37,010 bases of DNA from Mycobacterium sp. NS-7484 (GTDB lineage: Bacteria; Actinomycetota; Actinomycetes; Mycobacteriales; Mycobacteriaceae), in NCBI RefSeq assembly GCF_001953975.1, contig NZ_MBEJ01000011.1, forward strand, positions 1 through 37,010, written 5' to 3'. This document shows, piece by piece, positions 1 to 37,010 of this stretch. Below the pieces are notes generated by a model. It saw only the letters and a list, made by a program, of their open reading frames with translations, was not told the origin of the DNA and searched no databases. Position numbers and translations under genes: made by a program. How positions within the stretch are numbered: the first letter of the stretch is position 1; each line of letters starts with the position of its first letter.

Positions 1-521
1 GTGTAGATCTCGCAGACGTCGGCCTTGAGCGCTGCGGCGAGGGCGACGGCGGTGGTGTCCAAGCCGCCGCGGCCCATGGTGGTGACGTCCTTGCTGTCCT
101 GGCTGACGCCCTGGAACCCGGCGACCAGCACGATGACGCCCTCGTCCAGCGCGTCGCGCAGGCGACCGGGGGTGACGTCGATGATCTTGGCGTTGCCGTG
201 GGTGCCGGTGGTGACGATGCCGGCCTGCGACCCGGTGAACGAGCGGGCCTGCGCGCCGAGCGACTCGATGGCCATCGCGACCAGGGCGTTGGAGATGCGC
301 TCACCGGCGGTCAGCAGCATGTCCATCTCGCGCGCCGGAGGCGCCGGGGAGACCTGGCGGGCCAGATCGAGCAGGTCGTCGGTGGTGTCGCCCATCGCGG
401 AGACCACGACGACAACGTCGTTGCCGGCCTTCTTCGTCTCGACGATGCGCTCGGCCACGCGACGGATCCGATCGGCATCCGATACCGAAGATCCGCCGTA
501 CTTCTGTACGACGAGCGCCAC
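1..521 (-). CDS. ask: Aspartokinase, N-terminal part (truncated by window edge)
   Basis: Aspartokinase phosphorylates L-aspartate, the first step to lysine, diaminopimelate, threonine and methionine. The visible 173 residues start [13 protein letters not shown], the family's nucleotide-binding N-terminus (KYGGSS). They continue with [14 protein letters not shown], the LLTAGERIS substrate loop and GFQGVSQDS. The C-terminal ACT domains lie beyond base 1. The start is GTG at 521-519, supported by GGAAGG seven bases upstream on the minus strand. In M. tuberculosis ask (Rv3709c) also lies close to leuA on the opposite strand, as here. The family identity is clear; only the end is unseen. Confidence 0.95.
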
Positions 522-594
522 TGTCCAACCTTCCGGGGCGGGTGTTGAGTCCAACCAAGGATAAGGGAGAGGCGCACGCGATTTTTTTCGCCGG

Positions 595-600
595 TAGCTT
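595..600 (+). promoter_or_regulatory. -10 element TAGCTT for a leaderless start
   Basis: TAGCTT fits the mycobacterial TANNNT -10 pattern and ends 7 nt before the GTG at 608. Transcription would then begin at, or next to, the start codon. There is no Shine-Dalgarno sequence before that GTG, which fits. No convincing -35 is visible. Confidence 0.5.
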
Positions 601-607
601 GGCTGAC

Positions 608-1225
608 GTGCCTGACGCCCGGTTGGCCGCCACCAGTGTGCCGATTCATCCCGACCTCGCGGCGCGCTGGAGTCCCCGCGCTTTCGACCCTCATGCCGGC
701 ATTACCGCTGACCAGCTGACCGCGCTCTTGGAAGCGGCGCGGTGGGCCGCGAGCTGGGGGCACCGTCAGCCGGTGCGGTTCCTGATCGGCCGCCGCGGAG
801 ACGAGACATTCACCACATTGACGGGCCTGCTCAAACGCGGCAACAGCTACGCGCACGCGGCCTCGGCGCTGATTCTGGTGTGCGCGGACGAAGGCGACGA
901 CGAGAGGACGGCGTTGTACGCCGCGGTCGACGCCGGCGCGGCCATCGCGCAGCTGACCGTCGAGGCGGTGTCCCGCGGACTGATCGTCCATCCGATGGCC
1001 GGCTTCGACGTCGACGGCACCCGGATGGCCTTCGGCATCCCGGACGGAGTGCGGCCGTTGGCCATCGTCGCGGTCGGCGCGCTGGGCGACTACTCCCACG
1101 CCGACGAGGCGATCGTCGAACGGGACAGTCGGCCCCGGGAACGGTTACCGCTGGATCAGATCGCATTCAGCGGGCAATGGGGCGCGTCGGCATCTTTCTG
1201 GCCATCTTCTGCTCATACTGCGTAA
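608..1225 (+). CDS. Nitroreductase-family protein
   Basis: A 205-residue protein resembling FMN-dependent nitroreductases, which reduce nitro groups or quinones with NAD(P)H. Visible family features are WSPRAFD near residue 25 (compare the RRSxRxF motif), [21 protein letters not shown] around 45-65, an [21 protein letters not shown] helix and a [15 protein letters not shown] segment near the C-terminus. I chose GTG 608, not the in-frame GTG at 542, because conservation begins after 608 and a -10 element sits exactly 7 nt before it. It is divergent from ask. The physiological substrate is unknown. Confidence 0.75.
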
Positions 1226-1278
1226 ACCTCCGACCGCTAGGTGTGTGGACGCCACGTCCCGGGCCGTAAAGGAGAACC

Positions 1279-2583
1279 ATGAGCAGTACCGAAGTCGGCA
1301 AAGCCGCCATCGACCTGAGCCAGGTCGCCGGGTTGTCGTCGGCGGACCGGCGCCAGCTCGCCGAGCTGCTCGATACCGGCGTCGATCCCGGCACTGAGCT
1401 TCTGGCGACCATCGATGCGGACCTGGCCGCGAAGGTCCTTCGATCGGTGCCCGCGACGACGGGCGTGCGCCTGCTGGCCGCGCTGGCGGCGCCTCATGCA
1501 GCCGAGATTCTGCGCCACCTCGACGATGACAGGTGCGACGGCCTGCTGGGCGCCATGCCCGCCGACCGGGCCCGGGTGTTGCGAGGGCTGCTCTCCTGGC
1601 CCGAGGATTCCGTCGCCGCCCATATGCAGCCCGATGTGCTGACCGTTTCCCCGACGGCCACCGTGGCGCAGGCCGTCGACCAGATCCGGGCGCACGCGCT
1701 CGAGCGGCCGAATGACTCGGCCGGGGCCTACGTCTACGTCGTCGAGGCCGACAAGGTCCTGCTCGGCGCGGTGCGCCTGCGCAACCTGGTGCTGACCGCC
1801 GCCGACCGGCCGGTCGCCGACCTGGTCGACGACGTCGTCACCGTCCTCCCGTTGAGCGACGCCGAAGACGCGGCCATGATCCTCTTCGACCACAGGCTCG
1901 ATGAGCTTCCGGTCATCGACACCGAAGGCCGGCTGCTGGGCATCCTCACCGAGGACGATGCGGTGGAGATCGTCGAGGAGGAGGCGACCGAGGACGCCGA
2001 GCGTCAGGGCGGTTCGGAACCGCTCGACGTGCCTTACCTGCGTGCGTCGCCGTGGCTGTTGTGGCGCAAGCGCATCGTCTGGCTGCTGGTGCTCTTCGCG
2101 GCCGAGGCCTACACGGGCACGGTGCTGCGGGCGTTCGAGGAAGAGATGGAAGCCGTTGTCGCACTGGCGTTTTTCATCCCGCTGCTGATCGGGACCGGTG
2201 GCAACACCGGCACCCAGATCACCACCACGCTCGTCCGCGCGATGGGCACCGGCCAGATCCGGTTCCGCGATGTGCCGGCGATCGTCACTAAGGAGATGTC
2301 GACGGGTGCGCTGATCGCGATTGCGATGGCCGCCGCGGCGATGGTGCGGGCCTGGACGTTGGGCGTGGGGCCCGAGGTCACGTTGACGGTCTGCCTGACG
2401 GTCGCGGCGATCGTGATGTGGGCGTCGCTGGTGTCCTCGGTGCTGCCGCTGGCCTTGAAGAAGGTGAAGGTGGACCCGGCGGTGGTGTCGGCACCGATGA
2501 TCGCGACGATCGTCGACGGCACCGGCTTGATGATCTATTTCTGGATCGCGCATCTGACCCTGCCGCAGTTGGCGGGGTTGTAG
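1279..2583 (+). CDS. mgtE: MgtE-type magnesium transporter
   Basis: MgtE is a homodimeric Mg2+ channel/transporter of the inner membrane, gated by cytosolic Mg2+. The 434 residues show the family order. First comes an N-terminal helical domain (about 1-110, AAEILRHLDDDRCDGLLGAM). Next are two CBS domains (about 115-235, MQPDVLTVSPTATV and LPVIDTEGRLLGILTEDDA). A five-helix membrane domain starts near 255. The pore signature IPLLIGTGGNTGTQ is at about 300, and the last helix carries KVDPAVVSAP followed by an Asp in ATIVDGTG, matching the conserved pore acid. ATG 1279 follows AAAGGAGAA with good spacing. No M-box riboswitch is recognisable in the 50 nt upstream. Confidence 0.93.
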   Translation: MSSTEVGKAAIDLSQVAGLSSADRRQLAELLDTGVDPGTELLATIDADLAAKVLRSVPATTGVRLLAALAAPHAAEILRHLDDDRCDGLLGAMPADRARVLRGLLSWPEDSVAAHMQPDVLTVSPTATVAQAVDQIRAHALERPNDSAGAYVYVVEADKVLLGAVRLRNLVLTAADRPVADLVDDVVTVLPLSDAEDAAMILFDHRLDELPVIDTEGRLLGILTEDDAVEIVEEEATEDAERQGGSEPLDVPYLRASPWLLWRKRIVWLLVLFAAEAYTGTVLRAFEEEMEAVVALAFFIPLLIGTGGNTGTQITTTLVRAMGTGQIRFRDVPAIVTKEMSTGALIAIAMAAAAMVRAWTLGVGPEVTLTVCLTVAAIVMWASLVSSVLPLALKKVKVDPAVVSAPMIATIVDGTGLMIYFWIAHLTLPQLAGL

Positions 2584-2590
2584 GCCCCGA

Positions 2591-2809
2591 TCACTGCTTC
2601 TCGATGATCAGCTGGCGCTGCGGGCCGTGGTGGTAGTGCCAGCCGGGCTTCATGCCGGGGGCCGGGGTGGCGTAGGTGTCGGGGCTGTACTGGTTTCCCG
2701 AGCCGGTCGGGCCCTGCGCGGCGGCCGTGCCGGCCAGGCCGAGCGCGGCGGCGCCGAGGATGCCGGCGGACAGGACGGGCAGTACCAGAGCCTTGGTGAT
2801 GTTCATCAT
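2591..2809 (-). CDS. Small secreted protein of unknown function
   Basis: A 72-residue protein with a clear signal peptide: MNITKALVLPVLSAGILG, then an Ala-rich core ending TAAAQ (likely cleavage after residue 31). The mature part is about 40 residues, rich in Gly, Pro, Tyr and His, with PGMKPGWHYHHGPQRQ. I recognise no domain. ATG 2809 is preferred over the adjacent ATG 2806 because AAAAGGA ends 9 nt upstream. It converges on mgtE with a 7-nt gap and is divergent from the leuA leader region. Length, signal peptide and ribosome binding site make it a real gene; the role is unknown. Confidence 0.7.
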   Translation of the reverse strand: MMNITKALVLPVLSAGILGAAALGLAGTAAAQGPTGSGNQYSPDTYATPAPGMKPGWHYHHGPQRQLIIEKQ

Positions 2810-2978
2810 GATCGTGAATCCTTTTGTCTCAGTTGGTGTTTGGATTTTCTCGTCGGCCTGTTCGGCCTCTGAGACAAGAGTGCGGCCCGAGCGGCGACAA
2901 ATCTGTCCGGCGACCGGAGGATGAGGCTGGTGAAGATGCGTTCCCCCGATCAGGGGAAGCGCACGTCATCCGCGCGTT

Positions 2979-3006
2979 TTGGCCTGGGTCCGACGCGGAG
3001 TACAGT
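2979..3006 (+). promoter_or_regulatory. Promoter of the leuA leader transcript (TTGGCC - 16 bp - TACAGT)
   Basis: A -35-like TTGGCC (2979-2984) and a -10 TACAGT (3001-3006) are separated by 16 bp. The expected transcription start falls at 3013-3014, on the GTG of the leader peptide, so the leader would be translated from a leaderless mRNA. Confidence 0.55.
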
Positions 3007-3013
3007 TGGCCGG

Positions 3014-3039
3014 GTGCAGCGGGTGCTCCTTCTCGGACG

Positions 3040-3055
<16 letters not shown>
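3014..3055 (+). CDS. leuA leader peptide (MQRVLLLGRRDGV)
   Basis: A 13-codon reading frame, GTG 3014 to TGA 3053-3055, with three consecutive leucine codons (CTC CTT CTC, 3026-3034). It lies 73 nt before leuA. The codons that follow the leucines (3040-3049) form the left arm of a terminator hairpin. A ribosome waiting for leucyl-tRNA would therefore cover that arm. This is the expected design of a leucine attenuator, and leucine leader peptides before leuA have been predicted in Actinobacteria. The start is inferred from the promoter, which places the transcript's 5' end at the GTG. Translation itself is not shown here. Confidence 0.75.
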
Positions 3056-4924
<1,869 letters not shown>

Positions 4925-4975
4925 CTGACGTCGGCGTAGATCACTGCGCCAGACGTCAAAGGCAAGGAGCGCTCC

Positions 4976-5362
4976 ATGGACTGGGGCTCAACGTGGGATT
5001 TCCTGTGGCATTTCCTGATCATCTTCGCCTGGATCGCGTACCTACTGGTCCTCTTCCAGATCCTGACGGACCTGTTCTGGCGTGATCACAAGACCTCCGG
5101 GTGGGTCAAAGCCGTCTGGGTGGTCTTCCTGATCGTGTTCCCGTGGCTGACCGCGCTGGTGTACCTCATCGCGCGTGGCAAGGGCATGTCCGAGCGCGCG
5201 CAGGCAGCCGCGGTGGCGGCCAAGCGGGAGACCGACGACTACATCCGCCAGGCGGCGGGTCGGTCCCCGGCTCAGGAGATCGCCGACGCCAAGGCCCTGC
5301 TCGATGCCGGCACGATCACCCAGGCCGAGTTCGACGGGCTGAAGGCCAAGGCGCTGAGCTGA
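4976..5362 (+). CDS. PLDc_N/SHOCT-domain small membrane protein
   Basis: A 128-residue protein. Two membrane helices (about 8-30 and 40-62) flank a short WRDHKTSG loop, the pattern of the PLDc_N (phospholipase D nuclease N-terminal) family. The C-terminus, QEIADAKALLDAGTITQAEFDGLKAKALS (about 100-128), is a typical SHOCT motif, a short domain found at the ends of many bacterial proteins and thought to mediate oligomerisation. A charged Ala-rich helix links them. The ATG follows AAGGAGCGCTCC. It is 51 nt after leuA and could be co-transcribed. The function is unknown. Confidence 0.8.
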   Translation: MDWGSTWDFLWHFLIIFAWIAYLLVLFQILTDLFWRDHKTSGWVKAVWVVFLIVFPWLTALVYLIARGKGMSERAQAAAVAAKRETDDYIRQAAGRSPAQEIADAKALLDAGTITQAEFDGLKAKALS

Positions 5363-5368
5363 GCCTGC

Positions 5369-5407
5369 GGGCCGGCCAGGGTGAAGTGGGTTCACCCCGG
5401 CCGGCCC
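5369..5407. terminator. Bidirectional hairpin between convergent genes
   Basis: The arms 5369-5385 and 5391-5407 pair over 17 positions with one A/C mismatch and a 5-nt loop. It sits between the stops of the PLDc_N gene (5362) and the monooxygenase gene (5430). There is no T-tract, as is common for mycobacterial terminators. Confidence 0.65.
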
Positions 5408-5429
5408 GATGCTGTCGGCGTGCGAGGCC

Positions 5430-6509
5430 TCAGGGCGCGAGATGCGCGACCTGTGGCAGCACCTTGGTCCCCACCAACTCGAAGCTGCGGCGGTAGATGT
5501 CCGGGTGGTCGGTGTACTCATGGCCGAAGGAGATCAGGGATCCGAAGCCGCCGACGGCGTTGTAGAGCGCCTCGATCTTGGCCGCGACGGTATCCGGCGA
5601 TCCCACGAAGTGGAAGTTGTCCACCATCCACTCGGCGGACAGCTCGTCGAGAGTGATCGTGCCGCCGGTCATCATCTCGCCGATGCCGAGCTTGATGAAG
5701 GTCGGGATGTTGTAGTTGCCCCACAGATCACCCATGGCGCCGTTGAGATAAGCCTCCCGCGCCTGCTCATCGGTATCGGCCACGAACACGTCACGACAGA
5801 TCCGCCAGTCGGCACGGTCGGGGTTGTGGCCTGCGGCTTGCGCGGCCTCGGCGTAGGTGGCCCAGTGCTCCTTCAGCACCGACGTGTGTACCTGCTGACT
5901 CATCGGGAAATAGCCGTTGCGGCCGGCAACCGCCAGGGTCGGCGACTTGGCTTGCATACCCGTCATGATCACCGGGATGCGCTCCTGCTTCGGCACCAGA
6001 TGCGGGCCGTGAATGTCGTCGTCATAGGCCGGCATATCGACGGTCCAGTACTTGCCCTCGATCCGGAACGGGCCCTTCTTGGTCCAGATGCTCTCGATGA
6101 TCTCGAGCGCCTCGGTCATCATCTCCGGGTTCTGCTTACCGGTGTTGAAAAGCTGCGCGTCACTAGGGAAAGCGCCGGGTGCGAAGCCCGCGATGTAGCG
6201 GCCTTCGGTCATGTGATCCAGCCACATGATCCGGTGCGCCAACGCGATCGGGTTGTGGTAAGCCAGCAAGTGCGCGGCGGCGCCGAGCTTGATCTGCGAG
6301 GTGATCTGTGAGGCAGCTGCGATCATCGCGTCCGGCGCCGGGCTTGGTTCACCGCCGAGGGTGTAGTGCTCGGCGAAGTAAGCCTCGGACCAGTTGTACT
6401 CGTCCGCCCACTTGGTGAGCGTCAGGTCCCAGTCGATCACCTGTTTGGCGGTGCGCTTGCCATGCGAGTAACCCCGCGAGTATGGGATGTTGAAGATGCC
6501 GAACTTCAT
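5430..6509 (-). CDS. LLM-class flavin-dependent monooxygenase
   Basis: A 359-residue luciferase-like (bacterial luciferase/F420 superfamily) enzyme. The start MKFGIFNIPYSRGY, the segment AYFAEHYTLGG near residue 45, HLLAYHNPIALAHRIMWLDHMTEGR near 85-110, GFAPGAFPSDAQLF and the late FVGSPDTVAAKIEAL are all family hallmarks. Such enzymes use reduced FMN, or sometimes F420, and O2 to oxygenate small organic molecules. The flavin reductase encoded nearby argues for free FMNH2 as co-substrate. The ATG follows GAAAGGA at 7 nt. The promoter (6629-6658) and a palindromic operator (6596-6613) lie upstream, implying control by the divergent TetR repressor. Limonene, alkanal, amine and chelator monooxygenases belong to this class, so the substrate cannot be read from sequence. 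Confidence 0.9.
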   Translation of the reverse strand: MKFGIFNIPYSRGYSHGKRTAKQVIDWDLTLTKWADEYNWSEAYFAEHYTLGGEPSPAPDAMIAAASQITSQIKLGAAAHLLAYHNPIALAHRIMWLDHMTEGRYIAGFAPGAFPSDAQLFNTGKQNPEMMTEALEIIESIWTKKGPFRIEGKYWTVDMPAYDDDIHGPHLVPKQERIPVIMTGMQAKSPTLAVAGRNGYFPMSQQVHTSVLKEHWATYAEAAQAAGHNPDRADWRICRDVFVADTDEQAREAYLNGAMGDLWGNYNIPTFIKLGIGEMMTGGTITLDELSAEWMVDNFHFVGSPDTVAAKIEALYNAVGGFGSLISFGHEYTDHPDIYRRSFELVGTKVLPQVAHLAP

Positions 6510-6595
6510 CTGAGTGTCCTTTCATCAAGGTGGTGGAAGCACCGGGAAGCCTTGCCGCCATGGCGATCTGCCCGTTGGCGATGGGGCGCTGAAAT

Positions 6596-6613
6596 TTCGT
6601 ACATTTGTAGAAA
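6596..6613. promoter_or_regulatory. Operator A (palindrome) before the monooxygenase gene
   Basis: TTCGTACATTTGTAGAAA matches the consensus TTTCTACATATGTAGAAA at 15 of 18 positions. It begins a few bases downstream of the predicted transcription start (about 6622, minus strand), where a bound repressor would block initiation or elongation. Confidence 0.7.
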
Positions 6614-6628
6614 TTGGTGGTAGCGGCC

Positions 6629-6658
6629 AAACTAGCGGCGTCACCGGAGAGGTGTCAA
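6629..6658 (-). promoter_or_regulatory. Monooxygenase promoter (TTGACA - 18 bp - TAGTTT)
   Basis: On the minus strand a consensus -35 TTGACA (6658-6653) and a -10 TAGTTT (6634-6629) are 18 bp apart, pointing toward the monooxygenase gene. Operator A follows directly. The 351-bp divergent region 6510-6860 holds no gene. Confidence 0.6.
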
Positions 6659-6741
6659 CAGAATCCGGAAAAGTTTTTCCTGCAGAGACATGGCAACGGG
6701 GACAGGGCAATTCGCTCGCAGACCGGCGGATTTCCGGGCCA

Positions 6742-6770
6742 TTGACGAGTCTGGGGCGCTGACCTGCACT
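6742..6770 (+). promoter_or_regulatory. Possible tetR promoter (TTGACG - 17 bp - TGCACT)
   Basis: TTGACG (6742-6747) is followed after 17 bp by TGCACT (6765-6770), a weak -10. It overlaps the start of operator B, consistent with autorepression. The -10 match is poor, so this call is tentative. Confidence 0.4.
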
Positions 6771-6786
6771 TCTACATCCGTAGAAT
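6769..6786. promoter_or_regulatory. Operator B (palindrome) before the tetR gene
   Basis: CTTCTACATCCGTAGAAT matches the 18-bp consensus at 14 positions. The half-sites TTCTACAT and GTAGAA are intact; the differences are at the centre and the ends. It is 75 nt before the repressor's start codon. Confidence 0.7.
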
Positions 6787-6860
6787 GCTGCACGTCGCTT
6801 CCCCGGCCGCCCTGCGAGCTTGCGGTACCCTCTGCAGAAGTCCACAGTCAGGAGTCGAGG

Positions 6861-7505
6861 GTGAAGAGATCGGGCAGCCGCTCAGAGGCGACCGCCATGG
6901 CCCTCGTCGAGGCGGCGCTGCAGATCATCCGGGAGTCCGGGGTCAAGAGCGTCACCCATCGCAAGGTCTGCAGCTACGCCGGAGTAGCCCTCGGCAGCAG
7001 CACCTACCACTACGAGAACCTCGACAACCTCATTCTCGACGCATTCGCACATTACGTGGAGCGTGTCTCGGTCGGGTACGAGAAGCACTTCGAGGGCGCA
7101 ACTTCGGACGACGACCTGGTCGATGCGATCCTCACGCTGGTCAACGCGATGACGACCGATATGGGCAACGCGATCCTGGAATGGGAGCTACTGGCCGAGG
7201 CCGGCCGCCAGGACGCATACCGAGAGCTCGGCCATAAGTGGTCGAGCCGGGCCCGCGGGGCTGTCGAGCGTTATGTGTCGCCGAAGGTCGCCCACATGCT
7301 GGAGACGATCTGGGACGGATCCACCGTCCACCGGGTACTCAACGGCACCAGCTTGGACGACGCCGGCCTGCGCGAACTCCTCAAAGCCACAATCGAATTG
7401 GACCCCACCCGCGGCTATCCCCGTCCGCAGGAGCCGGCCAAACCAGCGAAGAAGGTCGCCAAGAAAGTGGCGAAGAAGGCGACCACCAGGCGCAAGGCTT
7501 CGTAG
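6861..7505 (+). CDS. TetR-family regulator with lysine-rich C-terminal tail
   Basis: A 214-residue repressor-type protein. The TetR helix-turn-helix domain is at about 5-50 (EAALQIIRESGVKSVTHRKV, then SSTYHYENLDNLI). An all-helical ligand domain follows to about 185. The last 23 residues are a basic tail with repeated AKK units (PAKPAKKVAKKVAKKATTRRK), like mycobacterial histone-like tails and unusual for TetR proteins. I chose GTG 6861 because AGGAG ends 6 nt upstream and the DNA-binding domain starts at once; upstream in-frame starts would run through operator B. It is divergent from the monooxygenase gene. Palindromic sites upstream of this and neighbouring genes suggest that it represses itself and the cluster. 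The inducer is unknown. Confidence 0.88.
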   Translation: MKRSGSRSEATAMALVEAALQIIRESGVKSVTHRKVCSYAGVALGSSTYHYENLDNLILDAFAHYVERVSVGYEKHFEGATSDDDLVDAILTLVNAMTTDMGNAILEWELLAEAGRQDAYRELGHKWSSRARGAVERYVSPKVAHMLETIWDGSTVHRVLNGTSLDDAGLRELLKATIELDPTRGYPRPQEPAKPAKKVAKKVAKKATTRRKAS

Positions 7506-7518
7506 CCGCCTCACCTCG

Positions 7519-7836
7519 TCATTGGTTGGCGACGAACACCTTGCGGATCTTCTCGTGCACGGTCCAGGTCATCTTCTCGCCCGGCTGACAGACAAGCACG
7601 TCGCCCGGCCCGATCTCGACGACCTTGCCTGAGCCGGCTTCCACGGTGGCGCGCCCCTGCAGGATGACGACGGTCTCCTGGCCCTGGTATTCGCGATGCA
7701 CGCCCGGTTCGGCCTCCCACACTCCGTGCTTCTGGCCTCCGTCGGCATACAGCACCGCCGAACGTACCGGGGCGGTGCTGGCGGGCCGGTGCGCCTCGGT
7801 CAACTCCACGGTCAGCGGGTCATAACGGTCGATCAC
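7519..7836 (-). CDS. Cupin (DUF861/EutQ-like) protein
   Basis: A 105-residue single-domain cupin. The pattern GVWEAEPGVHREYQGQETVVILQGRATV, then VVEIGPGDVLVCQPGEKMTWTVHEKIRKVFVANQ, is typical of Cupin_3 (DUF861), the fold of (S)-ureidoglycine aminohydrolase and the ethanolamine protein EutQ. It retains one His and several Glu residues that could bind a metal. I start it at GTG 7836, which has AAGGA 7 nt upstream; the longer frame is low-quality sequence. It lies 40 nt downstream of the flavin reductase on the same strand, so the two are probably one operon. It may be an enzyme or a small-molecule binding protein of the cluster pathway. Confidence 0.8.
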   Translation of the reverse strand: MIDRYDPLTVELTEAHRPASTAPVRSAVLYADGGQKHGVWEAEPGVHREYQGQETVVILQGRATVEAGSGKVVEIGPGDVLVCQPGEKMTWTVHEKIRKVFVANQ

Positions 7837-7876
7837 AATTGCATCCTTGCTCGTTGTAGGGACACTGCAGATCCGG

Positions 7877-8377
7877 CTAACCGAGTTGCCGGAACTTCGA
7901 TCGGAAGAACACCAGCGGTTCCGACTGCTCGTCGCCGGTACGCATGCTGAGCACATGGGCGGTGACGATCACGTGATCGCCACCGTCATGGGTGGCAGCC
8001 ACCTCGGCCTCGACCCACGCTTGGCAGCCCTCGATAAGCGGGACACCGGTTTCCGGCCCTGGCGACCACCGCATGTCAGCGAATTTGTCGGTTCCCGATT
8101 TGGCGAAGGTCAGCGCAACACCCTGCTGATCGGCGGCCGTCACGTTGACCGCGAAGCGCCCGGTGGCCGAAATCAGGGGCCAGCTAGTCGACTTCCGGTC
8201 CACCGACAGCAGGATCATCGGTGGGTCGAGCGACAGGGACATGAAGGACTGAACCGTCAACCCCACCGGTATTCCGTCGGACAGGCCACTGACCACCACC
8301 ACCCCGGTCGGGAAGTTGCCCATCACCGTGCGGTAATCAGCACTCTGCTTTGCCATTACGGGCATCTCGCACCCCAT
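7877..8377 (-). CDS. Flavin reductase-like protein (HpaC/ActVB family)
   Basis: About 166 residues (160 if ATG 8356 is the start). YRTVMGNFPTGVVVVSG, GLTVQSFMSLSLDPPMILLSVDRKSTSWPLI, FAVNVTAADQQGVALTFA, then DKFADMRWSPGPETGVPLIEGCQAWVEAEV and GDHVIVTAHVLSM are the diagnostic blocks of the flavin reductase-like, FMN-binding split-barrel family. These enzymes use NAD(P)H to make free FMNH2 for a partner monooxygenase, here most plausibly the LLM enzyme encoded 1.4 kb away. The start is uncertain, since ATG 8377 has only a weak GAAGA upstream. It is first gene of the operon with the cupin and divergent from the RibB-like gene, with operator C in between. Confidence 0.88.
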   Translation of the reverse strand: MGCEMPVMAKQSADYRTVMGNFPTGVVVVSGLSDGIPVGLTVQSFMSLSLDPPMILLSVDRKSTSWPLISATGRFAVNVTAADQQGVALTFAKSGTDKFADMRWSPGPETGVPLIEGCQAWVEAEVAATHDGGDHVIVTAHVLSMRTGDEQSEPLVFFRSKFRQLG

Positions 8378-8391
8378 TCTTCGAAGAACTC

Positions 8392-8419
8392 TTCACATTG
8401 CCGAGTTTCTACATATGAT
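8392..8419 (+). promoter_or_regulatory. RibB-like gene promoter (TTCACA - 16 bp - TATGAT)
   Basis: TTCACA (8392-8397) and a near-consensus TATGAT (8414-8419) are 16 bp apart, directed at the RibB-like gene. Operator C overlaps the -10, so bound repressor would exclude polymerase. On the minus strand a TTGACG (8446-8441) could serve the flavin reductase, but no clear -10 follows. Confidence 0.55.
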
Positions 8420-8423
8420 GAAA
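8406..8423. promoter_or_regulatory. Operator C (palindrome) between flavin reductase and RibB-like genes
   Basis: TTTCTACATATGATGAAA matches the consensus at 16 of 18 positions, and the left half is perfect. It lies in the 101-bp divergent intergenic space and overlaps the predicted -10 of the rightward promoter, so one site could control both directions. Confidence 0.75.
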
Positions 8424-8478
8424 CTACTACTTGCGGGTGGCGTCAACCCGTAACGAACGCTAAACCGGAAGGCAGACC

Positions 8479-9135
8479 ATGGACACGAAAATGCTTGCTA
8501 CAGAACTGGATGAGCCGACGCCGGTGTCCGAACTGGGCGCCGAACGGATCCATCGGGCATGCCACGCGATGGCCGCAGGCGAGCCGGTGGTGCTCTCTGA
8601 CGGTGCGGAATCGTCGTTGGCCCTGCTGAGCTCGGCGGCCACTCCGGTCGGGTTGTCCCGGTTGGTCAAGTCGGGTTCGGGCCTGCTCTTCGTGGCCGTG
8701 GAACGCGAACGGTTGCGCCAGTTGCGCATTCCCCCGATGGCCGGCGACCACCGCTCGCCGAACAGCCGCTTTCATGTCGCGGTGGACGCCGCAGTCGGCA
8801 TCGGGACCGGAATCTCGGCAATCGACCGGGCCCGCACCGTTCGCCTACTCAGCGACGCCGATTGCGGAACAGATGATTTCGTCCGCCCCGGCCATGTGAT
8901 CCCGGTGGCCGCCGACATGACTCCCCCGCAGGCACCTGGCACCCCCGAACTGGCTTTCGCGCTGGCCCGCCTCGCCACGGATGGAGTTCCCGCCGCTGCA
9001 TACTGCGCGCTGACATCCGAAAGGGATCCACGGTCGGTGGCCGGGCCCGAGGAGGGCGCCGCGATCGCCCGGCAGAACGGGCTCGCCTTCATCCTGCGTG
9101 AGGATGTGCTTGCCGCGTTCTACCGGGCGCGATAG
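8479..9135 (+). CDS. RibB-like protein lacking catalytic residues
   Basis: A 218-residue protein with the fold signature of 3,4-dihydroxy-2-butanone-4-phosphate synthase (RibB): KSGSGLLFVAVERERLRQLRIPPM at about 64-87, VDAAVGIGTGISAIDRARTVRLLSD at about 102-126, and VRPGHVIPV at 135-143. The acidic catalytic loop of real RibB (pattern DxEDREDEGD after the VxLD strand) is replaced by SDGAESSLA at about 40-48. The metal-binding His of the GHTE motif is gone (PGTPE, 153-157). It is therefore unlikely to make the riboflavin precursor. ATG 8479 follows GGAAGG. The context suggests a flavin- or sugar-phosphate-related role in the cluster, or a new reaction. Confidence 0.85.
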   Translation: MDTKMLATELDEPTPVSELGAERIHRACHAMAAGEPVVLSDGAESSLALLSSAATPVGLSRLVKSGSGLLFVAVERERLRQLRIPPMAGDHRSPNSRFHVAVDAAVGIGTGISAIDRARTVRLLSDADCGTDDFVRPGHVIPVAADMTPPQAPGTPELAFALARLATDGVPAAAYCALTSERDPRSVAGPEEGAAIARQNGLAFILREDVLAAFYRAR

Positions 9136-9144
9136 TGCGGAACC

Positions 9145-10005
9145 TCAGTCGTTCGGGATCTTGAAGGGGCCCATGGCGCCGGCATCGACGACCATGGCGG
9201 TGCCGGTGACATAGCGGCTGACGTCGGAGGCCAGGTACAGCACCGCGTTGCTGATGTCCTCGGGCTGCACGAACGGGATCGGCAGCGCGTTCATCCCCTT
9301 CAGGGCGGGAATCGAATCTTCCTGCGTGGCATTCGGTTTGCCACCGGAAAACAGGGTGTTGTAGGCGTCGTTGTTGATCATCAAGGTGTCGACATTGGTC
9401 GGGTTGACCGAGTTGACCCGGATCCAGTGCGGTGCCAGCTCTCCGGCCAGGGTCCGCATCAGACCGTTGGCGCCGTGCTTGGAAGCGGCGTAGTGACCGA
9501 CGTTGAGTTCGGCCACCAGCCCCGAGATGGAACTAATGATGATGACCGAACCGCCTTGCCCCTGCTCGATCAGGTGCGGCACGGTCGCCTTGATGGTCTT
9601 CCAGACACCGGTCAGGTTCGTATCGAGCTGATCCTGAAACTGCTGCTCGGAGATCTCCCACATCGGCGCAATGTCATTGACGGTACCGGCGTTGGCAACC
9701 ACGACATCGAGCCGACCAAGCTCCTTGATTCCCTGGTCGACAAAGGTTTTCAGCGCAGCCAGATCGCGGACATCCACCTGTCCGGCCACGATGCGACGGC
9801 CGGTCTCCGACACCAGGCGCACCGTTTCGTCCAGATCGGCCGGCATGGACATGGGATAGGGCACGGTCTCGATCTGTTTACAGATGTCGACGGCCAAGAT
9901 GTCTGCACCCTGTCCAGCCAGCCGTACCGCGTGCGATCGGCCCTGGCCCCGGGCAGCTCCCGTCACCAGGGCGACTTTGCCGGTCAAATCCAGAGGGTTG
10001 CTCAT
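9145..10005 (-). CDS. Mycofactocin-type SDR family oxidoreductase
   Basis: A 286-residue short-chain dehydrogenase. It has the NAD motif TGAARGQG at 15-22, NAG near 100, the catalytic Ser region IIISSISG, and Tyr/Lys in HYAASKHG. The long insertion after the first Rossmann unit (AVDICKQIETVPYPMSMPADLDETVRLV, about 39-66), HPHW-type loops with VNPTNVDT, and the ending VDAGAMGPFK are typical of the mycofactocin-coupled SDR subfamily, which includes carveol dehydrogenases. Such enzymes hold NAD(H) tightly and pass electrons to the peptide cofactor mycofactocin. The likely job is alcohol oxidation in the cluster pathway. I start at ATG 10005 (GGAG four bases upstream); the longer frame would cross operator D. 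No mycofactocin genes are in the window. Confidence 0.9.
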   Translation of the reverse strand: MSNPLDLTGKVALVTGAARGQGRSHAVRLAGQGADILAVDICKQIETVPYPMSMPADLDETVRLVSETGRRIVAGQVDVRDLAALKTFVDQGIKELGRLDVVVANAGTVNDIAPMWEISEQQFQDQLDTNLTGVWKTIKATVPHLIEQGQGGSVIIISSISGLVAELNVGHYAASKHGANGLMRTLAGELAPHWIRVNSVNPTNVDTLMINNDAYNTLFSGGKPNATQEDSIPALKGMNALPIPFVQPEDISNAVLYLASDVSRYVTGTAMVVDAGAMGPFKIPND

Positions 10006-10033
10006 ATCGCTCCGTCCTGATTGGTTCTCAGTT

Positions 10034-10051
10034 TTTCCACATATGTAGGAA
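10034..10051. promoter_or_regulatory. Operator D (palindrome) before the mycofactocin-type SDR
   Basis: TTTCCACATATGTAGGAA matches the consensus at 16 of 18 positions. It starts about 2 nt downstream of the predicted transcription start (about 10053, minus strand), the same arrangement as operators A and E. Confidence 0.75.
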
Positions 10052-10059
10052 TTCAATGC

Positions 10060-10088
10060 ACCGTAGGGTGAGCTCGCCTCAATGTCAA
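10060..10088 (-). promoter_or_regulatory. SDR promoter (TTGACA - 17 bp - TACGGT)
   Basis: On the minus strand a perfect -35 TTGACA (10088-10083), a 17-bp spacer and a TACGGT -10 (10065-10060) precede the SDR gene. The 300-bp divergent region 10006-10305 holds this promoter, its rightward counterpart and two operators, but no gene. Confidence 0.7.
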
Positions 10089-10172
10089 CGACGGCCTGCG
10101 GCAGGGAAAGCTACTGAGTGACAACCACATTGGTCGCCTATCCGGCTGCCCGACTTCATGTCAGCCGATCCG

Positions 10173-10201
10173 TTGACAGCGCCGCGCCCGGAGGTTACTG
10201 T
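10173..10201 (+). promoter_or_regulatory. Promoter of the SDR2-permease operon (TTGACA - 17 bp - TACTGT)
   Basis: A perfect -35 TTGACA (10173-10178), a 17-bp spacer and TACTGT (10196-10201) predict a start near 10208, giving a leader of about 98 nt before the second SDR gene. Confidence 0.7.
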
Positions 10202-10215
10202 CACCCGGATCACAC

Positions 10216-10233
10216 TTTCAACAAATGTCCACA
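10216..10233. promoter_or_regulatory. Operator E (weaker palindrome) before SDR2-permease
   Basis: TTTCAACAAATGTCCACA matches the 18-bp consensus at 13 positions. Taken alone the match is modest. Its place 8 nt after the predicted start of a strong promoter repeats the layout of sites A and D, which raises its credibility. Confidence 0.5.
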
Positions 10234-10305
10234 TTCGGAGCCGCGGCACCTCGCGCAGGCCGGCAGATGGCACCTCGTGGACAACACGCAGACAAGGAAC
10301 AACGC

Positions 10306-11076
10306 ATGACGACTCCTCGACGCCTCGTCGAACGAATCGCATTGGTCACCGGCGGCAGCAATGGCCAGGGCGCTGCCCACACCCGCCGGTTGGCACAGGA
10401 AGGTGCCATCGTCTACTTCTCCGATGTGGATACCAAGTCCGGAGCCGCACTCGAGGCGACCCTGCGCGAAGAAGGCCTGGACGTGCACTTCCGCCAGCAG
10501 GACGTGACCAGCTTCCAGACCTGGCAGGACATCGTGTCCGAGATCGACGCGGACCACGGCCGCCTCGACATCCTGGTCAACAACGCCGGAGTCCTGGACC
10601 TCTACTCAGCCGACGACGCCACCGAGGAATCCTGGCAGCGCACCCTCGACATCAACACCAAGAGCATCTTCCTGGCCGTCAAGGCCGCCCTGCCCCTCCT
10701 TCGCAAGAGCAAATCCGCATCGGTGATCAACACCTCGAGCATCTTCGGACTGGTCGGGGCCGACGGATACCTGGCCTATGTCGCCTCCAAGGGAGCCGTC
10801 ACCACCATGACGAAGTCCCTCGCCGTCACCCACGGCAAGGAAGGCATCCGCTTCAACACCATTCACCCCGGCTACATCGACACCCCGATGCTGCGCACGG
10901 AGATCGCCGGACTGCCGGAGGGCTCCGAAGAAGCCATTCTGGCCTCAATCCCGTTGGGTCGCTTCGCCGGTGGCGAAGAGATTGCCCCCTCGATCGCGTT
11001 CCTGGCTTCCGATGACGCGTCCTACATCAGCGGTGCAGAACTGATCATCGACGGCGCGCACTTGGCCGGCCGCTGA
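10306..11076 (+). CDS. Classical SDR family oxidoreductase
   Basis: A 256-residue short-chain dehydrogenase/reductase. It has the dinucleotide motif TGGSNGQG at about 15-22, NNAG near 90, the catalytic Ser in INTSSIFG, and Tyr/Lys in YVASKGA. HPGYIDTPM follows, and the end is SGAELIIDGAHLAGR. It lacks the mycofactocin-type insertion, so it should exchange NAD(P)(H) freely. An Asp after the second strand (FSDVDTKSG) favours NAD over NADP. ATG 10306 has AAGGA 7 nt upstream. The longer frame from 10225 would start inside operator E and is rejected. It is followed after 50 nt by the permease, probably in one operon. It may carry out a second oxidation or a reduction in the same pathway. Confidence 0.88.
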   Translation: MTTPRRLVERIALVTGGSNGQGAAHTRRLAQEGAIVYFSDVDTKSGAALEATLREEGLDVHFRQQDVTSFQTWQDIVSEIDADHGRLDILVNNAGVLDLYSADDATEESWQRTLDINTKSIFLAVKAALPLLRKSKSASVINTSSIFGLVGADGYLAYVASKGAVTTMTKSLAVTHGKEGIRFNTIHPGYIDTPMLRTEIAGLPEGSEEAILASIPLGRFAGGEEIAPSIAFLASDDASYISGAELIIDGAHLAGR

Positions 11077-11126
11077 TCGAACTCGCCTGGCCCACACACT
11101 ATTCGGATACGAGAGGGTGATTCACC

Positions 11127-12383
11127 TTGGAACTCGTCGGACAGGTCATCGTCTGGATCATGATGGGCTTCATGGCGCTCGGGGCGGGCGCCTACCTGCT
11201 GCGCCCGGATTCCCCACTGGCGGGAGAGTTCCGGGACGGCATCTTCACCATCGGACAGATCTTCATCCCGGTGGCCGGCATGATGGGCATCATCCCGTTG
11301 CTGGTGCCCGCGATCGACAAGACCGTCGGCCCCATCTACGAATGGCTGCACTCGGATCCGGCGATCGCGGTCAGCACTTTCCTGCCCAGTGACCAGGGCG
11401 CGTACGCGCTGTCGTTGGAGGTCGCCAACAGCCACGCGGCGTGGATCCAGGCCTTCACGGTCAGCCTCACCTCAGGTGCGGTGATCGCGTTCTCCATCCC
11501 GGTCGGTTTGGCCATGCTGGACCGCAAGTATCACAAGTACATGGCATTGGGCACCATGTGCGGTCTGCTGGCGATCCCGGTTACCTCGCTCATCATGAGC
11601 TTGCTGCTGGTGCAGAGCGGAGTGCTGCTACGTGAGGGCATCGACACCTCGGGTCCCGGGACCAAGCCGTTCGACCTGTCCGTCGGCGAGGTGTTGTTCA
11701 ACCTCGCACCGCTCGTGATCATCATGGTCACCCTGGCGTTGGCCCTGAAGTTCTTCACCGATTTCATGGTCAAAGCGTTCCTGGTGTTCGGCAAGGCCAT
11801 CGTCGTGGTCACCACGATCTCGATGACGGCCAATGTGATCGAGTACTTCACCGGGGTATTCAGTACGGTGTTCGGGTCGTTCCCGCTGGCGCCGTTCATC
11901 GCCGATGCCGAGGACCAATTCCGCGCCCTTGAGGTGGTCGGCTACATCGGTGTGATGCTCGCCGGCGCGTTCCCGATGGTCTACGCCATCCGGACCGGGC
12001 TGGCCAAGCCGCTGCAGGCGATCGGTGACCGGTTCGGTGTCTCGGAGGCCGGTATCACCGGCTTCCTGGCCGGTGCGACGAACATCCTCGCGCTGTTCCG
12101 CGTGGTTCCGCTGATGCCGCCGCGAGACCGCGTGCTCACCATCGCCTTCTCGGTCTGCGCGGCCTTTGCCTTCGGCGACTACCTGGCGTTCACCGCGAAC
12201 TTCCAGCCGAACATGATCGTCCCGATGATCGTTGGCAAGCTGTGCGGTGGGGCTCTCGCCGTGGCCATCGCGGTCTGGCTGGCAGTGCCCTACCTGAACC
12301 GGTTCGAGCAGGACGAATCGGACGACCCGATCCTCGCCGATACGGCGACCGAACGCGCCGCGGTTCAGAACAACGTGTACTGA
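11127..12383 (+). CDS. EutH-like permease (ethanolamine transporter family)
   Basis: A 418-residue membrane protein with about ten helices. It matches the EutH (ethanolamine permease) family in overall order: an N-terminal IVWIMMGFMALGAGAYLL helix, VAGMMGIIPLLVPAID, the DQGAYALSLEVANS segment near residue 90, FSIPVGLAMLD, NLAPLVIIMVTLALALKFF, FGKAIVVVTTISMTANVIEYFTG and VMLAGAFPMVYAI. I use TTG 11127, with GAGAGGG upstream; this keeps the conserved first helix. No other ethanolamine gene (EutBC lyase, microcompartment shell) is present, so the substrate is probably another small polar or amine compound. The end overlaps the end of convergent dnaQ by 19 nt. Confidence 0.82.
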   Translation: MELVGQVIVWIMMGFMALGAGAYLLRPDSPLAGEFRDGIFTIGQIFIPVAGMMGIIPLLVPAIDKTVGPIYEWLHSDPAIAVSTFLPSDQGAYALSLEVANSHAAWIQAFTVSLTSGAVIAFSIPVGLAMLDRKYHKYMALGTMCGLLAIPVTSLIMSLLLVQSGVLLREGIDTSGPGTKPFDLSVGEVLFNLAPLVIIMVTLALALKFFTDFMVKAFLVFGKAIVVVTTISMTANVIEYFTGVFSTVFGSFPLAPFIADAEDQFRALEVVGYIGVMLAGAFPMVYAIRTGLAKPLQAIGDRFGVSEAGITGFLAGATNILALFRVVPLMPPRDRVLTIAFSVCAAFAFGDYLAFTANFQPNMIVPMIVGKLCGGALAVAIAVWLAVPYLNRFEQDESDDPILADTATERAAVQNNVY

Positions 12384-13354
12384 TCGCTCTCGACGGGGGT
12401 GTCGCAGAACTGCTCGATGTCGGTTCCTCCGACGACATGGGCCAGCAGGCCCATGAACGTTTCGTCATCGAGCAGCGGCACCCCCAACTCGGCGGCCTGA
12501 TAACCCTTGCCCTGATCGGGTGCGGGCTCGTTGCACAGCACCAGCGAGGTCTGCTGATCCACCAGATCGGTGTACGCCAGGCCCACATGCAGGATGCGCT
12601 CGACGAGTTCCTCATGGGTGCGGGCCACCTCCGCCGACAGCGCCACCCGCATCCCCTGCACCAGCGGCCGGCCGGCCACGTAGACGCCCGGGTTGGCGTA
12701 CGCACAGGGCAGCCGCGACGCCACCACCTTCAACGGGCGCAATTCCTCGTGGGTGACGTGGCCGTTGGGCCAGTACCGACGGCCCACCTCCCGTAACGGC
12801 AGCCAGACCTTACGGTCGCGGGCCCGAGCCAGGGTGGGTTTGAGGATCTGCGCCAGCACCAGCGCATCGTCAAGCGCGTCGTGGGGCTTCATCTGGCTCA
12901 CACCCCAATGTGTGGCCAACGTCTCCAGACGTAGGTTCTCGGTACCCAGGGCCAACCGACGGGCCAGCTCGACCGTGCACATCACGCTGTCGATCGGCAG
13001 CTCGGCCCCCACCAGCTCGGCCTCGGCGGTCAGGAAGCTGTAGTCGAAACCCACGTTGTGGGCGACCAACGTGCGTCCCCGCAGGACGTCGCTCAGCTCC
13101 GCCACGACGTCGCCGAAGGTCGGCTGCCCTTCCAACATCTCGGCGGTCAGTCCGTGTACGTGCGTGGGCCCGGGATCCACCCCCGGGTTCAGCAAGGTGG
13201 CGACGCTGCGCTCGACATTGCCGTCATCCCCGACCGCCAGCGCGGCGACGCTGACGATGCGTGCCTGCCCAGGCCGGAACCCGGATGTCTCCACGTCGAT
13301 GACGGCCCAGCCCGCGCCCGGCTCGTCCGCCGGTCTGCCCCACGCGCTGCTCAT
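12365..13354 (-). CDS. dnaQ: DnaQ-like 3'-5' exonuclease with BRCT domain
   Basis: A 329-residue protein of the same length as M. tuberculosis Rv3711c (dnaQ). The N-terminal DEDDh exonuclease (about 15-185) shows VIDVETSG (Exo I), AHNVGFDYSFL (Exo II) and PHDALDDALV (Exo III). A BRCT-type domain is visible in the C-terminal part (about 240-320, GMRVALSAEV to TSLVLCNEPAPDQGKGYQAAELGVPLLDDETF). The family removes 3' mismatches; in mycobacteria, however, the main replicative proofreader is the PHP domain of DnaE1, so this protein's role is less certain. The start is ATG 13354. It is divergent from murT across a 74-nt spacer, and its 3' end overlaps the permease gene. Confidence 0.92.
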   Translation of the reverse strand: MSSAWGRPADEPGAGWAVIDVETSGFRPGQARIVSVAALAVGDDGNVERSVATLLNPGVDPGPTHVHGLTAEMLEGQPTFGDVVAELSDVLRGRTLVAHNVGFDYSFLTAEAELVGAELPIDSVMCTVELARRLALGTENLRLETLATHWGVSQMKPHDALDDALVLAQILKPTLARARDRKVWLPLREVGRRYWPNGHVTHEELRPLKVVASRLPCAYANPGVYVAGRPLVQGMRVALSAEVARTHEELVERILHVGLAYTDLVDQQTSLVLCNEPAPDQGKGYQAAELGVPLLDDETFMGLLAHVVGGTDIEQFCDTPVESDQYTLF

Positions 13355-13415
13355 GTTCGTCAGGATGGCACGTGAGCCCGACAACCTCGGTCGGCGTCGC
13401 TGCGTGTCGTGCACC

Positions 13416-13421
13416 TAAAAT
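13416..13421 (+). promoter_or_regulatory. -10 element TAAAAT for leaderless murT
   Basis: TAAAAT is a strong -10 ending 7 nt before ATG 13429. No Shine-Dalgarno sequence is present there, so murT is probably transcribed from its own first base. Confidence 0.6.
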
Positions 13422-13428
13422 CGCCGGA

Positions 13429-14649
13429 ATGCTGACCCTTCGTGGGCGTGCCGCGCTGGCCGCCGGAGCAACCGCACGCTGGGCGTCGCGGGTCACCGGC
13501 CGCGGCGCGGGCGCGATGATCGGTGGTCTGGTGGCGATGACGCTGGACCGCTCGATCCTGCGTCAACTGGGCCAGGGCCGTCGCAGCGTCGTGGTGACCG
13601 GCACCAACGGCAAGTCGACCACCACCCGGATGACCGCGGCTGCACTGGCCACGCTCGGTGACGTGGCCAGCAACTCCGAAGGCGCCAACATGGACGCGGG
13701 CCTGGTGGCGGCGCTGGCCGCGGCGCGCCAGGCCTCGTTGGCCGCGCTCGAGGTCGACGAGATGCACGTCCCGCACGTCAGCGACGCGGTGTCACCGTCG
13801 GTGATCGTGCTGCTCAACCTGTCCCGCGATCAGCTGGACCGAGTTGGCGAGATCAACCACATCGAACGCACGTTGCGCGGCGGGCTGGCCCGTCATTGCG
13901 ACGCGGTCATCGTGGCCAACTGCGACGACGTGCTGATGACCTCCGCCGCCTACGACAGCCCCAACGTGGTGTGGGTGGCCGCCGGTGGCAGCTGGGCCGG
14001 TGACTCGGTGAGCTGTCCGCGCTCGGGCGAGATCATCGTGCGTGAGGGACGCGACTGGTACTCGACGGGCAGCGACTTCAAGCGCCCCAGCCCCCAGTGG
14101 TGGTTCGACGACACCCACATCTACGGTCCGGACGGACTGGCGCTGCCGATGACGCTGGCATTACCGGGGGCCGTCAACCGCGGCAACGCCATCCAGGCCG
14201 TCGCGGCTGCCGTCGCGCTCGGGGCGGATCCGGCTCGTGCGGTGGCCGCGGTGGCCGGGGTCGACGAGGTTGCCGGCCGCTACCGCACGGTGCAGATCGG
14301 CTCGCACACCGCCCGAATCCTGTTGGCCAAGAATCCCGCCGGATGGCAGGAAGCGTTGTCCATGGTCGACAAGCACGGTGCCGGGGTGGTCATCTCGGTC
14401 AACGGTCAGGTACCCGATGGCGAAGATCTGTCGTGGTTGTGGGACGTCCGGTTCGAACATTTCGATGACACCCAGGTGGTCGCGGCCGGGGAGCGCGGCA
14501 CGGATCTGGCCGTGCGGCTCGGGTACGCCGGTGTCGAACACTCGCTGGTGCACGACACCGTTGCCGCGATCGAGAGCTGCCCACCCGGGCACGTCGAGGT
14601 GATCGCCAACTACACCGCGTTCCTGCAACTGAATCGGCGGATCTCATGA
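13429..14649 (+). CDS. murT: MurT: lipid II isoglutaminyl synthase, ligase subunit
   Basis: MurT and GatD amidate the alpha-carboxyl of D-glutamate in lipid II, giving the D-isoglutamine needed for normal cross-linking. The 406 residues (M. tuberculosis Rv3712 homologue) contain the Mur ligase P-loop TGTNGKSTTTRM near residue 60, the central-domain DEMHVPHV and LLNLSRDQLDRVGE, LPGAVNRGNAIQAVAAA near 245-260, and a C-terminal DUF1727 domain. The middle region (about 180-220) has one Cys, in SCPRSGE, whereas staphylococcal MurT carries a four-Cys zinc ribbon. ATG 13429 is fixed by the -10 element. It overlaps gatD by 4 nt (ATGA), so the two are translationally coupled. Confidence 0.93.
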   Translation: MLTLRGRAALAAGATARWASRVTGRGAGAMIGGLVAMTLDRSILRQLGQGRRSVVVTGTNGKSTTTRMTAAALATLGDVASNSEGANMDAGLVAALAAARQASLAALEVDEMHVPHVSDAVSPSVIVLLNLSRDQLDRVGEINHIERTLRGGLARHCDAVIVANCDDVLMTSAAYDSPNVVWVAAGGSWAGDSVSCPRSGEIIVREGRDWYSTGSDFKRPSPQWWFDDTHIYGPDGLALPMTLALPGAVNRGNAIQAVAAAVALGADPARAVAAVAGVDEVAGRYRTVQIGSHTARILLAKNPAGWQEALSMVDKHGAGVVISVNGQVPDGEDLSWLWDVRFEHFDDTQVVAAGERGTDLAVRLGYAGVEHSLVHDTVAAIESCPPGHVEVIANYTAFLQLNRRIS

Positions 14650-15383
14650 GTGGCGCGCACGCGAGGAGCAATAAGGCCCCAGCGCAGATCGGGCTGGTGC
14701 TGCCCGACGTGATGGGCACCTACGGCGACAGCGGCAATGCGGTGGTACTGCGAGAGCGGTTGCGGCTACGCGGAATTGACGCCGAGATCGTGGAGATCAC
14801 GCTGGCCGATCCGGTACCCGACTCGCTGGACCTGTACACCCTCGGCGGGGCCGAGGACTATGCGCAGCGCCTGGCCACCAAACACCTGATCCGGTATCCC
14901 GGCCTGCAACGGGCGGTTTCGCGGGGTGCGCCGGTGTTGGCCATCTGCGCGGCCATCCAGGTGCTCGGCCACTGGTATGAGACCTCAGCCGGCGAGCGGG
15001 TGGAGGGCGTCGGCCTGCTCGACGTCACGACCTCACCCCAAGAGACCCGCACCATCGGCGAGGTGGCCTCGAAGCCACTGCTCGCCGGCCTGTCAGCACC
15101 GTTGACCGGCTTCGAAAATCACCGTGGTGGAACGGTTCTCGGCCCCGACGCCAAGCCACTGGCCGCCGTCACCAAGGGTGCGGGAAACCGCTTGGGCGAC
15201 GGCTACGACGGCGCGGTGCAAGGCAGCGTGGTCGCCACCTATCTGCATGGGCCGTGCCTCGCGCGCAATCCGGAACTGGCCGATCATCTGCTCTCGCAGG
15301 TGGTCGGTGAATTGCCGCCGCTGGAGCTGCCCGAGGTCGAGCTCCTCCGTCGCGAGCGACTCGCGGCTCCGCGCCGGGTGTAG
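14646..15383 (+). CDS. gatD: GatD: lipid II isoglutaminyl synthase, glutaminase subunit
   Basis: A 245-residue class I glutamine amidotransferase of the CobB/CobQ-like type (M. tuberculosis Rv3713, once called cobQ2). The nucleophile is Cys101 in VLAICAAIQVLG. The partner His lies in VATYLHGP near residue 200. LPDVMGTYGDSGN opens the domain, and the GFENHRGGT and GYDGAVQGS blocks are typical of GatD. It releases ammonia from glutamine and channels it to MurT. The old name suggests cobyric acid synthesis, but the pairing with murT settles the role. It overlaps murT by four bases. A long inverted repeat begins 12 nt after its stop codon. Confidence 0.93.
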   Translation: MSGAHARSNKAPAQIGLVLPDVMGTYGDSGNAVVLRERLRLRGIDAEIVEITLADPVPDSLDLYTLGGAEDYAQRLATKHLIRYPGLQRAVSRGAPVLAICAAIQVLGHWYETSAGERVEGVGLLDVTTSPQETRTIGEVASKPLLAGLSAPLTGFENHRGGTVLGPDAKPLAAVTKGAGNRLGDGYDGAVQGSVVATYLHGPCLARNPELADHLLSQVVGELPPLELPEVELLRRERLAAPRRV

Positions 15384-15394
15384 AACGCGCTGCG

Positions 15395-15452
15395 GCGAAA
15401 GTGACGTTGTGGTCATTCTCCCAGCAGACAACGACCATAGCGTCACTGTCGC
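15395..15452. repeat. Long imperfect inverted repeat downstream of gatD
   Basis: Two 20-nt arms (15395-15414 and 15433-15452) flank an 18-nt loop. As RNA, 17 positions pair normally, two as G-U and one mismatches. The arms carry AGTGACG and CGTCACT cores. There is no T-tract. It may terminate murT-gatD transcription or be a dispersed intergenic palindrome; only a genome search can tell. Confidence 0.65.
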
Positions 15453-15461
15453 CCAGATGTC

Positions 15462-15484
15462 GGGATGAGGATGCCACTCATCCC
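15462..15484. terminator. Second hairpin after gatD
   Basis: GGGATGAG (15462-15469) and CTCATCCC (15477-15484) form a perfect 8-bp stem with a 7-nt loop, ten bases after the long inverted repeat. It lacks a T-run. A terminator role is plausible but unproven. Confidence 0.4.
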
Positions 15485-16058
15485 CCATGCCACAACGTGA
15501 TTCGACCATCGTGACCCTCGAATGGGCCGGCGAGCACATCAAGACGATGCGATCGACGCCCCCGAGTATCGGATCGACAGAACATTTCGACGCGTCCGCT
15601 AAGCCGACAAAGTCGGCACCTGTGTAAACGCTGTGATTGCCGGTTGACGTTCGCCGCTACTGTTAGGCAAACCCACTTTCTGAGTGGTTGTAGCTGCCGT
15701 CACATGTAACCAGCTAACTGTCCTACATCACAGTTCGCCGAAGTTACCGGCCGGTATGGACTATTGGATCGACCAATGTACCCAGACAAGCTAACTATCG
15801 GCCGAGGCTGACATTTCGACTGACGCGTGCGACGGAGTGCTTTCCAACGCAACTAGCCGATGCCTAAGTCTGTTTGCTGACGCGCCTCTTGCGACGTGGG
15901 CTCGGCGATCTATAGCTACCTAGACCACCTTTTCAAAATGGCGCAGCTATCTCATTATGTGGACAAACTATGGTTTTGACGTGCACTTATGCGGTACGTC
16001 TATATTACTCTCAGGTAAGTTTCCGGCCTGTCAGAGTTTTCAAGCAAAGGAGAACCTC
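15485..16058. other. Gene-free, relatively AT-rich intergenic stretch
   Basis: I find no credible protein-coding frame or RNA gene here. Codon bias is absent and the base composition is less GC-rich than in the surrounding genes. Small hairpins occur (GCCGAC-AAA-GTCGGC at 15603-15617). The long space before the porin-like gene may be its regulatory region or the remains of a lost gene; M. tuberculosis has Rv3714c in the equivalent gap between gatD and recR. Confidence 0.5.
15976..16006 (+). promoter_or_regulatory. Probable promoter of the porin-like gene (TTGACG - 19 bp - TATATT)
   Basis: TTGACG (15976-15981) and TATATT (16001-16006) are 19 bp apart, slightly long; the overlapping CTATAT would give 18. 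The start would fall near 16013, leaving a leader of about 46 nt with the ribosome binding site AAAGGAGAA before ATG 16059. Confidence 0.5.
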
Positions 16059-17420
16059 ATGGAAGCTGCCGTTCGCTCGTATTTGACGGCCGGTGTCGCT
16101 TTGACCGGAGCGGCAGTCATCGCCGTCAGCCCGCTCGCACCCACCCCGACCGACATCCAGCTGCCCGCCGTGCCGATTTCGTCGGCCGCCGTGACACTGA
16201 ACGCCCTGACCAATCCGCTGGATGCGTGGGCCGAGACGCTGACGACTGCCGGCACCAACCTGCAATCGCTCGTCGAGCAGTTGGCGGCCGATCCGGCCCC
16301 GATCCTTCAGACCGTGATCAGCAATCAGGTCGGCAATGCGACCGTCGTCGCCGAGGCGATCCAGACTTACGGCACATTGCTCAACAGCACCTTGCAGTCG
16401 CTGCCCGAAGCCCTTCAAACCGCCGGCGACCTCATCGCCAAAGGCGAGATCGTCAAGGGCATGGACGGACTGACGAACGAATTGCTGCCGGCAATCGTGG
16501 GATTGATCGACCTGGGCAACAACACGTGGTCTGCGGTCAGCACGACGACGCAGAATATCCAGAACGTGATCGAGGCACTGCCGGATCTCGTCACGTCGGT
16601 CGCGCTGCCCGCGCTCTACCCCGTGCTTTCCGTGGTGAACGGATTGGCCGCCACTACCGAGGAAGTGGTGAAAGCAGTCAACGCGGGCGATCCCGAAGCC
16701 GTTGCCAACGCGGTCATCAACGCACCGGCGCACCTCACGAACGCATTCCTCAACGGCGAAGGCAAGATCCTCGGGTTCCTCCCTACCCCAGGCCTGTTGT
16801 CGCCGATCTCGGACTTCGGATTCCTCGGCAGCGGACCCATCGCCTCGGCGCTCGATCTGCCGAGGGCCATCGCGGACCTGCTCAAGCCGAACTCGCTGGC
16901 GCCCAAGGCAGAAACCAAATCCATCGTGTCGAGCACGTCAGCCGTCAGCGCGCTGAGCACTGGCACCTCCGCACGGACCGTCACGCTCAGCCTTCCGGCC
17001 GCCGGCGCGACGACCGATACGAAGGGCATCGCGGAAAGCTCCGCGACTGACACTGTGGCCACGGTTGACGACGCGGCAACCGACGCCGGGAAAGACACCG
17101 GTGCAGCAACCGATGACAGCACCGACACGACCACCGAACCGGCTGGGAGTGCCGATGATTCGTCCACGGTCGAGAAGTCGCGCGTCAAGGTCAGGACCAC
17201 GCCGAAAACCCTTCGCAACGACATCAGGGACGTCGCGAAGCGGATCAGCACGAAGTTCAGCCCGAACGCCGGTAAGAACGCCACCGACACCGGCTCCGCG
17301 GCGAGTGGTTCGAGCGCCGAGTCGAGCAGTGCAGGCAGTGCGGGCAGTTCGAGCACGGCCGGCAAGAAGCACACCAGCAGCAGCAAGTCCCACCGCAAGA
17401 GCCGCGCCAGCCACGACTGA
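16059..17420 (+). CDS. GjpA-type outer membrane porin family protein
   Basis: A 453-residue exported protein. The start MEAAVRSYLTAGVALTGAAVIAVSPLAPTPTDIQLPAV is a signal-like segment typical of mycobacterial proteins annotated as outer membrane porin GjpA, named after a Gordonia channel protein. Residues about 45-290 are moderately hydrophobic helical sequence with Asn- and Leu-rich repeats. The last 160 residues are low-complexity: Ser/Thr/Ala/Asp-rich (TDTTTEPAGSADDSS), a basic stretch (KSRVKVRTTPKTLRNDIRDVAKRI), then a Ser/Gly/Lys tail. ATG 16059 has a strong AAAGGAGAA; the upstream GTG at 15957 would lie before the predicted promoter. The porin function is inferred from the family name only. 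Confidence 0.7.
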   Translation: MEAAVRSYLTAGVALTGAAVIAVSPLAPTPTDIQLPAVPISSAAVTLNALTNPLDAWAETLTTAGTNLQSLVEQLAADPAPILQTVISNQVGNATVVAEAIQTYGTLLNSTLQSLPEALQTAGDLIAKGEIVKGMDGLTNELLPAIVGLIDLGNNTWSAVSTTTQNIQNVIEALPDLVTSVALPALYPVLSVVNGLAATTEEVVKAVNAGDPEAVANAVINAPAHLTNAFLNGEGKILGFLPTPGLLSPISDFGFLGSGPIASALDLPRAIADLLKPNSLAPKAETKSIVSSTSAVSALSTGTSARTVTLSLPAAGATTDTKGIAESSATDTVATVDDAATDAGKDTGAATDDSTDTTTEPAGSADDSSTVEKSRVKVRTTPKTLRNDIRDVAKRISTKFSPNAGKNATDTGSAASGSSAESSSAGSAGSSSTAGKKHTSSSKSHRKSRASHD

Positions 17421-17439
17421 GCGGTAGCAGGCGAAAGCC

Positions 17440-17469
17440 GTTGGGCCCCTTTGTCAAAAGGGGCCCAAC
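17440..17469. terminator. Strong bidirectional terminator hairpin
   Basis: GTTGGGCCCCTTT (17440-17452) and AAAGGGGCCCAAC (17457-17469) pair perfectly over 13 bp with a GTCA loop. It lies between the convergent porin-like gene and the metallo-beta-lactamase-fold gene, so it can serve both. Confidence 0.8.
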
Positions 17470-17474
17470 GTGCT

Positions 17475-18194
17475 TCATGGCACTGCGGCGAACGGGTCGG
17501 CGGCCGCACCGATGCGGGCGGCGGCCTCGGTGAGGATCGGCTCACCATGGCCGAATCCGGCCCGCTGCGCCCCGGTTTGGGCCAGTCGCGTCACCGATCG
17601 CGCCAGCTCCGACCGGTCGACGTTGAACACCCCGAGGATCACCTGGCCGTCGAACTCGGCAACCACGTCACCGGTCAACAGCGCATCGGCGGCCGGCAGA
17701 TAAAGCGCAATGCTGCCCGGGGTGTGACCGGGCACGCCGATCACCCGGGCACCGCCGGCGAAGTCCAGCACATCGCCATCGGCCACTACCCGATCCACCC
17801 GGCACGCGGGTCCGTGCGGCGGCACGTCGAAATCGGGTCGCAAGGCCCGCTCCGACTCGGTGAGTACCGGCAGCGGGCCCGTCTGCTCGCCGCGTACGTA
17901 GGGCGCGTCGGCTGCACCGGCGATGACTTCGACATCGGACCAGTCGGCGATTTCGGCCGCGGCGCCGCAGTGGTCCTCGTGAAAATGGGTGAGCACAATG
18001 CGTTTCACGTGGATGCGCCGCAGGCCGAGAACGGTGAGCGCATCGGCGATCAGGTCGGCACTGTCCGGCCAGCCGGTGTCGATCAGGGTGACGCCGTCGG
18101 GTTCGGTCCACAGATAACTGTTGAGGAGGTGGGCCTGACCGCCCGGGATGCGCAGGCGATACAACGAATCCGTCATCTGGAGTAGGTCAGGCAC
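17475..18194 (-). CDS. Metallo-beta-lactamase-fold hydrolase
   Basis: A 239-residue MBL-fold protein with the metal motif THFHEDHCG (His70, His72, Asp74, His75), a downstream GHTPGS (third His) and LLTGDVV (bridging Asp). The start NSYLWTEPDGVTLIDTG is typical of glyoxalase II-like hydrolases. The family hydrolyses many substrates, including thioesters, lactones and lactams, with two Zn ions; this one cannot be assigned. GTG 18194 is supported by a TAGCGT -10 ending 6 nt before it; ATG 18176 is the alternative. It is downstream of recR on the same strand but, with its own promoter, need not be co-transcribed. Confidence 0.85.
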   Translation of the reverse strand: MPDLLQMTDSLYRLRIPGGQAHLLNSYLWTEPDGVTLIDTGWPDSADLIADALTVLGLRRIHVKRIVLTHFHEDHCGAAAEIADWSDVEVIAGAADAPYVRGEQTGPLPVLTESERALRPDFDVPPHGPACRVDRVVADGDVLDFAGGARVIGVPGHTPGSIALYLPAADALLTGDVVAEFDGQVILGVFNVDRSELARSVTRLAQTGAQRAGFGHGEPILTEAAARIGAAADPFAAVP

Positions 18195-18200
18195 GGTTCG

Positions 18201-18206
18201 ACGCTA
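18201..18206 (-). promoter_or_regulatory. -10 element TAGCGT for a leaderless MBL-fold gene
   Basis: Read on the minus strand, TAGCGT ends 6 nt before GTG 18194. The same hexamer precedes ami1 and the FAD oxidoreductase gene at matching distances. Confidence 0.5.
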
Positions 18207-18227
18207 CCTGCCGCGGCGAGCTCGCGG

Positions 18228-18839
18228 TCAGGCCATCGCGCGGCGGCCGGCCAGCGCCCGGCCCAGGGTGAGCTCGTCGGCGAACTCAAGGTCACCGCCC
18301 ATCGGCAGTCCCGAGGCGATGCGGGTGACGGTCAGACCCGGGATGTCGCGCAGCATCCGGACCAGGTAGGTGGCGGTCGCCTCGCCCTCGGTGTTCGGAT
18401 CGGTGGCGATGATCACCTCGGCCACGTCGACGCCGTCGACGCGTTCACCGATGCGGTTGAGCAGTTCACGGATCCGCAGCTGATCGGGGCCGACACCCGA
18501 CAGCGGATCCAGCGCCCCGCCCAGCACGTGATAGCGGCCGCGGAACTCACGGGTGCGCTCGACGGCCTGCACGTCCTTGGGCTCCTCGACCACGCATACC
18601 AATGAGGCGTCGCGGCGCGGGTCCTTGCAGATGCGGCAACGTTCCTCGTCGGACACGTTGCCGCACACCGCGCAGAACGTGACGCCGTCGCGGATTCGGT
18701 TGAGCACCGCAGTCAACCGGTCGATGTCCGGCGGTTCGACGCTGAGCAGGTGAAACGCAATGCGCTGGGCGCTTTTGGGCCCGATCCCCGGCAGCTTGCC
18801 GAGTTCGTCGATCAGGTCCTGTACCGGACCTTCAAACAT
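18228..18839 (-). CDS. recR: Recombination protein RecR
   Basis: RecR works with RecO, and with RecF in some settings, to load RecA on gapped DNA. The 203 residues contain the N-terminal helix-hairpin-helix ([20 protein letters not shown], about 13-32), a four-Cys zinc finger ([16 protein letters not shown], about 56-71) and a Toprim domain ([15 protein letters not shown] through [15 protein letters not shown], about 79-175). The length is normal. The ATG at 18839 is 13 nt after ebfC ends, so the two form an ebfC-recR operon, as in many bacteria. Confidence 0.97.
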
Positions 18840-18851
18840 TGCAGAACACTT

Positions 18852-19184
18852 CTAGAGCCCCGGGATCCCGAGGCCACCCATGCCACTGGCCAGCGGGCCC
18901 AACCGGCTCTGCGCCAGCGTGGTCACCTGATTGGACGCGTCGGCCAGGGCGCCGACGATCAGATCCTGCAGGGTCTCGGGATCGGACGGATCGATCACCT
19001 TGGGATCGATGGCGACGGCCACCACCTCGCCACTGCCCTTGACCGTGACCTGCACCAGGCCGCCACCGGCCTGGCCGTGCACCTCGGAGTTGGCCAGCGC
19101 CTCCTGCGCCTCCATGAGCTGCTGTTGTACCTGCTGCGCCTGCGCCAGCAGGGCCGACATATCGGGCGTGCCTCCGGGTTGCAT
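18852..19184 (-). CDS. ebfC: YbaB/EbfC-family nucleoid-associated protein
   Basis: A 110-residue protein of the YbaB/EbfC family (M. tuberculosis Rv3716c homologue). These proteins form tweezer-shaped dimers that bind DNA with little sequence preference and may influence recombination and repair. Visible are the N-terminal helix [24 protein letters not shown], the strand [23 protein letters not shown] and the C-terminal helix [16 protein letters not shown], ending in a Gly-rich tail (MGGLGIPGL). The ATG at 19184 has AAGGGGA upstream. The longer upstream frame is non-coding. It is transcribed ahead of recR and divergent from ami1. Confidence 0.93.
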
Positions 19185-19283
19185 GACTGGTCCCCTTGCC
19201 GTGTTGGTTGCGTCTTGGTCTCGACTTGGTTGCTCTCGCCTGTCGGCGGCGGTTCGGACCTTCAGCCTAGTCGGCGCGCGGGC

Positions 19284-19289
19284 TAGCGT
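19284..19289 (+). promoter_or_regulatory. -10 element TAGCGT for leaderless ami1
   Basis: TAGCGT ends 7 nt before GTG 19297, and there is no Shine-Dalgarno sequence. It shares the 112-bp divergent spacer with ebfC. Confidence 0.55.
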
Positions 19290-19296
19290 GGCGCCC

Positions 19297-20052
19297 GTGC
19301 GAGTCCCAGCCTGCGTGCGTGTCGGCGCCTCACTGGTCAGCAGCGTGTTCATCGCTGCAGCCGTCGTCGTCGCCCCACCCGCCAACGCCGCTCCGTCCAA
19401 CATCGCCGGCATGATCGTGTTCCTCGACCCGGGCCACAACGGCGCCAACGACAGCTCGATCAGCCGGCAGGTGCCCACCGGACGTGGCGGCACCAAGGAC
19501 TGCCAGGCCAGCGGCACCTCCACCGCCGACGGATTCCCCGAACACACCTTCACCTGGGACACCACTCTGCGGGTCCGCGCCCTCCTCACGCAGATGGGCG
19601 TACGCACGGCGATGTCGCGCGGCAACGACAACGCGTTGGGCCCGTGCGTCGACGAACGTGCCTCGATGGCCAACGCGCTGCGGCCGAATGCGATCGTGTC
19701 CATCCACGCCGACGGCGGCCCGGCCAACGGCCGCGGTTTCCACGTCCTCTACTCGTCGCCCCCGCTGAACAACGTCCAGGCCGGGCCGTCGGTGCAGTTC
19801 GCCCAGACGATGCGGGACCAGCTGTCGGCGTCGGGCATCCCACCGGCCACCTACATCGGATCCGGTGGTCTGGATGCCCGCTCGGACATCGCCGGGCTCA
19901 ACCTGGCGCAGTTCCCGTCAATCCTCGTGGAGTGCGGCAACATGAAGAACCCGGTCGACTCGTCGCTGATGAAGACGCCGGAAGGCCGGCAGAAGTACGC
20001 CGAGGCCATCGTCCGCGGTGTCGCGGCCTACCTGGGGAGCCAGGCGCGTTAA
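19297..20052 (+). CDS. ami1: N-acetylmuramoyl-L-alanine amidase (Ami1/Rv3717 type)
   Basis: A secreted zinc amidase that cuts the bond between N-acetylmuramate and the peptide stem and helps daughter-cell separation. The 251 residues begin with a signal peptide (about 1-32, ending PPANAA). The Amidase_3 domain follows, with zinc ligands His47 (DPGHNG), Glu82 (PEHTF) and His137 (IHADGG), and catalytic Glu212 (VECGNMKN). Cys69 and Cys117 could form a disulfide. As in Rv3717 there is no cell-wall-binding repeat. GTG 19297 is chosen from the -10 spacing and the signal peptide; GTG 19288 lies inside that -10. Its TAA stop overlaps the stop of the convergent SRPBCC gene. Confidence 0.92.
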
Positions 20053-20489
20053 GCGCCTTCGACTTCCTTCTTCAGATTGGCCAGCACCTCGTCCTGGATC
20101 TTGCGCAGACCCAGCGGGGCGAAGGTCTTCTCGAAGAACCCCTTGATGCCCCCGGCGCCGGTCCAACTGGTCTTCAGGTTGACCGATGATCCAGCGCCGG
20201 CGGGTGCGACGGTCCAGTTGGTCACCAGGCTGGAGTTGGCGTCCTTTTCGATCACGGTGTGTCCGGCCACATCCACCCAAGCCTTGATGTCACGGACCCG
20301 GGACTCGGTGGCCTGAAGCTTCCAGCTGGCCACGGTGCCTGCGCCTTGACCTCCCTCAAGCACCTGGTAGTCGCGGTAATGGGAGGAGAGGATCTTCGGG
20401 CGCACGGTCTGATAGTCCGCGATCGCGGCGAACACAGCGGCCGGCTCGGCGTTGATCAGAACCGTGCTGACCGCACTGACCTGTCCCAT
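20049..20489 (-). CDS. SRPBCC-family lipid/ligand-binding protein
   Basis: A 146-residue START/polyketide-cyclase-like (SRPBCC) protein, homologous in position and length to M. tuberculosis Rv3718c. Features are VSTVLINAEPAAVFAAIADYQTVRPKIL at the start, a run of beta strands (TVASWKLQA, DIKAWVDVAGHTVIEKDA, SSLVTNWTVAP) and the long C-terminal helix FFEKTFAPLGLRKIQDEVLANLKKEVE that closes the ligand cavity. The ATG at 20489 has GAAGGAG 8 nt upstream. The ligand is unknown. It is divergent from the lipid-modifying gene pair, which makes a lipid-related role possible. Confidence 0.85.
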   Translation of the reverse strand: MGQVSAVSTVLINAEPAAVFAAIADYQTVRPKILSSHYRDYQVLEGGQGAGTVASWKLQATESRVRDIKAWVDVAGHTVIEKDANSSLVTNWTVAPAGAGSSVNLKTSWTGAGGIKGFFEKTFAPLGLRKIQDEVLANLKKEVEGA

Positions 20490-20542
20490 GGCTGAAACTC
20501 CTTCAACTCGTGTCTGCGGTCGCATTGGTGGCAACCTCCGAC

Positions 20543-20548
20543 TAGCGT
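20543..20548 (+). promoter_or_regulatory. -10 element TAGCGT for a leaderless oxidoreductase gene
   Basis: TAGCGT ends 6 nt before GTG 20555. An overlapping GTATAT is an alternative -10, but it would put the start inside the gene. Confidence 0.45.
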
Positions 20549-20554
20549 ATATGT

Positions 20555-21946
20555 GTGTCTGTTGTTACGACTGACGCACAGGCTGCCCACGCCGCAGGTG
20601 TACAGCGGCTCCTGGACAGTTACCGCGCCATACCTCCCAATTCGACGGTGCGGCTTGCCAAGCCGACGTCGAACCTGTTCCGCGCCCGAGATCGCAGCAA
20701 TACCAAGGGTCTCGACGTCTCGGGGCTGACCAACGTGATCGGCGTCGACGCCGGGTCTCGCACCGACGACGTGGCCGGGATGTGCACGTACGAGGACCTG
20801 GTGGCTGCGACACTGCCGCACGGTCTGGCCCCACTGGTGGTGCCGCAGCTCAAGACCATCACGCTCGGCGGCGCGGTCACCGGTCTCGGTATCGAGTCGA
20901 CGTCGTTCCGCAACGGTCTGCCGCACGAGTCGGTGCTGGAGATGGACATCCTCACCGGCGCAGGCGAGATCGTCACCGCATCACCCGATCAGCACGCCGA
21001 TCTGTTCCGGACGTTCCCCAATTCCTATGGCACCCTTGGCTATTCGACGCGGCTGCGGATCGAGCTGGAGCCGGTCGCGCCGTTTGTCGCCTTGCGCCAC
21101 CTACGATTCCACTCGCTGTCCGAGCTGATCGCGGCCATGGACCGGATCATCGAGACCGGCGGACTCGACGGCGACCCGGTCGACTACCTCGACGGTGTGG
21201 TGTTCAGCGCCGACGAGAGCTACCTGTGCGTCGGTTTCAAGACCACGACGCCCGGCCCGGTCAGCGATTACACCGGTCAGGACATCTACTACCGTTCGAT
21301 CCAGCATGCACACGGCGAAAAGCACGATCGCCTGACCATTCACGACTACCTGTGGCGTTGGGACACCGACTGGTTCTGGTGCTCCCGGGCCTTCGGTGCG
21401 CAGAATCCCGCCATCCGGCGGTTCTGGCCACGCCGGCTGCGGCGCAGCAGTTTCTATTGGAAGCTGGTCGGCTACGACCAGCGATTCAACATCGCCGACC
21501 GGATCGAGAAGCGTCACGGCCGCCCGCCGCGCGAGCGGGTGGTTCAGGACATCGAGGTGCCCTTGGAGCGTTGCGAGGCGTTCCTTTCCTGGTTCCTGGA
21601 AAGCGTACCGATCGAACCGATCTGGCTGTGCCCCCTTCGCTTACGCGCAGACGACCGTAATCGAGCCGGCTGGCCCCTGTATCCTCTGCGTCCCCATCAC
21701 ACCTACGTCAACGTCGGCTTCTGGTCCTCGGTACCGGTTGGTCCCGAGGAGGGCCACACCAACAAGCTGATCGAGGCCAAGGTCAGTGAGCTCGACGGAC
21801 ACAAATCGTTGTATTCCGATTCCTTCTATGCGCGTGAGGATTTCGACGAGCTGTACGGCGGCGAGACGTACCAGACCGTCAAGAAATCCTACGACCCCGA
21901 TTCCCGCCTGTTTGACCTGTATTCGAAAGCCGTCTTGCGCCGATGA
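20555..21946 (+). CDS. FAD-binding oxidoreductase (TmsA/Rv3719-like)
   Basis: A 463-residue FAD-dependent protein of the VAO/PCMH type, related to DHCR24-like reductases. The FAD domain covers about 25-195: VGVDAGSRTDDVAGMCTYEDLVAATLPHGLAPLVVPQLKTITLGGAVTGLGIES, then FPNSYGTLGYSTRLRI. The C-terminal part is Trp- and Arg-rich. It sits directly before an SAM-dependent cyclopropane-synthase-like gene. In actinomycetes such a pair (BfaA/BfaB or TmsA/TmsB) makes 10-methyl-branched tuberculostearic acid: the methyltransferase forms the 10-methylene group and the flavoprotein reduces it. M. tuberculosis has two such pairs (Rv0447c/Rv0449c and Rv3719/Rv3720); position makes this the Rv3719 type, whose exact product is less clear. 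Confidence 0.85.
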   Translation: MSVVTTDAQAAHAAGVQRLLDSYRAIPPNSTVRLAKPTSNLFRARDRSNTKGLDVSGLTNVIGVDAGSRTDDVAGMCTYEDLVAATLPHGLAPLVVPQLKTITLGGAVTGLGIESTSFRNGLPHESVLEMDILTGAGEIVTASPDQHADLFRTFPNSYGTLGYSTRLRIELEPVAPFVALRHLRFHSLSELIAAMDRIIETGGLDGDPVDYLDGVVFSADESYLCVGFKTTTPGPVSDYTGQDIYYRSIQHAHGEKHDRLTIHDYLWRWDTDWFWCSRAFGAQNPAIRRFWPRRLRRSSFYWKLVGYDQRFNIADRIEKRHGRPPRERVVQDIEVPLERCEAFLSWFLESVPIEPIWLCPLRLRADDRNRAGWPLYPLRPHHTYVNVGFWSSVPVGPEEGHTNKLIEAKVSELDGHKSLYSDSFYAREDFDELYGGETYQTVKKSYDPDSRLFDLYSKAVLRR

Positions 21947-21959
21947 ACGGAGAACAGCG

Positions 21960-23273
21960 ATGACCACCTTCAAAGAACATTCGACACACACAACCGATCA
22001 CCGACTCAACCTGGCCGAGATCCTGGAGATTTTCGCCTCGGGCTCGGTACCGCTGAAATTCACTGCGTACGACGGCAGTTCGGCGGGCCCGGAAAACGCC
22101 ACACTGGGCCTGGACCTCAAGACCCCGCGCGGCACCACATATCTCGCCACCGCGCCCGGTGACCTGGGGCTGGCCCGCGCCTACGTGTCCGGCGATCTGG
22201 AACCGCACGGGGTGCACCCGGGTGACCCGTACCCGCTGCTGTGCGCGCTGGCCGACAAGATGGCGTTCAAACGTCCACCGGCCCGCGTGCTGGCCAACAT
22301 CGTCCGGTCGATCGGCATCGAACACCTCAAGCCCATCGCACCGCCCCCACAGGAGGCACTGCCGCGCTGGCGCCGGATGATGGAAGGCTTGCGGCACAGC
22401 AAGTCCCGTGACGCCGAGGCTATCCATCACCACTACGACGTCTCCAACACCTTCTACGAATGGGTGCTCGGGCCGTCGATGACCTACACCTGCGCGTGCT
22501 ATCCGGATGCGGACGCCAGCCTGGAAACCGCCCAGGACAACAAGTACCGGCTGGTGTTCGAGAAGCTGCGGCTGCAGCCCGGCGACCGACTGCTCGACGT
22601 CGGTTGCGGCTGGGGCGGCATGGTGCGCTACGCGGCCCGCCATGGGGTCAAGGCACTCGGGGTGACGCTGTCGGCAGAACAGGCTCGGTGGGCACAGGAT
22701 GCCATCGCCTCCGAGGGCCTGGGCGACCTGGCCGAGGTACGCCACGGCGACTACCGCGATATCACCGAGACCGGGTTCGACGCCGTGTCCTCGATCGGCC
22801 TGACCGAGCACATCGGCGTGCACAACTACCCGTCGTATTTCGGTTTCCTCAAGTCGAAGATGCGTCCCGGCGCCCTGCTGCTCAACCACTGCATCACCCG
22901 CCACGACAACCGGTCCGGCGCGGCCGCAGGTGGATTCATCGATCGCTACGTGTTTCCCGACGGAGAGTTGACCGGCTCCGGACGCATCATCACCGAGGTG
23001 CAGGACGTGGGCCTGGAGGTGCTGCACGAGGAGAACCTGCGCAACCACTACGCGATGACACTGCGCGACTGGTGCGCGAACCTGGTCGAGCACTGGGACT
23101 CCGCCGTCGCCGAGGTCGGCCTGCCCACCGCGAAGGTGTGGGGTCTGTACATGGCCGGCTCACGGCTGGGCTTCGAGACCAATGTGGTTCAGCTGCACCA
23201 GGTCCTGGCCGTCAAACTCGACGATCGCGGCAACGACGGCGGGCTGCCGCTGCGGCCGTGGTGGATGCCCTAG
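21960..23273 (+). CDS. SAM-dependent fatty-acid methyltransferase (cyclopropane-synthase family, Rv3720-like)
   Basis: A 437-residue member of the CFA synthase/UfaA family. An N-terminal domain (about 1-140) is followed by the methyltransferase core: HHHYDVSNTFYEWVLGPSMTYTCACYPDADASLETAQDNKYRLV (about 160-205), the SAM motif LLDVGCGWGGMVRYAA, and LTEHIGVHNYPSYF near 285. It probably methylates the double bond of an oleoyl chain in a phospholipid, with the upstream flavoprotein completing a methyl branch. ATG 21960 has GGAGAAC upstream and is 13 nt after the flavoprotein stop, clearly an operon. Cyclopropane or methylene products are alternatives; sequence alone does not decide. Confidence 0.88.
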   Translation: MTTFKEHSTHTTDHRLNLAEILEIFASGSVPLKFTAYDGSSAGPENATLGLDLKTPRGTTYLATAPGDLGLARAYVSGDLEPHGVHPGDPYPLLCALADKMAFKRPPARVLANIVRSIGIEHLKPIAPPPQEALPRWRRMMEGLRHSKSRDAEAIHHHYDVSNTFYEWVLGPSMTYTCACYPDADASLETAQDNKYRLVFEKLRLQPGDRLLDVGCGWGGMVRYAARHGVKALGVTLSAEQARWAQDAIASEGLGDLAEVRHGDYRDITETGFDAVSSIGLTEHIGVHNYPSYFGFLKSKMRPGALLLNHCITRHDNRSGAAAGGFIDRYVFPDGELTGSGRIITEVQDVGLEVLHEENLRNHYAMTLRDWCANLVEHWDSAVAEVGLPTAKVWGLYMAGSRLGFETNVVQLHQVLAVKLDDRGNDGGLPLRPWWMP

Positions 23274-23283
23274 GTAATAGCGT

Positions 23284-23328
23284 TATGCCGCGGGTTGCGG
23301 TCAGCATCAAGCAGCAGCCCGCGGCATA
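23284..23328. terminator. Bidirectional hairpin between convergent genes
   Basis: TATGCCGCGGGTTGC (23284-23298) and GCAGCCCGCGGCATA (23314-23328) pair at 14 of 15 positions plus one G-U, with a 15-nt loop. It separates the methyltransferase gene and convergent dnaX. Confidence 0.7.
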
Positions 23329-23355
23329 GTGAGGCCATACTCGGCCCAAGCCCAA

Positions 23356-25365
23356 CTAGCTTTCGATCTTTCGCGCGCCCAGTTCGTTCTGCAGCAGCTC
23401 GAGCGCTACTTCCTCGGGATCGCGACGAGGCCCGGCCTCACTCTGTGATGCCTCCGCGAGCATCTGCTCTTCCTCGTCCTCTGGGGACATCGGTGGGGAT
23501 TCCGGCTCCGGCTCGGGTTCGGGGATCACCCGGCCCGGCCGGCTGGGCACCCGTGGCGGGGGCTTGGCGGCCTTCGGCGGGGGCGGCGGGGCAGCCTCGG
23601 CGGTACCCACCTCACAGCGGATCTGCCAGTCCACCCCGAGCGCATCCTTCAACGCATCCCGGATCACGTCGGCATTGCGTGACTCGGTCAACCGCTTGGC
23701 CAGCGGAGGTGAATCATGCGACAGCACAAGGGTTTTGTCCTCGACCGCACGTACGATGGCACCCGACAGCATGACCTCGGTGGTGCGGCTGCGTTCCCGC
23801 ACCTTCTCGCGCACCGTCGGCCACATGGAACGCACCGCGGCCGCGTTGGGTTCGCCACCGGGCGTTGCCGGTGTGCTGACCGGTTCCGGCTCGGGCTCTG
23901 GAGCAGGCTCGGGCTCGAAATCGGGCTCGGGCGGCAGTGGCGGCGCGGGCTCGGGTTCCGGCACGGGCGCAGGCGCAGGCGCAGTGGGCGGCGGTGGCGG
24001 CGTGGGTGCAGGCGCAGCAGGCGGCACCGGTGCGGGCTCCGGCGCAGCAGGTACCGGGGCCGGGGCCGGAGCAGGCTCCGGGGCGGGGGCGGCAGGCTCC
24101 GGCGCGGGCGCCTCGGCAACCTGGCTGCGCCGCACGAAGGTCTTGACCGGTTCGGCCGGACGCGGCGCCGACGCCGACGCCTCACCCGCCGGAATCGACA
24201 TGTCCAGCCGGGTCTCGATGCGTTCGATGCGCTGCAGCAGCGCCGACTCGGTGTCATGCGCCGAGGGCAGCAGTAACCGCGCGCACACCACTTCCAGCAG
24301 CAGCCGAGGGGCGGTGGCACCACGCATCTCGCCGAGGCCGGCGTGCACCACCTCGGCATAGCGGGTAAGCGTGGCCGCCCCGAGCTTGGCGGCCTGCTCA
24401 CGCATCCGTTCCAAGACGTCGGTTGGGGCGTCGACCACGCCACGAGTGACCGCGTCGGGCACGGCCTGCAGCACGATCAGGTCGCGGAAGCGCTCCAGCA
24501 GATCGGTGGCGAAGCGTCGGGGATCGTGACCCGCGTCGATCACGGACTCCACCGCACCGAACAGGGCAGCCGCATCGCCGGCGGCCAGGGCCTCGACCGC
24601 GTCGTCGATGAGCGCCATGTCGGTGGCGCCCAGCAGGGCCAGCGCCCGCTGATACGTGATGTGGCTGCCGTTGGCTCCCTGCTCGGAGCCGGCCAACAGC
24701 TGATCGAGCACCGACAGGGTGTCGCGGGGCGAACCCCCGCCGGCGCGGATGACCAGCGGGTACACCGCGTCATCAACCGTCACGTTCTCGTCGCCACAGA
24801 TCCGTTCCAGCAGCGGCCGCATGGTGCGCGGGGCCAACAGCCGGAACGGGTAGTGATGCGTGCGCGACCGGATGGTCGGCAACACCTTCTCCGGCTCGGT
24901 GGTGGCGAAGACGAAGATCAGGTGCTCGGGTGGCTCCTCGACGATCTTGAGCAGCGCGTTGAAGCCGGCCGTGGTGACCATGTGCGCCTCGTCGACGATG
25001 AAGATCCGGTACCGCGACTGGGCCGGCGCGTAGAACGCCCGGTCCCGCAATTCACGGGTGTCGTCGACGCCGCCGTGGCTGGCCGCGTCGAGCTCGACGA
25101 CGTCGACGTTGCCCGGACCGTTCGGCGCCAATGCGACGCACGAATCGCACACCCCGCACGGTGTGGGCGTGGGCCCCTGCTCGCAGTTGAGCGAGCGGGC
25201 CAGGATGCGGGCCGAGGAGGTCTTGCCGCAGCCGCGCGGCCCGGAGAACAGATACGCGTGGTTGATCCGGTTCGCGGTCAGCGCAGTCGATAGCGGCTCG
25301 GTGACATGTTCCTGGCCAACGACTTCCGCGAAGGTTGCCGGCCGGTATTTGCGGTAGAGAGCCAC
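23356..25365 (-). CDS. dnaX: DNA polymerase III subunit gamma/tau
   Basis: The clamp-loader ATPase that links polymerase cores and loads the sliding clamp (M. tuberculosis Rv3721c, dnaZX). The 669 residues begin MALYRKYRPATFAEVVGQEHV. They show Walker A SGPRGCGKTSSAR (about 42-54), a zinc module (CEQGPTPTPCGVCDSC), Walker B FIVDEAHM, the sensor FATTEPEKV and GGGSPRDTLSVLDQ. After about residue 395 comes a linker of more than 110 residues made almost only of Pro, Ala and Glu, then a tau-like domain (about 515-600) and another Pro/Glu tail. No A-rich slippery site for a short gamma form is evident. GTG 25365 follows a TAGCCT -10 at 6 nt. Confidence 0.96.
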   Translation of the reverse strand: MALYRKYRPATFAEVVGQEHVTEPLSTALTANRINHAYLFSGPRGCGKTSSARILARSLNCEQGPTPTPCGVCDSCVALAPNGPGNVDVVELDAASHGGVDDTRELRDRAFYAPAQSRYRIFIVDEAHMVTTAGFNALLKIVEEPPEHLIFVFATTEPEKVLPTIRSRTHHYPFRLLAPRTMRPLLERICGDENVTVDDAVYPLVIRAGGGSPRDTLSVLDQLLAGSEQGANGSHITYQRALALLGATDMALIDDAVEALAAGDAAALFGAVESVIDAGHDPRRFATDLLERFRDLIVLQAVPDAVTRGVVDAPTDVLERMREQAAKLGAATLTRYAEVVHAGLGEMRGATAPRLLLEVVCARLLLPSAHDTESALLQRIERIETRLDMSIPAGEASASAPRPAEPVKTFVRRSQVAEAPAPEPAAPAPEPAPAPAPVPAAPEPAPVPPAAPAPTPPPPPTAPAPAPVPEPEPAPPLPPEPDFEPEPAPEPEPEPVSTPATPGGEPNAAAVRSMWPTVREKVRERSRTTEVMLSGAIVRAVEDKTLVLSHDSPPLAKRLTESRNADVIRDALKDALGVDWQIRCEVGTAEAAPPPPPKAAKPPPRVPSRPGRVIPEPEPEPESPPMSPEDEEEQMLAEASQSEAGPRRDPEEVALELLQNELGARKIES

Positions 25366-25371
25366 GGAAGA

Positions 25372-25377
25372 AGGCTA
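25372..25377 (-). promoter_or_regulatory. -10 element TAGCCT for leaderless dnaX
   Basis: Read on the minus strand, TAGCCT ends 6 nt before GTG 25365. No ribosome binding site is present. Confidence 0.5.
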
Positions 25378-25475
25378 CCGACTGCGTCCGACGCCGCACC
25401 GGTGCCCGTTGACTTTGACACCACGCACACCGCTACTCGCACAAATGCGGCGTCAGTTCCAAGTCAACGCAAAGG

Positions 25476-27023
<1,548 letters not shown>

Positions 27024-27032
27024 CGCTCGGGT

Positions 27033-27081
27033 CCGGGGTGCGACCTGCTGAATCACCGGAATTCAGCGGTTCGCACCCCGG
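27033..27081 (+). terminator. Two-tier hairpin after tRNA-Ser
   Basis: The outer stem CCGGGGTGCGA (27033-27043) pairs with TCGCACCCCGG (27071-27081). An inner stem GCTGAAT (27047-27053) pairs with ATTCAGC (27061-27067). It lacks a long T-tract. It probably ends tRNA transcription before lucA. Confidence 0.7.
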
Positions 27082-27107
27082 CCCAATTAAGCACCCCGAG
27101 GAGGAGT

Positions 27108-27791
27108 ATGGGCCGCACCGTCGCGGTGATCGTGCACGCATCGATCTCGATCGTGGCCGCCGGCCTGTATTTCTTCTTCGTCATCCCGCGCTGGTACGAA
27201 CTCATGGGCGACACCCCCCAGACGCTGGGGTTGATTCTGCGCATCGTGACCGGCGTGCTGATCGGCCTGGCCGCCCTGCCGGTGGTCTTCACCCTGCACC
27301 GGACCAAGCGTCCCGAGTTGGCCACGCCGCAGCTGGCGCTTCGCCTTCGCACCACCTCGATCGCCTTCCATGTGCTGGTGGCAGTGCTGATCGTGGGCAC
27401 CGCGGTCGCCGAGATCTGGATGTCGCTGGATACGTTCGGGCCGTGGCTGTTCGGGATCTACGGCGCGGCCGCGGCGATCGCGCTGCTCGGCATCTTCGCC
27501 TTCTACCTGGCCTTCGTCGCCGAGCTGCCGCCGCCACCGCCGAAGCCGCTCAAGACCAAGGAAAAGGTCAACCGCCGCACCCGCAAGCAGGCGGACGCCG
27601 AGACCGAGGCTGAGACCGAAGAGACCGACGCGGTCGACGAGACCGAAGACGCCGACGAAGCTGCTGAGGCAGACGAGACCGAAGCCGAGCCTGAGACAGG
27701 CAAGTCCCTGCGCAACAAGCGGCCGTCCAGCAAGAGCACCACGAAGCGGCGCGGTTGGCGATCACGCGGCGAAGTCACCGCCGAGGACTGA
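27108..27791 (+). CDS. lucA: LucA-like membrane protein (lipid uptake coordinator, Rv3723 homologue)
   Basis: A 227-residue membrane protein. Four hydrophobic helices lie at about 5-27, 43-64, 80-104 and 110-140. A highly charged cytosolic tail follows, with a PPPPPKPLKTKEK linker, an acidic Glu/Thr/Asp/Ala-rich stretch (about 163-205) and a basic end (KRPSSKSTTKRRGWRSRG). Length, topology and position right after the aspartate aminotransferase and tRNA region match M. tuberculosis Rv3723 (LucA), which stabilises Mce1 and Mce4 transporters and is needed for fatty acid and cholesterol import. The ATG follows GAGGAGGAG. The function in this species is inferred from homology and synteny. Confidence 0.8.
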   Translation: MGRTVAVIVHASISIVAAGLYFFFVIPRWYELMGDTPQTLGLILRIVTGVLIGLAALPVVFTLHRTKRPELATPQLALRLRTTSIAFHVLVAVLIVGTAVAEIWMSLDTFGPWLFGIYGAAAAIALLGIFAFYLAFVAELPPPPPKPLKTKEKVNRRTRKQADAETEAETEETDAVDETEDADEAAEADETEAEPETGKSLRNKRPSSKSTTKRRGWRSRGEVTAED

Positions 27792-27842
27792 CGCGGACCA
27801 ATCGCGTCGACATCACGCGCTCGCCCGGCCAAGATGGGATAC

Positions 27843-28865
27843 ATGAGCAAACTGGGCTCACATCCGGTCCGAGCGATTCTCGCCGCGGCACTGACTGCTG
27901 CCGCGACCGTCGTCGCCCCGCTGGCCCCTGCCGTCGCGGCACCGGCCGACCCCGAAACCGCCGCCACCCTGGTCGAACCGTCGGTCGCCCGCATCGACAC
28001 CGTGGTCGACTACCAGCAGGCCTACGGGATCGGCACCGGAATCGTGCTGTCGCCGACTGGCGAGGTGCTGACCAACTACCACGTGGTCCAGGGCGCCAAC
28101 ACGATCCTGGCGACGGTGGCCGGCCGGCAGTTCCCGGCCGACCTGGTCGGTTATGACCGGCAGAACGACGTCGCGGTGCTGCAGTTGCACGGTGCCGGTG
28201 GCCTGCTCCCGGCGCCGATCGGGGATTCGGCCGCGCTGGCCCCGGGCGCGAGTGTCGTCGCGCTCGGCAACGCCGGGGGTACGAACGCACCCCTGACCCG
28301 TGAGGTCGGCACGGTTAGCGCGTTCGGGCGGACCGTCAACGCCGAGGACGAGTTGACCGGCGCCACCGACGAGATCAACGGCCTGTTCGAGTTCGCCGCA
28401 CCGGTACGGGCCGGCGACTCGGGCGGTCCCGTCGTCAACGATGCGGGACAGGTCGTCGGGATGACGACGGCCGCGTCGGTGAACTTCCGCATGGGACCGG
28501 GCGGCAAGGGCTTCGCCATCCCGATCAACGACGCGATGTCCGTCGCCGGCCAGATCCGGTCCCGCACCCCGTCGAACTCGGTGCACATCGGGCCGCCCAC
28601 CATGCTCGGCGTCGGGGTGCGCACCGCACAGCGGCAGAACGGCGGCGTGATCATCCAGGACGTGATCCGCGGTGGCCCGGCCGAGGCCGCCGGTCTGATC
28701 CCCGGCGACCTGCTGGTCGACATCGACGGCGCCCGGCTGGATTCGGCGCGCACCTTGACATTGGTTCTCGATCAGCACTATCCCGGTGACGTGATCGCGC
28801 TGACGTGGCTGGATGCCGCCGGTCAGCAACGCACCGGCAAGGCCACCCTGGCGGCCGGGCCGTAG
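27843..28865 (+). CDS. PepA-like secreted trypsin-fold serine protease with PDZ domain
   Basis: A 340-residue exported protease resembling mycobacterial PepA (MTB32A, Rv0125) and HtrA proteins. The signal peptide is at about 1-33 (ending PAVAA). The chymotrypsin-like domain has the catalytic triad His80 (TNYHVV), Asp109 (RQNDVAVLQ) and Ser193 (GDSGGPVV). A PDZ domain follows (about 255-335: GVIIQDVIRGGPAEAAGLIPGDLLVDIDG). It probably degrades or senses misfolded exported proteins. ATG 27843 is preferred over ATG 27834 because the signal peptide fits better, though neither has a strong ribosome binding site. The PucR gene begins 3 nt after its stop. Confidence 0.88.
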   Translation: MSKLGSHPVRAILAAALTAAATVVAPLAPAVAAPADPETAATLVEPSVARIDTVVDYQQAYGIGTGIVLSPTGEVLTNYHVVQGANTILATVAGRQFPADLVGYDRQNDVAVLQLHGAGGLLPAPIGDSAALAPGASVVALGNAGGTNAPLTREVGTVSAFGRTVNAEDELTGATDEINGLFEFAAPVRAGDSGGPVVNDAGQVVGMTTAASVNFRMGPGGKGFAIPINDAMSVAGQIRSRTPSNSVHIGPPTMLGVGVRTAQRQNGGVIIQDVIRGGPAEAAGLIPGDLLVDIDGARLDSARTLTLVLDQHYPGDVIALTWLDAAGQQRTGKATLAAGP

Positions 28866-28868
28866 TCC

Positions 28869-30401
28869 GTGGTCACGCTGGACCGCCTGATCAACGTCCT
28901 GGGCGGCTACGGAGTGCGGCTGCGCCCCCCGGCACCAGGATCCCGCCCGGCCCCGCGCTCCACCGAGCTGCGCAACGTGGTGATGCACGAGCCCGGGCCC
29001 ATCATCGGTGACGTCTTGCTGGCCGTCGGCGCCGAATCCCTCACCGAGGCGGTCAGCTGGGCCGAGGCCGCTCGCGCCGTGGTGGTGTTGGTCCGGGGCG
29101 CCGACACCGCCGACGACGAGGTGATCAGTGGCAGCCGCATCGCGGTGATGACCGTCGAACCGGAGGTGTCCTGGAGCGAGCTGGCGGCCGTGGTCTACGG
29201 CGTGGTGCTCGAGGGCCGGGAAACCGAATCCGGGCGCGGCCCGACGGATCTGTTCGCCCTGGCGGACAGCCTGGCCGACGCCGTGGGCGGCGCGGTCACC
29301 ATCGAAGACCGGCGCAGCGCCGTGCTGGCCTACTCGCGGCTGCAGCAGCACGCCGATCCGGCCCGCGCCGAGACGATCCTGAGCCGGCAGGCCTCGCGAC
29401 GGCTGCGTGCACTGTTCGAGGCGCGTGGGGTGTTCCGTCATCTCACCGAATCCGACGAGCCGATGTTCGTCGAAGGTGACGACGAGCACGGCCTGACCGG
29501 GCGGATGGTGGTGGCGGCCCGGGCCGGTCGGGAACTGCTCGGCTCGATCTGGGTGACCTGTGCCGACCCGCTGCCTGATGCGCGCCGGGCCGCACTGGCC
29601 GACGGTGCCCGCATGGTGGCTCTGCACCTGCTGCGCTCCCGCGCCAGCGCTGACCTGGAACGCCAGGTGGAATCCGAGTTGGTGATCCGTCTGCTCGAGG
29701 GCGCTGCCGACGCCACCACGGCGGCCAGCCGGCTGGCGTTGCCGCAGACACCGCTGCGGGTGATCGCGCTGCGGGCCCACACCGCCGACGAGCGCCACGC
29801 CGCCCTGCTGCTGGCGTTCGAGCGGGCCACCGCCGGTTTCGGTTGGTCCCGGCCCGGGCGCAGCGCGCTGGCCGGCAACACCGTCTACACCGTGTTGCCC
29901 GGCGCCGAGGCCGAGGCCGCGGTCACCTGGGTCACGGGGTTGCGCGCCGCGCTGCCCGATCCGGTCACCGTGGTGGCCGGGATCAGCGGACCGGCCACCG
30001 TGGCCGAGCTGGCGCTGGCCCGCGGCGAGGCCGACGAATGTCTGGCCCTGCACGAGGTGCGACGGACCGGTCCGGCCCCGGTGTACGACGAGGCCTGGGA
30101 CGACATCCTGCTGCAACGGTTGCGGATCGCCGCCCGCGCCGGGCGCGCCCCGCAGCGCGGGCCGGTCGCCGAGCTGCGCGCCCACGACCTGGCCCACGGC
30201 ACGCAGTACGCCGCGACGCTGCGCGCGTGGTTGGAGGCCCAGGGCGACCTCGCGGAGGCGGGCCGCGCGCTGGGCGTGCACGAGAACACCGTGCGTTACC
30301 GGCTGCGGAAGATGATCGAGCTGACCCAGCTCAACCTGGCTGATGCGCGCAAGCGACTCGCGATGATGATCGAGCTTGCCGCCACCGAAGAACTGTCGTA
30401 A
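28869..30401 (+). CDS. PucR-family transcriptional regulator
   Basis: A 510-residue regulator. The N-terminal part has PucR features (LLAVGAESLTEAVSWAEAARAVVVLVRG, about 50-80). A central GGDEF-like region (about 290-390) precedes the C-terminal helix-turn-helix (LRAWLEAQGDLAEAGRALGVHENTVRYRLRKMIEL, about 455-490), the signature of the PucR/CdaR type. Such proteins sense nitrogen or amino-acid metabolites and usually activate adjacent catabolic genes. The GTG at 28869 is 3 nt after the protease stop, implying coupled translation. The following gene, a DadA-like oxidase, is the likely target; inverted half-sites lie between them at 30394-30431. Confidence 0.9.
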   Translation: MVTLDRLINVLGGYGVRLRPPAPGSRPAPRSTELRNVVMHEPGPIIGDVLLAVGAESLTEAVSWAEAARAVVVLVRGADTADDEVISGSRIAVMTVEPEVSWSELAAVVYGVVLEGRETESGRGPTDLFALADSLADAVGGAVTIEDRRSAVLAYSRLQQHADPARAETILSRQASRRLRALFEARGVFRHLTESDEPMFVEGDDEHGLTGRMVVAARAGRELLGSIWVTCADPLPDARRAALADGARMVALHLLRSRASADLERQVESELVIRLLEGAADATTAASRLALPQTPLRVIALRAHTADERHAALLLAFERATAGFGWSRPGRSALAGNTVYTVLPGAEAEAAVTWVTGLRAALPDPVTVVAGISGPATVAELALARGEADECLALHEVRRTGPAPVYDEAWDDILLQRLRIAARAGRAPQRGPVAELRAHDLAHGTQYAATLRAWLEAQGDLAEAGRALGVHENTVRYRLRKMIELTQLNLADARKRLAMMIELAATEELS

Positions 30402-30431
30402 ATCGACAATCGAACCATCGGCAGTTGTCGA
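30394..30431. promoter_or_regulatory. Inverted half-sites between PucR and DadA-like genes
   Basis: TCGACAA (30403-30409) and TTGTCGA (30425-30431) are a perfect inverted repeat with 15 nt between. A further TGTCG at 30394-30398 forms a tighter TGTCG-TAAAT-CGACA pair with the first. It could be the PucR binding region controlling the oxidase gene. Confidence 0.45.
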
Positions 30432-30475
30432 AAAGGTTCAAACCACGGCGCTGTGTCTGCCCTCACCATGGAGCC

Positions 30476-31726
30476 ATGAATTGGGTCGAGCGCATGGACG
30501 GCGGGCCGCGGTCAGCGGTCGTCGTGGGTGCGGGCATCGGCGGCCTGTCCACGGCATGGTTCCTGCAGGAGCGCGGGGTCAAGGTGACCGTGGTCGATCG
30601 CACGGGCCCGGCCGCGGGTGCCTCGTGGGGCAATGCCGGCTGGGTTTCGCCGACGCTCACCATCCCGCTCAACGACCCCGCCGTGCTGCGCTACGGCCTG
30701 CGCTCACTGGCCAGCCCGACGGCGCCTCTGCACATTCCGTTGCGCGCTGACCTCGGACTGTGGTCATTTCTGGCCAAATTCGCCATGAACTGCCGGCTCT
30801 CGTCGTGGACCAGGGCCGCCAAGGCCAACGTCCCGCTCAACCAGGAGTGCATCGAGGCCTACGACGTGCTGACCGGCAACGGGGTGGACGTCCCGACAAC
30901 CGACGGCGCGATCACCGCGCTGTTCGAGACTCGTCGGCAGGCCCAGCACCTGATGGACGAACTCCGCCGGATGGCCGCCGTCGGGGAGACCGTGACGGTG
31001 ACCGGCCTGTCCGGGGAATCGCTGCGCGAGCACGTTCCGCTGGCCTCCCCGGCGATCACCGCCGGCATCAGCGTCGAAGGGCAGCGCTTCGTGGACCCGG
31101 GCCGGTTCGTGCACGCGCTGGCCGACGCCGTCGTCGCCCGGGGCGGGAACCTGGTCACCGCCGAGGTGACCGATGTGCAGCCCCTGGGCCTCGGGGTGAT
31201 CGTGACGCTGCCGGACCGATTGCTGAGCGCCGACGCCGCGGTGATCGCCACCGGCGCCTGGTTGTCCCGGCTGGCCGGCCGGTGGGTGGACACCCCGGTG
31301 CGGGCCGGTCGCGGGTACTCGTTCACCGTGCCGGTGCACCGCCCGATCCTCGGCCCCATCTATCTACCCGACGCGCGCGTCGCCTGCACCCCGTATCAGG
31401 GCCGGCTGCGCGTCGCCGGAACCATGGAGTTCCGCTCGCCGGAGGACCCGCCGCAGCCGGCACGGGTCGAGGCGATCGTGGCCTCGGCCGCTCCGCTGCT
31501 CGACGGGGTGGACTGGGATGCCCGCACCGACGTGTGGGTGGGCCCGCGTCCGGTCACCCCGGACGGGCGCCCCCTGATCGGTGAGGTGAGTCAGGGCATC
31601 TACGTGGCGGGAGGCCACGGCATGTGGGGCCTGGCCCACGGTCCGGTCACCGGCCGCCTGCTCGCCGAATACATCACCACCGGAAAACAACCCGAAGCGC
31701 TTCGAGAATTCGATCCGCTGCGCTGA
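30476..31726 (+). CDS. DadA-like FAD-dependent oxidoreductase
   Basis: A 416-residue DAO-family flavoprotein. The FAD motif is VVVGAGIGGLSTAWFLQERGVKVTVVDR (about 14-41), followed by ASWGNAGWVSPTL, a DadA hallmark. Further blocks are GVDVPTTDGAITALFET, FVDPGRFVHALADAVVARGG, VIATGAWLSRLAG and the C-terminal GRPLIGEVSQGIYVAGGHGMWGLAHGP. DadA enzymes deaminate D-amino acids to 2-oxo acids and feed electrons to the respiratory chain; glycine- or hydroxyproline-type oxidases are alternatives. I start at ATG 30476, although the GGAG is only 2 nt upstream; ATG 30494 is possible. The upstream PucR gene suggests amino-acid- or nitrogen-dependent induction. Confidence 0.85.
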   Translation: MNWVERMDGGPRSAVVVGAGIGGLSTAWFLQERGVKVTVVDRTGPAAGASWGNAGWVSPTLTIPLNDPAVLRYGLRSLASPTAPLHIPLRADLGLWSFLAKFAMNCRLSSWTRAAKANVPLNQECIEAYDVLTGNGVDVPTTDGAITALFETRRQAQHLMDELRRMAAVGETVTVTGLSGESLREHVPLASPAITAGISVEGQRFVDPGRFVHALADAVVARGGNLVTAEVTDVQPLGLGVIVTLPDRLLSADAAVIATGAWLSRLAGRWVDTPVRAGRGYSFTVPVHRPILGPIYLPDARVACTPYQGRLRVAGTMEFRSPEDPPQPARVEAIVASAAPLLDGVDWDARTDVWVGPRPVTPDGRPLIGEVSQGIYVAGGHGMWGLAHGPVTGRLLAEYITTGKQPEALREFDPLR

Positions 31727-31759
31727 GCACCCTCGACGTTGCCCTCAATGGGCCGACAA

Positions 31760-31797
31760 GCCGTCAGGGGCGGAGCCTCCGACCCGCCCCTGACGGC
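31760..31797 (+). terminator. Terminator hairpin after the DadA-like gene
   Basis: GCCGTCAGGGGCGG (31760-31773) pairs perfectly with CCGCCCCTGACGGC (31784-31797) over 14 bp with a 10-nt loop, followed by ATTT. It separates the oxidase gene from the Gre-like gene. Confidence 0.75.
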
Positions 31798-31825
31798 ATT
31801 TCCGCATCACCGGAAGGAAACTGAA

Positions 31826-32290
31826 ATGACTGTCAGCCAACGTGTTTGGATCTCTCCCGAGGCGAACGAGCGGCTCCAGCAGGAGCTCTCGACCCTGCGT
31901 GAGCTGATCAGCACCGAGGCCGCCCAGGATTCCGACGAGAACCAGGTGGCCATCCAGCGAGCCCGCCAGGCCAGAATCCAGCACATCCACGATCTGCTGC
32001 TCAACGCCGTTGTCGGCGACGCTCCGCCCGACGACGGAGTGGCCGAGCCGGGCATGGTGCTGACCGTGCGTTACGACGAGACGGGTGAGACCGAGACCTT
32101 CCTGCTCGGCGCTCGCGGCGCGGAATACGGTGACATCGAGGTGTACTCACTGCAATCCCCGCTGGGAGAAGCGATCCTCGGGGCCCGCCCCGGCGAAAGC
32201 CGCGCCTACCAGGTGCCCAGCGGCGCATCGGTGCCGGTCACCTTGCTGGCCGCGGTTCCATTCGGGTTGCACGTGCCGACCGCGGGCTGA
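31826..32290 (+). CDS. GreA/GreB-family transcription factor homologue
   Basis: A 154-residue protein with an N-terminal coiled coil (about 10-70) and a C-terminal FKBP-like Gre domain (about 75-150: PGMVLTVRYDETGETETFLLG, then YSLQSPLGEAILGARPGESRAYQVPSG). Gre factors enter the secondary channel of RNA polymerase and rescue backtracked complexes; other family members inhibit it. At the coiled-coil tip, where GreA has its DxxE pair, this protein has an acidic cluster (Asp35, Asp37, Glu38), so metal coordination is possible. It differs from the essential housekeeping GreA, which is usually about 164 residues. ATG 31826 follows GGAAGGAAA. Its stop abuts the convergent glycosyltransferase stop. 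Confidence 0.8.
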   Translation: MTVSQRVWISPEANERLQQELSTLRELISTEAAQDSDENQVAIQRARQARIQHIHDLLLNAVVGDAPPDDGVAEPGMVLTVRYDETGETETFLLGARGAEYGDIEVYSLQSPLGEAILGARPGESRAYQVPSGASVPVTLLAAVPFGLHVPTAG

Positions 32291-33370
32291 TCAGGCCAGT
32301 TCGGTGATCAGCTGGGCCGCCCGGTCGACGGCTCGGGATCCCCTTATCTCCCTGCCGATTTCGGCTGCGGCGAACCGATAGCCCGGATGGCTGAGCATCG
32401 CGTCGACCGCGCGTCGGATGGATTCGGTCGACGACGACCTGTTCAGGGTCAGCCCGGCACCCGCGGCGGCGATCGATTGCCCGACCAGTCGCTGATCCGA
32501 CAGGCCGCTGGCCGGGATGATCAGGACCGGCATGTCGTGAGCCAGCGCCCGGAATGTGGTGTCGTGGCCACCGTGTCCGACCAGCAACGAACATCTGGGC
32601 ATCAGCTCACCGTGGTCGGCGTAGCCGCGGACCTCGACATTCGGCGCGGCCGGCAGGGAGCCCGGGTCGATGGCCCCACCGGTGGTGACCACCGCCCGTA
32701 GCGGCAGTGGCGCCAACGCCTCGATCACCCGTGCCAGGGTGCGACGCTGGCCCCGAAATCCGTTGCTGGACATGCTGACAAGCACCAGCGGCGGCCGTTC
32801 GGGACGGTGCGGACGGCACCCGGGAACGATCGCGCCCACCCATCGGACGTTGCCGGGCTGCGGGCGTCTCGATTCGGGATCGAGCCGCCGCACCGTCGCG
32901 ACGATGTTGACGTCGGCCGCATCCCACAGCCGGCTGATCCGGTATCCGTACAGGCGTGCGGCGGTTCCGGCTCCGAGCCGGTACTGACCGTTGAGGTAAT
33001 GACGCAGGGTGTGGGTGAACACGGCATGCGGTATGCCGGCGTCCTGCACGGCCGCCAGTGCCGGGAGCAACATGCAATCGACGACGGCCACGTCCGGGGT
33101 GTCGTGCTGACACAGCTGCCGGACGTCGGCCCCGATGTTTGCGTCGTTGAACATCGGCACCCAGCTCAGCGCGCTTTGTTCCCGGTGCGAATCCCAGTCC
33201 CGTGCGGTCGGATAGGCCTTGAACGCAAGTCCCGCATTCTCGACCTGGTGCCGCAGGGTCTCGTGCCCGATGACGTGCACCCGGTGCCTCGAGGCGGCCA
33301 CCGCACCGGCCACCGCCAGCATCGGCGGCACATTGCCGCCGCCGTCCATCGTCACGAACAACACGTTCAT
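32291..33370 (-). CDS. GT1-family glycosyltransferase (MGT/UGT type)
   Basis: A 359-residue GT-B glycosyltransferase. The N-terminal acceptor domain starts NVLFVTMDGGGNVPPMLAVAGAVAASRHRVHVIG. The C-terminal donor domain has LVLVSMSSNGFRGQRRTLARVIEAL and the signature LLVGHGGHDTTFRALAHDMPVLIIPASGLSDQ (about 265-300), where the HGGxxT and DQ residues bind the sugar nucleotide. Enzymes of this type glycosylate macrolides, antibiotics, lipids or xenobiotics. A divergent TetR gene 29 bp away suggests induction by the compound it modifies. I start at ATG 33370, where homology begins; ATG 33388 would add six residues. Confidence 0.87.
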   Translation of the reverse strand: MNVLFVTMDGGGNVPPMLAVAGAVAASRHRVHVIGHETLRHQVENAGLAFKAYPTARDWDSHREQSALSWVPMFNDANIGADVRQLCQHDTPDVAVVDCMLLPALAAVQDAGIPHAVFTHTLRHYLNGQYRLGAGTAARLYGYRISRLWDAADVNIVATVRRLDPESRRPQPGNVRWVGAIVPGCRPHRPERPPLVLVSMSSNGFRGQRRTLARVIEALAPLPLRAVVTTGGAIDPGSLPAAPNVEVRGYADHGELMPRCSLLVGHGGHDTTFRALAHDMPVLIIPASGLSDQRLVGQSIAAAGAGLTLNRSSSTESIRRAVDAMLSHPGYRFAAAEIGREIRGSRAVDRAAQLITELA

Positions 33371-33387
33371 CGGGTCACGTCGTCTCA

Positions 33388-33393
33388 TACTCT
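33388..33393 (+). promoter_or_regulatory. -10 element TACTCT for a leaderless TetR gene
   Basis: TACTCT ends 6 nt before ATG 33400 inside the 29-bp divergent spacer. The transcript would lack a 5' leader. Confidence 0.45.
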
Positions 33394-33399
33394 GTTCGG

Positions 33400-33978
33400 A
33401 TGGTAGGGGAACGCCGGGGCACGCCCGGCAACTTGACCGCTGACGACTGGATACAGGCCGGGTATGCCCTGCTGGCGTCCGACGGGATGCGAGCGCTCAA
33501 GATCGAGCGGCTCTGCGAGCAGATCGGCGCCACGCGGGGCAGCTTCTACTGGCATTTCACCGATATGAAAGGTTACCGGGCCGCCTTGGTCGCGTCGTGG
33601 AATGCGTTTCTGGAGGAGGACCGCCGCTCGCTGGCCGAACTCGAGCATCTGCCGCCGCGGGAACGGCTGTCGCGGATGATGCAGGCCCTGATGGGCCCGC
33701 AACACTGGATCCTGGAACGCGCGATGCGGGAGTGGGCCCGCTCCGACGACATCGCGGCCGCGAACGTGCGGGCAGCCGATCATCGGGTGCTGGTCGCCGT
33801 CACGAAGGCGTACTCCGATCACGGGTTCAGCCCCGAGGACGCCCGACTGCGAGCCCAGGCCACGTTCGCCACCGGGATCGGCATGCTGCACTTGATGGAC
33901 TCGGCCGATGCCATGGCCACCAGCGATCACCACGAGCGGTTCCTGGATCTGATGCTGGCTCGTGGAGGCAACGTCTAA
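33400..33978 (+). CDS. TetR-family regulator
   Basis: A 192-residue regulator. The N-terminal helix-turn-helix domain (about 12-58) reads WIQAGYALLASDGMRALKIERLCEQIGATRGSFYWHFTDMKGYRAAL, a very typical TetR sequence with the GSFYWHF recognition helix. The remaining helices form the ligand-binding and dimer domain. It is divergent from the glycosyltransferase gene with only 29 bp between the starts, so it very probably represses that gene and itself. No obvious perfect palindrome is visible in the spacer. Its stop overlaps the stop region of the convergent flavoprotein gene by 4 nt. Confidence 0.9.
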   Translation: MVGERRGTPGNLTADDWIQAGYALLASDGMRALKIERLCEQIGATRGSFYWHFTDMKGYRAALVASWNAFLEEDRRSLAELEHLPPRERLSRMMQALMGPQHWILERAMREWARSDDIAAANVRAADHRVLVAVTKAYSDHGFSPEDARLRAQATFATGIGMLHLMDSADAMATSDHHERFLDLMLARGGNV

Positions 33979-34916
33979 TCCTCGCTGTCCGGCGGATAGG
34001 GCAGGTCGAACTCGTCGGCCAGCAGGCTCTGGACGATGATCATCGCGGCCTGCGCACCGGCCGCGATGGCGCCGGCCAGATGAGGCTGTTCGGTACACGG
34101 GTCACCGGCCACGAAGACCGCGTGCGCAGTGGTGCGGTGCAGCGAATCCACTTGCACCGCATCAGATCCCAGTGACCCCTCGGCGCAGGCCGCACCAAGT
34201 TGCTCGGCCAGCGTCGACCGTTGCCGCAGCGGCGCTTCGACCAGTAGGGCATCCCGGTCCAGCCGATGGCCGTCGGCGAACCCGATCGCTTCCAATTGCC
34301 CGTCCTGCCCGTGCAGTTCGACGACTCGGCGGTCATCGACGACCACCTTGGCGGCCTCCAGGCGCCGGCGCTGATCATCCGTCAGATCGGGTTCACCATC
34401 GGTGAGCAGCACCACGTCGTCGCTCCAACCCCGCAGCATCAGGGCCGCATGCACGGCATCCTCACCGGCGGCCAGGGCAGCCAGCCGTTTGTCCCGCACC
34501 TCCCAGCCGTGACAGAACGGGCATTGGAACACCGATTTGCCCCACAGCGCTTCCAGGCCCGACAATTCCGGTGGGCAGTAACGCATTCCAGTGGCCAGCA
34601 GCACCCGCCCGGCACGCACCTGCTCGCCGTCGTCGACCTCGAGCACAAACCCGTCGCCGTCAGGAGCACCGGTAAGCACGCACCCTTCGCGGTACCGCAC
34701 GCTCGGGTAGGTCGACAGCTCGCGCCGACCCGTCTCGTACAGCTCGGCGGGTGGACGGCGATCATGGCCGAGTAACCCACCGATGACCGGTGCTACCCCG
34801 TTACTCGGTTCCCCGGCATCGATCAGCAGCGTCCGTCGCCGCGCCCGGCCGAGCACCAGCGCCGCACTCAGTCCGGCCGCGCCACCGCCGACAATGACAC
34901 ATTCCCAGTCATCCAC
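33975..34916 (-). CDS. Thioredoxin-reductase-like FAD/NAD(P) oxidoreductase with CxxC
   Basis: A 313-residue two-domain flavoprotein. The FAD motif is VIVGGGAAGLSAALVLGRARRRTLLIDAGEP (about 7-37). A redox Cys pair Cys132-Pro-Phe-Cys135 lies in QCPFCHGWE, at the place of the thioredoxin reductase CxxC. The C-terminal FAD block is AVFVAGDPCTEQPHLAGAIAAGAQAA. The usual GxGxxA/G NADPH motif is replaced by LAALAAGEDAVHAALML, as in several thioredoxin-reductase-like oxidases. I start at GTG 34916; TTG 34949 would add 11 residues. It lies 7-40 nt after the primase-polymerase gene on the same strand, perhaps in its operon. Disulfide- or dithiol-oxidising activity is inferred; no thioredoxin gene is nearby. 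Confidence 0.82.
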   Translation of the reverse strand: MDDWECVIVGGGAAGLSAALVLGRARRRTLLIDAGEPSNGVAPVIGGLLGHDRRPPAELYETGRRELSTYPSVRYREGCVLTGAPDGDGFVLEVDDGEQVRAGRVLLATGMRYCPPELSGLEALWGKSVFQCPFCHGWEVRDKRLAALAAGEDAVHAALMLRGWSDDVVLLTDGEPDLTDDQRRRLEAAKVVVDDRRVVELHGQDGQLEAIGFADGHRLDRDALLVEAPLRQRSTLAEQLGAACAEGSLGSDAVQVDSLHRTTAHAVFVAGDPCTEQPHLAGAIAAGAQAAMIIVQSLLADEFDLPYPPDSED

Positions 34917-34955
34917 CCCGCCAGCGTTGCCATCAGCGGGGCGATCCAAACCCGG

Positions 34956-35999
34956 TCACCGGCGGTTGCCGTCCTCATCCCAATGCTCGGCGACCTTTTT
35001 GCTGGGTTGCACCCGGGGCGGCTCACCGGGCATCTTCGGATAGCTCGGCGGGTACGGCAGGTCACCGAGCCCGCGCTCCTCATCGGCGGCCACCATATCC
35101 AGCAGAGGCTTGATCGACTGCTTCTTCGAATCGATGTCGGCCCACGGATCGTCGCGCCCGGCAAGGAAATCGGGCACGGTGGCGATCGTGTAATCGTCGG
35201 GGTCGGCGGTGCGTAGTTCATCCCAGGACAAGGGTGTCGACACGGTCGCGATCGGGGTCTTGCGAGCCGAATAGGCCGACGCGAAGGTACGGTCGCGAGC
35301 GTTCTGGTTGTAGTCGACGAACAGCCTCTCGCCCCGCTCTTCTTTCCACCACGACGTGGTCACCGCGTCGGGCGCGCGCCGCTCGATCTCGCGGGCCAGG
35401 GCGATGCCGGCCCGGCGCACCTCGATGAAATCCCAGTCGGTCGCGATTCGCAGGAAGATGTGCACCCCACGGCCGCCGGAGGTCTTCGGGTAGCCGACCA
35501 GGCCCAGCTCGTCGAGCAGGGGCTTGAGCACGTCGCAGGCGATCGTGCGGGCCTCGGCGAATCCGGTGCCCGGCTGCGGGTCGAGGTCGATCCGCAACTC
35601 GTCGGGATGCTCGGTGTCCGGGCAGCGAACCTGCCACGGGTGCAACGTGATCGTGCCCATCTGTGCCGCCCAGGCGATCGCCGCCGGATGGGTCACCTTG
35701 AGCGCGTCGGCGGTCCGCCCGGACGGGAACGTGACCGTACAGGTCTGCAGGTAGTCGGGATGCTTCTGCGGCACCCGCTTCTGGTAGATCTCCTCGCCTT
35801 CGATGCCGTCGGGGAACCGCTGCAGGTGCGTGGGCCGGTCTTTCAACAACGCGACCATGCGGTCGGCGACGTGCAGGTAGTACTCCATCAACTTGCCCTT
35901 GGTGCCGTCCTTACCCAGCTTCGGGTAGTACACCTTGTCCGGGTTGGTGAACCGGACCTTGACCCCGTCGACGTCGAGTTCGGTTGCGGGCGTTGGCAC
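34956..35999 (-). CDS. LigD-type primase-polymerase (Prim-PolC)
   Basis: A 347-residue archaeo-eukaryotic primase-type polymerase, homologous to M. tuberculosis Rv3730c and M. smegmatis Prim-PolC. Conserved motifs are TNPDKVYYPKLG at the start, RIDLDPQPGTGF near 137 (catalytic Asp pair), KTSGGRGVHIFLRI near 170 and FVDYNQNARDRT near 228 (third Asp). These enzymes fill short DNA gaps, often with ribonucleotides, in stationary-phase base-excision repair and work with LigC. Its GTG start at 35999 overlaps the last base of the ligase stop codon, so the pair is translationally coupled. It lacks the nuclease and ligase domains of full LigD. Confidence 0.92.
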   Translation of the reverse strand: MPTPATELDVDGVKVRFTNPDKVYYPKLGKDGTKGKLMEYYLHVADRMVALLKDRPTHLQRFPDGIEGEEIYQKRVPQKHPDYLQTCTVTFPSGRTADALKVTHPAAIAWAAQMGTITLHPWQVRCPDTEHPDELRIDLDPQPGTGFAEARTIACDVLKPLLDELGLVGYPKTSGGRGVHIFLRIATDWDFIEVRRAGIALAREIERRAPDAVTTSWWKEERGERLFVDYNQNARDRTFASAYSARKTPIATVSTPLSWDELRTADPDDYTIATVPDFLAGRDDPWADIDSKKQSIKPLLDMVAADEERGLGDLPYPPSYPKMPGEPPRVQPSKKVAEHWDEDGNRR

Positions 36000-37010
36000 T
36001 ATCGCGTCTCCAGTACGTCGTAGAGGTCATAGTTGAGTGGCGTGTCGAGCTGGTCGAACGTGCAACTCGACGGTTCCCGGTCGGGACGCCAGCGCAGGAA
36101 TTTCACGGCATGCCGGAAACGCCTGCCGTGCACGGTGTTGCCCTCCATCTGGTCATACGCCACCTCACATACCCGTTCGGGGCGCACCGGAATCCAGCGT
36201 TTGTCGGCTGCGGAGTTCCACCGGCTCGGATCGCCCTCGCGCACTTCGTCGCCCAGCCGCAGCGGCTCGAGATCGGCCAGCAGCTTGAGCCGGGCCTTGG
36301 CGGTGAACGACGCTGCGCCACCGACCATCTGCAGCTCGCCGTCGGACCGGTAGAGGCCCAGCAGGATCGACCCGATCCCTTCCCCACTCTTGTGGATCCG
36401 GTACCCCATGGCCACACAATCCGCGTCGCGGTGGTGCTTGACCTTGATCATCTCCCGCTTGCCCGGCAGGTATGGCCCGTCGAGCCGCTTGGCGATCACC
36501 CCGTCCAAGCCCGCGCCCTCGAACGTCTGCAACCACTGGGCACCGAGCTCGGGGTCGGTGGTGGTGCGGGTGACGTGACACCGAGCCTGGTTCTCCTTGA
36601 CCGCCTCGACCAACGCCTCACGCCGCGTCCGGAAGGGCTCGCCCATCAGAGATCGGTCGCCGGTGGCCAGGGCGTCGAAGCCGATGAAATGCGCGGGGGT
36701 CTGCTCGGCGAGCATCGTGACCCGGCTGGCGGCCGGGTGCAGCCGCAGTTGCAGCGCCTCGAAGTCCAGGCCGTCGCCGGTGGCGATGACGATCTCCCCG
36801 TCGACAACGCAACGCGGCGGTAGTTCGGCACGGGCCGCTGCCACCAGTTCGGGAAAGTAGCGGGTCATCGGGCGTTCGTTGCGGCTGCCGAATTCGACCT
36901 CGTCGCCGTCGCGAAAGCAGATGGTGCGAAAGCCGTCCCACTTCGGCTCGTACGACATGCCCGGCGGGATCTCACGCACCGGCTTCGAGAGCATCGGCGA
37001 GACCGGCGGC
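35999..37010 (-). CDS. ligC: ATP-dependent DNA ligase LigC (start outside window)
   Basis: An ATP-dependent ligase related to M. tuberculosis Rv3731. The visible 337 residues include motif I EPKWDGFR (adenylated Lys), RYFPELV, motif III VVDGEIVI, motif IV GLDGVIAKR and motif V REMIKVKHHR, followed by the OB-fold domain (about LGLYRSDGELQMVGG to the end). Only the first few residues are missing, since PPVSPMLS at the window edge is the usual N-terminus. It seals nicks in repair with the coupled primase-polymerase. The gene ends one base into the polymerase start codon. Confidence 0.95.
   Translation of the reverse strand, partial: PPVSPMLSKPVREIPPGMSYEPKWDGFRTICFRDGDEVEFGSRNERPMTRYFPELVAAARAELPPRCVVDGEIVIATGDGLDFEALQLRLHPAASRVTMLAEQTPAHFIGFDALATGDRSLMGEPFRTRREALVEAVKENQARCHVTRTTTDPELGAQWLQTFEGAGLDGVIAKRLDGPYLPGKREMIKVKHHRDADCVAMGYRIHKSGEGIGSILLGLYRSDGELQMVGGAASFTAKARLKLLADLEPLRLGDEVREGDPSRWNSAADKRWIPVRPERVCEVAYDQMEGNTVHGRRFRHAVKFLRWRPDREPSSCTFDQLDTPLNYDLYDVLETR

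What the first reader, a model, noticed from the sequence alone, without database searches (positions are those of the whole stretch)
5430..12383. Candidate undescribed catabolic system: EutH-like permease, LLM monooxygenase, RibB-like protein and mycofactocin-type SDR
Eight genes under one operator type combine a permease, a two-component flavin monooxygenase (enzyme and reductase), two different SDRs, a cupin and a flavin-pathway look-alike. I know of no characterised pathway with this set. A polar amine or amino alcohol fits the permease; a terpenoid-like alcohol would fit the carveol-dehydrogenase-type SDR plus LLM enzyme. Which is right is open.
Basis: partly seen in the sequence, partly recalled or inferred. 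Interest (0 to 1): 0.8.

Follow-up and report, generated by a model that had tools for sequence, protein, structure and literature searches.

The report
Amine-oxidising gene cassette with defunct RibB
A mycobacterium-type bacterium carries eight neighbouring genes, found together again in related species, that likely let it take up and oxidise a small amine or amino alcohol; one of them is a relative of a vitamin-B2-pathway enzyme that has lost its metal-binding residues and is predicted to have a new helper role beside flavin-dependent oxygenases.

Summary
In detail: eight intact genes (5430-12383) and five copies of one 16-bp palindrome. The whole block recurs in M. aurum and two unnamed relatives. 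The substrate question leans to the amine arm. In 21 of 23 loci read with this monooxygenase (55% identity or more) an amine- or amino-acid-type transporter lies nearby, of four kinds in turn (EutH, two APC types, PotD-like ABC). Some sibling blocks add an APH-type kinase plus a phospho-lyase-like enzyme, the chemistry of amino-alcohol breakdown. Ethanolamine has a separate locus (own permease, EutB, EutC) in this genome, so another amine is likelier. The monooxygenase resembles the type II Baeyer-Villiger enzyme 3,6-diketocamphane monooxygenase.

The most interesting part is the RibB-like protein. It keeps the DHBP-synthase fold but lost both metal ligands, yet is under purifying selection. 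Degenerate RibB genes lie within 10 kb of an LLM monooxygenase or a flavin reductase in 28 of 29 loci read, against 3 of 22 with intact RibB. One pairs with a different monooxygenase subfamily and reductase family. This points to a flavin-linked helper. It is not essential to the core: 12 of the 23 monooxygenase loci show one. Substrate, chemistry and RibB-like function are inferred; none was tested at the bench.

The parts
5430..6509 (-). LLM (luciferase-like) flavin monooxygenase, 359 aa
   Evidence: PF00296 124 bits; nearest solved structure 3,6-diketocamphane 1,6-monooxygenase 4uwm 197 bits, next 55 bits
6597..6612 (.). operator-like palindrome upstream of the LLM gene
   Evidence: 2 mismatches to TTCNACATNTGTNGAA; recurs in orthologous loci
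6770..6785 (.). operator-like palindrome upstream of the TetR gene
   Evidence: 1 mismatch
6861..7505 (+). TetR-type regulator (start 6861 GTG or 6897 ATG), predicted local repressor
   Evidence: PF17940 32.9 bits over cut-off 27.4; PF00440 16.3 below cut-off 24
7519..7836 (-). small cupin (EutQ-like Cupin_3)
   Evidence: PF05899 65 bits; GTG start at 7836
7877..8377 (-). flavin reductase, predicted FMNH2 supplier of the LLM enzyme
   Evidence: PF01613 154 bits; HsaB-like, below equivalog cut-off
8407..8422 (.). operator-like palindrome between flavin reductase and RibB-like genes
   Evidence: 1 mismatch on both strands
8479..9135 (+). RibB-like protein with DHBP-synthase fold, both metal ligands lost
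   Evidence: PF00926 118 bits; active-site comparison; AlphaFold2 pLDDT 92.3, Foldseek ranks 1-47 all DHBP synthases
9145..10005 (-). mycofactocin-type SDR dehydrogenase
   Evidence: TIGR03971 392 bits, cut-off 300; nearest solved chain annotated carveol dehydrogenase 5ej2; mftC present in the genome
10035..10050 (.). operator-like palindrome upstream of the mycofactocin-type SDR
   Evidence: 1 mismatch on both strands
10217..10232 (.). operator-like palindrome upstream of SDR2-EutH
   Evidence: 2-3 mismatches
10306..11076 (+). second, ordinary NAD(P)-type SDR dehydrogenase
   Evidence: PF13561 197 bits; SDR homologues near the LLM gene in sibling loci
11127..12383 (+). EutH-family permease, predicted amine or amino-alcohol importer (TTG start)
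   Evidence: PF04346 344 bits; NF011668 469 bits, cut-off 575

Best explanation
This block of eight conserved neighbouring genes likely encodes an inducible pathway that imports a small amine or amino alcohol and oxidises it with a two-component FMN monooxygenase, and its RibB-like protein, which has lost the metal ligands of DHBP synthase, is predicted to help with flavin supply or handling. Shown by sequence: the gene set, the shared palindrome, its conservation, the loss of catalytic residues and the link of such RibB relatives to flavin reductases and monooxygenases. Inferred, in order: the EutH-family permease imports the substrate; the TetR protein lets go of the palindromes when inducer is present; one or both SDRs oxidise a secondary alcohol group to a ketone (the mycofactocin-type SDR passing electrons to mycofactocin); the flavin reductase makes FMNH2; the LLM enzyme inserts oxygen next to the carbonyl in Baeyer-Villiger fashion, so that the product falls apart into an acid and a small amino fragment. 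The RibB-like protein would bind a flavin, a flavin precursor or the housekeeping RibBA, keeping the flavin pool available to the monooxygenase.
For: Whole block in M. aurum (L003), G199 (L015), G165 (L016). Of 23 loci read with an LLM of 55% identity or more, 21 have an amine- or amino-acid-type transporter within about 10 kb: EutH in 4, one APC type in 9, other APC types in 6, PotD-like binding protein in 2; misses L027 and L054. Kinase (PF01636) plus class III phospho-lyase-like enzyme sits in L019 and L022; L050 has both 6-8 kb away; L020 has the lyase part. That enzyme is nearest to solved phospho-lyases 5g4i (371 bits) and ethanolamine-phosphate phospho-lyase 6tor (339), next hit 169. 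A EutH of 52-54% identity lies near such a kinase and a 160-aa lyase-like ORF in G217 (L057). Ethanolamine has its own locus, TIGR00908 permease plus EutB plus EutC, on another contig. RibB-like: both metal ligands lost in 90 of the 120 listed homologues (256 found) while all 120 keep TGIS..DR and RPGH. LLM or flavin reductase within 10 kb in 28 of 29 loci with a degenerate RibB (LLM 21, reductase 22), against 3 of 22 with intact RibB. Genus: 8 of 9 genomes with a degenerate RibB at E 1e-28 are among the 17 of 297 with the LLM, hypergeometric 1.6e-10. dN/dS 0.22 and 0.33. L018 pairs a degenerate RibB with an NtaA/DmoA-type LLM and a PF03358 reductase. Published parallel: ipp cluster, 214-aa RibB-like ORF between the oxygenase and reductase genes, while purified IppA1 plus IppA2 with added FAD suffice in vitro (PMC12442392, Table 1 and passages).
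Against: No substrate, activity or expression data exist for this block. The transporter count has no control, and APC permeases are common. Only 12 of the 23 LLM loci show a RibB-like gene in the stretch read; 11 do not (L027, L046-L052, L054, L055, L059; some lie at contig ends, and the G014 contig end L046 probably belongs with L017, which has one), so it is not essential to the core. One degenerate RibB (L147) has neither LLM nor reductase within 10 kb. The nearest named relatives of LLM and SDR act on terpenoids. The RHA1 plasmid locus has SDR, LLM, reductase and RibB-like with no amine transporter among the annotated genes. The second EutH of this genome sits by FGGY-kinase-type genes, so EutH need not mean an amine. 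The 29 and 22 loci are not independent (orthologues, near-identical plasmid copies, mostly syntenic housekeeping RibBA), and the search profiles were built partly from these loci.
Confidence: 0.5

Rival explanations
1. A terpenoid or alicyclic alcohol pathway: the carveol-dehydrogenase-type SDR makes a cyclic ketone and the LLM enzyme, like diketocamphane or limonene monooxygenases, oxygenates it; EutH carries something else or a side product.
For: LLM nearest to 3,6-diketocamphane monooxygenase; SDR nearest to chains annotated carveol dehydrogenase; RHA1 and R. ruber plasmid loci combine LLM and mycofactocin SDR with no amine transporter among the annotated genes.
Against: In 21 of 23 loci an amine- or amino-acid-type transporter is nearby; kinase plus phospho-lyase in sibling loci; no epoxide hydrolase, P450 or lactone hydrolase among the eight genes.
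Confidence: 0.2
2. Oxidative N-dealkylation: the LLM enzyme hydroxylates the carbon next to nitrogen of a secondary or tertiary alkanolamine (for example a diethanolamine-like compound), giving an aldehyde and a primary amino alcohol that the separate ethanolamine or kinase/phospho-lyase loci finish; the SDRs handle the carbonyl fragment.
For: NtaA-type LLM enzymes N-dealkylate amines (recalled); the genome keeps an ethanolamine locus and an APH kinase plus lyase locus on C51.
Against: The window's LLM is far below the NtaA/DmoA cut-off (35 against 280 bits) and is nearest to the ketone-oxygenating diketocamphane enzyme.
Confidence: 0.2
3. The RibB-like protein has a new catalytic role on the pathway substrate (an isomerase or lyase on the oxygenated product), not a flavin role.
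For: Conserved motifs TGIS..DR and RPGH in 120 of 120 listed homologues; normal fold.
Against: Its partners include different LLM subfamilies and reductase families, hard to square with one substrate; in the ipp system the oxygenation works without it in vitro.
Confidence: 0.2
4. The RibB-like gene is a decaying duplicate of ribBA left near the monooxygenase by chance.
For: Catalytic residues lost; one R. opacus plasmid copy is broken into two frames; 11 of 23 LLM loci show none.
Against: dN/dS 0.22 and 0.33; invariant motifs across the listed family; 28 of 29 degenerate loci near an LLM or flavin reductase gene.
Confidence: 0.05

Closest known systems
RMM bacterial microcompartment loci of Rhodococcus and Mycobacterium (PMC4207490, passages read)
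   Same: Mycobacterial amino-alcohol logic: amino acid permease, short-chain dehydrogenase acting on amino-2-propanol, phosphotransferase and aminotransferase; kinase and aminotransferase-fold genes also join sibling blocks here.
   Different: RMM loci encode a microcompartment and an aldehyde dehydrogenase, and the passages seen list no monooxygenase; this block has no shell gene and relies on an LLM/flavin reductase pair. The genome has shell-domain genes elsewhere, on C18 and C27.
Plasmid clusters of R. opacus PD630 (pRoPD630_1 and _2)
   Same: TetR, RibB-like, flavin reductase, mycofactocin SDR, LLM, second SDR, cupin.
   Different: APC permease instead of EutH; adds a class III aminotransferase, more SDRs, a YdiJ-like FAD/Fe-S protein and an SSADH-type dehydrogenase. 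I found no function for it in print with my searches.
ipp cluster of Rhodococcus sp. D-6 (PMC12442392, Table 1 and passages)
   Same: A 214-aa RibB-like ORF between the oxygenase and reductase genes of a two-component flavin monooxygenase, induced with them.
   Different: The oxygenase is group D (acyl-CoA dehydrogenase fold) acting on 2-isopropylphenol; whether its RibB-like ORF keeps the active site could not be checked here.
3,6-diketocamphane monooxygenase (type II Baeyer-Villiger, 4uwm)
   Same: Nearest solved LLM enzyme, aligned over residues 9-354; FMNH2 from a separate reductase (PMC9864536, abstract only).
   Different: Camphor pathway of Pseudomonas; substrate here unknown.
Lumazine protein and rib genes downstream of lux in Photobacterium (PMC8272222, passages)
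   Same: A riboflavin-pathway enzyme paralogue without enzymatic activity recruited beside an LLM-family enzyme (luciferase).
   Different: Lumazine protein derives from riboflavin synthase; here the relative is DHBP synthase, in Actinobacteria, and no ligand is known.
Arabidopsis RIBA2 and RIBA3 (recalled, not read)
   Same: RibBA paralogues with one activity lost but kept by selection.
   Different: Plant plastid proteins, no link to a monooxygenase.
Eut ethanolamine utilisation
   Same: EutH-family permease; a EutQ-like cupin.
   Different: No EutB/EutC here; a complete ethanolamine locus lies on C67.

Membership tests
DHBP synthase (RibB) | PF00926 fold | tested here: met
   118 bits; Foldseek ranks 1-47 all DHBP synthases, TMq 0.68-0.81
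DHBP synthase (RibB) | DRENEGD loop with metal-binding and acid-base carboxylates (roles recalled) | tested here: not met
   Loop shortened; Arg absent, metal Glu read as Gly, Asp as Ser, second Glu kept; alignment around the gap is uncertain
DHBP synthase (RibB) | metal-binding His of GHTE and Glu of CEI (roles recalled) | tested here: not met
   Thr and Ala in the window
DHBP synthase (RibB) | makes DHBP and formate from ribulose 5-phosphate | not testable with these tools
   needs an enzyme assay
Type II Baeyer-Villiger / LLM monooxygenase | PF00296 TIM barrel, near diketocamphane enzymes | tested here: met
Type II Baeyer-Villiger / LLM monooxygenase | separate flavin reductase partner | tested here: met
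   PF01613 gene in the block and in many sibling loci, though not in all stretches read; pairing itself not tested
Type II Baeyer-Villiger / LLM monooxygenase | ketone to ester or lactone activity | not testable with these tools
   needs an assay
Mycofactocin-coupled SDR (TIGR03971) | curated score | tested here: met
   392 bits over 300
Mycofactocin-coupled SDR (TIGR03971) | mycofactocin biosynthesis in the same genome | tested here: met
   mftC 662 bits over 265; other mft genes not searched
EutH ethanolamine permease | PF04346 | tested here: met
   344 bits
EutH ethanolamine permease | NCBIfam EutH equivalog cut-off | tested here: not met
   NF011668 469 bits against 575
Eut ethanolamine pathway | EutB/EutC in the block | tested here: not met
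   the one EutB match of the genome is on C67 with its own permease
RMM microcompartment | BMC shell proteins in the locus | tested here: not met
   PF00936 hits only on C18 and C27
Amino-alcohol kinase/phospho-lyase route | APH kinase plus class III phospho-lyase in the locus | tested here: not met
   absent from the window block, present in siblings L019 and L022; own genome has a pair on C51
Terpenoid (limonene/camphor) cluster | terpenoid-specific partner genes or activity | tested here: inconclusive
   none among the eight genes by Pfam/NCBIfam; activity not testable

The most novel reading that the evidence does not exclude
Actinobacteria have turned DHBP synthase, a vitamin-B2 enzyme, into a non-catalytic flavin partner protein that serves two-component flavin monooxygenases in general, a second and independent case of what lumazine protein is to luciferase; in this block it serves a new amino-alcohol pathway in which an SDR makes an amino ketone and a type II Baeyer-Villiger monooxygenase cuts it.
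Probability: 0.35. Interest if true: 0.8.

Novelty: new variant of a known kind. Interest (0 to 1): 0.6.

Why it matters
Reduced flavin in two-component monooxygenases is costly and oxygen-sensitive, and how cells manage it is an open question. A conserved protein family, annotated as a riboflavin enzyme but lacking its active site, that keeps company with these systems would give a handle on that question and correct annotations in degradation clusters. The block also suggests a monooxygenase route for amine or amino-alcohol breakdown in mycobacteria and rhodococci beside the microcompartment and B12 routes, testable on a laboratory Rhodococcus strain.

Tried and rejected
Riboflavin catabolism (rca type, recalled): one paper search listed one gut-bacterial paper and no matching cluster. 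Pyrazine degradation: tpd paper seen in passages; different regulator, no match seen. Ethanolamine: rejected as main substrate because a full separate locus exists. NtaA-type membership of the window's LLM: rejected by score. Amino-2-propanol as substrate: possible, but the genome also has shell-domain genes, on C18 beside an aminotransferase-like and an APC-like gene, that may be an RMM locus. The profile search of 394 genomes of the class did not separate degenerate from intact RibB (366 of 394 hit) and served only to pick controls. The regulon search found no convincing operator outside the block: 26 strand matches against 15 for the reversed control pattern. The first RibB alignment had its reference RibBA on the wrong strand; it was replaced by L024. 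An earlier linkage count by loop motif was replaced; the Fisher tests belong to that earlier count and are not used.

How the linkage loci were chosen: the window; every degenerate match; for plasmids, the best place of each actinobacterial record shown (repeats of one place counted once; the older record of the PD630 plasmid, H2/H67, left out); two extra copies. L053, found through the LLM, was left out. L030, L031, L032 and L142 (alphaproteobacterial, intact RibB) were left out too; three of those four have an LLM within 10 kb. Seven further matches and 29, held as 3.6-kb stretches, are all intact. The rest of the matches, the records not listed, and second places in listed plasmids were not read. 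Degenerate copies in G004 (L117) and G251 (L053) fall below the threshold. Three further LLM matches of 55-56% (G212, G041:C274, G087 second copy) were not read.

Full report
What is there. The window is contig C11 of a 5.56-Mb, 142-contig genome; the one named relative found with the block is Mycobacterium aurum. Between 5430 and 12383 lie eight intact genes: LLM monooxygenase, TetR-type regulator, cupin, flavin reductase, RibB-like protein, mycofactocin-type SDR, second SDR and EutH-family permease. They point in both directions, so there are several transcription units. Five copies of one 16-bp palindrome stand at 6597, 6770, 8407, 10035 and 10217, in front of these units. The pattern gives 14 matches in the window against 2.94 on average in 100 shuffles, largest 10. 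Genome-wide the five matches with at most one mismatch are in this block. The palindromes recur at matching places in L003, L015 and L016 and, in varied form, in the APC-type sibling blocks. That the TetR protein binds them is inferred.

Conservation. The whole set is found in M. aurum (L003), G199 (L015; 92% nucleotide identity to L003 over the block, so probably close kin) and G165 (L016). L017 and L046 are two contig ends of G014 that probably hold one split block. In the genus, 17 of 297 genomes have an LLM match at E 1e-120 or better, and 12 of 297 a EutH match at 1e-60 or better.

Substrate class. I read 23 loci with an LLM of 55% identity or more. An amine- or amino-acid-type transporter lies within about 10 kb in 21: EutH in window, L003, L015, L016; an APC permease of one kind (75-84% identical to that of L021) in L021, L046, L047, L049, L050, L051, L052, L055, L056; other APC permeases in L020, L022, L025, L026, L053, L059; a PotD-like binding protein in L019 and L048, in L048 with ABC ATPase and two permease genes. 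The two misses are L027 and L054; in L054 the ORFs checked are Dak1, transaldolase-like, SDR and one without a family. No control for this count was run. In L019 and L022 the block holds an APH-type kinase and a class III enzyme whose nearest solved structures are phospho-lyases (5g4i 371 bits, ethanolamine-phosphate phospho-lyase 6tor 339 bits, next 169). L050 has both 6-8 kb away and L020 the second. In L057 a EutH of 52-54% identity lies near such a kinase. Kinase plus phospho-lyase is an amino-alcohol route (recalled; compare the RMM loci, PMC4207490, passages). The own genome has such a pair on C51, beside genes 75% (over 388 residues) and 86% identical to the FAD/Fe-S and SSADH-type genes of the R. 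opacus block. Ethanolamine has a separate locus with a TIGR00908 permease (527 bits, cut-off 381.75), EutB and EutC. So a different small amine or amino alcohol is likelier. Against: the second EutH of the genome lies by FGGY-kinase-type genes, so EutH alone proves nothing.

Chemistry. The LLM enzyme is by far nearest to 3,6-diketocamphane monooxygenase among solved structures (197 bits, next 55), an FMNH2-dependent Baeyer-Villiger enzyme supplied by free reductases (PMC9864536, abstract). The SDR passes the TIGR03971 cut-off and is nearest to chains annotated carveol dehydrogenase; mftC is present. Alcohol to ketone to ester is therefore the simplest inferred order. None of it is tested.

The RibB-like protein. 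It keeps the DHBP-synthase fold (AlphaFold2 mean pLDDT 92.3, pTM 0.88; Foldseek ranks 1-47 all DHBP synthases). Against an intact RibBA it has lost the Arg, metal-binding Glu and Asp of the DRENEGD loop, the metal-binding His of GHTE and the Glu of CEI; one loop Glu stays (residue roles recalled). Of the 120 homologues listed (256 found), 90 have lost both metal ligands and 6 keep both, yet all 120 keep TGIS..DR and RPGH. dN/dS against L015 and L016 is 0.22 and 0.33, so selection holds it.

Its company. Through RibB matches I classified 51 actinobacterial loci: 29 with at least one metal ligand lost, 22 intact. Among the 29, an LLM gene lies within 10 kb in 21 and a PF01613-type reductase in 22, one or the other in 28; the miss is L147. 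Among the 22 intact ones it is 3 (L085 and L128, extra copies, and L125). Cautions: orthologues and near-identical plasmid copies are included, the controls are mostly the syntenic housekeeping gene, and the profiles were built partly from these loci. In the genus, 9 genomes have a degenerate RibB at E 1e-28 or better, and 8 of the 9 are among the 17 LLM genomes (hypergeometric 1.6e-10); the ninth, G184, has a more distant LLM of 39%. Seen from the other side the tie is looser: 12 of the 23 LLM loci show a RibB-like gene in the stretch read, 11 do not. In L018 the partners are an NtaA/DmoA-type LLM and a PF03358 reductase, both of other families. In four alphaproteobacterial plasmids fetched by a RibB match, intact RibB lies near an LLM in three (L031, L032, L142; not L030). 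In print, the ipp cluster has a 214-aa RibB-like ORF between oxygenase and reductase genes, log2 fold change 4.46, while the purified pair works without it, with FAD added; in that study 3,735 genes rose, so induction is weak evidence (PMC12442392). A figure legend on R. ruber Chol-4 lists a DHBP synthase with an NADH-FMN oxidoreductase in a pathway of unknown substrate (PMC6498646). I found no paper that explains these RibB-like genes.

Reading. Because the partner monooxygenases and reductases change family while the RibB relative stays, a role in the flavin economy is likelier than one on the substrate. Lumazine protein, an inactive riboflavin-synthase paralogue serving luciferase, is the precedent (PMC8272222, passages). 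That the core can do without it fits a helper, and limits how much it can matter.

Verdict. Observation confirmed; interpretation partly supported, leaning to the amine arm. New variant of a known kind, with a RibB-like partner that deserves bench work.

Noticed in passing
L025 and L026 (R. opacus PD630 plasmids): The LLM/RibB-like/APC block is present twice, on two plasmids; in the L026 copy the RibB-like gene is broken into two frames.
   Followed up: partly
L003 3902-6886, L015 3478-6618: In M. aurum a bacterial NAD-glutamate-dehydrogenase-type gene (PF05088, PF21074) sits just before the LLM gene, and G199 has an ORF of like size at the same place; the window has nothing at that point.
   Followed up: no
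G000 contig C51 (L078): APH kinase, phospho-lyase-like enzyme, FAD/Fe-S dehydrogenase and SSADH-type gene together; the last two are 75% (over 388 residues) and 86% identical to genes of the R. opacus plasmid block.
   Followed up: partly
G000 contig C81 (L058): A second EutH lies beside FGGY-kinase, DAO/BFD and pyridine-nucleotide oxidoreductase genes, which suggests EutH proteins may not only carry ethanolamine.
   Followed up: no
L031, L032, L142: In Shinella, Sulfitobacter and Rhizobium etli plasmids an intact RibB or RibBA lies near an LLM gene, a possible flavin-supply arrangement from which the degenerate form may have come.
   Followed up: partly
L081 (R. jostii RHA1 pRHL3): Mycofactocin SDR, LLM, flavin reductase and an unannotated RibB-like gene that keeps the loop but lost the metal His, beside F420 biosynthesis genes.
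   Followed up: no
L147 (Rhodococcus sp. USK10 plasmid): A degenerate RibB without LLM or PF01613 reductase within 10 kb; the record is unannotated and its neighbours were not identified.
   Followed up: no
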